Source: Streptomyces muensis (GTDB lineage Bacteria; Actinomycetota; Actinomycetes; Streptomycetales; Streptomycetaceae). From it: a stretch of 64,000 nucleotides of DNA. This document shows positions 1 through 64,000 of the stretch, piece by piece. The DNA is taken from the NCBI RefSeq assembly GCF_021474425.1, contig NZ_JAKEIP010000020.1, forward strand, positions 1-64,000. The letters run 5' to 3'. The position numbers and the translations under genes were made by a program. The notes under the pieces were generated by a model. That model saw only the letters and a list, made by a program, of their open reading frames with translations. It was not told the origin of the DNA and did no database searches. How positions within the stretch are numbered: position 1 is the stretch's first letter; every line of letters begins with the position of its first letter.

Positions 1-546
1 CTCGGACGGTGATGCGGAAGCCGTGCCGGCGGACTGTCCCTCGGGTGAGGTGCCGTCCTCGGTGGAGGCGTCGGGAACGGGGGCCCGTACGTCGTCGGAG
101 GCCGCTCGGTCCCGCGAGGGGCTGTCGTAGAGGAACAGACCGCTCAGGAAGGCGCTCGTCAGCAGGACGGCCAGCGTGGCGACCGCGCCCGTGATGAGAA
201 GGGTGCGGCGCCTGCGCTGCCGGGGGTCTTCGTGGGGGTCGCCCGAGTCGGGGACGGGCGCCGGCGCTGCTGTGTCCGAGGGGGTGGGGTCTGCGTCCGG
301 ATCCGCCAAGTCCCCTGATTCTCGCGGGACTTCATCCTCCGCCGACGTGACCGCCCCGGTCTCGGCACCCAGCTCCACGAACGGCCGTATCCGTACCGGA
401 TCGAAGTCCTCCGCGGCAGCCGCCTCCGCCGTGCGGGCATCGCGACGGGCCTCGGACGCACGGCGGGCGCAGGAGCAGGCGGGAGTTCCGTCCGAAGCCC
501 GGGGCGCAGCGCACTCCGGGCAGACGGGGCCGTTCGGTTGACTCAC
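1..546 (-). CDS. Membrane protein with Cys-rich N-terminus, C-terminal part outside window
   Basis: The gene runs off the left edge; 182 codons are visible from a GTG start. The N-terminus carries a short cysteine motif (CPEC at residues 9-12, CSC at 24-26) typical of a small zinc-ribbon-like element. An acidic, Pro/Ala-rich linker follows. One clear transmembrane helix lies at about residues 115-140, preceded by a stretch of arginines, so the N-terminus should be cytoplasmic and the missing part outside. Streptomyces proteins of this layout often end in a peptidoglycan-binding domain, but that part is not in the window, so the function is an inference. The start is GTG at 544-546; longer shadow frames in this stretch are out of frame with this protein. 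Confidence 0.7.
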   Translation of the reverse strand, partial: MSQPNGPVCPECAAPRASDGTPACSCARRASEARRDARTAEAAAAEDFDPVRIRPFVELGAETGAVTSAEDEVPRESGDLADPDADPTPSDTAAPAPVPDSGDPHEDPRQRRRRTLLITGAVATLAVLLTSAFLSGLFLYDSPSRDRAASDDVRAPVPDASTEDGTSPEGQSAGTASASPSE

Positions 547-660
547 GTGGGGTCCTTCTCCGTGCGGGATCCAGAGTTCAGGCATATGTTCCCCACATAA
601 TCTCCATGCGTCCGGCTGTCGGTGGAAGCGGGGCCTCCGGACCGTCCAGAACAAGCCGTC

Positions 661-1998
661 TCACGCCGACCGGCGCGGTGGTGTCCCCGGCGTCCCCGTG
701 GCGGTGGGCCGCTCGACGTGGGCGGTGAACCAGTCGCGGGCCAGTTCGGCGACCGTGGTGAGCGTGCCGGGCTCCTCGAAGAGGTGGGTGGCGCCGGGGA
801 CGACGGCGATGCGGTGCTCGCAGTGCATCCGGTCCGCGGCGAGGCGGTTGAGGCTGAGCACCTGGGTGTCACGGCTGCCGACGATGAGCAGGGTCGGTGC
901 CCGAAGCCGGGTCAGCGCGGCCGGCGTCGCCAGGTCCGGGCGGCCGCCGCGGGAGACGACCGAGCGGATCTCGGAGTCGGACAGCGCGGCCGCCTCCAGC
1001 GCCGCGGCGGCTCCGGTGCTGGCGCCGAAATAGGCGACGGGCAGGCCGGTCTCACCACGCAGCCACAGCGACGCGGCGTGCAGTCGGCGGGCGAGCAGGA
1101 AGATGTCGAAGACGTTGTGCCGGTCGTGCGCCTCGTCGTCGGTGAGCAGGTCGAGCAGCAGGGTGGCCAGGCCGGCCCGGTTGAGTTCGGTGGCGACGTA
1201 CCGGTTGCGCGGACTGTGCCGGCCGCTGCCGCTGCCGTGCGCGAACGCCACCGCGGCCGGCGCCCCGTCCGGCACGACCAGACGCGCGCCCAGCCGGGCT
1301 CCGGCGGCCGGGATCAGCACCTCACGGTTCGGGGGCTCGGCCGGCGTGGGGGAGCGGGACTCGGACCGGGCGGCCGCCGCGAGCAGGGCCGTCACCTCCT
1401 CGTCCGAGACCTGGGCGAAGTGCCGGTACCAGGCCCCCACCGAGCCGAGCACCTCCGGCGCCCGCGGGCACACCACCTCGTCGGCCACCCGCGCCAGCCG
1501 GGCCACGCTGTGGGCCGGTCCGACGGGCACGGCCAGCACGATCCGGGCCGCGCCCTGATCCCGTACGACCCGGCAGGCCGCCTCCGCCGTGGCGCCGGTG
1601 GCGAGCCCGTCGTCCACGACGACCGCCGTGCGGCCGGCAACCGGCGACGCCGGCCGCCCCTGCCGGTAGCTCCGCACCCGCCGCTCCAGCTCGGCGCGCT
1701 CGGCCGCCTCGACGGACTCCTGCTCCGCCGTGCCCAGCCCGGCGTCCGCGATCACGTCCCGGTTGAGGACGCGGACCCCGCCCTCGCCGATCGCCCCGAA
1801 CCCCCACTCCGGCTGCTGCGGCACGCCCAGCTTGCGCACCACCAGCACATCCAGCGGGGCGCCGAGCCGCCGGGCCACCTCGGCCGCCACCGGCACCCCG
1901 CCCCGCGGCAGCCCCAGCACCACCACATCCTGGCCGCGCAGCTCCGCCAGCCCCTCCGCCAGCATCTGACCGGCGGCCCTGCGGTCGTCGTAACGCAT
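661..1998 (-). CDS. Phosphoribosyltransferase / dienelactone hydrolase-like fusion
   Basis: A two-domain, 445-residue cytoplasmic protein. Residues about 1-210 form a type I phosphoribosyltransferase; the PRPP-binding loop VVVDDGLATGATAE lies at about 127-140. Residues about 225-425 form an alpha/beta hydrolase with a GHS-like nucleophile elbow GASTG (Ser327), an acid in GSRDTQ (Asp377) and a histidine in GATHLF (His405). The same domain order is known in mycobacterial Rv0571c, a member of the dormancy (DosR) regulon as I recall it. The substrates of both halves are unknown. It is monocistronic, with 114 bp to the membrane protein gene downstream. The start is ATG, followed immediately by conserved PRT sequence. 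Confidence 0.85.
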   Translation of the reverse strand: MRYDDRRAAGQMLAEGLAELRGQDVVVLGLPRGGVPVAAEVARRLGAPLDVLVVRKLGVPQQPEWGFGAIGEGGVRVLNRDVIADAGLGTAEQESVEAAERAELERRVRSYRQGRPASPVAGRTAVVVDDGLATGATAEAACRVVRDQGAARIVLAVPVGPAHSVARLARVADEVVCPRAPEVLGSVGAWYRHFAQVSDEEVTALLAAAARSESRSPTPAEPPNREVLIPAAGARLGARLVVPDGAPAAVAFAHGSGSGRHSPRNRYVATELNRAGLATLLLDLLTDDEAHDRHNVFDIFLLARRLHAASLWLRGETGLPVAYFGASTGAAAALEAAALSDSEIRSVVSRGGRPDLATPAALTRLRAPTLLIVGSRDTQVLSLNRLAADRMHCEHRIAVVPGATHLFEEPGTLTTVAELARDWFTAHVERPTATGTPGTPPRRSA

Positions 1999-2182
1999 AC
2001 GCGCCTCCCGCGCCCACGAGGACGGGAGCCTGTCCCTTTCCCTTCAGGCTACGACTGTTCGCCCCGGCCCCGGCACTTGGCGATATCCGGTCGGTACCCC
2101 ACCCGTGGTTGCCGTGTTCAATCACTCGTGACGCGTCACGCGGCACGGCACCAACGGACGGCCCCACACGTCAGGAGGCAAC

Positions 2183-3424
2183 GTGATCGCCGCTCCCGAG
2201 CCCGGTCTGACCGAAACCGACATCGTCGAACGCGCCGTGCACCTGCGGCCCGCGCTGCTCGAACGCCAGCCGGAGACCGAACGGCTGACGCACTACCCCA
2301 AGGACACCCACGACGACTTCCTGCGGGCCGGCTTCTACCGGATGCTGCAGCCGCGCCGGTACGGCGGCTACGAGTTCGGCCTGCCCACCTTCTACCGGGT
2401 CGTCACCGAGATCGCCCGGGGCTGCCCCTCCACCGGCTGGGCCCTGTCCCTCACCGCCGCCCATGTCCTCCAGGTCGCCACCCTCTTCGGCGAGAAGGCA
2501 CAGGACGAGATCTTCGGCGCCGACGGCGACTTCCGCGCCGCGTCCACGGTCGCGCCCATCGGCATCGCACAGCCCGACGGCGACGGCCATGTCGTCCTCG
2601 ACGGCACCTGGCCCTACTCCTCGGGCGCCCCCTACTCCACCCACTACGTCGGCCAGACCCTGCGCGCCCCCGACCACCCGGGCGCCCCGCCCGGACCGCC
2701 CTTGCTCTTCGTCGCCCCGCGTTCGGTGTGGACGGTGCTCGACGACTGGCACGGTGTCCTCGGCCTGCGCGGCAGCGGCTCCAACAGCATCCACATGGAA
2801 CAGGCCCGCATCCCCACTCACCTCACCTGCGAGGCGAGCCTGCTCGACCTGCCCGTCGAGGGCGGCAGCGTCGGCTCCGCGCTGCACGGCAACCCCATGT
2901 ACGCCGGGCGGGCGCCGAGCTTCTTCCACGGCGAACTGGCCGCCATCATGATCGGCACCGCGTACGCCGCCGCCGACGAGTACGCCCGGGTCGTCGCCGA
3001 CCGCCCGCTCGTCCTCGAACCCGACCGCACCCGCGGCGAACTCCACGACTACCAGCGGCACCTGGGCGAGGCCCTCGGCGTGATCCACACGGCAGAGGCG
3101 GCACTGCGCGGCACCGCCGAGGAGTGGATGGAGACCTGCCGGCGCAACGCCACCGGCATCGCCCCCTTCACTATCGCCGAGGACAACCGTCTCGCGCTGA
3201 TGTTCCTGAACGCAGGCTGCATGACCTGGGACGTCCTCCAGGGCACCCTCTTTCGCACCGCGGGCTCCCGGCACGCCCGCGACGGCGAGCGGATGCAGCG
3301 CTACTTCCGGGACGCGGCCATGTACCTGACCCATGTCGGGCCCAGCATGGCCGAGCCCCTGGCCCGCCGGATGGGCTGCGACCGCATGGGGTTGCCGTCC
3401 GAGCACATTCCGTTGATCCCCTGA
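2183..3424 (+). CDS. Acyl-CoA dehydrogenase-fold flavin monooxygenase
   Basis: 413 residues with the acyl-CoA dehydrogenase fold used by the oxygenase component of two-component flavin monooxygenases (HpaB/HsaA class). The segment RAGFYRMLQPRRYGG (about 49-63), the CPSTGW motif (about 81-86) and the C-terminal four-helix region match that class rather than true acyl-CoA dehydrogenases. It probably hydroxylates an aromatic or other small molecule using reduced FMN or FAD supplied by a separate reductase. No reductase gene lies next to it. The GTG start is set by a strong AGGAGG at 2173-2178. It is transcribed divergently from the PRT/hydrolase gene. Confidence 0.75.
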   Translation: MIAAPEPGLTETDIVERAVHLRPALLERQPETERLTHYPKDTHDDFLRAGFYRMLQPRRYGGYEFGLPTFYRVVTEIARGCPSTGWALSLTAAHVLQVATLFGEKAQDEIFGADGDFRAASTVAPIGIAQPDGDGHVVLDGTWPYSSGAPYSTHYVGQTLRAPDHPGAPPGPPLLFVAPRSVWTVLDDWHGVLGLRGSGSNSIHMEQARIPTHLTCEASLLDLPVEGGSVGSALHGNPMYAGRAPSFFHGELAAIMIGTAYAAADEYARVVADRPLVLEPDRTRGELHDYQRHLGEALGVIHTAEAALRGTAEEWMETCRRNATGIAPFTIAEDNRLALMFLNAGCMTWDVLQGTLFRTAGSRHARDGERMQRYFRDAAMYLTHVGPSMAEPLARRMGCDRMGLPSEHIPLIP

Positions 3425-3540
3425 GCCGCGCGGAGCCCTGGCCGAAGTCTCCGAGATCCCCTGGACAGTCGCAGGAATGCCCCGCTCCGGATCGGGTACG
3501 TGAGCAGGACCGCACGAACGCCGCTACCAGGGGATCTGTC

Positions 3541-3942
3541 ATGGAGACACCAGCGAACGACAACACCGTCACACCGGCCCGGCGTGCGCTGGACGCGCTG
3601 GCCGGGAACACCGAGGACACGGCGGCGATGGACACGCTCGCGAGCAGCGACGTCCTCGTGCCCGTGCCCGACGACGTCGACGAACAGGACGCCACCGACC
3701 CCGGCGCCGTGGCGCTGCCGGTCATCGAACGTCCGGGCGGGGAGCCGGTCGTCCCCGTGTTCACCTCCGAGCCCGCGATGGCCGAACTGCTGCCCTTCGT
3801 CTCCCGCTACCGCCTGGTCCCGCTGGGCGCCCTCGCCTCGCAGTGGCCGGCCGACGACCTGGCGCTGACGATAGACGCCGGGTCCTCCCACCCGCTGACC
3901 CTGACCTCGGAGGGCGTACGGACCTTGCTGGCCCGGCCGTAG
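3541..3942 (+). CDS. SseB family protein
   Basis: 133 residues. The C-terminal half (FTSEPAMAELLPF, then a long hydrophobic/acidic stretch ending LTSEGVRTLLARP) matches the SseB N-terminal domain found in many actinobacterial proteins of unknown function, some linked to type VII secretion loci. The N-terminus, about 45 residues, is Asp/Ala-rich and less conserved. The frame stays open a long way upstream, but only this part has real coding sequence; the ATG at 3541 follows AGGGGA at a suitable distance. It is 116 bp downstream of the monooxygenase gene and could be cotranscribed. Confidence 0.75.
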   Translation: METPANDNTVTPARRALDALAGNTEDTAAMDTLASSDVLVPVPDDVDEQDATDPGAVALPVIERPGGEPVVPVFTSEPAMAELLPFVSRYRLVPLGALASQWPADDLALTIDAGSSHPLTLTSEGVRTLLARP

Positions 3943-3973
3943 CGCGCCGGTCCCCGGGCACGCCAACTCACCG

Positions 3974-4909
3974 TCAGAGGTGCTGCTTGTAGAACGGGAC
4001 CAGGTGGTCCAGTGCGATCTTCACCGGCTCGGGCTGGTCATAGAGGTCGTAGTGCGACCAGCCCTCGGCAACGACGAGCTCCTTGTCCTTCGAGGCCGCG
4101 CGGCCGTAGAGCTCCAGGCCGGAGCGGTAGGCCCCGAACGCGCCGGGCTTGTCGCCGACCACGATGCACAACGGCTGGGTGAGCAGCACCTCTGCCCTGT
4201 CGAACGCGTCCCAGCCGACCGCGGTCGCCGAGCGCGAGAAGATCGAGAGGTTGACGCCGTTCGGCTTGCGACCACGGTCGGTGCGGTAGTACTCGGTGGC
4301 TTCGACCACGTCGATGTCCGTCAGGCCCATCGCCCTCGCCTGGTCCGGTGACGACGGCAGCGCGTCGTCCACCCGCAGTGCGGCGCCACGGGCTTCGGCA
4401 GTGCGCTGAGCGGCCATGGCCTCCAGCGCGCTGATCGGATCGTGATTCGAGCCCGCCTCGCGAATGGCTCGACCGTAGTTCGCGCCGGTCACCGTTCCGA
4501 TTGCCTTGATCCGGCGTTCGGTCATGGTGGCGTTGACCGCGTATCCGCCGCCGCCACAGATCCCGAGGGCTCCGATCCTGTTCTCGTCGACATACGGCAG
4601 CGTGACCAGGTAGTCGATCACGTAGCTGAAGTCCTGCACCCGCAGGGTCGGGTCCTCCAGGGCCCGGGGCTCGCCACCGCTGGCGCCCTGGAAGCTCGCG
4701 TCGAAGGCGATCACCACGAAGCCCTCCGCAGCCAGCGCCGTGCCGTAGACATTGCCCGACGTCTGCTCTTTGCAGCTGCCGACCGGGTGGGCGCTGATAA
4801 TCGTCGCGTACTTCTGCGTGGCATCGAATCCGGGCGGGAAATAGATATCGGCCGCGATGTCCCAGGCCAGCGCCTTGATGCTGACCTGCTCGGTGTTAGC
4901 GATCGTCAT
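3974..4909 (-). CDS. Alpha/beta hydrolase
   Basis: 311 residues, cytoplasmic. It has the dienelactone hydrolase/X-Pro peptidase-like fold: oxyanion segment IISAHPVGSCKEQ near residues 37-49, a nucleophile region GICGGGGYA in which Cys takes the usual Ser position, an acid near VVGDKPG, and His in WSHYDLYD near the C-terminus. A Cys nucleophile is typical of dienelactone hydrolases, so hydrolysis of an activated ester or lactone is plausible. The start is the ATG at 4907-4909; the open frame upstream to 5086 shows no similarity. It is followed upstream by two aldo/keto reductase genes on the same strand, 106 bp away, suggesting a shared catabolic or detoxification role. Confidence 0.8.
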   Translation of the reverse strand: MTIANTEQVSIKALAWDIAADIYFPPGFDATQKYATIISAHPVGSCKEQTSGNVYGTALAAEGFVVIAFDASFQGASGGEPRALEDPTLRVQDFSYVIDYLVTLPYVDENRIGALGICGGGGYAVNATMTERRIKAIGTVTGANYGRAIREAGSNHDPISALEAMAAQRTAEARGAALRVDDALPSSPDQARAMGLTDIDVVEATEYYRTDRGRKPNGVNLSIFSRSATAVGWDAFDRAEVLLTQPLCIVVGDKPGAFGAYRSGLELYGRAASKDKELVVAEGWSHYDLYDQPEPVKIALDHLVPFYKQHL

Positions 4910-5015
4910 GGTGTCGCCACTTTCCGGCCATTCTCCTGGCCATGAGATTCTTCGAGTTCGGTTTTGCTGATGTCCGGCAGTCGTGTACGGGGTGCCGGCG
5001 TGGGATACGTGATGT

Positions 5016-5912
5016 TCAGGCTTCCGGGATCTCGAGGCCCCACGTGGACGGGTCCACGTCGTCGGGGCTGGGCCCGAGTCGGACATCGGTGTTGAGCGCG
5101 TCGATGCCGGCGATCTCGTCGTCGTTGAGCGTGAAGTCGAAGACGTCGAAGTTCTGCGTGATCCGGCCAGGGTTGACGGACTTCGGGATGGCGGACCGGC
5201 CCTGCTGGATGTGCCAGCGCAGCATCACCTGGGCCGGCGACTTGCCGTGCGCGGCGGCGATGCCCTTGATCGTCTCGTCCTGCATGACGCTGCGGCGCTC
5301 GTCGCCGTAGCCGGGATAGAAGGTGATGCCGCCGATCGGCGACCATGCCTGGGTGACGATGCCGTGTTGGGCGTTCGCGGCCCGCACGTCAGGCTGAGTG
5401 AAGTACGGGTGCAGCTCGACCTGGTTCACGGCCGGGACGATCGTGGTCTGCTTCCGGAGATCTGCCAGGTGGTGGGGCATGAAGTTGCTGACGCCGATGG
5501 CCCGCACCCGCCCGTCGGCCAGGAGCTGTTCGAGGGCCTTGTAGGCGCCGATGGTCCGCTCGAAGTGCTGCGGCATCGGCTGGTGCAGGATCAGCAGGTC
5601 GATGACGTCGAGGCCGAGCTTCCCGGCGCTCTTGTCGAACGCGTGCAGGGTCTCGTCGTAGCCGTAGTCGGAGACCCAGACCTTGGTCTCGACGAAGACC
5701 TCGGAGCGATCGACACCGGAACGACGGATGCCCTCACCGACCTGGCGCTCATTGAGGTAACCGGCGGCGGTGTCGATGTGACGGTAGCCGGTGCGGAGCG
5801 CGGCCTCGACGGCGGCGGAGGTCTCTTCAGGCGGACTCTGGAAGACGCCGAGACCGATGGGCGGCATGGTGACGCCATTGTTGAGAGTGATGGTTTCGTG
5901 CGGGGCATTCAT
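5016..5912 (-). CDS. Aldo/keto reductase (first)
   Basis: 298 residues, a cytoplasmic NADPH-dependent TIM-barrel oxidoreductase of the aldo/keto reductase superfamily (AKR5-like, 2,5-diketo-D-gluconate reductase type). The catalytic tetrad can be read: Asp in HIDTAAGY (about 47-54), Tyr in that motif, Lys in VETKVW and His in LILHQP. The NADPH-binding signature IPKSVNPGRI lies near residue 250. The start is the ATG at 5910-5912, giving MNAPHETITLNNG. It is about half identical by eye to the next gene and probably arose by duplication. The 88-bp gap between them suggests one transcript. Confidence 0.9.
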   Translation of the reverse strand: MNAPHETITLNNGVTMPPIGLGVFQSPPEETSAAVEAALRTGYRHIDTAAGYLNERQVGEGIRRSGVDRSEVFVETKVWVSDYGYDETLHAFDKSAGKLGLDVIDLLILHQPMPQHFERTIGAYKALEQLLADGRVRAIGVSNFMPHHLADLRKQTTIVPAVNQVELHPYFTQPDVRAANAQHGIVTQAWSPIGGITFYPGYGDERRSVMQDETIKGIAAAHGKSPAQVMLRWHIQQGRSAIPKSVNPGRITQNFDVFDFTLNDDEIAGIDALNTDVRLGPSPDDVDPSTWGLEIPEA

Positions 5913-6000
5913 GCTGGTACTCCGTAGGCGCTGAGGAAGATTCCGGTGGGCCTGCCGTGTCCGGACGGTTGTGTCGCGGGCAGGGGCGTGGGCGGTCGCA

Positions 6001-6858
6001 TCACGTGTGGAAGCGCGTCGCACCGAGCCACTTGACGCCTTCCGGGTCGCGGTGGTCGAAGACGTGGCTGCGGCCGGTGTCGAGGGCGGTGATGCGCGCG
6101 ATCTCGTCGTCGGTGAGGGCGAAGTCGAACACCTCGAGGTTCTGCGCCATGCGTGCGGGCTTCACCGACTTGGGGATGACGACGATGTCCTGCTGGATCA
6201 GCCAGCGCAGCGCGATCTGGGCGACGGACTTGCCGTGCGCGTGGGCGATGTCGACGAGCACGGGGTTGTCGAAGAACTGGCCGCCTTGTGCGAGGGGGCC
6301 CCAGGCTTCGTGCTGGATGCCGTGTTCACGCATGAGCTTGTGGTCGTCGGCGCGCTGGAAGAAGACGTGGGTCTCGATCTGGTTGACCGCAGGCACGGTG
6401 TCGTTGTGGGTGAGGAGGTCGGCTAGCCGGTCGGGGTGGAAGTTGCTGACGCCGATGGCTCGCGTGCGGCCGTCGCGGTGCAGCTTCTCCATGGCCCGCC
6501 ACGATCCGTAGTAGTCGCCGAAGGGCTGGTGGATGAGGTAGAGGTCGAGGTGGTCGAGGCCGAGCCGGTCGAGCGAGCGGTCGAAGGCCCGAAGGGCGCT
6601 CTCCTCGCCCTGGTCCTGGATCCACAGCTTGGTGGTGATGAAGAGCTCGTCGCGCGGGATGCCGCTGGCGGCGATGGCCCGGCCCACGGCTCGTTCGTTC
6701 TCGTAGGCCGCGGCGGTGTCGATGGAGCGGTAGCCGGCCTCCAGCGCGGCCTCCACCGCCTGCTGCGTCCGGTCGTCGGGGATCTGGAAGACGCCGAATC
6801 CGATGACCGGCATGTCGACGCCGTTGTTGAGGGTGACCGTGGGGGTTCGCGAGGACAT
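6001..6858 (-). CDS. Aldo/keto reductase (second)
   Basis: 285 residues, same AKR5-like family as its neighbour: [11 protein letters not shown] (Asp and Tyr), ITTKLW (Lys), YLIHQP (His) and [10 protein letters not shown] for NADPH. It reduces small aldehydes or keto sugars with NADPH; the substrate cannot be read. The ATG at 6856-6858 gives [17 protein letters not shown], aligned with the start of the previous protein. The remnant of a third reductase lies just upstream, and a divergent MmyB-type regulator gene starts at 7237, a usual arrangement in Streptomyces for a regulator controlling the reductases. Confidence 0.9.
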
Positions 6859-7004
6859 CGTCCAGGCTTCCTTTCCGTGGAATGTCGAGTAGAGGACGGG
6901 GGTGAGTGGGGTGACGATGGTGTCGACGCGGTCCAGAACTGCCGCATCGAGGGGCACGTCGGCTGCCGCCAGCTGCGACTGAAGGTGCTGAAGCGTGCGC
7001 GGGC

Positions 7005-7144
7005 CGAAAGTTGATGCCGGAGTCCAGGGCGTGGTGGATGACGCGGGTGGCCTCGTCGTGGTCCGGGTCGCCCTCCTTTCGGGCCTCGGTCAGACCGAGG
7101 GCTCGTGGTACTCGGGGGTCCCGGCGCAGCGGGACGTTCCCCAT
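7005..7144 (-). pseudogene. Fragment of an aldo/keto reductase N-terminus
   Basis: An ATG at 7142-7144 opens a reading frame whose first 46 or so residues end in [16 protein letters not shown], the N-terminal pattern of a different aldo/keto reductase subfamily (Asp and Tyr would normally follow). After this point the sequence loses similarity and the frame runs into the next gene's leader. The expected DTADxY motif is absent. I read this as the broken head of a third reductase gene left between the second reductase and the regulator. The call rests on sequence pattern only. Confidence 0.5.
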
Positions 7145-7236
7145 GCAACCCGCGCCGGCAGGGCGGTGGGAGTCCGTGCTGTGAGGGGTACCGGCAGGGA
7201 CCCCCACCCCGAACGAGACCGGCCTAGCCTGGCCGT

Positions 7237-8124
7237 ATGGACAACCGGGAAGAAGTCAGAGCCTTCCTTCGCTCCCGGCGGGACAAGGTCACCCCCGAGC
7301 AGGCGGGCCTGCCCGTCTACGGTCAGCGGCGGGTGCCCGGACTGCGCCGGGGTGAAGTCGCGATGCTCGCCGGAGTGAGCGTGGAGTACTACACACGCCT
7401 GGAGCGCGGCGGCCTCAAAGGGGTGTCGGACAGCGTGCTGGAGGCCCTCGCTCACGCCCTGCGTCTCGACGACACCGAACGCATGCACCTGTACGACCTC
7501 GCCCGAGCCGCCGGTCCCGCACGCGCGGCGAGCTCCCGGCAGCGCCAAGCCGCGCCGACGGTGCGGCCGAGCGTGGCGCGGATCATCGAGGGCATGCCGG
7601 AGCTGCCGGCGTTCCTGCAGAACAACCGACTCGACGTCCTGGCCGCCAATCCGCTGGGGCGAGCCCTGTACTCACAGATGTACGCCGACCCGACCTGCGG
7701 AGCCAACACCGCCCGCTTCGCCTTCCTCAACCCCGCGGCCAGGCAGTTCTACCGCGACTGGGAACGCGTCACCCACGCCACCGTGGGCGCACTGCGCGTC
7801 GAAGCGGGCAAGAACCCCTACGACCGGGAGCTGTCCAACCTGATCGGCGAGTTGTCCACCCGCAGCGACGCCTTCCGCATGATGTGGGGATCCCACGACG
7901 TACACGTCTTCCGCGAGGGCACAAAGCGCCTCCACCATCCGGTCGTGGGCGACCTGGAACTCCATCACGAGACCATGCGCCTGCCGGACGACACCGGACT
8001 GACCTTGGCCGTTTACAGCGCACCAGCCGGAACCGCTGCCGCGGACGGGCTCAAACTGCTCGCCGGCTGGTCCGCCACCGTCGCAGGCCAGGAACACGAC
8101 GCCGACACCGAATCCACGAGCTGA
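7237..8124 (+). CDS. XRE-type regulator with MmyB-like ligand domain
   Basis: 295 residues. An N-terminal XRE helix-turn-helix (about 25-80, VPGLRRGEVAMLAGVSVEYY then TRLERG) is joined to a MmyB-like domain (about 105-280: LQNNRLDVLAANPLGRALYS, and so on), which in this family binds a hydrophobic ligand. Such regulators usually sit opposite oxidoreductase genes and repress or activate them, matching the divergent aldo/keto reductase genes here. The ATG at 7237 follows a poor ribosome binding site but begins exactly at the conserved N-terminus. Confidence 0.9.
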   Translation: MDNREEVRAFLRSRRDKVTPEQAGLPVYGQRRVPGLRRGEVAMLAGVSVEYYTRLERGGLKGVSDSVLEALAHALRLDDTERMHLYDLARAAGPARAASSRQRQAAPTVRPSVARIIEGMPELPAFLQNNRLDVLAANPLGRALYSQMYADPTCGANTARFAFLNPAARQFYRDWERVTHATVGALRVEAGKNPYDRELSNLIGELSTRSDAFRMMWGSHDVHVFREGTKRLHHPVVGDLELHHETMRLPDDTGLTLAVYSAPAGTAAADGLKLLAGWSATVAGQEHDADTESTS

Positions 8125-8199
8125 CTTTCGCGACAGGAGCGGAGCCGGACATCGGCGAGGGCGCGCCCCGGTGTCGTCCAGCCATCCGGCTGCCCGGTG

Positions 8200-8589
8200 T
8201 CAGCCGTTCAGCATCCGGGCCAGCACGTCGCGCTGGAGCGGCAGGACCTCCGTGTGCAGGGCACGGCCCTTGGGGGTGAGGGCGACGTAGACACCGCGCC
8301 GGTCCTCCGCGCAGACGGAGCGCTCCACCAGGCCGTCCTTCTCCAGCCGCCCGATGAGCCGGGACAGTGCGCTCTGGCTGAGATGGACCCGTCCGACCAG
8401 GTTCTGCACCCGGCACTGCGCGCCCTCCTCGGGCGTCGACGAGGCGAGGATGTCGAGCACCTCGAAGTCGCTCGCGCCGAGCCCGTGCGGGTGCAGAACG
8501 CGGTCGATCTCCGTCATCGTGCGCGCGTGTACGGAGAGGATCTCCCGCCAGCGGTCCTCGAGTCCGGCATCGGCCGTCTTCACTGCCAT
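8200..8589 (-). CDS. MarR family regulator
   Basis: 129 residues with a complete winged helix: HTH at about 55-85 (VHLSQSALSRLIGRLEKDGL) and wing ERSVCAEDRRGVYVALTPKG at about 86-105. MarR proteins are dimeric repressors released by phenolic or oxidant ligands. The ATG at 8587-8589 gives MAVKTADAGLEDRW. The VOC gene lies 76 bp upstream on the same strand. Direct repeats in the gap (8626-8648) could be its own operator. Confidence 0.9.
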   Translation of the reverse strand: MAVKTADAGLEDRWREILSVHARTMTEIDRVLHPHGLGASDFEVLDILASSTPEEGAQCRVQNLVGRVHLSQSALSRLIGRLEKDGLVERSVCAEDRRGVYVALTPKGRALHTEVLPLQRDVLARMLNG

Positions 8590-8625
8590 ACCGGCACGGT
8601 AGCACCGATTCGGCCATTTATTGAC

Positions 8626-8648
8626 TGTGCAACTACTGCGTGCGCAAC
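8626..8648. promoter_or_regulatory. Direct repeats upstream of marR gene
   Basis: Two near-identical octamers, TGTGCAAC at 8626-8633 and TGCGCAAC at 8641-8648, are spaced 15 bp start to start, on one face of the helix at about 1.5 turns. Read on the minus strand they are TTGCRCA elements and the upstream one could serve as a -35 with TCAATA as -10. This fits a MarR operator overlapping the gene's own promoter; no binding evidence exists. Confidence 0.35.
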
Positions 8649-8665
8649 GAGTTCTGCGCAGGCTC

Positions 8666-9016
8666 TCAGGCGGTCGGGTCCTGGAGCAGCCCCACGAGGT
8701 TGCCGTCCCCGTCCCGCACGGAGGCGATGAGCCTGCCGCCACCGACGTCGTGGACGTCCTGGAGCGTCTCGGCGCCCGCTTCCAGCAGGGCCGCGAGGGT
8801 GGTCCGGATGTCGTCGACGTGCCAGTAGGGGACCGGGCCGGTCATGCCCTTCGCGTGCCCGTTGGGGTCGAGGCCGACGTCCTGTCCGGCGTCCTTGAAG
8901 CCGACGTAGTACGGCTCGTCCGCATACGGCTCCGTGCCCAGCAGGGCCCTGAACAGGGCCTTCGTCCGGTCGAGGTCCTTGACGGGGTAGATGATCGTGT
9001 TGACTCCGGCGGTCAT
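8666..9016 (-). CDS. VOC (glyoxalase-fold) protein
   Basis: 116 residues, a single vicinal-oxygen-chelate unit with the paired beta-alpha-beta-beta-beta modules (TIIYPVKDLDRTKALFRALLG at the start, VRDGDGNLVGLLQDP at the end). Members are lyases, dioxygenases or antibiotic-binding proteins; residues here resemble the lyase-like/unknown group more than fosfomycin or bleomycin resistance proteins. It is on the same strand as the MarR gene and may be controlled by it. The ATG at 9014-9016 has no close alternative. Confidence 0.85.
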   Translation of the reverse strand: MTAGVNTIIYPVKDLDRTKALFRALLGTEPYADEPYYVGFKDAGQDVGLDPNGHAKGMTGPVPYWHVDDIRTTLAALLEAGAETLQDVHDVGGGRLIASVRDGDGNLVGLLQDPTA

Positions 9017-9179
9017 GGCGTACTCCTGACGTGACGTGTGTGCCGACGGTTCTCGTCGGTGGTTTCACGCTAGGACGGGGGAGCGGTGGCGGGCTTCTCG
9101 ATTCCTGACCGGTCGCATGCGAAGGGCGCGCCCACGGCCGTATCGCCGCGTGGCGCGCCCTCGCGGCCGGCTAACGCCG

Positions 9180-10211
9180 TCAGGTCGACTCGCGCTTCAC
9201 CAGCTCCGTCGGCAGGATCACCGCCGCCGGGTCCTCGCCGCCGATCTGCGCGAGCAGCAACCGCACCATCTCGGCGCTGATGCGGTCGTAGGGCTGGCGC
9301 ACCGTCGTCAGGGCCGGGGTGGCCTCCGTCGCCGCGCTGGAGTCGTCGAAGCCGCCCACGGACACGTCCTCGGGCACCCGGCGGCCCGCCCGGTGCAGCG
9401 CGGTCAGGGCGCCCTGCGCCATCAGGTCGGAGGCCACGAACAAGGCGTCCATGTCCGGGGCCTGGGCGAGCAGCCGCTCGGTGCCGGCCTCGCCGCTGGC
9501 GCGGCTGTAGTCGCCGGAGACGATGAGCCGCTCGTCGATCTCGACGCCCGCCTCCGTGAGCACCTCCTTGTACCCGGCGAGGCGGTCGACACCGCCCGGG
9601 GTGTCCAGCGGACCGCTCACCACGCCGATCCGGCGGCGGCCCAGCGACAGCAGGTGGCGCACCATGTCACGGGCGCCGTCCCGGTCGTCCGCCGCCACGT
9701 AACTCACCTTGGAGCCGAGCCCCATGGGCTTGCCGCACTGGACGAGCGGCACCCCCGCCTCGCGCAGCTCGTCGGCCACCGGGTCCCCGGAGTGGCTGGA
9801 CACCAGCAGCACCCCGTCGACATGACCCGCCGTGATGTACCGCGTTATGCGCCGCCGTTCGTCCCGGGTGCCCGCCAGCATCAGCAGCAGCGGGATGTCG
9901 TGCGCCGCGAGCGCCTTGGTGCAGCCGCTCAGCAGGACGTTGAAGTTGGGATCCTCGAAGAACCGCTCCTGCGGCTCGGTCAGCAGGAAGCCGATCGAGT
10001 CCGAACGTCCCGTGATCAGCGAGCGGGCATGCCGGTTGACGACGTAACCCGTCTTGCGGATCGCCGCGTTGACCGCCTCCTGGGCGGTCGGGCTGACGTA
10101 GTGCCCGCCGTTGAGCACCCGCGAGACCGTGCCCCGTGAGACTCCGGCCTCGCGCGCCACGTCGTGGATCGTCGGCGGCTTGCGTCGGCCCCCCGTGTTG
10201 CTCATGGTCAT
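9180..10211 (-). CDS. LacI family regulator of the galactan operon
   Basis: 343 residues. LacI-type HTH at about 13-60 (IHDVAREAGVSRGTVSRVLN) followed by a periplasmic-binding-protein-like effector domain. It is the last gene of a four-gene operon; its ATG at 10209-10211 overlaps the stop of the permease gene by 4 bp (ATGA), implying translational coupling. It probably represses the divergent promoters at 13441-13492 through the operator at 13428-13441 until a galacto-oligosaccharide binds. An alternative start at 10205 drops only two residues. Confidence 0.93.
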   Translation of the reverse strand: MTMSNTGGRRKPPTIHDVAREAGVSRGTVSRVLNGGHYVSPTAQEAVNAAIRKTGYVVNRHARSLITGRSDSIGFLLTEPQERFFEDPNFNVLLSGCTKALAAHDIPLLLMLAGTRDERRRITRYITAGHVDGVLLVSSHSGDPVADELREAGVPLVQCGKPMGLGSKVSYVAADDRDGARDMVRHLLSLGRRRIGVVSGPLDTPGGVDRLAGYKEVLTEAGVEIDERLIVSGDYSRASGEAGTERLLAQAPDMDALFVASDLMAQGALTALHRAGRRVPEDVSVGGFDDSSAATEATPALTTVRQPYDRISAEMVRLLLAQIGGEDPAAVILPTELVKREST

Positions 10212-11116
10212 GACTTTACGGCCCCGGAGAGCAGATCCAGGCTCCAGAACCGCTGGATGACCAGGAAGAGCGCCACCAGCGGGATGACCGCGAGGAAAGC
10301 GCCGGTGATCACCAGCGTGTACAGCGCCGGCGTGTTGGCACCCTGTTCGAGGAGCGTGTACAGACCCAGCGTGATCGGGAACTTCTCGTCGTCGCTGAGC
10401 ATGATGTACGGCAGCAGGAAGTTGTTCCAGATCGCCACGAACTGGAACAGGAACACCGTCACCATGCCGGGCACCATCATCGGCAGCGCGACCCGCGTGA
10501 AGATCCGCCACTCGCTCGCGCCGTCCATCCGCCCGGCCTCCACCACATCGGCGGGCACGGCCGCGGCCGCGTAGATCCGCGACAGATAGACGCCGTACGG
10601 CGACAGGAGCTGCGGTAGCAGCACGGCCAGGTACGAGTCGGTGAGGTCCGCCTTCGCCAGCAGCAGGTACTGCGGGATGGCGAGGATGACCGGCGGCATC
10701 AGCACACCCGTCAGCAGCACGTTGAAGAGCGTCTCGCGGCCGGGGAACCGGTAGATCGCCAGCGCGTAGCCGCTGAACGCCGAGACGACCGTCGACAGCA
10801 GCGCGCCGAGACCGGCGTACAGGGCGGAGTTGCCCATCCACTGCCAGTACACGCCGTCGCGGTAGGCGCTCAGGTCCGAGAAGTTGTCGGCGAAGCCCGT
10901 GCCCGGCAGGAAGGTGAACGTGGAGAACAGCTCGCTGCCGGACTTGGTCGCCGCGATCACCACCCAGGCCACCGGCAGCAGGCAGTAGGCCGCGCCGAGC
11001 AGCAGCGTGATCGTGGGGACCAGTGCGATCCGGCGGCGCAGCGGAGGGCGGCTCTGCGCGGCCCCGGACGTGGTGCCGGCGGCCGTGTCGGCCTTGCCGA
11101 CGGCGAGGGAGCTCAT
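10208..11116 (-). CDS. Sugar ABC transporter permease (MalG-like)
   Basis: 302 residues, six predicted transmembrane helices, with the cytoplasmic EAA loop that docks to the ATPase visible as VEAGRMDGASEWRIFTRVALP (about 195-215). It forms the import channel with the second permease. The ATG at 11114-11116 overlaps the upstream stop codon by 4 bp. No ATPase gene is present in the operon, as is usual in Streptomyces where one MsiK-type ATPase serves many sugar importers. Confidence 0.93.
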   Translation of the reverse strand: MSSLAVGKADTAAGTTSGAAQSRPPLRRRIALVPTITLLLGAAYCLLPVAWVVIAATKSGSELFSTFTFLPGTGFADNFSDLSAYRDGVYWQWMGNSALYAGLGALLSTVVSAFSGYALAIYRFPGRETLFNVLLTGVLMPPVILAIPQYLLLAKADLTDSYLAVLLPQLLSPYGVYLSRIYAAAAVPADVVEAGRMDGASEWRIFTRVALPMMVPGMVTVFLFQFVAIWNNFLLPYIMLSDDEKFPITLGLYTLLEQGANTPALYTLVITGAFLAVIPLVALFLVIQRFWSLDLLSGAVKS

Positions 11117-12048
11117 CGTGCACCTCCGTGACCGAAGTCCCGCTTGTTCCGACGGTTCGCGGCCCGCAGGAAGCCGAAGGACAGCAGCAGCGTCGCCAGC
11201 GCGATGATCGTGGCCTGGGCGGCCGCCGCGTAGATGTCGCCCTTGCCGAAGGCGTCCTGGTACACCTTCATCAGCGGACTCCACGTCGTGGACACGGAGT
11301 TGGTGAGGGGCTTGAGGGTCGTCGGTTCGTTGAACACCTGGAGCGTGGCGATGATCGAGAAGAAGAAGGTCAGCACCAGCGAGGGCGCCACCATCGGGAT
11401 CTTGATCCGCAGCGCGATCTGCAGCGGCGTGGCGCCGTCCAGCTTGGCCGCCTCGTACACCTCGGCCGGGATCGCCTGGAGCGAGGTGTAGATGACGATC
11501 ATGTTGAAGCCCGTACCGCCCCAGACCGCGATGTTGGAGAGGGCGAGATACAGCGGCCCGCCGTCCAGCAGGTCCGGCTGCGGCAGACCGAACTTCTCCA
11601 GCACGTAGTAGAAGGGGCTGACGTCCGGCAGGTACAAAAAGCCCCACAGCAGCGCGGCCACCACGCCGGGGATGGCGTACGGCAGGAAGATCGCGAGCCG
11701 GGTGAAGGGCGCGAGCCGCACCTTGTCGGAGTCGAGCATCAGCGCGAAGAGGAGGGCGAGGCCCAGCATCACCGGCACCACGATGCAGCCGTAGCCGAGG
11801 ACGCGCAGCGCGCCGCCGACCAGCTCGCTGTCGGTGAGGGCGTCCGTGTAGTTCTCCAGCCCGGCCCAGACCTCCTTGCGGGCGCCGGAACCGAGCCCGA
11901 GCCCGGAGACCTTCACCTTGTGGAAGCTGAGCCAGACCGCGTAACCGATGGGCAGTGCGAAGAAGAGCAGAAAGAGGAGCGTTGCGGGGAGGAGGAAGGC
12001 GTACGGGGCCCCCTTCACCCCGTACGCCTTCCGGCTTGTGCTGGTCAC
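11113..12048 (-). CDS. Sugar ABC transporter permease (MalF-like)
   Basis: 311 residues, six predicted membrane helices starting after a short basic N-terminus. The EAA loop reads VYEAAKLDGATPLQIALRIK (about 204-223). It pairs with the MalG-like permease to carry sugars delivered by the lipoprotein encoded just upstream. The GTG start at 12046-12048 overlaps that gene's stop (GTGA), so the operon is tightly coupled. Confidence 0.93.
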   Translation of the reverse strand: MTSTSRKAYGVKGAPYAFLLPATLLFLLFFALPIGYAVWLSFHKVKVSGLGLGSGARKEVWAGLENYTDALTDSELVGGALRVLGYGCIVVPVMLGLALLFALMLDSDKVRLAPFTRLAIFLPYAIPGVVAALLWGFLYLPDVSPFYYVLEKFGLPQPDLLDGGPLYLALSNIAVWGGTGFNMIVIYTSLQAIPAEVYEAAKLDGATPLQIALRIKIPMVAPSLVLTFFFSIIATLQVFNEPTTLKPLTNSVSTTWSPLMKVYQDAFGKGDIYAAAAQATIIALATLLLSFGFLRAANRRNKRDFGHGGAR

Positions 12049-13373
12049 TCGGAGACCTCGAAGCCCTGCTTCTCGAGGTCGGCGACCGTGTCGTCCTGCA
12101 TGGTCTGCAGGGCGGCGACGAAGTCCGACTTGTCCTTGGTGGCCTTGCCGAAGGCGTCCTTGAAGGTCGTGTAGGCGACGTTCACGTTCGGGCCCCACGC
12201 CGACGGTGCGGTGGTCTTCGCGATCTCGGCGGCCTTGGTGTAGAAGTCCGACTGGTTCGAGAAGTAGTCCGGCGGGGTGGCGAAGGCGCCGCTGGTCTGG
12301 GCGTTCGTGGCGGCCGGGTAGATGCCGCTCTCCTTGGCCAGCGCCTGGAGCGCGGCGCCGTCGGTGTTGAGCCAGGCGGCGAACTTGGCGGCGGCAGCCT
12401 TGTTCTTGGAGTCCGTCGTCACGGCGGTGGAGGAGCCGCCCCAGCTGCCGGTGACGTTCTCCGACTGCGACCACTGCGGCAGCGGGGCCATGGCCCACTT
12501 GCCCTTGGTGTCGGGCGCGGCCGTGGTCAGCGTGCCCGGCGCCCACACGGCGCTGACCCAGGCGATCTGCTTGCCCGTGTTGAGCGCCTTGTTCCAGGCC
12601 GGCGTGTACATCGGCTGGTCGTCGATGGCGCCCTCCTTGACGAGGTCGCCCCAGAACTTTGCGACCTTCTGTGAGGCGTCGTCGTCGATGCCGACCTTCC
12701 ACTTGTCACCGGAGGTCGTCCACCACTTGGCACCGGCCTGCTGGGCCAGACCCGCGAAGAGGCCGGAGTCGTTGGCGGAGAACGTGGTCAGGTCCGTGTC
12801 GGGGGACTTCTTCTTCAGCGCGCGGGCCGTCTCGGCGAACTGCTCCCAGGTGCTCGGGACCGTCAGGCCGTACTTCTTGAAGAGGTCCTGGCGGTAGTAG
12901 AACATCATCGGCCCGATGTCCTGCGGCACCGCGTAGACCGAGTCCGTGCCCAGCGTGGTCTGCTGCCAGACGCCCTCGGCGAACTTGCCCTTGGCGTCGC
13001 CGACCTCGTCGGCTATGTCCGCGACCGCGTCATTGCTGACCAGTGTCGGCAGCGCCTGGTACTCGGCCTGGACCAGGTCCGGGGCCTTGCCGGCCTTGTG
13101 CGCGGTGAGGATCTTGGTGACCAGCGTGTCGCCGGACGCCTGCTTCTTCACCGTGACCGTGATCTGGTCCTTCTTGCCCGGGCCCTTGTTCCACAGGTCG
13201 ACGACCTTGTCCATGCCCGGCGTCCAGGTCCAGTACGTCAGCGAGACCGGCCCCGACGAGTCCTCCCCGGCGTCTTCGGAGCCGCAGGCGGCGAGGGCGG
13301 TGGCGCCGAGGGCGGCGGCGACACAGGTGGCCGCGGTTCTGAAAACGAGTCGCCGACGCTTCGTGATGGGCAT
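12045..13373 (-). CDS. Sugar-binding lipoprotein of ABC importer
   Basis: 442 residues. A basic N-terminus, hydrophobic helix and lipobox LAAC (Cys30) mark it as a surface lipoprotein. The rest is a family 1 extracellular solute-binding protein rich in aromatic residues (WTWTPG, KWWTTSG, GSWGGSS). Given its operon and the galactan enzymes opposite, the ligand is probably galactobiose or longer beta-1,4-galacto-oligosaccharides. It is the first gene of the operon; its promoter is at 13441-13469. Confidence 0.93.
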   Translation of the reverse strand: MPITKRRRLVFRTAATCVAAALGATALAACGSEDAGEDSSGPVSLTYWTWTPGMDKVVDLWNKGPGKKDQITVTVKKQASGDTLVTKILTAHKAGKAPDLVQAEYQALPTLVSNDAVADIADEVGDAKGKFAEGVWQQTTLGTDSVYAVPQDIGPMMFYYRQDLFKKYGLTVPSTWEQFAETARALKKKSPDTDLTTFSANDSGLFAGLAQQAGAKWWTTSGDKWKVGIDDDASQKVAKFWGDLVKEGAIDDQPMYTPAWNKALNTGKQIAWVSAVWAPGTLTTAAPDTKGKWAMAPLPQWSQSENVTGSWGGSSTAVTTDSKNKAAAAKFAAWLNTDGAALQALAKESGIYPAATNAQTSGAFATPPDYFSNQSDFYTKAAEIAKTTAPSAWGPNVNVAYTTFKDAFGKATKDKSDFVAALQTMQDDTVADLEKQGFEVSE

Positions 13374-13427
13374 GGATCTCTCCCCTGACCTGGGGCCTCC
13401 GCCTGCTGCGAGGGCCCGCCATGCTTC

Positions 13428-13441
13428 TGTGAGCGTTCACA
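13428..13441. promoter_or_regulatory. LacI-type operator in galactan divergent region
   Basis: TGTGAGCGTTCACA at 13428-13441 is an inverted repeat with arms TGTGA and TCACA around a central CG, the classic layout of LacI-family operators. It starts at the last base of the minus-strand -10 box, so a bound repressor would cover the transcription start of the importer operon. The LacI gene at 9180-10211 is the obvious candidate regulator. Confidence 0.7.
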
Positions 13442-13469
13442 GTAGAGAAACATCCCGGCCACTTGTCAA
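13441..13469 (-). promoter_or_regulatory. Promoter of the galactan importer operon
   Basis: On the minus strand TTGACA (13464-13469) is followed after 17 bp by TCTACT (13441-13446), a near-consensus housekeeping-sigma promoter. It points into the binding-protein gene. Its -35 box shares bases with that of the GH42 promoter on the other strand. Confidence 0.6.
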
Positions 13470-13492
13470 TGGTTGTTGCTGTGCGGTTATGT
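13463..13492 (+). promoter_or_regulatory. Promoter of the GH42 gene
   Basis: TTGTCA (13463-13468), an 18-bp spacer and TTATGT (13487-13492) read toward the beta-galactosidase gene. The -35 box lies over the -35 box of the opposing promoter, so RNA polymerase could occupy only one direction at a time. Confidence 0.5.
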
Positions 13493-13559
13493 TGGGCTCA
13501 GCACCGCTGATTCGATGTGTGCACGTTCCCAAATGATCGAAACCAAACGGGAGAGATCC

Positions 13560-15581
13560 ATGCCGGAGACCACGCCCAGGGGCCTCACCAGGCTCGCCTT
13601 CGGCGGGGACTACAACCCCGAGCAGTGGCCGGAAAGCGTCTGGCAGGAGGACGTCCGGCTGATGCGGGAGGCCGGCGTCACGATGGTGAGCGTCGGGATC
13701 TTCTCCTGGGCCCTGCTGGAGCCCTCACCCGGCGTATACGACTTCGGCTGGCTGGACCGGCTGCTCGACCTGCTGCACCAGAACGGCATCCGCGTCGACC
13801 TGGGCACGCCCACCGTCTGCCCGCCCGTCTGGTTCTACCGCGCCCACCCCGAGGCCCTGCCCGTGACGGCGGAGGGTGTGCGTCACGAGTTCGGCTCCCG
13901 TGCCGCCATCTGTCACAGCAACGCCGACTACCGCGCGGCCGCCGCGAGCATCACCACCAAGCTCGCCGAACGCTACGGCGACCATCCGGCACTCGCGATG
14001 TGGCATGTGCACAACGAGTACGGCGTCCCCGTCTCCGCCTGCTACTGCGACTCCTGCGCCGCCCACTTCCGCCGCTGGCTGGCGGCGACATACGGGACGG
14101 TCGACGCGGTCAACGAGGCCTGGGGCACGGCCTTCTGGGGCCAGCGCTACTCCGGCTTCGAGCAGATCAACCCGCCGCGTGCGACCCCGACGGCCGTCAA
14201 CCCGTCCCAGGCGCTGGACTACAAGCGGTTCGCCGACGCCACGATGCGCGAGAACTTCGTGATGGAGCGGGACGTCCTGCACCGCCTCTCGCCAGGTATC
14301 CCGGTCACCACCAACTTCATGACGGCCCTCAGCCAGTGCGACTCCGTCGACTACTGGGCCTGGGGCCGCGAGGTCGACATCGTCACCAACGACCACTACC
14401 TGATCACCGACGGCCGCCGCACCCACGTCAACCTCGCGATGGCCGCTGACCTCACGAGGTCCGTCGCCGGGGGAGCGCCCTGGATCCTCCTGGAGCACTC
14501 CACCTCCGGCGTCAACTGGCAGCCCCGCAACCCCGCCAAGGCCCCCGGCCAGATGGCCCGCAACTCCCTCGGGCATGTGGCGCGCGGCTCCGAGGGCGCC
14601 ATGTTCTTCCAGTGGCGGCAGTCCCGGCGCGGCGCCGAGAAGTTCCACTCGGCGATGCTCCCGCACGGCGGCACCGACACGCGCGTGTGGCGCGAGGTCG
14701 TCGAACTCGGCGCGTCCCTCGACTCGTTGAGCACTGTACGCGGCACCCGCACCCAGGCCGACGTGGCCATGCTGTGGGACTGGCACTCCTGGTGGGCGCA
14801 GAGCCTCGACTGGCGGCCCAGCGAGGACCACGACCCGCGCGAGCGCGCCGACGCCTTCTACGAGGTGCTCTACGACCGTCACCTCACCGTCGACTTCGCC
14901 CACCCGGAAGCCGACCTGTCGCCCTATCCCCTTGTCGTCGTACCCGCGCTGTACCTGATGACGGAGGCGGCCGGCCGCAATCTGCGCCAGTACGTCGAGA
15001 ACGGCGGCACTCTCGTCGTGTCGTACTTCTCCGGCATCGTCGACGAGCACGACGCCGTGCACGAGGGCGCCTACCCCGGCCCGCTCCGGGACGTCCTCGG
15101 ACTGACGATCGAGGAGTTCTCGCCGCTGCTCCAGGACCAGCTGGTGCGGGTCACCGGCCCGGACGGCTCCGAGCTCAGCGGCGACGTGTGGAGCGAGTTC
15201 GTCGTCCCGCGCGGCGCCGAGACCGTCTGGACCTACGCCGACGGCCTGACCGCCGGCCACCCGGCGATCACCCGGCACCGCCTCGGCGAGGGCACCGCCT
15301 GGTACGTCTCCACCCGCCTGGGCGCCGAGGGTCTCGACGCGCTGCTGGGCTGGGCGATCGAGGACGCGCAGGTCGCACCGCGTGTCGACCTGCCCCGCGA
15401 TGTCGAGGTGGTGCGCCGCTCCGGCGAGTCGGGCAGCTACCTGTTCGCCCTCAACCACACCGCTTCCGATGCCAAGGTGCCGCTGGAGTCACCCGGCACC
15501 GAGCTGCTGACCGGTGAACGCGCCGCGGGCCGTATCGAGGTCCCCGCGGGAGCCGTCCGGGTCGTCCGACTCGACGGCTGA
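13560..15581 (+). CDS. GH42 beta-galactosidase
   Basis: 673 residues, no signal peptide, so cytoplasmic. It hydrolyses terminal beta-galactosyl bonds of imported galacto-oligosaccharides. GH42 features are complete: acid/base Glu153 in WHVHNEYG, nucleophile Glu312 in ILLEHSTSG, and the four cysteines that bind structural zinc in this family (Cys118, 161, 163, 166, with the CYCDSC spacing). The C-terminus carries the trimerisation and beta domains. The ATG at 13560 follows GGGAGAG (13549-13555). A terminator-like hairpin follows at 15589-15628. Confidence 0.95.
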   Translation: MPETTPRGLTRLAFGGDYNPEQWPESVWQEDVRLMREAGVTMVSVGIFSWALLEPSPGVYDFGWLDRLLDLLHQNGIRVDLGTPTVCPPVWFYRAHPEALPVTAEGVRHEFGSRAAICHSNADYRAAAASITTKLAERYGDHPALAMWHVHNEYGVPVSACYCDSCAAHFRRWLAATYGTVDAVNEAWGTAFWGQRYSGFEQINPPRATPTAVNPSQALDYKRFADATMRENFVMERDVLHRLSPGIPVTTNFMTALSQCDSVDYWAWGREVDIVTNDHYLITDGRRTHVNLAMAADLTRSVAGGAPWILLEHSTSGVNWQPRNPAKAPGQMARNSLGHVARGSEGAMFFQWRQSRRGAEKFHSAMLPHGGTDTRVWREVVELGASLDSLSTVRGTRTQADVAMLWDWHSWWAQSLDWRPSEDHDPRERADAFYEVLYDRHLTVDFAHPEADLSPYPLVVVPALYLMTEAAGRNLRQYVENGGTLVVSYFSGIVDEHDAVHEGAYPGPLRDVLGLTIEEFSPLLQDQLVRVTGPDGSELSGDVWSEFVVPRGAETVWTYADGLTAGHPAITRHRLGEGTAWYVSTRLGAEGLDALLGWAIEDAQVAPRVDLPRDVEVVRRSGESGSYLFALNHTASDAKVPLESPGTELLTGERAAGRIEVPAGAVRVVRLDG

Positions 15582-15588
15582 GCCGACT

Positions 15589-15628
15589 CCCCTCCGCCCG
15601 CGCGTGCCACGAGCCGCGGGCGGAGGGG
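15589..15628 (+). terminator. Terminator hairpin after GH42 gene
   Basis: Perfect 14-bp arms CCCCTCCGCCCGCG (15589-15602) and its complement (15615-15628) with a 12-base loop, starting 8 bases after the stop codon. There is no U-run, as is usual in Streptomyces. It separates the GH42 gene from the GH53 gene, which would then need its own promoter in 15629-15708. Confidence 0.7.
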
Positions 15629-15708
15629 CTCCTCACCGCGGTGGTTGCGCTACACGGCGGCGAGGGACACCCCCAACCCCACTTACGTCGAAGGGACGAC
15701 GGACGACG

Positions 15709-17277
15709 ATGTTCCATCCCAGACGCACCCTCCGAGCCCTGCTGCTGCCGCTCGCGGCCGGGCTCGCCCTGACCGCCCTGCCCGCGCAGACCGCCTCGGC
15801 GGCGAGCACGCTCACCAACGGCGGCTTCGAGTCGGACGGCACCGGCACCGCGACGCCGGCCGGCTGGTCCACGTACTCCGCGGCCGGGCAGAACTCCGCC
15901 TCCTTCACCGAGGCCGGCGGCCACGGCGGGAGCTACCGCCTGACCCACTGGGCGTCCTCCGCCTACAAGGTGGAGACGTACCAGTACCTGTCCGGGCTGA
16001 CCAACGGCAACTACAAGCTCACCGCCTGGGTCCGCTCCGGCGGCGGCCAGAACTCGGCGTACATAGCGCTGAAGAACTGCGGAAGTGCGGAACAGCGCAC
16101 CGACCTCCCGGTCTCGGCGAGCGGCTGGATCCGTATCGTCGTGCCGGTCAATGTCACCGGCAACCAGTGCACGATCAGCATCAACAGTGACGCGAACGCC
16201 GGCAACTGGATCAATGTCGACGACCTGACCTTCGCGTCCGGCACGGGCGGCACGTCGATCCACGGCGCCGACATCTCCTCCCTCGCCAAGAGCGAGGCCA
16301 AGGGCGGCGTCTACAGGACCGCGTCCGGCACGACCGGTGACGCCGTCACCATCCTGAAGAACGCCGGCATGAACTACGCGCGTCTGAAGGTCTGGGTCAA
16401 CCCGGCCGACGGCTACAACAACAAGACGCGCGTCCTGGCCATGGCCAAGCGCATCAAGGCGTCCGGCATGAAGCTGCTGGTCGACTTCCACTACTCGGAC
16501 ATCTGGGCCGACCCGGGCGCCCAGAGCAAGCCGGCCGCCTGGGCGGGGCACTCGTACAGTCAACTCAGGACCGACGTGTACAACCACACGTACGACGTGT
16601 TGAACGCGTTGAAGGCTCAAGGCACCACCGCCGACATGGTCCAGGTGGGCAATGAGATCAATGGCGGCATGCTGTGGAACGAGGGCTCCACGAGCAACTG
16701 GTCGCAGCTCGCAGGACTTCTCAACTCGGGCTACGACGCCGTCAAGGCGGTCAACTCGTCCACCACGGTCGCCCTGCACCTCGCCAAGGGCGGTGACCTG
16801 TCCGGCACCCGCTGGTGGTTCGACAACGCGGTCGCGAACGGCGTGAAGTTCGACGCGATCGGCCTGTCCTTCTACGGCTACTGGCACGGCTCGCTCTACG
16901 ACTTCCAGACCACCCTGGACGACGCGGCCGCCCGCTACGGCAAGCCGGTCTTCGTCGCCGAGACGGCCTACCCGTTCCGGCTGGACAGCGAGGACGCGCA
17001 CGAGGAGATCATCAACACCACCGGCGAGCTGGTCTCCGGCTACCCGGCGAACACGGCCGGCCAGCGCCGCTGGATGAACGACGTGACCAGCATCGTGGAG
17101 GCCGTCCCGAACGGCCGCGGCCTCGGTGTCTTCTACTGGGAGGCGACCTGGACCGCCGTCTCCGGCAACGGCTGGGACCCGACCGACGCCGCCTCCGGCA
17201 ACGGCTGGGAGAACCAGGCACTGTTCGGCTACGACGACAAGGCGCTCTCGTCGATGGCGTGGTTCAGCCACCGGTGA
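15709..17277 (+). CDS. Secreted GH53 endo-beta-1,4-galactanase with CBM-like domain
   Basis: 522 residues. A signal peptide ends at about residue 31 (AQTASA). A beta-sandwich carbohydrate-binding-like module spans about 33-178. The GH53 barrel runs from about 183 to the end with acid/base Glu316 in VQVGNEINGG and nucleophile Glu418 in FVAETAYPF. It cuts beta-1,4-galactan of plant pectin outside the cell, feeding the importer and the cytoplasmic GH42 enzyme. The ATG at 15709 opens directly with the basic signal region; no strong ribosome binding site is visible. Confidence 0.95.
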   Translation: MFHPRRTLRALLLPLAAGLALTALPAQTASAASTLTNGGFESDGTGTATPAGWSTYSAAGQNSASFTEAGGHGGSYRLTHWASSAYKVETYQYLSGLTNGNYKLTAWVRSGGGQNSAYIALKNCGSAEQRTDLPVSASGWIRIVVPVNVTGNQCTISINSDANAGNWINVDDLTFASGTGGTSIHGADISSLAKSEAKGGVYRTASGTTGDAVTILKNAGMNYARLKVWVNPADGYNNKTRVLAMAKRIKASGMKLLVDFHYSDIWADPGAQSKPAAWAGHSYSQLRTDVYNHTYDVLNALKAQGTTADMVQVGNEINGGMLWNEGSTSNWSQLAGLLNSGYDAVKAVNSSTTVALHLAKGGDLSGTRWWFDNAVANGVKFDAIGLSFYGYWHGSLYDFQTTLDDAAARYGKPVFVAETAYPFRLDSEDAHEEIINTTGELVSGYPANTAGQRRWMNDVTSIVEAVPNGRGLGVFYWEATWTAVSGNGWDPTDAASGNGWENQALFGYDDKALSSMAWFSHR

Positions 17278-17316
17278 GTCCGCCGATTCCGCCGAGTCGG
17301 TCAAGCCGGTGACAAA

Positions 17317-17346
17317 GGGCCCGGTCGCGCGCTCGCGGCCGGGCCC
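17317..17346 (+). terminator. Terminator hairpin after GH53 gene
   Basis: Arms GGGCCCGGTCGCG (17317-17329) and CGCGGCCGGGCCC (17334-17346) pair along 13 positions with one G-T wobble and a 4-base loop, 39 bases after the stop. It is preceded by AAA and followed by more GC pairs rather than a U-run. Confidence 0.65.
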
Positions 17347-17486
17347 CGGCGCGTTCCCTCCGAACCGCCTTGTGCGGTAGGCCCGTTCGGTACCGGACAA
17401 GGCTCGAAGAGTCGCGGACAGAGCGGCAGCGGCTGCGGGACAGTGGGAGGACGCGTGACGACGCGGCCCGATGAAGGGGGGACGAG

Positions 17487-17774
17487 ATGCTGAGGACTCC
17501 CGCCGGCACAGCGCGCCTGGACATCCTGGAATGGCTGAAGGATCCGGTCGCGCACTTCCCGAAGCAGCGGCACGCCGACCCCGCCGAGGACGGCGTCACC
17601 GCGTCCGCCGTGGCCGCGAAACTCGGTGTGCCGCGCAAGGTCGCCGAGACCCACCTCGGCCTCCTGGTGAACATCGGCCTCCTGCGCACCAAGCGGATCC
17701 GGCGGCGCCTGTACTACCGCCGCGACGACATGCGGATCGCCGAGGTCGCCCGCATGTTTGAGAAGGGCTGGTAG
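17487..17774 (+). CDS. Small winged-helix regulator (ArsR-like)
   Basis: 95 residues making one winged helix: TARLDILEWLKDP at the start, HTH around VTASAVAAKLGVPRKVAETH (about 37-56) and a basic wing TKRIRRRLYYRRDD. The metal-binding cysteines of classic ArsR proteins are absent, so sensing, if any, is different. The ATG at 17487 follows a GGGGGGACGAG purine run. It is 45 bp upstream of the SMP-30-like gene and could be in the same transcript. Confidence 0.8.
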   Translation: MLRTPAGTARLDILEWLKDPVAHFPKQRHADPAEDGVTASAVAAKLGVPRKVAETHLGLLVNIGLLRTKRIRRRLYYRRDDMRIAEVARMFEKGW

Positions 17775-17819
17775 GCAGGGGACGACGACGAAGGGCCGAC
17801 GGCGAGAGGCAGGCACACC

Positions 17820-18782
17820 ATGCAACGTCCGGGGACGCTCGTCCCGTACCACTACGTCGCGATCGGCGGCCTAGGCCCGGAGGACGTGGTCGCCGACGCG
17901 CGCGGCCGGGTGCTGACCGGCGTCGAGGACGGCCGGATCCTGCGCCTCGACGGCCTGGCGGACCCAGCCGAGACCCGGGTCGAAGTGCTCGCCGAGACCG
18001 GCGGACGACCCCTCGGTCTCGAACTCCTCCCGGACGACGCCCTGTTGGTGTGCGACGCCGAACGCGGACTGCTCCGCGTCGACCTCACCGACGGCACCGT
18101 ACGCGTCCTCGCCGACTCGGTTGCGGGGGAGCCGCTGCGGTTCTGCAGCAATGCCGTGGCCCTGCCCGACGGCAGCGTCTGCTTCACCGTCAGCAGCCGC
18201 CGCCACCCCCTGGACCACTGGATCGGCGACCTCGTCGAACACACGGCGACGGGCCGCCTCCTGCACCTCGCCCCCGGCAGCGACACCCCCGAAGTCCTCC
18301 TGGACGGCCTCCAGTTCGCCAACGGCCTCGCCCCGAGCGCCGACGGCTCCTTCCTGGTCGTCGCCGAGACCAGCGAATGCCGCCTCACCCGCTACTGGCT
18401 CACCGGCCCCCGCACCGGACAGAGCGAGCCCTTCGCCGAGAACCTGCCGGGCATGCCGGACAACCTCTGGCGCGGCTCCCCGGACGGCCCGATCTGGGTG
18501 GCGCTGGCCGGCCCGCGCGTACCCCCGCTGAACCTCCTGCACCGCGCCGCACCCGCCGTACGCCGCGGCGCCGCACGCATCGCCGTGCGCGCCCCCTTCC
18601 GCCCCACGGGCACGATCGGCGTCCTCGCGGTCGACGACACCGGTCAGGTCGTGCACCACCTGGCCCGCCGGCACTCCCGCTTCCGCATGGTCACCAGCGT
18701 CTGCGAGACCGGCGGCCGGCTGGTCCTGGGCAGCATGTGGGAGCGGGGCGTCGCGGTGTGCGAGGCACCGGTACCCAAATGA
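17820..18782 (+). CDS. SMP-30/strictosidine synthase-like beta-propeller
   Basis: 320 residues with repeated blade motifs (LLPDDALLVCDAERGLLRVD, NGLAPSADGSFLVVAET, MPDNLWRGSPDGPIWVAL). It resembles the strictosidine synthase/paraoxonase-like group, Ca2+-dependent hydrolases of lactones or phosphotriesters. No signal peptide is seen. Substrate unknown. The ATG at 17820 begins at the conserved part. Confidence 0.8.
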   Translation: MQRPGTLVPYHYVAIGGLGPEDVVADARGRVLTGVEDGRILRLDGLADPAETRVEVLAETGGRPLGLELLPDDALLVCDAERGLLRVDLTDGTVRVLADSVAGEPLRFCSNAVALPDGSVCFTVSSRRHPLDHWIGDLVEHTATGRLLHLAPGSDTPEVLLDGLQFANGLAPSADGSFLVVAETSECRLTRYWLTGPRTGQSEPFAENLPGMPDNLWRGSPDGPIWVALAGPRVPPLNLLHRAAPAVRRGAARIAVRAPFRPTGTIGVLAVDDTGQVVHHLARRHSRFRMVTSVCETGGRLVLGSMWERGVAVCEAPVPK

Positions 18783-18859
18783 GCCCGGCGTACGCTGTTG
18801 ACCGGCCGCGATCACCACGCCAGGTGCGGTGAGGCGGCCCAGGCAGGAGACGTACGACC

Positions 18860-19321
18860 ATGACAGCCCCGAACACCGAGAGCCTGCGCGCCCCCGTCCG
18901 TGCGCCGCGACAGCCCGCCTGGCGGACCCAGGCGCCCGTCGTCGCGGTCGTCGCGCTCGGCGGAGCGATCGGCGCCACGGCCAGGTACGCGGCCTCCCTG
19001 TGGTGGCCGTCCGGGCCCGGCGGCTTCCCCTGGGCGACGTTCTGGATCAATGTCGTGGGCTGCGCGGTGATCGGCGTGTTCATGGTGGTCATCACCGAGG
19101 TGTGGGCCGCCCACCGCCTCGTCCGCCCCTTCTTCGGCACCGGAGTGCTCGGCGGCTTCACGACCTTCTCCACGTACGCCGTCGACATCCAGAAGCAGCT
19201 CGACAGCGGGCATCCGCGGGTGGGCCTGGCCTACCTCGCCGCCACCCTCGTCGCGGCGCTCACGGCCGTCTGGCTCGCGGCGACGGCCACCCGCCGCGTT
19301 CTGAAAGTGAGGCAGCCATGA
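18860..19321 (+). CDS. crcB: Fluoride channel subunit CrcB/Fluc (first)
   Basis: 153 residues, four predicted transmembrane helices. CrcB signatures are present: [18 protein letters not shown] and [17 protein letters not shown]. Fluc proteins export fluoride as dimers of inverted topology. This copy has a 20-residue polar N-terminal extension. The TGA stop overlaps the ATG of the DUF190 gene. Two different CrcB genes in one operon usually make a heterodimer. I saw no fluoride riboswitch consensus in the 77 bp upstream. Confidence 0.93.
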
Positions 19322-19722
19322 CCAGGCTGACCGGCAGGGCCCTGCGCCTGACCGTCTTCGTCGGCGAGCACGACACCTGGCACCACAAACCCCTGTACGC
19401 GGAGATCGTGCACCGCGCCCACGCCGCCGGTCTCGCCGGAGCGAGCGTCTTCCGCGGCATCGAGGGGTTCGGCGCCTCCTCCCTGATCCACACCTCACGG
19501 CTGCTGTCCCTGAGCGAGGACCTGCCGGTCGCGATCGTGGTCGTCGACACCGAGGAACGCGTACGGGCCTTCCTGCCGCAGCTCGACGAACTCGTCACCG
19601 AAGGGCTCGTCACCCTCGACGACTGCGAGGTCATCCGGTACATCGGCCGCGGCGACACCCCGCCCGAACCGCCCGAAGCGGACAACACAGGTAAGAACAC
19701 GGAAGGTAAGAAGGCGCCGTGA
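19318..19722 (+). CDS. DUF190 protein in fluoride operon
   Basis: 134 residues. The core matches DUF190, a PII-like ferredoxin fold ([46 protein letters not shown]). Family function is not established; it is commonly encoded with CrcB, so a role in sensing or gating fluoride export is an inference. Start and stop both overlap CrcB genes by 4 bp. The last 25 residues are a polar, Pro/Glu/Lys-rich tail. Confidence 0.9.
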
Positions 19723-20093
19723 ACTGGCTGCTGGTGATCGCAGGCGCCGTCGTCGGCGCACCCCTGCGCTATCTCACCGACCGGGCCGTGCAGTCCCGGC
19801 ACGACTCGGTGTTCCCGTGGGGCACCTTCCTGGTCAACGTCAGCGGCTGTCTGATCCTCGGCCTGGTCACCGGCGCGGCGGCCCAGGGCGCCCTGAGCTC
19901 CCACCTTCAGCTGCTGCTCGGCACCGGCCTGTGCGGCGCCCTGACCACGTACTCGACCTTCTCGTACGAGACCCTCCGGCTGGCGGAGACCGGCGCCGGG
20001 CTCTACGCCGTCGCCAACATCGCGGGGAGCGTGACCGCGGGCCTCGGTGCGGCGTTCGTGGGGGTTTCGCTCGCCCAGGCGGTGTGGTCCTAG
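19719..20093 (+). CDS. crcB: Fluoride channel subunit CrcB/Fluc (second)
   Basis: 124 residues, four membrane helices, with FLVNVSGC and [17 protein letters not shown] matching the Fluc pore motifs. It is shorter than the first copy and probably its heterodimer partner in opposite orientation. The GTG start overlaps the DUF190 stop (GTGA). Confidence 0.93.
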
Positions 20094-20140
20094 GCCGCCA
20101 CGTGGCGTTGTCGGCGCGGGGATCACACCCGCACCTGGTA

Positions 20141-20161
20141 GGACAGTGCGCGCCACTGTCC
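20141..20161. repeat. Short inverted repeat before uppP
   Basis: GGACAGTG and CACTGTCC (8-bp arms, 5-base loop) lie 26 bp before the uppP start and 47 bp after the second crcB gene. It could terminate the fluoride operon or act as an operator for uppP; the sequence does not decide. Confidence 0.3.
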
Positions 20162-20186
20162 CGCCGACCCCCCGGAACTGGATCCC

Positions 20187-21026
20187 ATGAGCGCCATCAG
20201 CGTCGGTCAGGCCATCGTCCTCGGAGCCGTCGAGGGCGTGACCGAGTTCCTGCCCGTGTCCTCGACCGGCCATCTGAAGATCGCCGAGGGGCTCATGGGC
20301 ATCCCCGTCGACGACGACGCGGTCGTCGGGTTCTCGGCCGTCATCCAGGTCGGCGCGATCACCGCCGTGCTCGTGTACTTCTTCAAGGACATCGTGCGGA
20401 TCGTCTCCGCGTGGCTGCGCGGGCTGCGGGACAAGGAGGAGCGCTACCACCACGACTACAAGTTCGCCTGGTGGGTGATCTACGCGACGATCCCGATCAT
20501 CGCGGTCGGCCTGGCCGCCAAGCCGCTCATCAAGGGGCCGCTCGCCTCGCTGTGGGTCGTCGCGGGTTCGCTGATCGTCGGCAGCGGGGTGATGTGGGCG
20601 GCGGACCAGATGGGACGGCACAAGCGCGGGGAGGACGACACCTCCTTCAAGGACGCGATGCTCGTCGGCAGCTCCCAGATCCTCGCCCTGCTGTTCCCGG
20701 GCTTCTCGCGCTCCGGCGCCACGATGTCCACGGCGCTGATGCTCGACCTCGACCGGGTCGCCGCCACCCGGCTGTCCTTCTTCCTCGGCATCCCGGCCCT
20801 CACCGGCGCCGGCATCTACGAGCTGAAGGACGCCCTCGGCACGACCGGCACCGGCGCGCTGCCGCTGGCCGTCGGCACCGCCGTCTCCTTCGTCGTCGCC
20901 TACGCCTCCATCGCCTGGCTGCTGAAGTTCGTCGCCAAGCACTCGTTCAACGCGTTCGTGATCTACCGGATCGTGGTCGGGGTGCTGCTGTTCGGGCTGT
21001 TGGGCGCGGGCGTGATCAACAGTTGA
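20187..21026 (+). CDS. uppP: Undecaprenyl-diphosphatase UppP/BacA
   Basis: 279 residues, a polytopic membrane enzyme (about eight helices). It removes a phosphate from undecaprenyl diphosphate so the lipid can return to cell wall synthesis; extra copies give bacitracin tolerance. Both BacA signatures are seen: EGVTEFLPVSSTGH near residue 12 and LLFPGFSRSGATMSTAL near 168-184. Streptomyces often carry more than one BacA-type protein. The ATG at 20187 begins the standard N-terminus. Confidence 0.95.
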   Translation: MSAISVGQAIVLGAVEGVTEFLPVSSTGHLKIAEGLMGIPVDDDAVVGFSAVIQVGAITAVLVYFFKDIVRIVSAWLRGLRDKEERYHHDYKFAWWVIYATIPIIAVGLAAKPLIKGPLASLWVVAGSLIVGSGVMWAADQMGRHKRGEDDTSFKDAMLVGSSQILALLFPGFSRSGATMSTALMLDLDRVAATRLSFFLGIPALTGAGIYELKDALGTTGTGALPLAVGTAVSFVVAYASIAWLLKFVAKHSFNAFVIYRIVVGVLLFGLLGAGVINS

Positions 21027-21090
21027 CACGGATCCGGCGTGAAGCCGACTTTCAGGCCCCACACCCGGTGAATCTTTTCTTTCGGCTCCC

Positions 21091-21120
21091 TTGACACCAC
21101 CCACGGCCCACCCGGAGTAT
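21091..21120 (+). promoter_or_regulatory. Promoter of the GntR gene, probably leaderless
   Basis: A perfect TTGACA (21091-21096) is followed after 18 bp by GAGTAT (21115-21120). Initiation 6-8 bases further would fall on or just before the GTG at 21128, so the transcript probably begins at the start codon. Confidence 0.5.
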
Positions 21121-21127
21121 CACTCCT

Positions 21128-21859
21128 GTGAACCTGTCAGACAGCCGGACAGCCGGACAGCCCCCGCGACGCATCAGCGCCATGGAAGCCGTCCTGGCAC
21201 ACCTCCGTAGCGCCATCGAGCGCGGCGAGTACGCCATCGGCGACAAGCTGCCCTCCGAGGCGGAGCTCTGCCGCACCCTGGAGATCAGCCGACCCGTCCT
21301 GCGCGAGGCCCTCAGGGCCCTGCAGACCATGGGTCTGACCGTCTCCAAGACCGGCAAGGGCACCTTCGTCGTCGCGAACGCCGTCGAGGACCCCACCTTC
21401 GGCGACTACGCGGCCAGCGATCTGCTGGAGGTGCGCCGGCACGTCGAGATCCCGGTCGCCGGGTACGCGGCCCTGCGCCGCACCCCGGAGAACCTCGACC
21501 ACCTGGCCCATCTGCTCGACCGGATGGAACGGGAGACGGACACCACCGCGTGGGTCGCGATGGACACCCTCTTCCACCTGGCCGTGGCCGAGGCCGCCCA
21601 GAACCCGGTGTTCCGCCGGGTCATCGAGGAGATCCGCGACGCACTGGCGCGTCAGTCGGCCTTCCTCAACGAGCTGGGCGGCCGCCGCGAGCAGTCCAAC
21701 CGCGAGCACCGGGCCATCGTCGAGGCGCTGATCGACGGTTCCGAACTCGACGCGACCGACGCCATGGCCCACCACCTGGACCGCGTCGAGACCACCCTCA
21801 CCGACATCGTGCGCCCCGCGCGCACGGACAGCACCACGGAAGGCGGACCCGAGGCGTGA
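21128..21859 (+). CDS. GntR/FadR family regulator
   Basis: 243 residues: an N-terminal winged helix (about 18-80, [20 protein letters not shown]) and an all-helical FCD ligand domain (about 95-225) with metal-coordinating residues such as [15 protein letters not shown] and [12 protein letters not shown]. It overlaps the permease gene by 4 bp and most likely controls the asparagine/aspartate genes that follow. GTG start; no ribosome binding site is evident, which fits the leaderless reading. Confidence 0.9.
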
Positions 21860-23295
21860 GCGAGCAGCACCTCAAAGAAGAGACGCGCCCCCAGTCCGGT
21901 CACGTAGACGCCGGAGACCTCGGCTACAGCAAGTCGCTGAAGTCCCGGCACGTCAACATGATCGCCATCGGCGGAGCCATCGGCACCGGCCTGTTCCTCG
22001 GTGCCGGAGGCCGTCTCGCCGACGCCGGCCCGTCCCTGTTCATCGCCTACGCGGTCTGCGGAATCTTCGCCTTCCTCGTCGTGCGCGCCCTCGGCGAACT
22101 CGTCCTGTACCGCCCGTCCTCCGGCGCCTTCGTGTCGTACGCCCGGGAGTTCATGGGCGAGAAGGGCGCGTACACCGCGGGCTGGATGTACTTCCTCAAC
22201 TGGGCCACCACCGGCATCGCCGACATCACCGCGGTGGCCACGTACACCCACTACTGGGGCATGTTCTCCGACATCCCGCAGTGGGTGATCGCGCTGATAG
22301 CCCTGGCCGTCGTCCTCACCGTGAACCTGATCTCGGTGAAGATCTTCGGCGAACTGGAGTTCTGGTTCGCCATCGTCAAGGTCGGCGCGCTCGTCGTCTT
22401 CATGTGCATCGGCATCTTCCTGCTGGTCACCCAGCACCCCGTCGACGGCACGACCCCCGGCCCGTCCCTGATCACCGACCACGGCGGTGTCTTCCCCAAC
22501 GGCCTGCTGCCCATGCTGCTGATCATCCAGGGCGTCGTCTTCGCCTACGCCTCCGTCGAGCTGGTCGGCGTCGCCGCCGGCGAGACCGAGAACCCCGAGA
22601 AGATCATGCCGAAGGCGATCAACTCGATCATGTGGCGCGTCGGCCTGTTCTACGTCGGCTCCGTCGTCCTTCTCTCGATGCTGCTGCCCTGGTCCTCGTA
22701 CAAGGCAGGCGAGAGCCCCTTCGTCACCGTGCTCTCCAACATCGGCATCCCGGCGGCAGGCGGCGTCATGAACCTGGTCGTGATGACGGCGGCCATGTCC
22801 TCGCTCAACTCCGGCCTGTACTCCACCGGCCGCATCCTGCGCTCCATGGCGATGTCCGGCTCCGCCCCGAAGTTCACCTCGGTGATGAGCCGCAGCCAGG
22901 TCCCGTACGGCGGCATCCTGCTCACCAGCGGTATCTGTGTCCTCGGCGTCGGCCTCAACTTCGTCGTCCCCGCCGACGCGTTCGAGATCGTGCTGAACTT
23001 CGCGGCGATCGGCATCCTCGCCACCTGGGGCATGATCATGATCTGTCACCTGCTCTTCTGGCAGAAGACCCAGAAGGGTGAGCTCACCCGCCCCGGCTAC
23101 CGACTGCCGGGCTCCCCCTGGACCGAACTCGTGACGCTGGCCTTCCTCGCCTCCGTCCTGGTCCTCATGTACGCCGACGGAGGCGCCGGCCGCACCACCG
23201 TGCTGTGCCTGCCGCTGATCGTCCTGGCGCTGGTCGCGGGCTGGTTCGGCATCCGCCGCCGTGTCGCGCGCACCGCAAGCAAGGCCGACGCGTGA
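21856..23295 (+). CDS. Amino acid permease (AnsP-like)
   Basis: 479 residues, twelve predicted transmembrane helices, APC superfamily (amino acid transporter family). The unwound helix 1 motif [13 protein letters not shown] begins near residue 40. The closest type is asparagine/GABA permeases, and the following asparaginase and aspartase genes support asparagine uptake. The GTG start overlaps the regulator's stop by 4 bp. The long C-terminal half continues the usual fold with a short basic tail. Confidence 0.92.
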
Positions 23296-23345
23296 GACCC
23301 GTGTCGGTCGACGACCCCTCATCGACCCACGACAACCAGGCAGTG

Positions 23346-24362
23346 ATGTACAGCAGTTCCACAGCGGACGCACCCCTTGTCCGCGAACCTCTCCACGCCC
23401 CCGTCGCCCACCTCATACGCGGCGGAATGATCGAAGGCATCCACTACGGCTCCGTCGTCGTCCTCGGCACCGACGGCGAGGTCCAGTTCCAGCTCGGTGA
23501 CATCGAGGCCGCCTTCTACCCGCGCTCCGCGCTCAAGCCCGTCCAGGCCGTCGCCATGGCACGGGCCGGGCTCCCGCTCGACGGCGAGCTGCTCTCGCTC
23601 ACTGCTGCCAGCCACTCCGGCGAGGAACGTCACCTCGCCGGAACCCGGCGCATCCTCGAACTCGCCGGACTCACCGAGGACCGGCTGCGCAACGTCCCGG
23701 ACATGCCGTTCGACCCGGTCGTCCGGGACACCTGGATCCGGGAGGGCCGCGCGCCCTCCCGGCTCGCCCAGAACTGCTCCGGCAAGCACGCCGCCATGTT
23801 GTACACCTGCGCCCTGAACGGCTGGTCCCTGGACGACTACCTCGATCCCGGGCACCCGCTCCAGCAGGCCATCGCGGAGATCGTCGAGGACCTGACCGGT
23901 CAGCGGATCGCGCAGGTGACCGTCGACGGGTGCGGGGCGCCGTTGTTCTCCGTCTCGCTGCACGGGCTCGCCCGGGCCGCCGCCCGGATCACGGCCGCGG
24001 TGCCGGGTACGCCGGAGGCGCGGGTCGCGGACGCGATGCGGTCTCATGCCGAGATGGCCTCCGGGTCCGGGCGGGACGTGGCCGCGTTGATGCGGGCCGT
24101 GCCGGGGCTGCTCGCCAAGGACGGGTTCGAGGGAGTGCAGGTCGCCGCGCTGCCGGACGGGCGGGCCGTCGCCGTGAAGATCGCCGACGGGGCCAATCGG
24201 GCGCGGGTGCCGGTGGCTGCCGCCGCGCTCGCCTGGGCCGGGGTTGATCCTGGGTTGCTCACCGAGTTCCAGGGTGAGGCGTTGCTCGGGGGCGGCCAGG
24301 AGGTCGGGCGTGTGCGGCCCGTTCGGTCGCTGGAGCCGGTTGTTGTTTCGGCGTGCGCCTAA
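23346..24362 (+). CDS. Type II-like asparaginase (PF06089 family)
   Basis: 338 residues, cytoplasmic. It belongs to the Rhizobium etli-type asparaginases, unrelated to the E. coli enzymes. Visible motifs are YPRSALKPVQA (about 58-68) with the Ser-Lys pair typical of this fold, ASHSGEERH, NCSGKHAAML (about 140-149, with the Cys and Lys) and GCGAPLFSVSLHGLARA. It releases ammonia and aspartate from asparagine, feeding the next enzyme. An upstream in-frame GTG at 23301 is possible; the ATG at 23346 starts nearer the conserved part. It lies 50 bp after the permease gene. Confidence 0.9.
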   Translation: MYSSSTADAPLVREPLHAPVAHLIRGGMIEGIHYGSVVVLGTDGEVQFQLGDIEAAFYPRSALKPVQAVAMARAGLPLDGELLSLTAASHSGEERHLAGTRRILELAGLTEDRLRNVPDMPFDPVVRDTWIREGRAPSRLAQNCSGKHAAMLYTCALNGWSLDDYLDPGHPLQQAIAEIVEDLTGQRIAQVTVDGCGAPLFSVSLHGLARAAARITAAVPGTPEARVADAMRSHAEMASGSGRDVAALMRAVPGLLAKDGFEGVQVAALPDGRAVAVKIADGANRARVPVAAAALAWAGVDPGLLTEFQGEALLGGGQEVGRVRPVRSLEPVVVSACA

Positions 24363-24385
24363 GGATGTGCCGGAATTCTTGTACG

Positions 24386-24443
24386 GCGGCTGCGGGTTGT
24401 TTGTGGCTTGTCGCGCAGTTCCCCGCGCCCCTTTCAGGGGCGC
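24386..24443. repeat. Dispersed GC-rich palindromic repeat, copy A
   Basis: GGCGGCTGCGGG through GCAGTTCCCCGCGCCCC matches copies at 26897-26962 (inverted, partial) and 47650-47744. The end forms a hairpin with 7-bp arms GCGCCCC (24425-24431) and GGGGCGC (24437-24443). It sits between asparaginase and aspartase genes and may act as a terminator or transcript stabiliser. Confidence 0.6.
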
Positions 24444-24479
24444 TCACCTCACCATCGTAGAAAGAAGAACCGTTCCCTC

Positions 24480-25889
24480 ATGAACGTCGTCACCCGTAGC
24501 GAGCACGATCTGCTGGGCGATCGGGACGTCCCCGGCGATGCCTACTGGGGTGTTCACACCCTGCGGGCCACGGAGAACTTCCCGATCACTGGGACGCCGA
24601 TCTCCGCTTACCCGCACCTGATCGACGCCCTGGCCGCCGTGAAGGAGGCCGCCGCTCTCGCCAACGAGGAGCTCGGGCTGCTGGAGGCGAAGAAGGCCGG
24701 TGCGATCGTCGCCGCCTGCCGGGAGATCCGGTCCGGGAAGCTGCACGACCAGTTCGTGGTCGACGTCATCCAGGGCGGCGCGGGCACCTCGACCAACATG
24801 AACGCCAACGAGGTCGTCGCCAACCGGGCGCTGGAGCTGCTGGGCCACGCCAAGGGCCAGTACGAGTACCTGCACCCCAACGAGGACGTCAACCTCGGTC
24901 AGTCGACGAACGACGTCTACCCGACCGCCGTCAAGATCGCGACGGTGTTCGCGGTGCGCGGGCTGCTCAAGGGGATGTCCGTGCTTCAGGACTCCTTCGC
25001 CCGCAAGGCTGTCGAGTTCCGTGACGTGCTCAAGATGGGCCGTACACAGTTGCAGGACGCGGTGCCGATGACGCTGGGGCAGGAGTTCTCGGCGTACGCG
25101 GTCATGATGGACGAGGACCGGTCACGTCTTGCCGAGGCGGTCGAGTTGATCCATGAGATCAACCTGGGCGCCACGGCCATCGGGACCGGCCTCAACGCCC
25201 CCGCCGGATACGCCGAGTCGGCCCGCCGGCACCTCGCCGAGATCACCGGGCTCCAGCTGGTCACCGCGGCCAACTTGGTCGAGGCGACCCAGGACTGCGG
25301 GGCGTTCGTGCAGATGTCGGGCGTGCTCAAGCGGATCGCCGTGAAGCTGTCCAAGAGCTGCAACGACCTGCGCCTGCTGTCCTCGGGGCCGCGTGCGGGC
25401 CTCGGTGAGATCAACCTGCCGCCGGTGCAGGCCGGTTCGTCGATCATGCCGGGCAAGGTCAACCCGGTGATCCCCGAGGTCGTCAACCAGGTCGCCTTCG
25501 AGGTGATCGGCAACGACGTGGCCATCACCATGGCCGCCGAGGCCGGACAGCTCCAGCTCAACGCCTTCGAGCCGATCATCCTGCACTCCCTGTCGGAGTC
25601 GATCACCCACCTCCGCGCTGCCTGCCTCACCCTCGCGGAGCGGTGCGTGGACGGCATCACCGCCAACACCGAGGCGCTGCGCCGGACCGTGGAGAACTCC
25701 ATCGGCCTGGTCACCGCCCTGAACCCGCACATCGGGTACACGGCGGCCACCGACATCGCCAAGGAGGCCCTCGTCACCGGCCGAGGCGTGGCCGAACTCG
25801 TCCTGGAGAAGGGCCTGTTGCCCGCCGAGACCCTGGCCGACCTGCTCCGTCCGGAAGTCCTCGCGGGCAGCCGCCAGGCCCTGGCCTGA
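24480..25889 (+). CDS. aspA: Aspartate ammonia-lyase
   Basis: 469 residues, the standard length. It reversibly converts aspartate to fumarate and ammonia. Superfamily signatures are intact: [11 protein letters not shown] (about 102-112), GQSTNDVYP (about 140-148) and the catalytic loop [12 protein letters not shown] (about 318-329). Asparaginase supplies the aspartate. A purine run AGAAAGAAGAA at 24460-24470 precedes the ATG. A copy of the dispersed repeat separates it from the asparaginase gene, so it may have its own promoter. Confidence 0.95.
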
Positions 25890-25941
25890 CCAGCAGGAAC
25901 CCCTACCTCGGGATGCGCGCCGGGACCGGCCGGAAGGCACA

Positions 25942-26883
25942 ATGGTGATCATGGCAGCGTCGACGTCGTCACTGACCTTCCAGCCGGTCCTGGAGCGCAT
26001 CGCGGAGGAGATCGGGCGGACCCCCGGCCGCGGCCGCCCCGCCGACTACATCCCGGCGCTCGCGGCCTGCGACCCGCGTAGCTTCGGCATGGCCGTCGCG
26101 GAACTCGACGGCACGGTGTACGGCGTGGGGGACTGGCGCGAGCCGTTCTCCACGCAGTCCATCACCAAGGTGTTCACCCTCGCGCTCGACCTGGCCCGCG
26201 AGGGCGACGAACTCTGGGAGCACGTGGGCCGCGAGCCCTCCGGCAACCCCTTCAACTCCCTGATCCAGCTGGAGTACGAGAACGGCATCCCCCGCAACCC
26301 GTTCATCAACGCGGGCGCCCTCGTCGTCACCGACCGCCTCCAGACCCGTACCGGAGACGCTGCAGGTGGGCTGCGGGACTTCCTCCGCGCCGAGAGCGGC
26401 AACCCGACCCTGGACTTCGACCAGGACGTCGCCGCCTCCGAGTCCACACACGGCGACCGCAACGCCGCCCTCGCCCATTTCATGGCGTCCTACGGCAACA
26501 TCGACAACCCGGTGCCGGACCTGCTCGACCAGTACTTCCGGCAGTGCTCGATCAAGGCGTCCTGCGCCGACCTCGCCCTCGCCACCACCTTCCTCGCCCG
26601 CCACGGCGTCCGCGCCGACGGCACCCGCCTCCTCACCCGCAGCCAGGCCAAACAGGTCAACGCGGTCATGCTGACCTGCGGAACGTACGACGCGGCGGGC
26701 GACTTCGCCTACCGGGTGGGCCTGCCCGGCAAGAGCGGCGTCGGAGGCGGCATCATCGCGGTCGTACCGGGCCGCTGCACGCTGTGCGTCTGGAGCCCCG
26801 GGCTGGATGAACGCGGCAACTCGGTGGCGGGAGTGGCAGCCCTGGACAGATTCACCACGCTGACGGGCTTGTCGGTGTTCTAG
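25942..26883 (+). CDS. glsA: Glutaminase
   Basis: 313 residues, a serine-dependent glutaminase of the beta-lactamase fold. It converts glutamine to glutamate and ammonia. The Ser-x-x-Lys motif is QSITK (Ser73, Lys76); NPFINAGALVV, ASYGNIDNPVPD and the C-terminal GKSGVGGGIIAVVP complete the active site. CGGAAGG at 25931-25937 supports ATG 25942; ATG 25951 is also possible. It follows aspA by 52 bp and extends the amide-catabolism cluster. Confidence 0.93.
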   Translation: MVIMAASTSSLTFQPVLERIAEEIGRTPGRGRPADYIPALAACDPRSFGMAVAELDGTVYGVGDWREPFSTQSITKVFTLALDLAREGDELWEHVGREPSGNPFNSLIQLEYENGIPRNPFINAGALVVTDRLQTRTGDAAGGLRDFLRAESGNPTLDFDQDVAASESTHGDRNAALAHFMASYGNIDNPVPDLLDQYFRQCSIKASCADLALATTFLARHGVRADGTRLLTRSQAKQVNAVMLTCGTYDAAGDFAYRVGLPGKSGVGGGIIAVVPGRCTLCVWSPGLDERGNSVAGVAALDRFTTLTGLSVF

Positions 26884-26896
26884 AGAGGACTCTTTC

Positions 26897-26962
26897 ACGC
26901 GGGCTGCGGCCACGCCCTTCAGGGCGGGGAACTGCGCGACAAGCCCCCACCGGCCCGCACCC
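26897..26962. repeat. Dispersed GC-rich repeat, copy C (inverted, partial)
   Basis: ACGCCCTTCAGGGCGGGGAACTG and following GCGCGACAAGCCCCC read as the reverse complement of the element at 24386-24443 and 47650-47744, with a shortened arm. It lies in the 216-bp gap after the glutaminase gene, where I see no other feature. Its place directly after a stop codon fits a terminator role. Confidence 0.5.
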
Positions 26963-27099
26963 TGCGAACCGCCGCACCAGGCAGACGCTCCCCACCAACC
27001 ACAACCCCCGGCAGACGATCACGCGCCGGACACACCACGTCCTCCCCCCGGAGAGAACCGCGTCAACTCGCGGTCACCCCACGTTGACACCCTGCCCGA

Positions 27100-28503
27100 G
27101 TGTTGGCCATGGCTTTCCCCCTCGATCTCCGCCGCTGCCAGATCCTAGGTCTGGCCGGCACCGCCTTCCTCGCCCTGGGCGGTGAGACGGCCGGCGCCCT
27201 GCCCGTCCGGGAACTCCTGGCCCCGAGCTCGGTGCACGCCGCCCTGGGCCTGGTCGGCGTGTACTTCGGCGTCGTCCTGCTGATAGTGGCGTGGCTGCTC
27301 CTCGGCAGCCTGGTGCGCGGCGCCGACCCACCCACCCCGCGCGCCCTGCTGCTGGTGCTCGCCGTGTGGGCCACCCCGCTGCTGATCGCGCCGCCGCTGT
27401 TCAGCCGGGACGTCTACAGCTATCTGGCGCAAGGCGCCATGGTCGACGCGCACATCGACGTGTACGCGTACGGTCCGGCCCACCTCGGCGGCCCGCTCGC
27501 GGACGAGGTCGCCCCGCTGTGGCGGCACACGGGTGCCCCGTACGGCCCGGTGTTCCTCGGCGTCGCCTCCGCCCTGTCCGGACTGACCCGCGGTGAACTC
27601 CCCGCCGGGCTCCTCGGCATGCGTCTCATAGCCCTCCTCGGGGTGGCGCTGATGGCGGCGGCGCTGCCGCGTCTCGCCCGGCACAGCGGCGCCGACCCGG
27701 CCGCCGCGCTGTGGCTGGGCGCCCTGAACCCGCTCGTGCTGCTGCACCTGGTCGCCGGCGCCCACAACGACGCCATCATGCTCGGCCTGCTCGGCGCCGG
27801 TCTGGTCGCCGCGCTCGGCCGATGGCCGGTCCTGGGCGCCGTACTCGTCACGCTCGCCGCCCTGGTCAAGGCGCCCGCCGCGTTGGGCCTCGCCGCGGTC
27901 GTCCTGCTCCAGATGCGCTCCGGCCACCACCCGGCGAAGGCCGTCCTGAGCACGGCCGCCGCGTCCGCCGCCACCACGGTCGCCGCCACGGCCGTCGCGG
28001 GCACCGGATACGGCTGGATAGGCGCCCTCGACACCCCGGTCTCCCCGCAGAACTGGGCGCTCACCAGCCTCCTCGGCCGAGCCACCGCCTCCCTGCTGAC
28101 CGAGGTCGGCAGCGATCTGGCGCCGCTGGCCGTCCCGGCCTGGCACGTCTTCGGCCTCGTACTCACGGCGGTCCTGGTGCTCCTGATTTGGTGGCGCTGG
28201 CGTCCGCGCCCCGTGTACGCGCTCGGTCTGAGCCTGGCGGCCGTGGCCGCGTTCGGACCCGCCATCCGCCCCTGGTACGCCCTGTGGGGCCTGTTCCTCA
28301 TCGCCGCCGCCGCGCCCAGTACGTCGGTACGGCACCGGGTGGCGGCCGTGACGGGTGTGCTCGCGCTGGCCGTGCTGCCCAGCGGCGGCGCGGCGGACGC
28401 CGGGCAACTGGTGCTGGCCGTCTCCGGGGGCGTACTCGCCGTGGTCGTCCTGTGGCAGGCGCATCTCGCGGCGCAGGCCCCGGCGTTGGAGCGCACCGCA
28501 TGA
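27100..28503 (+). CDS. Polyprenol-phosphomannose-dependent mannosyltransferase (MptB-like)
   Basis: 467 residues, about twelve membrane helices, GT-C fold. The first outside loop has the catalytic acid in PPLFSRDVYSYLAQG (about 98-112) and the family pattern LNPLVLLHLVAGAHNDAIMLG (about 208-228). MptA/MptB-type enzymes add alpha-1,6-mannose from polyprenyl phosphomannose to lipomannan-like glycolipids. In Streptomyces the product is less clear. Start choice is uncertain: GTG 27100, TTG 27103 and ATG 27109 are in frame. The stop overlaps the next gene. Confidence 0.85.
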   Translation: MLAMAFPLDLRRCQILGLAGTAFLALGGETAGALPVRELLAPSSVHAALGLVGVYFGVVLLIVAWLLLGSLVRGADPPTPRALLLVLAVWATPLLIAPPLFSRDVYSYLAQGAMVDAHIDVYAYGPAHLGGPLADEVAPLWRHTGAPYGPVFLGVASALSGLTRGELPAGLLGMRLIALLGVALMAAALPRLARHSGADPAAALWLGALNPLVLLHLVAGAHNDAIMLGLLGAGLVAALGRWPVLGAVLVTLAALVKAPAALGLAAVVLLQMRSGHHPAKAVLSTAAASAATTVAATAVAGTGYGWIGALDTPVSPQNWALTSLLGRATASLLTEVGSDLAPLAVPAWHVFGLVLTAVLVLLIWWRWRPRPVYALGLSLAAVAAFGPAIRPWYALWGLFLIAAAAPSTSVRHRVAAVTGVLALAVLPSGGAADAGQLVLAVSGGVLAVVVLWQAHLAAQAPALERTA

Positions 28504-29852
28504 GACTTCCCCGCACCGACCGCGGCCGGCTCGCCCTGGTCCTGGTCCTCGCCGCCGCCGTGACCGTCTTCACCGCGACCGTGCCGCTGCTGCGCGACTG
28601 GTTCGACCTGCGCGTCTACTACGGCACCGTCGACAGCTGGATCCACCACGGCGGCCGTATCTACGACTACCGCGTGCCCGGCACCACGTACGGCTTCACC
28701 TACCCGCCGTTCGCCGCCGTCGTCATGCTGCCCATGGCGCTGGTCGGTCTGCACGTCGCCATCGCGGTGGCGCTGCTGCTCAACCTGGCGGCCCTGGCCT
28801 TCGCCCTGCGGGTGCTCGCGGGGCAGGACCTGCGGCGGTACGGCTGGTACGGCTGTGCGTTGGCGGTGTGCGGGCTTGCCCTGTTCGAACCGCTGCGGGA
28901 CACCTTCAGCTTCGGCCAGGTGAACATCCTGCTGCTGGCCCTCGTGCTGCTCGACTGCCGGCTGCTGGCGACCGGCCGGGAGCGCTGGGCGGGCGTGGGC
29001 ATCGGGCTGGCGGCGGCGATCAAGCTGACGCCGGCCGCGTTCATCGGTCTGCTGCTGGTGGCCGGACGTCGGCGGGCGGCGGCCGTGGCCACCGCCGTCG
29101 CCGCCGTCGCCACGGCCCTGGCGGCCTTGGTGGCACCGGACGCGTCCCGCTTCTACTGGACGCACGCGATGTGGGACACCACCCGCGTGGGCCGTCTCGA
29201 CTATGTCTCCAACCAGTCGTTGCAGGGCGTCCTGGCCCGCCTTGACGTGTCGAGCCGCGCGGTCTGGGCCGTGGTGGTCCTGCTGGTGCTGGGCGTCTGG
29301 GTGGCGCGCACGCGCCGGGCGGTCGGGGCGGGGGACTGGACCGCGGCGTTCGCCCTGACCGGGCTGACCGCCTGCCTGGTCAGTCCGATCACCTGGGTCC
29401 ACCACCTGGTCTGGCTGTTGCCGTCCTTCGCCGTCCTCGTCCGCGCGGGGTACCGGTGGACCGCCGGTGCGCTGTACGCCGTGCTGTGCACCAGCGTGGT
29501 GTGGCTGTGGTTCGACGACGCGTCCGGCGTCGACGGCTTCCTCGGCGGCAACACCTACGCCTGGATCACGCTCGGCCTGCTGCTGTGGCTGCCGGTCGCT
29601 CACCCCGGCGCCGACGGCTCGACCCTGCCCCGCGTCACCAGCGACACGGCACCCGCCCCCACTCCGGCGGCGCCCACGATCGCGAAGGCCTCCGGCCAGC
29701 CGGCCCTGCCCTCGGGCTCCACCGCGGCGACCACCGGCTGCGTCACCGGCCCGGGTCTCGGCTTGGCCCGCAAAGCGTCCAGCGACCCCACCGGCTCGAC
29801 CCGCCCCGCCGCCCCGAACCCCCAGTCGAGCAGCTCGCCGGCCTCCTCGTAG
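28500..29852 (+). CDS. GT87 (DUF2029) mannosyltransferase, PimE-like
   Basis: 450 residues, multi-spanning GT-C enzyme of the PimE/DUF2029 group, which transfers mannose from polyprenyl phosphomannose. DLRVYYGTVDSWIHHGG with the catalytic Asp is near residue 32, followed by YDYRVPGTTYGFTYPPFAAV and KLTPAAFIGLLL. Normal family sequence ends at about residue 375; the remaining 75 residues are Pro/Ala/Thr-rich with no family similarity and lie antisense over the last codons of the carboxypeptidase gene. The ATG overlaps the previous stop by 4 bp, so the two mannosyltransferases are coupled. Confidence 0.85.
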   Translation: MRLPRTDRGRLALVLVLAAAVTVFTATVPLLRDWFDLRVYYGTVDSWIHHGGRIYDYRVPGTTYGFTYPPFAAVVMLPMALVGLHVAIAVALLLNLAALAFALRVLAGQDLRRYGWYGCALAVCGLALFEPLRDTFSFGQVNILLLALVLLDCRLLATGRERWAGVGIGLAAAIKLTPAAFIGLLLVAGRRRAAAVATAVAAVATALAALVAPDASRFYWTHAMWDTTRVGRLDYVSNQSLQGVLARLDVSSRAVWAVVVLLVLGVWVARTRRAVGAGDWTAAFALTGLTACLVSPITWVHHLVWLLPSFAVLVRAGYRWTAGALYAVLCTSVVWLWFDDASGVDGFLGGNTYAWITLGLLLWLPVAHPGADGSTLPRVTSDTAPAPTPAAPTIAKASGQPALPSGSTAATTGCVTGPGLGLARKASSDPTGSTRPAAPNPQSSSSPASS

Positions 29853-30769
29853 ACGGCGAAGCCGCCCGCCCTGGGGTTCATCACCGTGACGACGAGCGTG
29901 CGCTCACCCCGGCGGGCGGCGGCGACGAGCGTGTTGCCCGCATGGCTGGTGTAGCCGTTCTTGATGCCGATCAGGCCCGGATACCGGTCCACGCCGTCCG
30001 CGCCGGTCAGCAGCCGGTTGGTGTTCCGGATCTCGTACGACCAGCCGCCCCGGCCCGGAAACCTGGCCGCCGCCATGCCGCAGTACCGCGCGAACTCCGC
30101 GTTGCGCAGCCCCGCCCGGCCGAACACCGCCAGGTCGTACGCGGACGACACCTGACCAGGCGTGTCATAGCCGTCCGGCGACACCACGCGCGTGTCGAGC
30201 GCGCCCAGCGCACGGGCCTTGGTCTGCATACGGGCGGCCGTCTCGCGCCAGCCGCCGTTCAGCGCGGCCAGCACACGCACGGCGTCGTTCCCGGAGCTCA
30301 GGAACACACCGCGCCACAGATCGGCGACCCGGTAGGTGTGTCCCTCGGCGACCCCGACCAGACTGCTGCCGGGCCCGATGCCGGCGAGCTCCTCCTCGCG
30401 CACCGTGTGCCGGATGCCACCGGGCAGGGTCGGCAGCACGGTGAGGGCGAACAGTGTCTTCAGCGTGCTGGCGGGCGGCAGTCTGCGGTGCGCGTTGTAC
30501 GCGGCGAGCACCTCGCCGGAGTCGGCGTCGGCCACCAGCCACGACAGCGCGGAGAGACGTGGCACCCGGGGCGCCTCGGTACCGGGCCGCACGTGGGGGC
30601 CGGAGCGGTACAGCAGCGCGGGCTGCGGTGTCGTGGCCCGGTGCCCGCCGGGCGGATCGGCGTCGTGCCGGGTGCGAGCGACCGCGGTGGCCGGCGCGAG
30701 CGCCAGCAGGCCGGCCGCGCACAGCGCGCAGGCGGAGAGGAGAGCCCGGGTGGTAAATCCGATCTTCAT
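29600..30769 (-). CDS. D-alanyl-D-alanine carboxypeptidase
   Basis: 389 residues, exported: basic start, hydrophobic helix and AVA-R cleavage near residue 31. All three penicillin-binding motifs are seen: Ser101-T-L-Lys104, Ser159-G-N161 and Lys270-N-G272 (KNG replaces the usual KTG/KSG). It trims the terminal D-Ala from peptidoglycan stem peptides. The C-terminus has a small hydrophobic helix (AIVGAAGVGAGAVSLV) followed by arginines, probably a membrane anchor. Its last 253 bp overlap the tail of the mannosyltransferase gene on the other strand. Confidence 0.9.
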   Translation of the reverse strand: MKIGFTTRALLSACALCAAGLLALAPATAVARTRHDADPPGGHRATTPQPALLYRSGPHVRPGTEAPRVPRLSALSWLVADADSGEVLAAYNAHRRLPPASTLKTLFALTVLPTLPGGIRHTVREEELAGIGPGSSLVGVAEGHTYRVADLWRGVFLSSGNDAVRVLAALNGGWRETAARMQTKARALGALDTRVVSPDGYDTPGQVSSAYDLAVFGRAGLRNAEFARYCGMAAARFPGRGGWSYEIRNTNRLLTGADGVDRYPGLIGIKNGYTSHAGNTLVAAARRGERTLVVTVMNPRAGGFAVYEEAGELLDWGFGAAGRVEPVGSLDALRAKPRPGPVTQPVVAAVEPEGRAGWPEAFAIVGAAGVGAGAVSLVTRGRVEPSAPG

Positions 30770-30862
30770 ACCGCCAACGTAGGAAGGGTCTCGTCGTACA
30801 GCGCGCTGCCCGGGCCGGTCGGGGTGCGCCTGCACCCGGACGGGCGATCCTTCCGGGGAGTG

Positions 30863-31999
30863 TCATTCGCCGGGCAGCGTGGGCTGGATCCGCCGGAGGA
30901 ACGTGGCGTTGTCCGGCGTCTCGCGCATCCGCTCCAGCAGGGTCTCCAGGTTGGACTGGCCGTCGCGGGTCTGCAGCGCCCGGCGCAGGCCGCGTACCGC
31001 CGTCAACTCGCCCTGAGGCTGGAGGAGTTCCTCACGACGAGTGCCTGAGGGGTTGATGTCGACGGCGGGGAAGACGCGGCGCTGGGCGAGCTCCCGGCTC
31101 AGCCGCAGCTCCATGTTGCCGGTGCTCTTGAGCTCCTCGAAGTAGAAGTCGTCGGCCCGGGAACCGGTCTCCACCAGGGCCGTCGCGAGGATGGTCAGGG
31201 AACCGCCCTCCTCGGCGAGGCGCGCGGCGCCGAAGAACCGCTTCGGCCCGTGCAGCGCGGCCGCGTCGACGCCGCCGCTCAGGGTGCGGCCGCTGGACGC
31301 GGCGGCGTTGTTGTGGGCGCGGCACAGCCGGGTCAGGGAGTCGAGCAGGATGACGACGTCCTCGCCCGCCTCGACGAGCCGCTTGGCCCGTTCGATGACG
31401 AGCTCGGCGAGTGCGATGTGCTGCTTGGGTGCCCGGTCGAAGGTCGAGGCGTACACCTCGCCGCGCACCGAGCGCCGCATGTCGGTGACTTCCTCGGGGC
31501 GCTCGTCGAGGAGCACCACCATCAGCCGGCACTCCGGGTGGTTGCCGGTGACGGCCGCCGCGAGCTGCTGGAGCAGCACGGTCTTGCCGGTCTTGGGCGG
31601 GGCCACGATGAGCCCTCGCTGGCCCTTGCCGACGGGCGCGATCAGATCGGCGACCCGTCCGGTCAGGCCGGACCCCGGGTGTTCGAGACGGATCCGCTCA
31701 CGCGGGTGAAGCGGCGTCAGTTCGCCGAAGGCACGGCGGCTTTCGCCGGGAGTGCGGCCGTTGACGCGGGCGACTTCGGTGAGGGCGCGCCGGTCGCCGT
31801 GCACGCCGTCGACGAGGTCGCCCTTGCGCAGGCCGTGGCGGCGGATCAGAGCGGGGGAGACGTGCGGGTCGGCGGGGGAGGGCAGCAGGTTCTCGGCGCG
31901 CAGGTGGCCCTTCCCGCTCGCGTCGATGTCGAGGACACCGGTGACGGCGCGGGCCGGGGGCTGCTGCCGGACCGGGGGGTGTTCGAGTGTGGTGGTCAT
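30863..31999 (-). CDS. Short Rho paralogue (transcription terminator-type helicase)
   Basis: 378 residues. It keeps the S1/cold-shock RNA-binding domain (about 18-95) and the RecA-like motor: Walker A PPKTGKT (134-140), Walker B VILLDS (216-221), catalytic Glu166 and Arg167, and arginine finger Arg321. Numbering matches E. coli Rho minus 45 throughout, so the motor has no gaps and only the N-terminal helix bundle and the long actinobacterial insert are missing. At the site equal to E. coli Gly337, where a G337S allele is reported to resist bicyclomycin, it has Ser292 (ELKSTGNM). Met174 and Ser221, the other two resistance sites, are wild type. A normal housekeeping rho must lie elsewhere. ATG at 31997-31999. 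Confidence 0.85.
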
Positions 32000-32243
32000 G
32001 AGGTTCGGTCCTTTCACGGACGGAAGGCATGGGACATGCGCAGGGAAGGGAGGGGCCGCGGACTTCGGGAAGGCGGTCAGATCGCCTTCGGGCGGCGGGA
32101 GAACAGCACCTCGGATACGGCGGAACCACCGGTCACGAGGTGGTGAGGTGATGCCGGTACGACGACCGGCGAACTGAGGTGAGACAGCACCGGCGCCCAC
32201 GACGGGGCGTACACATGTGCTGTCTGGACGGTACCACGGTGGT
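32000..32243. other. 244-bp gap upstream of rho paralogue
   Basis: This gap holds the presumed leader and promoter of the rho paralogue. A 27-codon frame rich in Arg and Cys lies on the minus strand at 32133-32216 but lacks a ribosome binding site. I see no clear hairpin terminator or operator. Confidence 0.3.
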
Positions 32244-33071
32244 TCAGCGTGTGGCGAGCAGTCCGTACAGCAGGGGGATGCGCGGCTCGGGGAGCCGCCA
32301 CCAACCGGAGGGCGTCCGCACCATCTGCGGCCAGCGCGGCCAGGGCAGCTCGTCGCTCTCCGTGAGGCGCCGGATGGTCAGTCCCGCCTGCACCAACGCG
32401 TTGACGACCTCGCCTATTCCGTGCATCCACTCATAGCTGTCCGTGGCGCCCTCGACGGCGGGGCCGTCGGTGTAGGTGTGCGTCGCGTCCCGGTGCACGG
32501 CGCCGTCGCCGCCCAGATAGTCGTGGCGCAGCAGCAGCTCGGGCCCCTCGCCCGGACCGGGCTTCGGGCCGAGGGAGTTGAGCAGCGGATGGAACTCGAC
32601 GAGGTACAACCGTCCCCCGGGACGCAGGAGTCGGGCCACGACACCGGCCCAGCGGTCGAGGTCCGGCAGATAGCACAGCGCGCCCTTGCCCGTGTACACC
32701 ACGTCGAACCGCCGTCGGCCCAGGGCTTCCACGGCGTCGTACACATTGGCCTGTACGTAGCTGACGTCGAGCCCCGCCTTGTCGGCGATCCCGTTGGCGG
32801 CGGCCACCGACGCCCCGGAGAAGTCCAGGCCGACCGCCCGCGCCCCGCGCTGTGCGAAGGCGATCGTCTCGGTGCCGAGGTGGCACTGGAGATGGAGCAC
32901 ATCGCGACCGGCCAGCTCACCGAGGTCGTCCCACTCGAAGGAGGCGAACCAGCGCGCGGGATCGAGATCCTGGTCGAGGCCGTAGAACCGGCTCCCCAGA
33001 TGGACGGGCGTGCGGGCGTCCCAGTTCGCCTGGTTGGCCGACATCATCCGCGCGTGCTCGTCGGTGCTCAT
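32244..33071 (-). CDS. SAM-dependent methyltransferase
   Basis: 275 residues, class I Rossmann methyltransferase. SAM motif I is DVLHLQCHLGTETIAFAQRG (about 59-78), acidic motif II AVGLDFSG, motif III YVQANVYD. The C-terminal half (DYLGGDGAVHRDATHTYTDG, then WMHGIGEVVNALVQAGL) matches a common group of small-molecule methyltransferases. Substrate unknown. The ATG at 33069-33071 gives MSTDEHARMMSANQANWDAR, the usual start; the frame upstream to 33149 shows no similarity. Confidence 0.85.
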   Translation of the reverse strand: MSTDEHARMMSANQANWDARTPVHLGSRFYGLDQDLDPARWFASFEWDDLGELAGRDVLHLQCHLGTETIAFAQRGARAVGLDFSGASVAAANGIADKAGLDVSYVQANVYDAVEALGRRRFDVVYTGKGALCYLPDLDRWAGVVARLLRPGGRLYLVEFHPLLNSLGPKPGPGEGPELLLRHDYLGGDGAVHRDATHTYTDGPAVEGATDSYEWMHGIGEVVNALVQAGLTIRRLTESDELPWPRWPQMVRTPSGWWRLPEPRIPLLYGLLATR

Positions 33072-33145
33072 GAGGACATCCAACCGCGAACCCGGCACCC
33101 GCGGCGGCAGGAATTCAGGACACGGGCACCCGGGTGCCGAGGCCG

Positions 33146-33544
33146 TCACACCGAACGCGCCTGTGCCTCCTTGGCGATCTGCTCGAACTGCGCGCCCATC
33201 GCCTCGGCCAAGGCCTGCGCGCCGGACAGCGGACGGACCATGACCATGAAGTCGTCGATCAGCCCGTCCTCGTTCACCCGGAGGAAGTCGCAGCCGGTGA
33301 TCTGCCGGTCGCCCACGCGCGCGGTGAAGACCAGCGCGTGGTCGCGGCCACCCGGGTCGTTGATCTCCCGCACATAGCGGAAGTCCTCGAAGACCCGGAC
33401 CACCGCGCGCAGGATGGCCGCGGTGATCGCCTTGCCGGGGTACGGCTTGAAAACGGCCGGGCTGGTGAAGACGACGTCCTCGGCCAGCAGGGCCTCCACG
33501 GCGTCGAAGTCCCCTGCCTCGACCGCCTCGCGGAACGCGCGCAT
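33146..33544 (-). CDS. NTF2/SnoaL-like protein
   Basis: 132 residues with the alpha+beta cone fold of the NTF2 superfamily (MRAFREAVEAGDFDAVEALLAED at the start, then VVFTSPAVFKPYPGK and a beta-rich end). Members are small ligand-binding proteins or isomerases/hydratases. It is divergent from the PadR gene with a 70-bp gap and lies just upstream of the methyltransferase gene; PadR may control it. Confidence 0.8.
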   Translation of the reverse strand: MRAFREAVEAGDFDAVEALLAEDVVFTSPAVFKPYPGKAITAAILRAVVRVFEDFRYVREINDPGGRDHALVFTARVGDRQITGCDFLRVNEDGLIDDFMVMVRPLSGAQALAEAMGAQFEQIAKEAQARSV

Positions 33545-33614
33545 CGGATCACCTCATGGTCAATTAGTTGAGTAGGTGTCGATGAGAATAATCACCTGCT
33601 GTTACGGTGTCCAC

Positions 33615-34172
33615 ATGTCCCTCAAGTACGCCGTGCTCGCCGCACTCCTGGAGGGCGAGGCCTCGGGCTACGAGCTCTCCAAGGTCTTCGACGTGTCGTT
33701 CGCCAACTTCTGGCCCGCGACCCCGCAGCAGCTCTACCGCGAGCTGGAGCGCCTCGCGCAGGACGGCCTCGTCGAGGCCCGGTTCGTGCAGCAGGAACGC
33801 CGGCCGAACAAGCGGATGTTCACCCTCACCGAGGCCGGCCGGGAGGACCTGCGCGCCTTCGCCGCGGAACCGCCCCGGCGGCCCACCGCCGTCCGTGACG
33901 AACTCCTGATCAAGCTCCAGGCCATGGACGACCCCGAGACCACCCGGGCCCTGATCGAGGAGCGTGTGACCTGGGCGCGCGGCAAACTCGACCGCTACGC
34001 CCGCGTCCGCGACCGCCTCCTCGACGGACGCACCGAGGACGAGTTCCTGCGCGAGGCCGACCGCGTCGGACCGTATCTGACGCTGTTGCGCGGCATTTCC
34101 TTCGAGGAGGAGAACCTGCGCTGGTGCGAGCGGGTACTCGCCGTCCTGAAGCAACGCGTCGCCGCGGGGTGA
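33615..34172 (+). CDS. PadR family regulator
   Basis: 185 residues. The N-terminal winged helix (MSLKYAVLAALLEGEASGYELSK...QLYRELERLAQDGL) and the C-terminal coiled dimerisation domain identify a PadR-s2 type repressor. The ATG at 33615 is chosen over one at 33576 because the family begins at the LKYAVLAALL motif. AGGTG/CACCT elements in the divergent gap (33572-33596) could be its operator. Its stop overlaps the next gene's GTG. Confidence 0.9.
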   Translation: MSLKYAVLAALLEGEASGYELSKVFDVSFANFWPATPQQLYRELERLAQDGLVEARFVQQERRPNKRMFTLTEAGREDLRAFAAEPPRRPTAVRDELLIKLQAMDDPETTRALIEERVTWARGKLDRYARVRDRLLDGRTEDEFLREADRVGPYLTLLRGISFEEENLRWCERVLAVLKQRVAAG

Positions 34173-34903
34173 CCCGGATGTTCAGCCCCGAAGGTCCCTC
34201 CCTGCGCGAACTCGCCGTCCAGGCCCTGTCGTCCGTCGAGCGCGGATACGACCTGCTCGCCCCGAAGTTCGACCACACCCCGTTCCGTACGCCGGAGTCG
34301 GTACTCACCGCCGTCGCGTCCGCGCTCGGCCGGATCGGCCCGTACGACGACGGCCTCGACCTGTGCTGCGGGACGGGCGCGGGTGTGGAGGTGCTGGCCG
34401 AGGTGTGCCGGCGCAGTGTCACCGGGGTCGACTTCAGTGCCGGCATGCTCGATGTCGCCAGGAGTCAGGTGGAGGTCAAGGGCGCGTACGTCGGCTGGGT
34501 GCGTGCGGACGCCCGTGCCCTGCCGTTCACCTCCGCCTTCGACCTCGTGGTGAGCTTCGGGGCGTTCGGCCACTTCCTTCCCCGTGAGCTGCCGGGCCTG
34601 TTCGCCCAGGTCCACTCCGTGCTGCGGCCCGGCGGAACCTTCGCCTTCCCGGTCGTGGCCCCGCCCCGCCCCACGTCCCCCGCGTACTGGATGCTGCTGG
34701 GTTTCGACTCGGTGATGCGGGTGCGCAACGCCGTGTGGCGGCCGCCCTTCGTCATGTACTACCGGGCCTTCCGGCTCGGCGAGGTGCGTGCCGGGCTGGA
34801 ACGGGCGGGCTTCCGGGTGGAGCTCGGTGCGCTGTCGGAGTTCGGCCGGCGTGCGGACGGGAGCCCGCGGGTGCGGATGGTGGTGGCGCGCCGCCCTGAC
34901 TAG
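34169..34903 (+). CDS. SAM-dependent methyltransferase
   Basis: 244 residues, class I. SAM motif I DDGLDLCCGTGAGVEVLAEV (about 66-85), motif II VTGVDFSAGML, then VSFGAFGHFLPRELPG and VLRPGGTFAFPV. It looks like a small-molecule or lipid C/O-methyltransferase. GTG 34169 overlaps the PadR stop (GTGA), ATG 34178 is the alternative; coupling suggests PadR controls it. Substrate unknown. Confidence 0.82.
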   Translation: MTRMFSPEGPSLRELAVQALSSVERGYDLLAPKFDHTPFRTPESVLTAVASALGRIGPYDDGLDLCCGTGAGVEVLAEVCRRSVTGVDFSAGMLDVARSQVEVKGAYVGWVRADARALPFTSAFDLVVSFGAFGHFLPRELPGLFAQVHSVLRPGGTFAFPVVAPPRPTSPAYWMLLGFDSVMRVRNAVWRPPFVMYYRAFRLGEVRAGLERAGFRVELGALSEFGRRADGSPRVRMVVARRPD

Positions 34904-34974
34904 GCGGGTTGGAATTTCGGACTCCCAGCGGCCAGTGGGTTTGTTTTTCAAACTCGCGAGGTTATGGTGAGCCC

Positions 34975-35763
34975 GTGACAGCGACTACGACCGACACCGA
35001 GATCCGCGTCGACCCCAGATGGTGGTCCTGGGAGGGGGCGCACGGCGGGCATGTCGCCGCCCTCGCCCTGACCGCCGTACGCGACCGTTTCGCCGGCGGC
35101 GCCCATCCGGTCCGCACACTGACCACGCACTATCTGGCACCGGTCGACGACAGCCCGCTCCACTTCTCCGGCGCGGCGCCCGCGGTCGGCCGGCGCACGG
35201 CGAGCTGTGTCTTCACCGGCCACCAGAACGGCGTACCGGTCATCCATGGCTCGGCGCTGTTCGGCGCAGGGCGCCCGGGGCCGTCGTACGACGAGAGTCC
35301 GCTCCCGGGTGTGCCGGGACCCAGGGACTGCCGTCGCCTGGACCTCCCCGCCGGACTGTCGCCCTTCGCCCGGCAGTTGGAGATCCGTCCCGCCACCGAC
35401 GACCTCCCGCTCGCGGGCGGCGACAAGGCCGAACTGACGGCCTGGGTCCGCTTCCTGGACGGCCGCGCCCTCGACGCCCCGGCGGCCGTCACCCTCACCG
35501 ACGTCCTGCCGCCCGCCCTGTACGCCCGCTGGCGCACCCCGCGCCCGGTGCCCACCGCGGAACTCACCGTCCATCTCACCGACGCCTTCGACGACGGCAC
35601 CCACGAGGGCTGGGCCCTCGTCCGGATCCGGACCGAGCGGGCGGGCGGCGGCTGGGCGGTCGACGACAGCGCGGTCTGGGCGGCGGACGGCCGGTTGCTG
35701 GCGCTGGCCCGGCAGGCGAGGGTCGTGCGCGCTCAGCCCGCCGCAGGCAGTGTGAACTCGTAG
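34975..35763 (+). CDS. Acyl-CoA thioesterase (TesB-like double hotdog)
   Basis: 262 residues with two hotdog domains of the TesB/PF13622 type (WWSWEGAHGGHVAALALTAV at the start of the first, TLTTHYLAPV, then AELTVHLTDAF in the second). Likely hydrolyses acyl-CoA. The GTG at 34975 lies 11 bp after GAGGTTATGG. Its last 31 bp overlap the 3' end of the GntR gene on the opposite strand. Confidence 0.82.
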   Translation: MTATTTDTEIRVDPRWWSWEGAHGGHVAALALTAVRDRFAGGAHPVRTLTTHYLAPVDDSPLHFSGAAPAVGRRTASCVFTGHQNGVPVIHGSALFGAGRPGPSYDESPLPGVPGPRDCRRLDLPAGLSPFARQLEIRPATDDLPLAGGDKAELTAWVRFLDGRALDAPAAVTLTDVLPPALYARWRTPRPVPTAELTVHLTDAFDDGTHEGWALVRIRTERAGGGWAVDDSAVWAADGRLLALARQARVVRAQPAAGSVNS

Positions 35764-36476
35764 ACCAGGGCGTCCTGTTGGGCGTCCATGACGAGGTCCG
35801 TGATCTCCAGGGGGCGGGCGTACTGATCGTGCACGCGCCGGGTGACCCGCACCGAAGGCGCGCCCGGCAGCCGGGTGATGGCGTCGCGATGGTGCAGCGT
35901 GAGGCCCGCCCGGCGCATCCAGTCGTAGGCGCGGCGCAGCTCGGCCGCCCCGGCGCCGTCGGCTCGGTCGCGGCAGCGGGCCAGCTCCGTCACCTCGGCG
36001 AGCGCCACGGCGGAGAAGGACGTCACGGCCGTACGCCGGCCGTGGCCGTCGGCGCCCGCGGACTCGTAGCGGTGTACCAGGGTCGGCCGGTGCGGGGCCA
36101 GCCCCAGGGCCTCGGCGTGCTCCGGCGGGGGAGTCTCCCAGGTGACCGTCGCCCGGTCCACCGCGCCCGGCGCCGTGGACCGGGCGCCGACCGGGAAGGT
36201 GAGTGTCGAGGGGGTCTCGACCGGCGGACCGGACAGGACGGCATGGCTGCCCCGCCGGTCGGTGGTGACCAGGCCGCTGTGGCGCAGCACCTCCAGCGCC
36301 TGCCGTACGGTCTCCCGGCTGACCCCGAAGTGCAGCGCCAACTGCCGTTCCGCCGGAAGCCGTTCACCGGGCGGGACGGTTCCGTCGCGCAGCTCGCCGA
36401 GCAGTTGGGTGGCGATCCTCCAGTACAGCGGCTGCGCTCCGGTGAGCGGGCGGTCGTGCGGGGTGGTGCGGACCAT
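35733..36476 (-). CDS. GntR/UTRA family regulator
   Basis: 247 residues: GntR winged helix (about 16-80, YWRIATQLLGELRDGTVPPG then LPAERQLALHFGVSRETVRQ) and a UTRA ligand domain (about 100-240). Such HutC-type proteins sense small sugars, amino acids or histidine derivatives. It has no clear target nearby apart from the serine hydrolase gene at 36607. It meets the thioesterase gene tail to tail with a 31-bp overlap. Confidence 0.9.
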   Translation of the reverse strand: MVRTTPHDRPLTGAQPLYWRIATQLLGELRDGTVPPGERLPAERQLALHFGVSRETVRQALEVLRHSGLVTTDRRGSHAVLSGPPVETPSTLTFPVGARSTAPGAVDRATVTWETPPPEHAEALGLAPHRPTLVHRYESAGADGHGRRTAVTSFSAVALAEVTELARCRDRADGAGAAELRRAYDWMRRAGLTLHHRDAITRLPGAPSVRVTRRVHDQYARPLEITDLVMDAQQDALVYEFTLPAAG

Positions 36477-36606
36477 GCCGCGCCTCCTGTTGGTGACGTG
36501 TCGTAGTCGTGCGGGTTCGTTGCGCCACCAGATCCAAGCATTGGTCTAAACCAGAAGGGAAGGGCGGTCTGTCACTTCGGCCGAAACGACCCGCGTGAAC
36601 CAGCGC

Positions 36607-37773
36607 TCACACAGCGCCGTACACGGCGTCGATCAGCGCCATCTTCCTCGGGTCGTCGGCTATATGAGGCCCCATCCGGTTCATCACGTAGCCCAGCGAC
36701 ACCCCGGCCTCCGGATCGGCCAGACCGCACGAGCCACCGAAGCCGTCGTGTCCGAAAGCCCGCGGGTTGGGTCCGTACGAACCGTTGGCCCCGCTCAGCC
36801 ACAGGCCGAGCCCGGCCTCCGTCTCCTTCTCGAATCCGGCCCCGAGCACCAGGTCGCGACAGCTGCCCTGTCCCTCACGCACCCGCTCGGCCGCCTCGGG
36901 CGACAGGACGCGGTGGCCGTCGTACGAGCCGAGGCCCGCGAAGATCCCGTACAGCGCGGCGACGGCCCGCGCGGTGCCGTGTCCGTTCGCCGCGGGGATC
37001 TCGGCGGCCCGCCACTCGGGCGAGTTGGCCTGCGCCGCCCCCACCGCCGGGTTGGCCAGCGCGGCGACGGCGGCCGGCGCCAACTGACTGAAGATCGCCT
37101 TCTGTTCACTGCTCGACGCGACCGGCGGCTGCACCAGCTCGGCTGCCCGCCCCGACTCCTTCTGCGGCAGGCCGATCGCGAAGTCGATCCCGAGCGGCCC
37201 GGTCACCTCCCGCTCCAGGAAGGCCCCGGGCAGCAGCCCCGACACCCGCCGCACCACCTCCCCGACCAGGAACCCGTACGTGAGCGCGTGATACCCCGAC
37301 CCCGTGCCCGGCGTCCACCACGGCTCCATCGCCGCGAGCCGCTGCGTCGTCAACTCCCAGTCGCACAGCTGCTGAAGCGAGTGCGGCTCCCGCAGACCGG
37401 ACAGACCGGCGCGGTGCGACAGCAGATGCCGTACGAGGATCTGCTCCTTGCCCGCCGCGGCGAACTCCGGCCAGTACGCGGCCACCGGGGCGTCCAGGTC
37501 GAGCAGCCCCCGGTCGGCGAGGACGTGCGCGCACAGGGCCGTCGGACCCTTGGTCGTCGACCACACGTTGACCAGCGTGTCCCGCTGCCACGGGCGGCCG
37601 CGCGCCGCGTCCGCCCACCCGCCCCACAGGTCCACCACGGTCTCCCCGCCGACCGTGACCGCGACGGCCGCGCCCAGCTCCCCGCGCTCCCGGAAGTTCG
37701 CCTCGAACGCCGCCCGCACCGCCGCGAACCGCGGATCGCAGTGCCCGTGCACCTCTGCCTCGTGCTCCGTCAT
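36607..37773 (-). CDS. Serine hydrolase, beta-lactamase family (esterase-like)
   Basis: 388 residues, cytoplasmic: no signal peptide. Ser72-T-T-Lys75 is the SxxK nucleophile motif, Tyr in GYHALTYGF is the second motif, and HDGFGGSCG near residue 340 is the C-terminal HGG-type motif. Most such proteins are class C-like esterases (EstB type), not antibiotic-inactivating lactamases. ATG at 37771-37773. Nothing in the context shows its substrate. Confidence 0.85.
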   Translation of the reverse strand: MTEHEAEVHGHCDPRFAAVRAAFEANFRERGELGAAVAVTVGGETVVDLWGGWADAARGRPWQRDTLVNVWSTTKGPTALCAHVLADRGLLDLDAPVAAYWPEFAAAGKEQILVRHLLSHRAGLSGLREPHSLQQLCDWELTTQRLAAMEPWWTPGTGSGYHALTYGFLVGEVVRRVSGLLPGAFLEREVTGPLGIDFAIGLPQKESGRAAELVQPPVASSSEQKAIFSQLAPAAVAALANPAVGAAQANSPEWRAAEIPAANGHGTARAVAALYGIFAGLGSYDGHRVLSPEAAERVREGQGSCRDLVLGAGFEKETEAGLGLWLSGANGSYGPNPRAFGHDGFGGSCGLADPEAGVSLGYVMNRMGPHIADDPRKMALIDAVYGAV

Positions 37774-37920
37774 GAGCCCACCCCTCGTCCTCAGCCGGAA
37801 GCCCGGGCGGCGACGGCGCGGCCCGGGCTCCCTGAACGTACCGACTGGTCGGACTGGGTGGAAGGTGCCGAACGCGCCGACCTCACCGAGGCCGGCGCGT
37901 CCACCGGATCCCCGCGCCCG

Positions 37921-38889
<969 letters not shown>

Positions 38890-38991
38890 GAAGGACCGCC
38901 TTTTCGAAGGGTTACTGCGGATGATCACACCGTACGGGTGAGATCGGAGGTCTCGCCAGGTCTCTCCCGGTCAAGCACCTACCATGACGTC

Positions 38992-40371
38992 ATGACGTCT
39001 GCCGTCGAAGCTCCGGTCCAGGCAGTGGAATTGCTGATCAGGGACGCCGAACTACTGGTGGTGGACGGCGGGCGGGAGATCCCGGGCGGCTGGCTGGCCG
39101 TCACCGGTGATCGGGTCACCGCCGTCGGCAGGGCCGGGAGCGAGCCCGAGGCCCGCACGACCGTCTCGGCGGCCGGACGACTCGTCACCCCTGGCCTGAT
39201 CAACACGCATCACCACATCTACCAGAACCTCACCCGCTCCTACGCGCCCGCCGTGAACGGCTCCCTCTTCGACTGGCTGACCACCCTCTACCCGCTCTGG
39301 GCGGGCCTCGACGAGGAGGCCGCGTACGTGTCGGCGTACGTCGGCATGGCCGAACTGCTGATGGGCGGCTGCACCACGTCGTCCGACCACCTCTACGTCC
39401 ATCCCCGGCCGCGTCTCGTCGACGCCGAGATCCGCGCCGCCCGCGACATCGGCTTCCGCTTCCACGCCACCCGCGGCTCGATGACCCGCTCCGTCGACGA
39501 CGGCGGACTGCCGCCGAGGAGCGTCACCCAGACCGAGGACGACGTACTGGCCGACAGCGAGCGTCTCATCAGGACCTACCACGACCCCGAACCCGGGGCA
39601 CTGGTCCGCGTCGCGCTCGCGCCCTGCTCGCCGTTCTCGGTGACCAGGTCGCTGATGACGGCGACCGCCGCACTCGCCGAGCGCCACGACGTACGGCTGC
39701 ACACCCACCTCGCCGAGGACCACGACGAGGACACGTACTGCCTGGAGACCTACGGCTGCCGCCCCGTCGAGTACTTCGAGGAGACCGGGTGGATGAGCGA
39801 CCGCAGCTGGGTCGCGCACTGCATCTACCCGAACGACGCCGAGCTGAGCCGTCTTGCCGCGGCGGCCGTCGGCGTCGCGCACTGCCCCAGCTCCAACATG
39901 CTCATCGGCGGCGGCACCGCGCGCGTGCGGGAGATGCGCGAACTGGGCCTGCCCGTCGGCATCGGCTGCGACGGCTCGGCCTCCACCGACCACGCCTCCC
40001 TCTGGTTGGAGACCCGGGCGGCGCTGCTGCTGGGCCGCTACCGCGGCGGACCAGGCGCGATGACCGCCCGCGATGCCCTCGACATCGCCACCCGTGGCTC
40101 GGCGCGCTGCCTGGGCCGGGCCGACGAACTGGGCCATCTGCGGCCCGGCGCCTGCGCCGACCTGGTCGTCTGGGACCTGCACGAGGTCGCCCTGGCCGGC
40201 GCCGTCAGCGACCCCGTGGAGGCCTGGCTGCGCTGCGGCCCCGCCCGGGCCTGGACCACGGTGGTCGGCGGCCGCATCCTGGTCGACCACGGCGAGCCCC
40301 GCCTGCCGGGACTGGCGGACGCCCTACGGACACACGACGGCATCGCACGCCGGATGCAGGGGGCCGGGTAG
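38992..40371 (+). CDS. 8-oxoguanine deaminase (amidohydrolase)
   Basis: 459 residues. Metal site HxH in LINTHHHIYQNLT (His73-75), then LHTHLAEDHDED, and the late Asp in IGCDGSASTDHASLW. This pattern, with YEETGWM-type segments, matches 8-oxoguanine deaminases, which convert 8-oxoguanine to urate; the ATZ/TRZ-type family includes related s-triazine and cytosine deaminases. ATG 38992 is in frame; ATG 38984 is not. Its last 19 codons are repeated downstream at 40491-40548. Confidence 0.88.
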   Translation: MTSAVEAPVQAVELLIRDAELLVVDGGREIPGGWLAVTGDRVTAVGRAGSEPEARTTVSAAGRLVTPGLINTHHHIYQNLTRSYAPAVNGSLFDWLTTLYPLWAGLDEEAAYVSAYVGMAELLMGGCTTSSDHLYVHPRPRLVDAEIRAARDIGFRFHATRGSMTRSVDDGGLPPRSVTQTEDDVLADSERLIRTYHDPEPGALVRVALAPCSPFSVTRSLMTATAALAERHDVRLHTHLAEDHDEDTYCLETYGCRPVEYFEETGWMSDRSWVAHCIYPNDAELSRLAAAAVGVAHCPSSNMLIGGGTARVREMRELGLPVGIGCDGSASTDHASLWLETRAALLLGRYRGGPGAMTARDALDIATRGSARCLGRADELGHLRPGACADLVVWDLHEVALAGAVSDPVEAWLRCGPARAWTTVVGGRILVDHGEPRLPGLADALRTHDGIARRMQGAG

Positions 40372-40490
40372 GGCCGGGCCGCCCGTGTGCCCGGGTGATG
40401 CCGCCAGGTCATGCCCGACGGCGCGTCCACTCCGGTTCCGTCGCGGCCCACTCCCGTTCCGTCGGTCAGGCTGCGACGCATCGCGCTACG
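40315..40490. repeat. Tandem duplication unit A (two gene ends)
   Basis: This 176-bp unit holds the end of the deaminase gene (from ADALRTHDGIARRM), the short gap and a degraded copy of the end of the Rv1733c-like gene. It is repeated directly as unit B at 40491-40665. In this copy the Rv1733c-like part has lost 2 bp and the frame. Confidence 0.75.
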
Positions 40491-40665
40491 GCGGACGCCC
40501 TGCGGGTGCACGAAGGCATCGCACGCCGCATGCAGGAGGCGGCGTAGGGCTCGTGTGCCCGGGCGATGCCGCCAGGTCATGCCCGACGGCGCGTCCACTC
40601 CGGTTCCGTCGCGGCCCACTCCCGTTCCCATTCGGCCAGGCGGTGACGCATAGCGGTGTGGCGTA
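40491..40665. repeat. Tandem duplication unit B
   Basis: Starts with GCGGACGCCCT like unit A and encodes ADALRVHEGIARRMQEAA then TAG, a diverged copy of the deaminase C-terminus, followed by the true end of the Rv1733c-like gene. Offset to unit A is 176 bp at the left and 168 bp further on, because of small deletions. The gap GTGTGCCCGGG through TCCACTCCGG is nearly identical in both. Confidence 0.75.
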
Positions 40666-41161
40666 CGGCCAGGTGGCCCAGGAGGATCACGGCGACCGTG
40701 GCGCCCGTGGCGCAGACGCCGATGGTGACGGCGTGCTGCGAGATCGCCATGGCGTCCGGCGGCGGGGCCACGCTGCGGCCCCGGGAGTCCAGCCACACGT
40801 CGACCGCCTCGCCGCTCCGGGTGCCCGCCGGGACGCGCGCCGTGGCCGTCCGCGCGGTGCCGTCCGGCTCCGCCCAGCGGACCGTCGTCCTCGCGGACGG
40901 CTGCCGTCCGCCGTGTGCCATGGGCAGCGTGTCGGACAGTCTGCCGACGACCTCGGCCCGGACCTGCCGGCGATCGGCGCGCTGTTCCTGGGCCGTCGCC
41001 CGGGCACTGTCATGGGCCCACCAGGCCGCGCACACCCCGACCAGGGGCGCCATCACGAGGAGCAGGACGGCCACCGCCCCTGTCGTCCACGCCTCGACGA
41101 CGTCCGACCGGCGCCGCAGTGAACTGCGCCGCCGGTGCCGGTCACCCACCAGGTATCGCAT
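40577..41161 (-). CDS. Rv1733c family membrane protein
   Basis: 194 residues, two transmembrane helices (about 24-45 and 145-168) around an extracytoplasmic loop. RRRSDVVEAWTTGAV at the first helix matches the Rv1733c family, common and multi-copy in actinomycetes and of unknown function. The ATG at 41159-41161 gives MRYLVGDRHRRRSSL; a longer frame to 41212 is possible. Its 3' end lies in the tandem duplication. Confidence 0.8.
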   Translation of the reverse strand: MRYLVGDRHRRRSSLRRRSDVVEAWTTGAVAVLLLVMAPLVGVCAAWWAHDSARATAQEQRADRRQVRAEVVGRLSDTLPMAHGGRQPSARTTVRWAEPDGTARTATARVPAGTRSGEAVDVWLDSRGRSVAPPPDAMAISQHAVTIGVCATGATVAVILLGHLAVRHTAMRHRLAEWEREWAATEPEWTRRRA

Positions 41162-41239
41162 GGCGTCCAGGTACCCCGTACACAGGACAACGTTCCTGAC
41201 GATTCCGGACAAACGCGCGGCACCGCCCCGGACCGTCGG

Positions 41240-42077
41240 TCAGCCGAAGCGCTCGATCCGGATACGGTCCACGGGCTGACCTGCCGCCACCAGCAGCCGG
41301 GAGGCGTGCTCGGCGAACCCGTTGGAGCCGCACACATAGGCCTCCCACCCACCCGGAGGCTGCTCGGCCAGGAGTGGCGCCACATATGTGGCGGCCATAC
41401 GTCCCACAGCCACACCCTCCGGCGCACTCCGTGTGAACACGGGCGTCGTCTCCGCGCCGTACTCCCGCGCGTAGATCAACTCCTCGGGGCTGCGCGCCGA
41501 CACCAGCAGTCGCAGCGGCACGTCCAGGCCCCGCGCCCTGTGGTGGCGCACCATCGACATCAGCGGTACGACACCGGAGCCGGCGCCGATCAGCAGCGCG
41601 GGCCGGTCGCCGGGCCAGGCGAAGAAGCCGCTGACCGGGCCGCGCACCTCCACCGTGTCACCGGGCTCGGCCACGGAGTGGAACCAGCCGGAGACCTCGC
41701 CGCCCTCGACATGGTCCAGGGTCAGCTCGATGTGCCCGGAGTCGTCCGGCGCGGACGCGATCGAATAGTGGCGCTGGGCCACATAGCCGTCCCGCGCGAT
41801 CAGCCGCAGCATCAGGTGCTGGCCCGGCAGATGGCCCGCCCAGTCCGGCACCGCGAGCCGGAACGTGGCGGCGTGCGGGGTCTCGCGGCGGATCTCGGTG
41901 ATCGTCGCGGTTTGCCACAGCGCGGCGACGCGGTTGCTGACGGCGATCCGCCCGGGCACGGCGAAGCGGGTCGGGGGAGTGAACGTCTCGGGCACAGCTG
42001 ACTCGGTTACGGCCGCCTCGGTCACAGCCGCCTCAGTCATGGCCTCCGCAGTCACCGTCATGTCAGTCACAGTCACC

Positions 42078-42085
<8 letters not shown>
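41240..42085 (-). CDS. Ferredoxin reductase-type flavoprotein
   Basis: 281 residues. FAD-binding beta-barrel with RHYSIAS (about 103-109), NAD-binding half starting LLIGAGSGVVPLMSM (about 163-177), and C-terminal YVCGSNGFAE. No 2Fe-2S domain is present. It likely passes electrons from NAD(P)H to its partner, the molybdopterin oxidoreductase encoded upstream with an 8-bp overlap. The N-terminal 33 residues are a low-complexity Thr/Val/Glu/Ala repeat absent from relatives. ATG at 42083-42085. Confidence 0.85.
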
Positions 42086-42683
<598 letters not shown>

Positions 42684-42813
42684 ACGGGGGATGCCTCCAG
42701 GCCGCCGTAGGCGACGGCCCGCGGGTCGAGCGTGATCAGTGTTCTGTTCATCCAACCGTACGCGCTCCGGTGACCCGCCCCGAGCCGGGTCGGTTGGGGT
42801 AGGGTTGCCGTCC

Positions 42814-42950
42814 GGTCGGGGCCGTCCCGACCGTGCTGGAGTCCAAGGAGGTGAGACCCATTACCGCTGTGTCAGGTCGGGTGCTCTCACCTCGAATCGG
42901 CGCGGATCACCGCCAGTAGGCGACCGCGAGAGCACCCTTCGGCTTCCGAA
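42814..42950 (+). promoter_or_regulatory. Structured leader, attenuator-like
   Basis: Upstream of the PrmC-like gene. Hairpin 1: arms GGTCGGG (42814-42820) and CCCGACC (42826-42832). A strong AAGGAGG (42845-42851) precedes a 19-codon frame. Hairpin 2: GGGTGCTCTC (42879-42888) pairs perfectly with GAGAGCACCC (42928-42937); its left arm lies inside the small frame. Hairpin 3: TTCGG/CCGAA at 42938-42950. The coupling of a small translated frame with an RNA stem spanning its end suggests translation-dependent attenuation. Confidence 0.5.
42860..42919 (+). CDS. Possible leader peptide with AUU start
   Basis: 19 codons from ATT (42860-42862), or 22 from GTG (42851-42853), to TAG (42917-42919). The peptide reads ITAVSGRVLSPRIGADHRQ. 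AAGGAGG ends 8 bases before ATT but overlaps the GTG, so spacing favours the unusual ATT start. It is placed so that ribosomes would disturb hairpin 2 of the leader. Speculative; there is no homologue I recognise. Confidence 0.35.
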   Translation: MTAVSGRVLSPRIGADHRQ

Positions 42951-42965
42951 AGGCTCTCGGCTTCC

Positions 42966-43808
42966 ATGCCCCCTCTCCCCTCCTCGTCTTCCTCCCCTTC
43001 ACCTTCCTCCTCGTCTTCCTCCCCCTCGCCGCTGACGCCCGACGCCGTCGTCTCCGCGCTGCGCGCCGCCGGCTGTGTCTTTGCCGAGGACGAGGCCCGG
43101 TTGATCCTGGCCGCCGCCGGCACCCCGGACGAACTCGCCGCCATGGTGGACCGGCGTGTCACCGGACTGCCCCTCGAACTCGTCCTCGGCTGGGCCGAGT
43201 TCCGCGGGCTGCGCATCGCCGTGGAACCCGGTGTCTTCGTGCCCCGCCGCCGCACCGAGTTCCTCGTCGAGCAGGCACTCGCCCATGCCCCGGACGCGTC
43301 CGTGGTCGTGGACCTGTGCTGCGGCTCGGGCGCGGTCGGTGCCGCACTGGCCGCCGCACTCGGCGGCGTCGAGCTGCACTCCGCCGACATCGACCCGGCT
43401 GCGGTGCGCTGTGCTCGCCGCAATGTGGCGCCCTTCGGCGGTCAGGTGCACGCGGGTGACCTCTTCGAGGCGCTGCCCGGCAGCCTGCGCGGCTGCGTCG
43501 GCATCCTCGCGGCGAACGTGCCATACGTACCCAGCGACGAAGTCGGGCTCCTGCCCGCTGAGGCCCGCGACCACGAGCCGCGCGTCGCCCTCGACGGCGG
43601 CGCGGACGGCCTCGACGTCCTGCGCCGGGTCGCCGCCGAGGCTCCCCGGTGGCTGGCGCCCGGCGGCTGTCTGCTGGTCGAGACGAGTGAACGCCAGGCA
43701 CCGACGGCCCTGGACGCCTTCACCCGCAGTGGACTGTCGGCGCGGCTGATCGCCTCCGAGGAGCGGTACGCGAATGTCGTCGTCGGCCTTAGTCCGGCCG
43801 GAGGCTAG
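42966..43808 (+). CDS. PrmC/HemK-like N5-glutamine methyltransferase homologue
   Basis: 280 residues. The SAM site VVDLCCGSGAVGAALAAALG (about 113-132) and ILAANVPYVPSD (about 180-191) match the HemK/PrmC group, whose catalytic motif is NPPY; here it is NVPY. It is a second, divergent copy, as prmC proper normally sits with prfA. It may modify another protein or the ribosome. Residues 5-22 are an odd Ser/Pro-only stretch. It follows the structured leader at 42814-42950. Confidence 0.8.
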   Translation: MPPLPSSSSSPSPSSSSSSPSPLTPDAVVSALRAAGCVFAEDEARLILAAAGTPDELAAMVDRRVTGLPLELVLGWAEFRGLRIAVEPGVFVPRRRTEFLVEQALAHAPDASVVVDLCCGSGAVGAALAAALGGVELHSADIDPAAVRCARRNVAPFGGQVHAGDLFEALPGSLRGCVGILAANVPYVPSDEVGLLPAEARDHEPRVALDGGADGLDVLRRVAAEAPRWLAPGGCLLVETSERQAPTALDAFTRSGLSARLIASEERYANVVVGLSPAGG

Positions 43809-43890
43809 GAGGTCACAGCGCCGCTGCTCGAAGGGCTCTCCAGGGACCGTACCGCCCTCCCCGGCCCTGCCCTCCCCGGCTCCGCCCTCA

Positions 43891-45969
43891 TCAACCGGGC
43901 ATCAGCACACGGGCGATGAGCAGTGCCACGTCGTCGGCGTTCTCGGGCCGGTGCAGGGTGCGCAGCAGGAGGTCGCAGACCTCCTCCAGCGGGCGGTCGG
44001 GGCCGTCGAGGAGTTCCAGCAGCGCGGCCAGGCGCTCGTCGAGCGGGTGCTGGCGGGTCTCGACGAGGCCGTCGGTGTAGAAGACGAGGCGGTCGCCGGG
44101 TTCGAGGTCGATCGTGGTCGTGGAGAACGGGACCCCGCCCACGCCCAGCGGCACCCCGGTGGGCAGTTCGAGGAGCTCCGGCGCGTCGCCGGGGCGGAGG
44201 CGGACGGGCGGAAGGTGTCCGGCGTTGGCGATCCGGCACTGGCGCAGCCGGGGGTCGTGGATGGCGTAGACGCAGGTGGCGATGGAGTGGTCGAGGCCCT
44301 CGGTGATCTTGTCGAGGTGCTCCAGGAGCCGTGCCGGTTCGAGGTCGAGGGAGGCCAGCGTGTGCGTCGCCGTGCGCAGCCGGCCCATGGTGGTCGCGGC
44401 GTCGATGCCGCTGCCCATCACATCGCCGACGACCAGCGCGGTCTTGCCGTCCTCCAGCGGGATCACGTCGAACCAGTCGCCGCCGACCTCGGCGCTGGCG
44501 CCCGCGGGCTGGTAGCGGGAGGCGACCTCCAGTCCGCCGGTCACCGCCGGATGGCTCGGCAGCAGGCTGCGCTGGAGGGTGAGGGCGGTGTCGCGGGCGT
44601 TCTGGTACCAGCGGGCGTTGTCGATCTGCACGGCCGCGCGGGCCGCGAGCTCACGGGCCAGCAGCAGGTCGTCCTCGCTGAACGGCAGCGGATTGCGGGT
44701 CCGCTTGAGGTCTAGGGCGCCGAGCACCTCGCCGCGCGCGATCAGCGGCACCGCCAGATAGGAGTGCACGCCCGCGCGGCCCAGCTGGACGGCGGCCTCG
44801 GGGGAGCGCGCGATGCGTGGCAGGTCCTTCTCCTCGACCTGTGTCACCATCACCGGGCTCGCGGTGCGCACGCACTCGGTGACCAGGCGGTCCGGACCGT
44901 AGCGGGCGACCTGCCCGGGCTGGTCGGCGGCGTCGAGCGCCTCCGTGTCGTGTGCCGCGCGGACGGCCAGGGCACGGATCACCGCCGACTCCGCGGGGCC
45001 CAGGCTGCTGCGTCTGCCCTCCACCACGGCTTCCAACAGATCCACGGCCGCCACGTCGGCGAGCTCCGGCACCGCGACGTCGGCCAGCTCGCGCGCCGTG
45101 CGGTCCAGCTCCAGGGTGGTGCCGATCCGGGCGGAGGCGTCGGCGATGAGCGCCAGGCGCCGCCGTGCCGTCTCGGCCTCCACGGCGGCCTGGTGCTGCT
45201 CGGTGATGTCCACGGCCATCCCGGCGACGCCGAGCACCGTGCCTGCCGTGTCCTCCAGCCGGTACAGGGAGATGGACCAGAAGTGCTCCCGGTCCGGATC
45301 GGCCGGGGTGCGGCCCGTGATGCGCTGGTTGATGAGAGGATCACCGGTCCGCAGCACCTCGCGCAGAGCCGCTTCGATGACGTCGGCGTCGACGTCGGGC
45401 AGCAGCTCACGCGGCGTACGGCCGAGATGGTCCTCGGCCGAGATGCCGTTGAGCTGCGTCAGCGCCTCGTTCACCGAGACGTACCGCAGCTCGGTGTCCA
45501 GCACGGCAAGGCCGATCGGTGCCTGCGCGATCGTCCGCGTCGACAGCGCGACGTCCCGCTCCACCTGGCGCACGGTCGACTGGTCGGCGCACAGGCCCAG
45601 CGCGTACACGTCCCCCTCGTCGTCCAGCAGCCGCATGTTGCGGAACTCCACCAGCCGCGTACTGCCGTCCTTGCGCCGGATCGGGAACGCCCCGGCCCAG
45701 CCCTCACCGGTCTCCATGACGTCGGAGAACAGTTTGACGACGAGGTCCAGGTACTGCTCGTGGACCATGATCCGGGCCGCGTACTCGCCCAGCGCCTCCT
45801 GCGCCGAGTAGCCGAACAGCTCCTCCGCCTGGGGACTCCACAGCACGATGCGCCCGTCGGTGTCCAGCACCACCGAGGCCACGCCCAGCACGTCGAGCAG
45901 CCCGCTCGGCCCCACCGGCCCGCGCACGGGCTCGTCGCCCTCGGTCACGGGAGGTTCGGCTGCAGACAT
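43891..45969 (-). CDS. PAS-GAF-SpoIIE phosphatase
   Basis: 692 residues, cytoplasmic. Two PAS domains (about 25-145 and 150-270, DTDGRIVLWSPQAEELFGYS then LDTELRYVSVNEALTQLNG), a GAF domain (about 285-445) and a C-terminal PP2C-like SpoIIE phosphatase (about 470-690) with metal residues in AEVGGDWFDVIPL and VVGDVMGSG and ENADDVALLIAR near the end. Such proteins dephosphorylate anti-anti-sigma factors in the sigma-B-like partner-switch network of Streptomyces. The ATG at 45967-45969 begins MSAAEPPVTEGDE; no anti-sigma gene lies nearby. Confidence 0.9.
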   Translation of the reverse strand: MSAAEPPVTEGDEPVRGPVGPSGLLDVLGVASVVLDTDGRIVLWSPQAEELFGYSAQEALGEYAARIMVHEQYLDLVVKLFSDVMETGEGWAGAFPIRRKDGSTRLVEFRNMRLLDDEGDVYALGLCADQSTVRQVERDVALSTRTIAQAPIGLAVLDTELRYVSVNEALTQLNGISAEDHLGRTPRELLPDVDADVIEAALREVLRTGDPLINQRITGRTPADPDREHFWSISLYRLEDTAGTVLGVAGMAVDITEQHQAAVEAETARRRLALIADASARIGTTLELDRTARELADVAVPELADVAAVDLLEAVVEGRRSSLGPAESAVIRALAVRAAHDTEALDAADQPGQVARYGPDRLVTECVRTASPVMVTQVEEKDLPRIARSPEAAVQLGRAGVHSYLAVPLIARGEVLGALDLKRTRNPLPFSEDDLLLARELAARAAVQIDNARWYQNARDTALTLQRSLLPSHPAVTGGLEVASRYQPAGASAEVGGDWFDVIPLEDGKTALVVGDVMGSGIDAATTMGRLRTATHTLASLDLEPARLLEHLDKITEGLDHSIATCVYAIHDPRLRQCRIANAGHLPPVRLRPGDAPELLELPTGVPLGVGGVPFSTTTIDLEPGDRLVFYTDGLVETRQHPLDERLAALLELLDGPDRPLEEVCDLLLRTLHRPENADDVALLIARVLMPG

Positions 45970-46237
45970 CCCACGCACCGCCTTCGCCCAGTTTCGCGGC
46001 ACGCCGTTCCCCCGTGCCGACTCCCCTTGTTCTACCGCGTTCAACCGTCTCCGGGCCCCCTCGGTCGTTCTCCTCCACCATCCCTCAACACGAGGGCGGA
46101 CGTACGGCGAAGTCATCACGTGGGCGGACGACTGTGGCCGAACAGACAGCACACGTTCCTCCGCTTGGCCTGTACATGACTACGGCGGCCCGCCAAACTG
46201 TCCGCCGACACGCACCCACCCCCCAAGGAGTCCTTCC

Positions 46238-47110
46238 ATGGCCCTGCGCGCCCGGCAACGTTGTCACGCCGCTCTCACCGGCCTCGTCGCCCTCGCCTCC
46301 GCCGCCGTGCTGTCCACCGCGACGCCCGCGCAGGCCGCCGACACCTGGACGGAGGTGGGCTCCGACCGTGCCGACCCGCTGACCGAGAGCCAGGGCCTGG
46401 CCTCGGTCGAGGTCCCGGCGAACAGCCCCAACCGGTACACGGGCATCGGCACCATCCCCGTCTCGGTCAGCAGCCGCGGCTGGAACCACGTGGGTGACCC
46501 GGACGCCTCCTATGACGGCTACTACATCGAGCCGTACCAGGCGGACTCGGGCACCGCGAAGATGTTCCGGGTGCAGGCCCCGGACGGGACCTGGGCCGAG
46601 TACGTCCACACGCTGGGTTCTGGGGAGGCGCTGAACAACTCCTTCGCCGCCGTCACGCCCGGCGGCCAGTGGATGGTCTCGGGCGAGTGGGGCACCATGA
46701 CCCGGCTGCTGGTCCACCCCACACCGGGCGTCAACCCCAGTACCTCACCCTCGGCGAACCTCCCCTGGACCTCCAGCGTCCGGCTGGACCACGCCGTACG
46801 CGACGTCCAGGGCTGCGACTTCCTCGACGCCACGACCCTGCTGTGCTCCTCCGACGACCCGGCCGGAACCCTCTTCGGCATGACCAAGCCGCTGCTGCGG
46901 ATCGACCTCTCCGCCGAGCCGGGGACCTCCGACGTCACCGGCCAGGTCACGGCCCTGCGCCAGCTCCCGCTGCGCAGTTCCTGCTCGGGCGACTTCGAGA
47001 CGGAGGGCATCGACTACGACCGCCGTACCGGCACCCTGCGCGTGATCGTCATCTCGCCGGACTTCTGTGTGCTGACGGACAGCAAGACCTACCGGTTCAC
47101 TAGGAGCTGA
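46238..47110 (+). CDS. Secreted protein of unknown function
   Basis: 290 residues with a clear signal peptide ending at TPAQA-A (about 34). The mature part is Trp/Tyr-rich with beta-strand patterns (GWNHVGDPDASYDGYYIEPY, WMVSGEWGTMTRLLVHPTP) and several cysteines (QGCDFLDATTLLC, SSCSGDF), and resembles a beta-propeller-like secreted protein. I do not recognise a family. AAGGAG at 46225-46230 supports the ATG at 46238. It is divergent from the phosphatase gene. Confidence 0.75.
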   Translation: MALRARQRCHAALTGLVALASAAVLSTATPAQAADTWTEVGSDRADPLTESQGLASVEVPANSPNRYTGIGTIPVSVSSRGWNHVGDPDASYDGYYIEPYQADSGTAKMFRVQAPDGTWAEYVHTLGSGEALNNSFAAVTPGGQWMVSGEWGTMTRLLVHPTPGVNPSTSPSANLPWTSSVRLDHAVRDVQGCDFLDATTLLCSSDDPAGTLFGMTKPLLRIDLSAEPGTSDVTGQVTALRQLPLRSSCSGDFETEGIDYDRRTGTLRVIVISPDFCVLTDSKTYRFTRS

Positions 47111-47231
47111 GGTGCGGACGGGGCGGTTCCGCAGGTAGTGCTCGCTCTCGGGTGGTGCTTTTCTGGGGGTTGGGTCCGGTTCCGCGGGCTACCCGTGGTA
47201 CCGCGGTGCGGCCACGAGAGGAGCGATCACG

Positions 47232-47612
47232 ATGGACCGTGAACGAATGCACGAGGAACCCGTCTCCGTCGAGATCAGCGGATGCAACAAGGAAGACGCC
47301 CGGATCGTGTTCGACGCGCTGTGCGCGTGCTTCGAGTCCGACCGGGGCCCCGAGGACGTGCCGCAGCAGCTCCACGAGACGCGCCCGATGGTGTGGCTCG
47401 GCACGTTCGAGGTGACGGACGCGCACGAGTGTCCGCCTCCTGCTCGGCTCTCGTCGTCCGTCGAGGCCGACGCGCAGGGCGGCTACTGGGCGATCGAACG
47501 GCTCCGTACGACGCTGGACTCCCTGTTCACGGTGCACGATCTCGCCTCCGCGTCGGGTGACCAGGAGCGTGAGCTGCACGTGGTGCTGGAGAGTCGCCCC
47601 GGTCCGATGTGA
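47232..47612 (+). CDS. Conserved hypothetical protein
   Basis: 126 residues, cytoplasmic, acidic (EPVSVEISGCNKEDARIVFDAL at the start). It is predicted alpha/beta with no known motif. Codon bias is normal, so the gene is probably real. Context gives no clue. Confidence 0.6.
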   Translation: MDRERMHEEPVSVEISGCNKEDARIVFDALCACFESDRGPEDVPQQLHETRPMVWLGTFEVTDAHECPPPARLSSSVEADAQGGYWAIERLRTTLDSLFTVHDLASASGDQERELHVVLESRPGPM

Positions 47613-47649
47613 TTCGCCGGCTGTGGGGGGTGGGTCGCGGATTCGTGGC

Positions 47650-47744
47650 GGCTGCGGGTGCGTGGGGGCTGGTCGCGCAGTTCCCCGCGCCCCTTGAGGG
47701 CGTCCACTGCACGCCCTTCTTTCAGGGGCGCGGGGAACTGCGCG
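47650..47744. repeat. Dispersed GC-rich palindromic repeat, copy B (full)
   Basis: The complete element: arms of 21 bp, CGCGCAGTTCCCCGCGCCCCT (47674-47694) in two parts shown here as CGCGCAGTTCCCC then GCGCCCCT, pair perfectly with 47724-47744 around a 29-base loop. Left flank GGCGGCTGCGGG as in copy A. It lies after the hypothetical gene, where a terminator is expected. Confidence 0.7.
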
Positions 47745-47816
47745 AGCAACCACCTCCTACCCGCGGCCGACCACTCGCCCGAGACGATCGTGTCCCGTGT
47801 CACCCTCCCCCGGTTG

Positions 47817-49907
<2,091 letters not shown>

Positions 49908-49938
49908 GGGCGCGCCGACGCGTCCCTAGGATGAGCTC

Positions 49939-50490
49939 ATGTCACTCCCGCACGCGATCCTCACCGCCCTGGTCGAAAAGCCGTCCTCGGGGCTGGAGCT
50001 GACCCGTCGCTTCGACCGGTCGATCGGGTACTTCTGGTCGGCGACGCACCAGCAGATCTATCGCGAGCTGGGAAAACTGGAGGCCGACGGGTTCATCCGC
50101 ACCCTGCCGAGCGCACAGCCGGCCCGCGGGCAGAAGAAGAGCTACGAGGTTCTGCCGGCGGGCCGCGCCGAACTGGCCCGCTGGACCGCCGCGTCCCAGG
50201 ACCCCAAGCCCCACCGCGACCCCCTGCTGCTGCGGATGCGGGCCGCGGCGGTGGTCGGGACCGACGGAATCGAGGCCGACCTGCGCCGTCATCTCGACCT
50301 CCACCGGTGGCAGTTGGCCGAGTACGAGGAGATCGAGAAGCGCGACTTCCCGCCCGGCAAGGACAGTTCCCAGGACCGGCTGCGGCATCTGGTGCTGCGG
50401 GCCGGCATCGATCTGGAGACCTTCTGGACGCAGTGGCTCTCGCGCGCACTGGAGGAGTTCGCGGAACTGCCGGGACACGAGACGGCGTGA
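49939..50490 (+). CDS. PadR family regulator
   Basis: 183 residues, PadR winged helix (MSLPHAILTALVEKPSSGLELTRRF, HQQIYRELGKLEADGFI) and C-terminal helical domain. It is 31 bp after the dienoyl-CoA reductase gene and probably cotranscribed, repressing the shared promoter at 47826-47855 via the palindrome. A fatty acyl ligand is a reasonable guess. Confidence 0.9.
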   Translation: MSLPHAILTALVEKPSSGLELTRRFDRSIGYFWSATHQQIYRELGKLEADGFIRTLPSAQPARGQKKSYEVLPAGRAELARWTAASQDPKPHRDPLLLRMRAAAVVGTDGIEADLRRHLDLHRWQLAEYEEIEKRDFPPGKDSSQDRLRHLVLRAGIDLETFWTQWLSRALEEFAELPGHETA

Positions 50491-50529
50491 GCCGAGGGGC
50501 CGGCAGCGGCGTCGGACTCCGAAGGGGTG

Positions 50530-51066
50530 TCAGAGCCGGTACGGCTTCGACTTGCGGCGCAGGAACCAGGCCGTGGCCGCGACACCCGCGCCCACCAGGA
50601 CACCGCCGCCCACCAGCGTGAGCGTGCCGTAGTCCTTCGTGCCGCCGCCCATGCCGCCCATGACACCGCGCGACGGCGAGGCCGTGGTGGAGATCGTTCG
50701 GGTGGGGGAGGGGCCCGAGACGATGACCGACTGGGTTCCCGCCGTCTTGCCGTCGGAGCACTGGACGATGACGGTGTACGTGCCCGGGCTCACGCCCGAC
50801 CAGGCCGCCGACTGCAGGGCGTCCGTCCCCGACAGGGAGACCTGGCGGCCCTGGGCGAAGTTCGCCTGCCGGCTGTTGAGCAGGGAAGCGGTGCCCCAGC
50901 TGCCGTTGACGTTGCTGCACGCACTGGTCGTGACGGAGACCGTCGACCCGGTGGTGCTCACGGAGATCCCCGAGACCGCGGCGGCCGAACCCGCGGCCAC
51001 GACAAAGGGAAGAGAGGCGGCTGCCACGGTCAGGCCCGAGCGGAGGAATAGCGATGAATTGCGCAT
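50530..51066 (-). CDS. Secreted, C-terminally anchored protein
   Basis: 178 residues. Signal peptide (cleavage near AAA-V at 29-31), an Ig-like beta domain (about 30-118) with two cysteines (TSACSNV, VIVQCSDG), a Ser/Thr/Pro stalk, then one transmembrane helix (about 146-168) and a basic tail RRKSKPYRL. There is no LPxTG-type motif. This architecture is typical of surface proteins of Streptomyces; function unknown. ATG at 51064-51066. Confidence 0.8.
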   Translation of the reverse strand: MRNSSLFLRSGLTVAAASLPFVVAAGSAAAVSGISVSTTGSTVSVTTSACSNVNGSWGTASLLNSRQANFAQGRQVSLSGTDALQSAAWSGVSPGTYTVIVQCSDGKTAGTQSVIVSGPSPTRTISTTASPSRGVMGGMGGGTKDYGTLTLVGGGVLVGAGVAATAWFLRRKSKPYRL

Positions 51067-51233
51067 GGAATGCCCTCCGGCGGCACGGTTGGCGGTACGT
51101 CCGTTGCGCCGCCGAGGGTCGGGAACGCCCGTGCTGCCTCAGGGGCAGCCAACGCGCCGGGGGGCCGACCCGCATGCGGACCGGACCCGGTCAGGTGACA
51201 CGCTGCTGCATCCGGGGGACACCGGACCGCTCC

Positions 51234-52217
51234 TCAGCCCTGCGCGCCGGTCGTCACCGTCCGCTCCGCCGAGAAGCCGCCCCAGGTGCCGTCCGGTAGC
51301 CTGCCCCGGATCCGGATCCGGACCCGGTGCTCGACCTCGGCCTCCGGTCCCAGGTAGAAGCTGTAGGTGGCCCGTCCGCGCGGCGCGGCACCGCCGTACA
51401 CCAGCGAGGTGGCCGTACGCCCGTCCAGGCGGACCTCGTACTCCGTGACGACGCCGTCCGTGCGCGGCGGCACCCAGCTCAGGTCGAGGTGGTACGCGCC
51501 GTCCGCCAGACGGGTCGTCGCCCGGAAGTCGGTCGGCGCCGTGCCGCGGCCGTCGTCCGTCCCGGGCGTGGTGATGCGGACGGCCGGCGTGGCCGGTGAG
51601 ACGTTGTCGGCCGCGTCCCGGGCCCGGACGGTGAACGAGTAGCGCGTGCCCGGCCTGAGCCCGGTGACCACGGTCGCCGTCTGGTTGCCGCCCACACTGT
51701 GGATCTTCGTGCCGCCCTGATGGATGTCGTACGACACCACGTCCCGGTCGTCCGTGGCCTTCGACCACGACAGCTGAACCGCCCGGCTGCCCACCGCGCG
51801 GCCGGTGACCTTCCCCGGGCGTGTCGGAGCCGTGCGGTCGGCGGCTACCGCCGCCGGGGTCGTGGCCCGGACCTGCCTGCTCGGCGGCCCGAGACGCCCG
51901 TCCTTGTCACGGGCCCGCACGGTGAAGGCATAAGGGGTGGAGGGCTTCAGCATGGTGACATCCACCATGTGCGCGGAACCCGGCACTTCCTTGACCTTTG
52001 TGGTGCCCCGATACACCTCGTAGACATGGACGCCCCGGTCCGTGACGACCGCGTTCCACATCACGTGCACGCTGGTCGCACTGCCCGCCTCGGCCGTGAC
52101 ACCGGTCGGCGCACCGGGCGGCCGGCCGCCGTTTCCGTCCGGGTCGCCCCAGGCGCAGGACGAGAGCAGGGCGAGCATTGCGCAGAGGGCGGAAACGAGT
52201 ACGAGAACGCGTCGCAC
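51234..52217 (-). CDS. Fibronectin type III lipoprotein
   Basis: 327 residues. Signal with lipobox LSSC (Cys near residue 21) and three fibronectin III domains (each with the Trp and Tyr of the fold: SVHVMWNAVVTDRGVHVYEV, AVQLSWSKATDDRDVVSYDI, HLDLSWVPPRTDGVVTEYEV). Such proteins usually assist polysaccharide binding; the divergent chitosanase gene hints at chitosan. GGGAGG sets the GTG start at 52215-52217. Confidence 0.85.
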   Translation of the reverse strand: MRRVLVLVSALCAMLALLSSCAWGDPDGNGGRPPGAPTGVTAEAGSATSVHVMWNAVVTDRGVHVYEVYRGTTKVKEVPGSAHMVDVTMLKPSTPYAFTVRARDKDGRLGPPSRQVRATTPAAVAADRTAPTRPGKVTGRAVGSRAVQLSWSKATDDRDVVSYDIHQGGTKIHSVGGNQTATVVTGLRPGTRYSFTVRARDAADNVSPATPAVRITTPGTDDGRGTAPTDFRATTRLADGAYHLDLSWVPPRTDGVVTEYEVRLDGRTATSLVYGGAAPRGRATYSFYLGPEAEVEHRVRIRIRGRLPDGTWGGFSAERTVTTGAQG

Positions 52218-52622
52218 GACTCTGCCTCCCGGGGGCGGACTCGCGGCAATGGTCCGGACCAATATGGCGTGGCTGGCGCGATCACATCAAGAGGGCGGTA
52301 GTTGGTGAGTCGTCCGCGGCGTTACGTATGCTGAAGCTCCGCACGGCTGAACTCGCCATGAGTTCCGGGGAGTTCATGCCGCGTGCGCGGGCACGCTGTC
52401 GTCGCTGAACCCGCGCCGGACGCGGGTGGCCGGGGAGTCGGGACCTTCACGGACCCAGACCCCCGGCCCCTGGCGGAAGTTCGAGGACATCGCCGTGTCG
52501 CCGGGGTGCGCACCGTAAGAGCCCACTGATGGCAACATGATCGGAATGACACCAGTTTGGGCTGATTTTCGGCAGTGTCCCGATCGGTGTCCGTCAGTGT
52601 TCCCGCCGAGAGGGTTCCCATC
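52218..52622. other. 405-bp divergent intergenic region
   Basis: No gene seen. It holds promoters for the fibronectin III lipoprotein (left) and chitosanase (right), and the dre-like palindrome at 52250-52261. GATCGG/CCGATC elements near 52539 and 52581 flank a T-rich stretch of the right part. Confidence 0.4.
52250..52261. promoter_or_regulatory. Palindrome resembling a DasR site
   Basis: TGGTCCGGACCA is a perfect 12-bp palindrome, 33 bp before the lipoprotein start. It is close to the DasR consensus TGGTCTAGACCA (two central mismatches) and to the chitinase direct repeat TGGTCCAGACCT. DasR senses glucosamine phosphates. Its place between a fibronectin III lipoprotein and a chitosanase supports the link. 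Confidence 0.4.
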
Positions 52623-53378
52623 GTGCGTTTCCAGTCGCTGACGCTGGTCGCGGCGGGCGCCGCGCTGCTCGCCCCGACGACGCCCACGGCGCCGCCCACG
52701 CCACCCGCGGCGGACGAAGGGCCCGAGGTGCGCCGCGAGGTCGACGCCGAAGTCAGCGCCGCCGACCTGCTGTCCAAGGTGCGCGACTGCGCCCCCGTTT
52801 CGCGGGGTCGATACCGCAGCGACGGCCGAGCGCCCGCGAAGATCCCGGTCTGCGGGACGAGGGGCGCGGTGTTCTGGAAGGCGGACATGGACATCGACTG
52901 CGACGGACAGCCCACCGGCCACTGCAACCGCCGTACGGATCCCTACTTCTCCGCCACGACGGCCTATCAGCAGTCCGACGGCCGCCACTTGAACGCCGAA
53001 CGCCTCCCGTACATCGTCGTACCCACCCCGAGCGGCATCTGGGACCACGACGCCGACGGCATGCACGGCGGCGCGGTCGCGGCCGTCGTCTACCGAGGCC
53101 GGGTGCGGTACGCGGTCGTCGGCGACGTCGGCCCGCGCGACATCATCGGCGAGGCGTCGTACGCCACCGCCAAAGCCCTTGGCATCCCGCCCGATCCGCG
53201 CACCGGCGGCACGGCCTCCGGCGTCACCTACATCGTCTTCAAGGGCTCGCGGGTGACGCCCATCGAGGACGCGGCGGCCGCCGCGAGGGTGGGGGAGCGG
53301 CTGGCGAGGCAGTTCGTGGACGGTGTGACGTACGGCAGTTCATACGACAAACGGCACGGCTCGTCGTACGGCCGGTAG
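52623..53378 (+). CDS. Secreted GH75 chitosanase
   Basis: 251 residues. Short hydrophobic signal (about 5-28) then a Pro/Thr linker. The catalytic domain matches GH75: FWKADMDIDCDGQ (about 84-96), YIVVP, and VVGDVGPRDIIGEASYATAK with the Asp and Glu expected to act in catalysis. It cuts chitosan endo-wise. The GTG at 52623 follows GAGAGG (52609-52614). Confidence 0.88.
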   Translation: MRFQSLTLVAAGAALLAPTTPTAPPTPPAADEGPEVRREVDAEVSAADLLSKVRDCAPVSRGRYRSDGRAPAKIPVCGTRGAVFWKADMDIDCDGQPTGHCNRRTDPYFSATTAYQQSDGRHLNAERLPYIVVPTPSGIWDHDADGMHGGAVAAVVYRGRVRYAVVGDVGPRDIIGEASYATAKALGIPPDPRTGGTASGVTYIVFKGSRVTPIEDAAAAARVGERLARQFVDGVTYGSSYDKRHGSSYGR

Positions 53379-53397
53379 GGATGCGCCTGATGGGCCG

Positions 53398-54168
53398 TCA
53401 GACCGCCGACCAGCCGTCGTCCACGGGCAGGATCACGCCGTTGATGTTGCTTGCCGCGTCCGAGGCGAGGAACACGATGGCGGCCGCCTGTTCCTCCGGC
53501 CGGGCCAGCCTGCCGAGGTTGACGAAGTGCGGTCCGAGAGCCGCCGGTCCGTGCGCGTCCGGCGCCGCGTCCACGACGATGCCGGTCTGAGTGCCGCCCG
53601 GGGCTATGGCGTTGGCGCGGATCCCCTGCTTGCGGTACATCACCGCCAGGGACTTCGTCAGCCCCACCACGCCGTGCTTCGACGCCGTGTACGCGGCGCC
53701 CGCCGCGCTGCCGCGCAGGCCGGCCTCGGACGCCGTGTTCACGATGGCACCCCGGCCCGCCTCGAGCATGTGCGGCAGCACCGCCCGGGTGAGCAGGAAC
53801 GGGGCGGTGAGGTTGACCCGTATGACCCGCTCCCACTCGGCGTCGCTCACGTCCGCGAGGGCCGACATGCGGTCCATGATCCCGGCGTTGTTGACCAGGA
53901 CGTCCACGCCGCCGAACCGCTCGACGGCGGTCTCGACCACCCGGTCGACGACGCCCTGCTCGCTCAGGTCGCCGACGACGGCCACCGCGTCGCCGCCCGT
54001 CCGCTCGATCTCCTTGACGACCGCCTCCGCGCCCTCGGCGTTCAGGTCGGCCACCACCACCCTGGCCCCCTCCCTGGCGAAGGCCAGGGCGGCCGCACGC
54101 CCGATGCCCGAACCCGCTCCCGTGACGATGACGCCGCGTCCGTCCAGCCCGTCCAGTCCGCCGCTCAT
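53398..54168 (-). CDS. Short-chain dehydrogenase/reductase
   Basis: 256 residues. NAD(P)-binding VTGAGSGIG (about 15-23), NNAG (about 88-91), and the catalytic Ser-Tyr-Lys region (TASEAGLRGSAAGAAYTASKHG, shown in part). ADLN after beta2 favours NAD(H). Substrate unknown. ATG at 54166-54168 begins MSGGLDGLDGRG. It is divergent from the TetR gene with a strong operator between. Confidence 0.9.
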   Translation of the reverse strand: MSGGLDGLDGRGVIVTGAGSGIGRAAALAFAREGARVVVADLNAEGAEAVVKEIERTGGDAVAVVGDLSEQGVVDRVVETAVERFGGVDVLVNNAGIMDRMSALADVSDAEWERVIRVNLTAPFLLTRAVLPHMLEAGRGAIVNTASEAGLRGSAAGAAYTASKHGVVGLTKSLAVMYRKQGIRANAIAPGGTQTGIVVDAAPDAHGPAALGPHFVNLGRLARPEEQAAAIVFLASDAASNINGVILPVDDGWSAV

Positions 54169-54232
54169 GAGGTGCTCCCATCCGTGTGTCCGAGGGGCGG
54201 CGTCGTCGAACGCGCCCGGGGCCACACCATAC

Positions 54233-54261
54233 GACTTTATGTCTCTGAGTGACATAAAGTC
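54233..54261. promoter_or_regulatory. TetR-type operator
   Basis: GACTTTATGTC (54233-54243) and GACATAAAGTC (54251-54261) are perfect 11-bp inverted arms with a 7-bp spacer, in an AT-rich patch unlike its surroundings. It lies in the 167-bp gap between the SDR and TetR genes and is almost certainly the TetR binding site controlling both. Confidence 0.8.
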
Positions 54262-54335
54262 TTGAGGGCGATGTCGAGGAGAATTCCGGTCGGGGAGAAT
54301 TCCGGGAGAGCGACCAGCGCCGGCCGGAGGAGAAC

Positions 54336-55010
54336 ATGACCGCAGCCCGTGGACGTACGAGCCGACCCACGAGTCGGGCCGTGAGCCGACCCACGGGGCG
54401 CCCGCCCCTGACGGAGGAGCGCAAGGCCGAGATCCGGCTGGAGATCGCGCGTGCCGCCGTGGAGTTGTTCGTCACCCAGGGGGTGGCGGCGACCACGGGC
54501 GAGCAGATCGGCGCCGCGGTCGGGGTCTCCTCGCGGACCGTGTGGCGCTACTTCCCGAGCAAGGAGAGCTGCGTACGGCCGCTGTTCTCGGCCGGCATCG
54601 ACCGGATCGCCGACTCACTGCGGCGCTGGGGCCCGGGCCGGCCCCTCGACGGGATCTTCGACTCGGAACGCGCCGACGAGGACGGTCCGCTCGCCGGCCC
54701 CGACCGGGCGACCGTCGGCGCGCTGGTACGTCTGACCCGCACCGAGCCCGGCCTGCGCGCGATCTGGCTCCAGACGTACGACGAGGCCGAACCGGCGTTC
54801 GCCCGCGCCCTCGCCGAGCGGGCCGGGCTCCCCGCCGACGACCTGCGTCCGACGATCCAGGCGGCGATGTTCAACGCGGCCCTGCGCGCGGCCGTCGAGC
54901 ACTACGCCTTGCACACCGCGGACACCCACCCCGACCGGACGACCGCACAGACGGAGCTGACGGAGACGCTGCGCGTGGCGTTGGAGGTCGCGGCGGAGGG
55001 GGTCGGGTAG
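54336..55010 (+). CDS. TetR family regulator
   Basis: 224 residues. N-terminal arm of 25 residues, basic and Thr/Ser/Arg-rich, then the TetR HTH (about 38-84: AVELFVTQGVAATTGEQIGAAV then SRTVWRYFPSKESC), then a helical ligand domain. It should repress the divergent SDR gene and itself at 54233-54261. ATG at 54336. Confidence 0.92.
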   Translation: MTAARGRTSRPTSRAVSRPTGRPPLTEERKAEIRLEIARAAVELFVTQGVAATTGEQIGAAVGVSSRTVWRYFPSKESCVRPLFSAGIDRIADSLRRWGPGRPLDGIFDSERADEDGPLAGPDRATVGALVRLTRTEPGLRAIWLQTYDEAEPAFARALAERAGLPADDLRPTIQAAMFNAALRAAVEHYALHTADTHPDRTTAQTELTETLRVALEVAAEGVG

Positions 55011-55030
55011 GGAGGCCGGCCCTGGTGTAA

Positions 55031-55105
55031 GGCGGCTGCCGATGGCCGATGGCCGATGGCCGATGGCCGATGGCCCACAGTCGAGGTCGACCGTCGGCAG
55101 CCGCC
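55031..55105. terminator. Bidirectional terminator with 7-mer tandem repeats in the loop
   Basis: Perfect 12-bp arms GGCGGCTGCCGA (55031-55042) and TCGGCAGCCGCC (55094-55105) between the convergent tetR and dhaM genes. The loop holds five tandem copies of GATGGCC (55041-55075) and a GTCGAGGTCGAC palindrome-like stretch. The 7-mer array is a probable slippage site. Confidence 0.6.
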
Positions 55106-55112
55106 GGCAGTC

Positions 55113-55535
55113 TCACGTCTTCCGGTAGGCGTACGCCTCCGTGGCCGCGGCCTCGACTGCCGCCAGGTCGGCGCCTGTTGACGCCGTGACGACCGCCGCG
55201 ACGGCGCCCTCGACGAACGGGGCGTCCACCAGGCGCGTGTTGTCGGGGAGTTCGTCGCCCTCGGCGAGCAGGGCTTTCACCGTGAGGACCGCGCTGCCCA
55301 GGTCGGTGAGGACCGCGACCCCGGCGCCGCGGTCCACGGAGGCCGCCGCCGCGGCGATCAGTTCCGCGCTGGTGCCGAGCTCGCCGCCCTCGGTGCCGCC
55401 CGCCGGTGCCACCGGCACCGCCGACCCGCCGCCCGCGAGCCCCTGCGCCAGCTCGGCCACCGAAGCGGCGACCTGTGCGCTGTGCGAGACGAGCACGATC
55501 CCGACGACACGCCCACCGTCCTGCTCGTCACTCAC
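55113..55535 (-). CDS. dhaM: Dihydroxyacetone kinase phosphotransfer subunit DhaM
   Basis: 140 residues, EIIA-mannose-like single domain. His18 in VLVSHSAQVA takes phosphate from HPr; GLGTSAELI and TDLGSAVLTVK complete the fold. Unlike E. coli DhaM there are no fused HPr or EI domains. It rephosphorylates ADP bound to DhaL. GTG at 55533-55535 overlaps the dhaL stop by 8 bp. Confidence 0.92.
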   Translation of the reverse strand: MSDEQDGGRVVGIVLVSHSAQVAASVAELAQGLAGGGSAVPVAPAGGTEGGELGTSAELIAAAAASVDRGAGVAVLTDLGSAVLTVKALLAEGDELPDNTRLVDAPFVEGAVAAVVTASTGADLAAVEAAATEAYAYRKT

Positions 55536-56127
55536 CGTGCGCCTCCGCCAGCCCCGCGATCAGCAGCGCCGAGGATGTGGCACCCGGGTCCTGGTGCCCG
55601 ATACTGCGCTCCCCGAGATAGCTCGCCCGCCCCTTGCGGGCCTGCAACGGCGTCGTCGCCAGGGCACCTTCCTCCGCGGCGGCCCGGGCCGCGGTGAATC
55701 CGTCGCCGAGCGCGTCCACGGCCGGCACCAGCGCGTCGATCATGGTCTTGTCGCCGGGCGTCGCGCCACCGAGCGTCATGACCGCGTCCACCCCCGCCCG
55801 CAGCGCCTGGGCGAACTGGTCCTCGCTCACCTCGCCCGCTTCCCCGAGCGCCTTGCCGGTCCGGCGCAGCAGGGTCCCGTACAACGGACCTGAAGCCCCG
55901 CCGACCGTCGAGATGAGCTGCCGCCCGGCGAGCGTCAGGACCGCGCCGGGTGTCCGCGGGGCCTCCTTCTCCAGCGCCGCGGTCACGGCGTTGAAGCCGC
56001 GCTGGAGGTTGCTGCCGTGGTCGGCGTCCCCGATGGGCGAGTCGAGAGCGGTGAGCCGTTCCGCCTCACGGTCGACGGAAGCGGCGGTCGCCGTCATCCA
56101 ACGGCGGAAGAAATCGGCGTCGAGCAC
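55528..56127 (-). CDS. dhaL: Dihydroxyacetone kinase subunit DhaL
   Basis: 199 residues, all-helical nucleotide subunit. SPIGDADHGSN (about 30-40) binds ADP-Mg2+, GGASGPLYGT and PGDKTMIDAL are also typical. It carries the ADP cofactor that moves phosphate to DhaK-bound dihydroxyacetone. GTG start at 56125-56127 after AAGGAG; the frame extends to 56250 without similarity. Confidence 0.92.
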   Translation of the reverse strand: MLDADFFRRWMTATAASVDREAERLTALDSPIGDADHGSNLQRGFNAVTAALEKEAPRTPGAVLTLAGRQLISTVGGASGPLYGTLLRRTGKALGEAGEVSEDQFAQALRAGVDAVMTLGGATPGDKTMIDALVPAVDALGDGFTAARAAAEEGALATTPLQARKGRASYLGERSIGHQDPGATSSALLIAGLAEAHGE

Positions 56128-56174
56128 TGGATCTCCTTGCGTGGCGGGTGCGTTGCGGGTGTCCGACTCCGGAT

Positions 56175-57167
56175 TCACATACCCCACCGCAGCCCCGGCG
56201 TCTTCACCGGCGCGTTCCACAGCCGCAGCAGTTCCTCGTCGACCTGGCACAGGGTGACGGAGGCGCCGGCCATGTCGAGCGAGGTGACGTAGTTGCCGAC
56301 GAGGGTGTGGGCGACGGCCACCCCGCGCTGGGCGAGTACCCGCTGGACCTCGGCGTTGAAGCCGTACAGCTCCAACAGCGGTGTCCCGCCCATGCCGTTG
56401 ACCAGGACGAGCACGGGGTTGCGCGGGGTCATGTCCTCCAGGAGGGCGCCCACGGCGAAGTCGGCGATCTCACCCGACGTCATCATCGCGCGCCGCTCCC
56501 GGCCCGGCTCGCCATGGATGCCGATGCCCAACTCCAGTTCGCCGGGCGGCAGATCGAAGGTGGGGCTGCCCTTGGCGGGCGTGGTGCAGGCACTGAGGGC
56601 GACGCCGAAGCTGCGGGCGTTCTCGTTGACCTGCCGCCCGATGGCCTCCACCCGCTCCAGCGGCTGCCCCTCGTCCGCCGCCGCCCCGGCGATCTTCTCC
56701 ACGAACAATGTCGCGCCCGTGCCGCGCCGCCCGGCCGTGTAGAGGCTGTCGGTGACCGCCACGTCATCGTTGACCAGCACCTTCGCGACCTGGATGCCCT
56801 CGTCCTCGGCGAGTTCGGCGGCCATGTCGAAGTTGAGGACGTCGCCCGTGTAGTTCTTCACGATGAACAGCACACCCGCCCCGCTGTCCACGGCTGCTGC
56901 GGCCCGCACCATCTGGTCGGGCACCGGCGAGGTGAACACCTCGCCCGGACAGGCCGCCGACAACATCCCCGGACCCACGAAACCACCGTGCAGCGGCTCG
57001 TGCCCCGACCCGCCACCGGAGATCAGGCCGACCTTCCCGGCCACGGGGGCGTCCCGCCGTACGATCACCCGATTGTCCACGTCGACGACCAGGTCGGGAT
57101 GGGCGGCCGCCATCCCGCGCAGCGCGTCCGCGACCACGGTTTCCGCGACGTTGATCAGCATCTTCAT
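56175..57167 (-). CDS. dhaK: Dihydroxyacetone kinase subunit DhaK
   Basis: 330 residues. GGGSGHEPLHGGFVG (about 51-65) and His218 in GIHGEPG, which forms the covalent bond to dihydroxyacetone. First gene of dhaKLM, using the PTS as phosphate donor to make dihydroxyacetone phosphate. GGGAGG sets ATG 57165-57167. Confidence 0.95.
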   Translation of the reverse strand: MKMLINVAETVVADALRGMAAAHPDLVVDVDNRVIVRRDAPVAGKVGLISGGGSGHEPLHGGFVGPGMLSAACPGEVFTSPVPDQMVRAAAAVDSGAGVLFIVKNYTGDVLNFDMAAELAEDEGIQVAKVLVNDDVAVTDSLYTAGRRGTGATLFVEKIAGAAADEGQPLERVEAIGRQVNENARSFGVALSACTTPAKGSPTFDLPPGELELGIGIHGEPGRERRAMMTSGEIADFAVGALLEDMTPRNPVLVLVNGMGGTPLLELYGFNAEVQRVLAQRGVAVAHTLVGNYVTSLDMAGASVTLCQVDEELLRLWNAPVKTPGLRWGM

Positions 57168-57481
57168 TGAAACCTCCCGGTGAGATTGGAAGCCAGGCTC
57201 CTGGCCTGCTGACTCTAATGACGGGTCGACAGGTTTCGGTGGCCGTGGTGCGTGTCGTCGCCGGAGCCCCTGTGTCGGCAGTATCGCCCTTGCGGCAGTG
57301 AAGGTCACGTGCGCCGGCGTTCCGGTCGCCGACGTTCGTCACGACAGCTTCAGCCGCTCCTCAGCCGTGGGCGTGAACTGGTACAGCGATCCCATCTTTT
57401 CGTCGCTGGCGAGCCGCGACAGAAGGCCGTCGACGGGCTCCGCGAACGGCAGCTGCGGTCACGGAACGGCTGTGGTGAGAG

Positions 57482-57505
57482 CGGCATGTGTGGCAGACAC
57501 ATGGG
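57482..57505. repeat. 24-base inverted repeat, copy 2
   Basis: CATGTGT (57485-57491), GGCAG, ACACATG (57497-57503) with flanks CGG and GG, differing at one position from the copy at 42353-42376. Confidence 0.4.
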
Positions 57506-57533
57506 ATTCTCTTGAGGCGGGGCGAAGTAGCTT

Positions 57534-57547
57534 TCGAAGCGCTTCGA
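57534..57547. promoter_or_regulatory. LacI-type operator 1
   Basis: TCGAAGCGCTTCGA, a perfect palindrome with central GC/CG like LacI operators of actinobacteria. An exact second copy lies 160 bp further on. The regulator gene is not in the window. Confidence 0.65.
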
Positions 57548-57693
57548 TGCTTGTCAGAGCACTGAGAGAGAGCATCACGAGATTGACATCGTTGCCTCAA
57601 GCAGAGCATGCAGAAAGGTGCCTTCTGTACCTCGGGGGAATCTTGGAAGCGACCCTTGTGCACCCCCATGCCTTCACTTAACCTCACTGCACA

Positions 57694-57707
57694 TCGAAGC
57701 GCTTCGA
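57694..57707. promoter_or_regulatory. LacI-type operator 2
   Basis: Identical to operator 1, 48 bp before the binding-protein start. The 160-bp spacing (about 15 helical turns) would permit DNA looping. Confidence 0.65.
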
Positions 57708-57754
57708 CTCGCATCACGTCGCAGTAATGGGATGTTTCCTGAAGGGTTGACGCA

Positions 57755-59434
57755 ATGACGCCGAACGCCGACTCCGTCCCTTCCGGACCCAGCCGGAGAA
57801 GCTTCCTCGCCTCCACGGCGGTGGCCACCGCAGCGGTGGCCGGTGGGATGCCGCTGCTCGCCGCCTGCGGCGGATCGGACTCCGGCTCGCGTGAGGGCGC
57901 CACGTCGGGCAAGGCCGCCGACAAGCTGCTCCCGACGTACGTCGCCAGCTCGGTCGCCCAGCCGGACCTTCCCTCGAAGAACGGCTCGGCGGCCGGCTAC
58001 ACCGGCAAGGTCGACCTCGCGGCCCTGAAGACCTCGGTCCCCGACAAGCTCGGCACCGGCGCCCCCGTCAAGATCATGTCGCCGTTCTGGGGCTCCCCGC
58101 CGAAGCCCGGAAACCCGTACTACACGGCGCTCGACGCCGCGGCCGGCACCAAGATCACCTGGCAGAACCAGGACGGCAACACCTACGGCGAGAAGCTCGG
58201 CGCGGTCCTGGCCTCCAGCTCCGTACCCGACATGGTGGTCGTGCCGAGCTGGGAACTGGTCGGCAAGATCTCCAACGCGGTCACCGCGAAGTTCATGGAC
58301 CTCGGGCCCTACCTCGCGGGCGACAAGGTCAAGAAGTACCCGAACCTGGCAGCGATCCCCTCCGACGCCTGGCGCATGGGCATCTTCGGCGGCGCCCTGC
58401 GCGGCATCCCGATGCCCGCCGCCGCCACGCCCGGCATCGTGCCCTACTACCGCAAGGACCTCTTCGACAAGAAGGGCTACACCGTTCCCAAGTCGCCCGA
58501 CGAGTTCCTCGGCTGGGCCAAGGAGGCCACCAGCTCCAAGGCCAAGGTGTGGGCCTGCGGTGACATGAGGTGGGCGGCGGCGGCCTTCTTCGGGCTCCTC
58601 CCCGCCGGGACCCTCGGCTGGAACATCGGGGACGACGGCAAGCTGACGTACCGCCACGAGCACCCCGAGTACCTCGAACACCTGGAGTGGGTCCGCAAGC
58701 TGTTCGACGCGGGCGTGGTCCATCCCGACGACAAGGCCAACACGGGCGACCCCAGTCAGCGGTTCACCGCCGGGGAGATCCTGGTCTTCAACGGCGACAT
58801 ATCCAGCTGGTACGGCAAGACCACCGAACAGGCCGCGTCCAACCCGGACTTCCAGATCGAGGGCATGGACTACTTCGGCGCCGACGGCGGCGACCCGACG
58901 CTGTACGCCCCCCAGCCGGCCGGGATCTGGTCGATGATCCGCAAGGGTGCCTCGAAGGAGACGATCGAGAACGCGCTGGCCGCCGCCAACTTCGCGGCCG
59001 CGCCCTACGGCACCAAGGAGCGGATGTCCATCGACTACGGCGTCGAGGGCACCCACTACACGGTCAAGGACGGCGTCCCGGTCAAGAACGACCTGGGTAT
59101 CCAGGAGGTGAACAACGCCTGGGTGCTGCTGGCGGCCCCGGCTCCCTACCTCGCCCACCCCGACTTCCCCGAGGTCGCCCGCAAGCAGGTCGAGTGGCAG
59201 CAACGGCAGGGTGCCTTCGTCAAGAAGACGTCCACGTACGGCATGAACATCGTCGAGCCGACCCGCTACGCCACCCTCTCCAGCCAGTTCGAGCAGCTGG
59301 AGATCGACTTCGTGCGCGGCAACAAGAAGCTGTCCGACATACAGCAGGCCATCTCGACCTGGAAGTCCTCCGGCGGCGACAAGCTGCGCGACTGGTACGC
59401 GGAGCTCATCGACAAGAACGGCAGCGGCAACTGA
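57755..59434 (+). CDS. Orphan sugar-binding lipoprotein
   Basis: 559 residues, LplA/YtcQ-like extracellular solute-binding protein. Twin-arginine signal (RRSFLAS) with lipobox LAAC (Cys near 38), so Tat-exported lipoprotein. No permease or ATPase lies nearby; these must be encoded elsewhere or lost. Two TCGAAGCGCTTCGA operators control it. The likely ligand is an oligosaccharide. It is followed 149 bp later by a lectin-tailed SGNH hydrolase, suggesting a polysaccharide target. ATG at 57755. Confidence 0.9.
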   Translation: MTPNADSVPSGPSRRSFLASTAVATAAVAGGMPLLAACGGSDSGSREGATSGKAADKLLPTYVASSVAQPDLPSKNGSAAGYTGKVDLAALKTSVPDKLGTGAPVKIMSPFWGSPPKPGNPYYTALDAAAGTKITWQNQDGNTYGEKLGAVLASSSVPDMVVVPSWELVGKISNAVTAKFMDLGPYLAGDKVKKYPNLAAIPSDAWRMGIFGGALRGIPMPAAATPGIVPYYRKDLFDKKGYTVPKSPDEFLGWAKEATSSKAKVWACGDMRWAAAAFFGLLPAGTLGWNIGDDGKLTYRHEHPEYLEHLEWVRKLFDAGVVHPDDKANTGDPSQRFTAGEILVFNGDISSWYGKTTEQAASNPDFQIEGMDYFGADGGDPTLYAPQPAGIWSMIRKGASKETIENALAAANFAAAPYGTKERMSIDYGVEGTHYTVKDGVPVKNDLGIQEVNNAWVLLAAPAPYLAHPDFPEVARKQVEWQQRQGAFVKKTSTYGMNIVEPTRYATLSSQFEQLEIDFVRGNKKLSDIQQAISTWKSSGGDKLRDWYAELIDKNGSGN

Positions 59435-59583
59435 TGTCCCTCACGGCCGGGAGCAGGGCCTGACGGGACTCGTCCCGCCCGCGGCCGTCGAGGAGCGAGC
59501 TTGCTTCTCCGTCTGCAAGTCGGACGGACCTCACCGACCACATCACCCTCGGCCGCCATCACTCGTAGAAGAGAGGAAACTCC

Positions 59584-60690
59584 GTGAGAAAGCCCTGGAT
59601 CCTACCCCTGATCACGCTTGTCGCCGCCACGTTCGGAGCGACAGCGGCAGGTGTGGCTCCTGCCTCTGCCGCCTCCGACACGCCCTTGCGGGTCATGCCG
59701 TTGGGTGACTCGATAACGTGGGGTGTGGGAAGCAGTACGGGCAACGGCTACCGGGGCCCGTTGTGGGACAGACTCGCGGCGGACGGCCATCCGCTGGACT
59801 TCGTGGGCACGGTGCGGGGCGGTTCGATGTCCGACCCGGACAACGAAGGCCACTCGGGATACCGCATCGACCAGATCGCCGCCCTCGCCGACGCCTCGCT
59901 GACCCGCTACCGGCCCAATGTCGTGACGCTGCACATCGGCACCAACGACCTCCAAGGGGCTTCCGAGGTCGACACCGCCATCGCCCGGCTGAGATCGCTG
60001 GTCAACCAGATCACCGCCGACGTCCCCGACGCGACCGTCCTCGTCGCCTCCCTCGTCGTGTCCACCAGCAGCTCGGAGGAGCGGTGGCGAGGCACGTACA
60101 ACCAGGCCACCCGCCAGATCGTCAGCGACGCCCGGGCCGCGGGCAAACACGTCGCGTTCGTCGACATGAGCAGCTTGACCACGGCCGACCTGGACGACCC
60201 CCTGCACCCCAACGACTCGGGCTACCAGAAGATGGCCGACGCCTTCCACCGCGGCGTTCAGGCCGCGGACAGCGCGGGGTGGGTGAAGAACCCCGCCCCC
60301 GCCCCCGCCCGCGTACAGTCCGGCATCGCCGGCAAGTGCATGGACGTCAACGGCGCCGCCACCACCGACGGGACCGCCGTCCAGACGTGGAGCTGCGGCG
60401 ACGGTGCCAACCAGTACTGGTCCGCCTACACCGACGGCACGCTGCGCTCCATGGGCAAGTGCCTCGACGCCGCCGGCGGGGCCACCGCCAACGGCACCAA
60501 GGTGCAGCTCTGGTCCTGCCACGGCGGCGCCAACCAGGTCTGGCAGCCCTTCAACGGCGGCTACCGCAACCCCGCCTCCGGCCGCTGCCTCGACATCCCG
60601 GGCTCCGCCACGACCGACGGCACGCAGCTCCACCTGTGGGACTGCAACGGCGGTGCCAACCAGAAGTGGACCACGCTGACCGCGGGATGA
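59584..60690 (+). CDS. Secreted SGNH hydrolase with ricin-type lectin domain
   Basis: 368 residues. Signal peptide ends at ASA (about 30). SGNH fold about 34-230: nucleophile Ser43 in PLGDSITWG, Asn in IGTNDL, and DPLHPND with Asp and His. A ricin B-type trefoil (about 245-368) follows with three QxW-like repeats (QTWSCGDGANQYW, QLWSCHGGANQVW, HLWDCNGGANQKW). It probably deacetylates a polysaccharide such as xylan. GTG start after GAGAGGAAACTCC. Confidence 0.92.
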   Translation: MRKPWILPLITLVAATFGATAAGVAPASAASDTPLRVMPLGDSITWGVGSSTGNGYRGPLWDRLAADGHPLDFVGTVRGGSMSDPDNEGHSGYRIDQIAALADASLTRYRPNVVTLHIGTNDLQGASEVDTAIARLRSLVNQITADVPDATVLVASLVVSTSSSEERWRGTYNQATRQIVSDARAAGKHVAFVDMSSLTTADLDDPLHPNDSGYQKMADAFHRGVQAADSAGWVKNPAPAPARVQSGIAGKCMDVNGAATTDGTAVQTWSCGDGANQYWSAYTDGTLRSMGKCLDAAGGATANGTKVQLWSCHGGANQVWQPFNGGYRNPASGRCLDIPGSATTDGTQLHLWDCNGGANQKWTTLTAG

Positions 60691-60695
60691 TCCGG

Positions 60696-60736
60696 CTCCC
60701 GGGATCCGAACCCTTTCCGGACTCGGATCCCGGGAG
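60696..60736 (+). terminator. Terminator hairpin after SGNH hydrolase gene
   Basis: Perfect 14-bp arms CTCCCGGGATCCGA (60696-60709) and TCGGATCCCGGGAG (60723-60736) with a 13-base loop. It stands between the hydrolase and the convergent small-protein gene, so it may serve both. Confidence 0.75.
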
Positions 60737-60749
60737 AAGCAACAGGGAC

Positions 60750-61034
60750 TCAACGCCCGCTGCCGCGTGAGTCGTCCTCCACCTTCTCGAAGAAGAACTC
60801 GTGCTTCAGGAAGGAGACGTCGTACTCGTGACCGGACTGCGGAGGCAGCAGTTGGGAGGCCTGGAACAGGCGCCACCCGTCGTGCAGCGCGGCGAGCCCC
60901 GTGGGATAGGGCGGTTCGTCGCTGTCACCGGTCGTCGGACGGGTCCTGCCGGTCCCGTCGTACCGGGACCAGCCGACGACGTCGGAGTCGAGCGCCGACG
61001 TCGCGAGATAGAGGACCAGAACCTGCTGCCTCAT
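60750..61034 (-). CDS. Small conserved protein of unknown function
   Basis: 94 residues, Trp/Phe-rich (WRLFQASQLLPPQSGHEYD then VSFLKHEFFFEKVEDD) with no cysteine, signal or helix-turn-helix. Its ATG overlaps the dioxygenase stop (ATGA), so it is coupled to it. I do not know a function; the coupling suggests a partner or accessory in the same reaction. Confidence 0.75.
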   Translation of the reverse strand: MRQQVLVLYLATSALDSDVVGWSRYDGTGRTRPTTGDSDEPPYPTGLAALHDGWRLFQASQLLPPQSGHEYDVSFLKHEFFFEKVEDDSRGSGR

Positions 61035-61849
61035 GCGTGACTCCTCAGGGCCGGCCGGTTGCTGACGCGCGTGACCCAGTACTCGACATCGAAGGAGTCG
61101 TCACCGGTCAGAGCCCGCCATAGCAGGACCCGGTTGTAGATCTCCAGGCGGCCCGTGGCCCACTCGTACCAGGGGAAGTACGTGTTGAGTTCCGCGGTCA
61201 CCGCGGGGTCGTGCAGGTCGGAGACGTCCCACAGACGCACCTGCGGCACGGTTGGGTTGAGGCGGAGTTTGTACATATAACGACGGCCCGCGGTGTCGTT
61301 GCGGCGGCCGCTGTGCCAGATGCCGTGGTGCAGGAGAACGACCGTGCCCGCCGGGCAGGTCAGACGGGTCTGACCCCGGAGATTCTGGACGCGTCCGACG
61401 TCCGTCTCGTTGATCCTGCGCAGATGGCTTCCGGGCACGCTGAGGGTGCCGCCCATCTCGGCGGTCACCTCGTGCGGGTAGTACATGAGCTGGATGTCGA
61501 ACGCGTCCGGCCGCACGTCGATGATCGCGTCCCCGTGGAGCGGCTGCGCCTGTCCCTCGTGCGGCTCGCGCACATGAACCGCATGGTGGTCGACGGTCGG
61601 CTCGGGGCCGACCAGGCTCTCGACGGCGCCTGCGACGACCGGCAGGGCGAGCAGCTCGTGGACGAAGGTGTCCGGCGCGAACGCCCCGCCCAGCGGAGTG
61701 CCGTAGGACACTTCCGGCAGGCCCTCGGCCAAGGCCGCGACGGCCCGTTCATTGATCTCCCGCGGCACCACCCCGTCCAGACGCAGGAACCCCTGCGCGA
61801 CGAAGCGCGCCACCTGAACCGATGTCAGGAGTTGCTTGCTGGTTGACAT
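61031..61849 (-). CDS. Phytanoyl-CoA dioxygenase (PhyH) family protein
   Basis: 272 residues, Fe(II)/2-oxoglutarate-dependent oxygenase. The iron site can be read as HGDAIID (HxD) with a distal His in LLHHGIWHSG; Arg in YMYKLRLNP may bind 2-oxoglutarate. Members hydroxylate lipids and natural products. ATG at 61847-61849 gives MSTSKQLLTSVQVARFVAQG. It is divergent from the AraC gene with a 73-bp gap. Confidence 0.87.
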   Translation of the reverse strand: MSTSKQLLTSVQVARFVAQGFLRLDGVVPREINERAVAALAEGLPEVSYGTPLGGAFAPDTFVHELLALPVVAGAVESLVGPEPTVDHHAVHVREPHEGQAQPLHGDAIIDVRPDAFDIQLMYYPHEVTAEMGGTLSVPGSHLRRINETDVGRVQNLRGQTRLTCPAGTVVLLHHGIWHSGRRNDTAGRRYMYKLRLNPTVPQVRLWDVSDLHDPAVTAELNTYFPWYEWATGRLEIYNRVLLWRALTGDDSFDVEYWVTRVSNRPALRSHA

Positions 61850-61922
61850 GCGACGAACGTACGTGCCCTGCCCGGCTCGGTCGTGGGCTGAATTCATCCA
61901 GCACTGGTAATTTTCCATCCTC

Positions 61923-62717
61923 GTGAAACACGTGACACTACGCCTCGACGAGGCGCCCACCGTGGTCGACGCCGGCATCGGGGTACACGGCGTCTCCACC
62001 GCCCACGACGTCTTCCGGCTGCCCGACCTGTGGCAGCTGCACCTCTACAACTACGAGGGCGCGCTGTCCCTCGGGCAGTCCGTGCACCCCATTCGCCCCG
62101 GCCACGTCAGCCTGGTGCCGCCGGACACCGAGGTGCACTTCCACTACCGGGGCAGGTCGGAGCACTTCTACGTCCATCTGCGGCTGCAGCAGGGCGGAAC
62201 CGCGCGGGTGGTGCCGGTGATGCAGGACGCCGCGGCCGAGAGCACACTCCTGGCCGATCTGCTCCGGCACGCGGTGACAGCCATGCCGACTTCTTCCGCA
62301 CGAGCCACGGCCGAGGTCTGGACCGCTCTGTGGCGCATCGCCGAGATGCCGAGGGGCGAGGGAGCCGGGCGCAGCCACCCCTTCGTGGCCGCCGCACAGG
62401 CCTACGTCGAGGAACACCTGGCCGGCCCGCTGTCCGTACCGGACGTCGCTCGCGCCGTCGGAATCTCCCACACACACCTGACGCGCGTGTTCCGTGCCGA
62501 AACCGGTCGTACGGTCGTGTCGTACATCCGGCACCGGCGCCTTCAGCGCGCCCGCCACCTCCTGTTGTCCTCCACCCTGTCCATCACCGCCATCGCCGCG
62601 GCCGTGGGCATCGCCGATCTCCAGGCCTTCAACAAGGCCTGCCGCCGTGAACTCGGCGCGAGCCCGAGCGACATACGTGCGGCTGCCCCTGCCGGGCCCG
62701 CCGGCTCAGGACCGTGA
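61923..62717 (+). CDS. AraC family regulator
   Basis: 264 residues. N-terminal cupin-like ligand domain (about 20-120: LWQLHLYNYEGALSLGQS, HPIRPGHVSLVPPDTEVHFH) and a double HTH (about 155-255: LSVPDVARAVGISHTHLTRV then ITAIAAAVGIADLQAFNKAC). It probably activates the divergent dioxygenase gene. GTG 61923 lies close to a TAATTT (-10-like, 61908-61913), so the mRNA may be leaderless. Confidence 0.9.
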   Translation: MKHVTLRLDEAPTVVDAGIGVHGVSTAHDVFRLPDLWQLHLYNYEGALSLGQSVHPIRPGHVSLVPPDTEVHFHYRGRSEHFYVHLRLQQGGTARVVPVMQDAAAESTLLADLLRHAVTAMPTSSARATAEVWTALWRIAEMPRGEGAGRSHPFVAAAQAYVEEHLAGPLSVPDVARAVGISHTHLTRVFRAETGRTVVSYIRHRRLQRARHLLLSSTLSITAIAAAVGIADLQAFNKACRRELGASPSDIRAAAPAGPAGSGP

Positions 62718-62783
62718 GGGCGCCGGACGACAGCCGCACCTCGGGCCGGGACGGTCCCGCCCGCACGCCTGGGAGCGGGGACG

Positions 62784-64000
62784 TCACCCCCGCCCCGAAC
62801 CGTCGCCGCTCCGTCCGCCATGACCGCCGATCGCGGCGCCCACCAGCCGCCTCTCGAAGGACAGCAGTATCTGTTCGAGATCCGTGGCGTCGAAGGACCT
62901 CGCATCCGTCCCGAGACTGATTCCGGCCGTCTCGGACATACCCCACACATCGAAGGTGAGCTTCCCGGAGTTCGTGTCGACGGGTTTGGGGAAACGCCGG
63001 TAGCGGCTGGATGCCATGGCTCGTTCGAGGTCCTGCTGTGCGCTGTCCGCGCGAGCCCGGATCAGCGTGCGGGGCGCTATGGGGCGGACGTTGACCACGT
63101 ACGGATTGTGTGCGGAGCGGCCCAGCTCGGCGGAGACCTCGTCCAGGGACCTGGCGTGGCGGTCGGGCTTTCGCAGGCTGACGGAGGAGGACCGGACGAG
63201 TGCCGCGTCGACGGCCCGGCACAGCGCCGGGAACCGGTCGCCGCCCAGGGACGTGTCGACCGGGACGAGGGCCCGGCCGGCGATATGGGCCACCGCCTCG
63301 CGGCCGAAGGCGGTCTGCCGGTTGGCCATCACGGTGTTGAACACGCAGTTGCCGATGCCGAGGTGCTCGGCGAGCGCGCACGCGTACGCGGCTTGCAGGA
63401 CGGCGGCCACGGATGTCCGGTACTGCTTCGCCAGAGCGGCTGCCGCGAGCGCGACCGCCGTCGAGTCGAGGCACACGAAGTTGTAGACGGCGTCCCCGTC
63501 GCGGCTCGCGGGCGCCAGGAGTTCGGGCATGGCCGACTGACGGAGCATGGCCCGGTCATGGATGTCGACACGATGGGCGTGCCGCAGCCCCGAAGGGCTG
63601 CTTTCGAAGCTCGCGATCTGCCGCGGCTGCCACCCCGAACCGAGATCGGCACCCGGATCGGCGGCCAGTCGGGCTATGTTCTCGGCCACGATCCGGCCGG
63701 CCGTCGTGTCCGCCGAGAAATGGTGCAACGACAGCGCGACGTGGATGGGCCTGCCGTCCACGGTGACGACGGCGGCGCGCAACGGCAGGTCGTCCGGGGC
63801 GAATCCGGGCTCCGCCAACCGGAGGGTGAAGGCGCTCAGCTCGTCGTAGTCCGGCGGGGCGTCGGAGGCGTACTCGTCGACCTGGAGCACCCCGGAAGCC
63901 ACGACGACCGCGCGCGGGTGCCCGTCCGCGTCCCGTGGATACAGCGTGCGCAGCGCCTCGAAGTGGGCCATGACCGTGGCGAAGGCATGGAGCACCGCGG
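62784..64000 (-). CDS. Stand-alone condensation-domain protein, 5' end outside window
   Basis: At least 405 residues; the frame is open to the right edge, and the N-terminal 20-50 residues are missing. FEALRTLYPRDADG is the usual early motif and VALSLHHFSADTTAG the catalytic HHxxxD motif, with Thr where Gly is usual. VVNVRPIAPRTLIR and RRFPKPVDTNSGKL are further along. No adenylation or carrier domain is attached. It may be an NRPS-type condensation enzyme or a PapA-like acyltransferase. It may belong to a biosynthetic cluster right of the window. Confidence 0.75.
   Translation of the reverse strand, partial: AVLHAFATVMAHFEALRTLYPRDADGHPRAVVVASGVLQVDEYASDAPPDYDELSAFTLRLAEPGFAPDDLPLRAAVVTVDGRPIHVALSLHHFSADTTAGRIVAENIARLAADPGADLGSGWQPRQIASFESSPSGLRHAHRVDIHDRAMLRQSAMPELLAPASRDGDAVYNFVCLDSTAVALAAAALAKQYRTSVAAVLQAAYACALAEHLGIGNCVFNTVMANRQTAFGREAVAHIAGRALVPVDTSLGGDRFPALCRAVDAALVRSSSVSLRKPDRHARSLDEVSAELGRSAHNPYVVNVRPIAPRTLIRARADSAQQDLERAMASSRYRRFPKPVDTNSGKLTFDVWGMSETAGISLGTDARSFDATDLEQILLSFERRLVGAAIGGHGGRSGDGSGRG

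Follow-up and report, generated by a model that had tools for sequence, protein, structure and literature searches.

A small open reading frame ahead of a PrmC-related methyltransferase gene in Streptomyces muensis is part of a leader that, judged from its sequence and that of its relatives, belongs to a conserved attenuator-like family, with a non-AUG start being obligate in the methyltransferase branch. We favor, with slightly better than even confidence, the reading that this leader is a ribosome-controlled attenuator with a near-perfect Shine-Dalgarno sequence and an obligate non-canonical start codon (AUU or AUC, rarely AUA or GUY). If true, the known attenuators would gain a widespread family whose non-AUG start is conserved, and the function of the orphan PrmC-related methyltransferase would have its first clue.

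Competing helices in the leader

The window is the whole stretch of DNA analysed (64,000 nucleotides), and all features described here lie on its forward strand unless stated otherwise. An earlier note on this DNA had described a strong Shine-Dalgarno sequence, a small frame with an ATT start, and a perfect 10-bp stem ahead of the gene, all of which are confirmed in the sequence. AAGGAGG (42845-42851) lies 8 bases ahead of the ATT (42860-42862) and is part of the small frame's Shine-Dalgarno sequence, AAGGAGGTGA (42845-42854). The predicted frame (42860-42919), suggested by its conserved non-canonical start and its closure by stem 3, has 19 sense codons, ITAVSGRVLSPRIGADHRQ, followed by TAG (42917-42919). 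The stem is formed by GGGTGCTCTC (element 2, 42879-42888), the first base of which is at +20, and its complement GAGAGCACCC (element 3, 42928-42937), which starts 8 bases past the stop and is upstream of the methyltransferase ATG at 42966.

Two further helices, both absent from the earlier note, involve the same region. Element 1, GAGGTGAGA (42848-42856), lies within the small frame's Shine-Dalgarno sequence and pairs with element 2b, TCTCACCTC (42885-42893), an anti-Shine-Dalgarno copy, such that helix 1:2 masks the Shine-Dalgarno sequence of the small frame. Helix 3:4 joins GAGAGC (42928-42933) to GCTCTC (42953-42958) around GAAAGG (42948-42953), the Shine-Dalgarno sequence of the methyltransferase gene. 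Element 4 (42938-42958) consists of the hairpin TTCGG-CTT-CCGAA followed by AGGCTCTC and pairs back to element 3, enclosing the gene's Shine-Dalgarno sequence. The partner of element 3 is thus either element 2 or element 4, and 2:3 is mutually exclusive with both 1:2 and 3:4. The energy of the duplex with the 16S tail is -17.1 kcal/mol at the small frame's Shine-Dalgarno sequence versus -7.4 kcal/mol at the gene's own.

The 10-bp stem on its own is not beyond chance: counting perfect 10-bp stems whose loop spans 25-55 bases gives 9 in the 64-kb window and 3-10 in five shuffles. Since the whole leader RNA also folds only modestly better than its shuffles (z = -2.29, with 4/200 as good), the case for the leader rests on conservation. 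In an alignment of 42 of the 46 listed leaders, we observe invariant GG.GGTG in the Shine-Dalgarno sequence, CCAT at the start, GGG and one C in element 2, and CG.AAGG ahead of the gene, at its Shine-Dalgarno sequence. Across these 42 sequences, 97.1% of cells are paired in 2:3 (38-70% in slid controls), while 87.0% are paired in 1:2 and 94.0% and 90.1% in the 3:4 helices (36-57% in slid controls for this set). Both-sided changes are found in 6 cells of 2:3 (shuffle mean of 2.7) and in 15 cells of 1:2 plus 3:4 (shuffle mean of 6.1). The 2:3 helix varies little (both-sided change in 2/10 pairs; equalled by 33/500 shuffles), and 1:2 pairing persists in shifted registers, sequence by sequence. 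When folding begins at element 3, this element pairs with downstream bases in 45/45 sequences, and 3:4 encloses the gene's Shine-Dalgarno sequence in 18/26 folded methyltransferase leaders, as counted by eye. Alignment and folding point to a set of competing helices, one of which would mask expression.

Covariance models from Rfam have no match up to an E-value of 5 at positions 41000-45000 of the window, and a known riboswitch was rejected on this ground. An amino-acid attenuator of the trp or leu type is not indicated either, as ITAVSGRVLSPRIGADHRQ has no run of a single residue and no U-run follows 3:4 in the window.

The gene that follows (42966-43808) is assigned by profile match to the PrmC-related protein-glutamine N5-methyltransferases. 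It scores 422.9 bits against TIGR03704 (PrmC_rel_meth; cut-off of 248.8), which places it within this equivalog, and 176.6 bits against PrmC (TIGR03534), below the cut-off of 199.1. An NVPY motif is found in 78/80 of its relatives, where PrmC carries NPPY. Methylation of L3, as by PrmB, was considered for this enzyme but not adopted as a reading, and we know of no substrate for the PrmC relative of TIGR03704. An AlphaFold model of the single methyltransferase sequence had a mean pLDDT of 45.7 and was set aside. On the minus strand of the window, positions 41240-42755 encode a divergent pair, a small sulfite-oxidase/MsrP-like protein and a ferredoxin-reductase-like protein, both of which score below family cut-offs.

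Conservation of the frame and its start codon

The earlier note had proposed looking for loss of the frame and stem in relatives; both are kept in most of them. Relatives of the methyltransferase are present in 41/41 genomes searched, with upstream DNA for 30/41. Among these 30, the leader is found in 21, a degenerate version with ATA in one (L025), and none in 8. A gene-anchored, leader-blind sample was then made up of the best 80 of at least 521 relatives, which are close relatives and nearly all from Streptomyces, with a few from Actinomadura and others. In this sample, 71/80 loci carry the leader, with the start being ATT in 52, ATC in 17, ATA in 1, and GTT in 1, and 71/71 frames are closed within 220 bases. 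The remaining 9 loci are unscored; one of these (L323) has the leader and ATT by eye but scored 2 against a cut of 4, and six have no leader by eye within 330 bases. The other two, L308 and L315, retain leader remnants by eye, in which the frame and element 2 are gone and CGAAAGG is kept, and are natural deletion mutants.

The larger set of 114 collected methyltransferase leaders, which shares species with the gene-anchored set and is not independent owing to common ancestry and to some genomes that recur, has ATT in 87, ATC in 23, ATA in 1, GTC in 2, and GTT in 1. ATG, GTG, or TTG is the leader start in 0 of the 71 gene-anchored and 0 of the 114 collected leaders. As far as these sequences go, methyltransferase leaders always have a non-canonical start. 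The frame is closed at or before stem 3 (+6 bases) in 112/114 leaders; for the two alternative frames, the counts are 39 and 22. The stop codon is TAG in 84, TGA in 29, and TAA in 1, and is separated from stem 3 by a median of 8 bases. TAG also ends 49/51 leaders of the HYD1 class described below; TAG stops are much less frequent in Streptomyces genes than in these leader frames.

The leader extends well beyond the methyltransferase. For searches, we trained covariance models on leaders collected in this analysis, R1 on ATH starts alone and R2 on leaders of both kinds. R1 has matches in 272/295 Streptomyces genomes (E up to 0.1), and closer inspection of 38 of the matching genomes revealed extra leader copies ahead of other genes. 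R2 has matches in 225/245 genomes of the order, mostly Streptomyces, and in 111/345 genomes of the class, covering 39/126 genera, with many of these genomes again being Streptomyces. Three matches outside the class in the phylum sample were weak (E 0.0015-0.006) and were taken as chance.

Downstream genes were classed by BLAST against eight chosen reference proteins. The 224 collected instances, which are distinct over 130 bases and likewise not independent of one another, precede PrmC-related (114), HYD1 (51), ROX (20), HYD2 (13), HYD3 (11), GNAT (6), and patatin-like (3) genes, another hydrolase (1), and unclassed genes (5). The HYD1 protein resembles the solved esterase 4ao6 (E 6e-17) and has no Pfam or NCBIfam match, while HYD2 has one Pfam hydrolase match, below cut-off, and HYD3 is classed by its likeness to HYD2. 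ROX scores above the NCBIfam rifampin monooxygenase cut-off (819.2 versus 800), and rifampin monooxygenases are the best matches to it among proteins of solved structure. The GNAT class is based on PF00583, and the patatin-like class is a reading of the sequence by eye.

The sister frames encode VNAVSTWVLPSGVTVGR in HYD1, MNAVSMWVLPLPVTAGRLT in ROX and others, and INAVTGRGSLHRMA in HYD3. Their start codons differ by class: GTG in 50 and GTC in 1 for HYD1, ATG in 19 and GTG in 1 for ROX, ATC in all 11 for HYD3, ATG in 3 and GTG in 3 for GNAT, and ATG in 3 for patatin-like, with HYD2 having ATG in 8, ATT in 2, and GTG, GTT, and ATC in 1 each. The 5 unclassed instances have GTG (3), CGC (1), and GGG (1) at the start position. 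S. muensis itself has a second copy of the leader (C12:30186-30310, L115:587-711) with a GTG start and VNAVSTWVLPSGVTVGR, which precedes a 240-aa hydrolase-like gene and has a WblC-type box with 2 mismatches. In another locus (L094), the small frame has no stop, with TGG for the TAG of its sisters, and stands ahead of a 109-codon hydrolase frame, apparently a decayed gene. Two rifampin monooxygenases (L118 and L123) have, by eye, an N-terminus like the start of a HYD2 hydrolase, as if leader and gene start had moved jointly.

The conservation pattern bears on whether the frame is translated. Codon 3 of the methyltransferase frames varies mainly at its third base, and HYD1 frames that are short of one codon remain in frame, which supports translation; the frame-closure test does not discriminate in HYD1 (50, 50, and 2 of 51). 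An internal GTG at codon 4 was rejected as the real start, as it is GTG in 66/104 distinct leaders and AGA, GTA, GAA, GCA, or others in the rest. Some leaders (e.g., L011) have a 1-base deletion that alters the peptide past ITA and keeps frame closure and the helices, and stalling by peptide sequence was rejected as a general mechanism for this reason. The same altered peptides, together with the very constant bases near the start, would suit an RNA that binds a protein or ligand and whose frame is untranslated. We consider such an RNA very unlikely given the closure of the frame, the in-frame deletions, the AUG or GUG that sister leaders have in this position, and the lack of an Rfam match up to E 5.

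Ribosome position and downstream expression

In the attenuator reading that we favor, the state of the gene would depend on where a ribosome sits on the small frame. With no ribosome present, 1:2 would hide the small frame's Shine-Dalgarno sequence and 3:4 would hide or abut the gene's, leaving the gene off. Counting from the A of ATT, element 2 starts 19 bases on, and it would thus stay free when the ribosomal P site is at codon 1 or 2. A ribosome held there would cover element 1 and stop short of element 2, allowing 2:3 to form and 3:4 to break, and the gene would be on; one that is further along would cover element 2 and restore 3:4. The likely trigger would be poor initiation or a ribosome that stalls or lingers on the start codon, as happens with lincosamides, pleuromutilins, and streptogramins A. 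Two other Streptomyces leader frames, are5scL1 and tiaAL, show start-codon arrest of ribosomes in response to LSAP drugs, namely lincosamides, tiamulin, and pristinamycin IIA (PMC12421871).

The earlier note had suggested that ribosome position would decide whether the stem forms, and this is the behavior of our folding model, in which the ribosome footprint extends 15 bases ahead of the P site and pairing profiles are taken from at most 60 leaders. Over 60 methyltransferase leaders, the mean predicted probability of 2:3 is 0.15 in the free RNA, 0.63 and 0.69 with a ribosome at codons 1 and 2, 0.11 at codon 3, and at most 0.01 at codons 4-14, with a second rise at codons 15-16 (0.11 and 0.51). 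The leader in the window follows the same course, with 0.05 when free, 0.95, 0.99, and 0.28 at codons 1, 2, and 3, 0.00 at codons 4-15, and 0.99 and 0.88 at codons 16-17. The peak at the start codons in methyltransferase leaders suggests arrest or delay at the start. Among the sister classes, HYD3 rises from 0.29 when free to 0.69 and 0.67 at codons 1-2, HYD1 and HYD2 respond weakly (0.01 to about 0.3), and ROX and GNAT have hardly any 2:3 switch at equilibrium (0.00 to 0.02/0.06 in ROX).

Opening energies of the gene's start region were modelled for at most 40 methyltransferase and 20 HYD1 leaders. For methyltransferase leaders, the median is 13.8 kcal/mol when free, 11.4 at codon 1, 11.8 at codon 2, and at least 12.9 at the remaining codons. 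The sister classes have their minima near the end of the frame: HYD1 goes from 11.4 when free and 10.6 at codon 1 to 7.3 at codon 18, ROX from 15.1 and 15.5 to 6.0 at codon 19, and GNAT from 15.4 when free to about 7.5 at codon 18. For the window's leader, the model gives an access of 0.26 to the gene's Shine-Dalgarno sequence (SD2, GAAAGG) when free, with no rise at codons 1 and 2 (0.20 and 0.24), as the inner TTCGG/CCGAA hairpin is able to persist; the maximum is 0.32 at codons 16-17.

With this flat access, the output may be transcriptional. In a transcription attenuator, 3:4 would terminate transcription despite lacking a U-run and 2:3 would be the antiterminator, with the ribosome logic being that of our main reading, which it overlaps, and only the output differing. 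We regard this as a real possibility, if on the doubtful side: a 3:4-type hairpin in 45/45 sequences and the failure of modelled SD2 access to rise when 2:3 forms at codons 1-2 are what it predicts, and are5sc is cited in its support, whereas the window has no U-run past 3:4 and the gene's Shine-Dalgarno sequence lies inside 3:4 in the 18/26 leaders counted by eye.

The minima in HYD1, ROX, and GNAT also raise the question of a switch or termination sensor at the end of the frame: a ribosome that has reached the final codons or the stop would open the gene's start, and the gene would be turned on either by translation through the frame or by slow release. The steady stop-to-stem-3 distance and the TAG in 84/114 leaders are consistent with such a sensor, as is the prediction that in the window a ribosome at codons 16-17 allows 2:3 to form and SD2 access to peak. 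It is nonetheless unlikely in our view, as 29/114 leaders end in TGA and 1 in TAA, the window's leader has a modelled 2:3 probability of 0.03 and an SD2 access of 0.20 when the stop occupies the A site (ribosome at codon 19), and the median opening energy of methyltransferase leaders is lower at codon 1 than at codon 20 (11.4 versus 12.9). On the basis of these models, an end-of-frame role is conceivable above all in the HYD1, ROX, and GNAT classes.

Promoters and comparison with known systems

The two kinds of start codon are associated with different promoters. The published WblC box reads GAAAWY, 3 bp, TKGMNN, 16-19 bp, and TANNNT (PMC7157823), and we scored it allowing up to 2 mismatches outside TANNNT. 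The box is found at 69/88 canonical-start leaders versus 5/131 non-canonical-start leaders, and thus AUH leaders tend to have promoters without the box; this is partly a matter of descent, as the association follows gene families. A cruder promoter test, superseded by the published consensus, had given 57/88 and 2/131. Within HYD2, the box is present at 7/9 canonical versus 0/4 non-canonical leaders (Fisher p = 0.021); it is found at 0/3 patatin-like leaders. The window's leader has no WblC/WhiB7 box, and the methyltransferase class as a whole has 3/114. TANNNT occurs upstream of 114/114 methyltransferase leaders, at 56-65 bases before the start in 75, although single matches may be chance; in the window, a putative but probable -10 box, TAGGGT (TGGGGTAGGGT, 42800-42805), lies 60 bases upstream of the ATT. 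An AUH start would lower ribosome loading and occurs downstream of promoters without a WblC box. Where the Shine-Dalgarno sequence is strong and the start weak, ribosomes would load at a low but real rate, fitting a leader that has no inducible promoter.

The earlier note considered AUU starts to be known mainly for infC, which needs widening, as AUU and AUA starts with extended Shine-Dalgarno sequences are also described for Staphylococcus cvfC1 and ccpN (PMC13009471). The same source reports an AUA start with an extended Shine-Dalgarno sequence for S. aureus infC, and expression from non-canonical starts in Staphylococcus at about 10% of that from AUG in poor medium. That such starts serve as initiation-control points elsewhere (PMC13009471), and that the non-canonical start is fixed in methyltransferase leaders, would agree with an infC-like feedback on initiation fidelity, where the enzyme or its substrate tightens initiation and lax initiation would lead to use of the AUU frame and production of the enzyme. 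However, the AUH start is not specific to the methyltransferase because HYD3 shares it (ATC in 11/11 leaders), and AUH is also found in 3/13 HYD2 leaders. To our knowledge, there is no known link between the PrmC-related enzyme and initiation, which further counts against this feedback, and we consider it quite unlikely. Control by translation would make sense, as the earlier note had put forward, if the enzyme modifies a ribosomal protein or release factor. As the leader is also found on hydrolase-like and rifampin-monooxygenase genes, a general switch for translation stress is more likely than feedback specific to one enzyme.

A broader proposal is tentative and, in our estimate, falls somewhat short of even: the family may consist of actinomycete-wide start-codon-arrest sensors that report the state of the ribosome at codon 1-2 and do not act via a stalling peptide. 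It would come in two builds, one with a WblC-type promoter and AUG or GUG and the other WblC-free with an obligate AUH, and the PrmC-related enzyme would belong to the AUH build and serve in translation stress or in protection from antibiotics. If true, the genes of several uncharacterised hydrolase-like, GNAT, and patatin-like proteins would be grouped with that of a rifampin-inactivating enzyme as candidates for resistance, and the leader family would be a natural test bed for the purpose of non-AUG initiation in bacteria.

Among the open-access papers listed by full-text searches, no title or opening of an abstract names this leader, nor do the available parts of PMC12421871, PMC7157823, PMC13009471, and PMC8079986; the S. 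lividans attenuators listed in that part of the last paper are amino-acid and tRNA-ligase leaders. Like infC (IF3), the leader has a non-canonical start at an Ile codon, but the start belongs to the leader frame rather than to the gene itself, and AUH is common to the leaders of unrelated genes. Like cvfC1 and ccpN, it combines a conserved non-canonical start with an extended Shine-Dalgarno sequence; unlike these protein-coding genes, its start opens a leader frame, and no such leader appears in the available part of PMC13009471. The WblC/WhiB7 regulon is represented by the box in 69/88 AUG/GUG sister leaders, whereas the window's leader is without it. When compared to resistance-gene attenuators, the window's leader differs in its peptide and RNA, its non-canonical start, the lack of a U-run terminator, and the PrmC relative downstream. 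The anatomy of the erm and cat attenuators serves as a reference here, and it is with these and the vmlR, lmrC, are5sc, and tiaA attenuators that the leader shares a short leader frame, competing helices, and ribosome position as the proposed switch.
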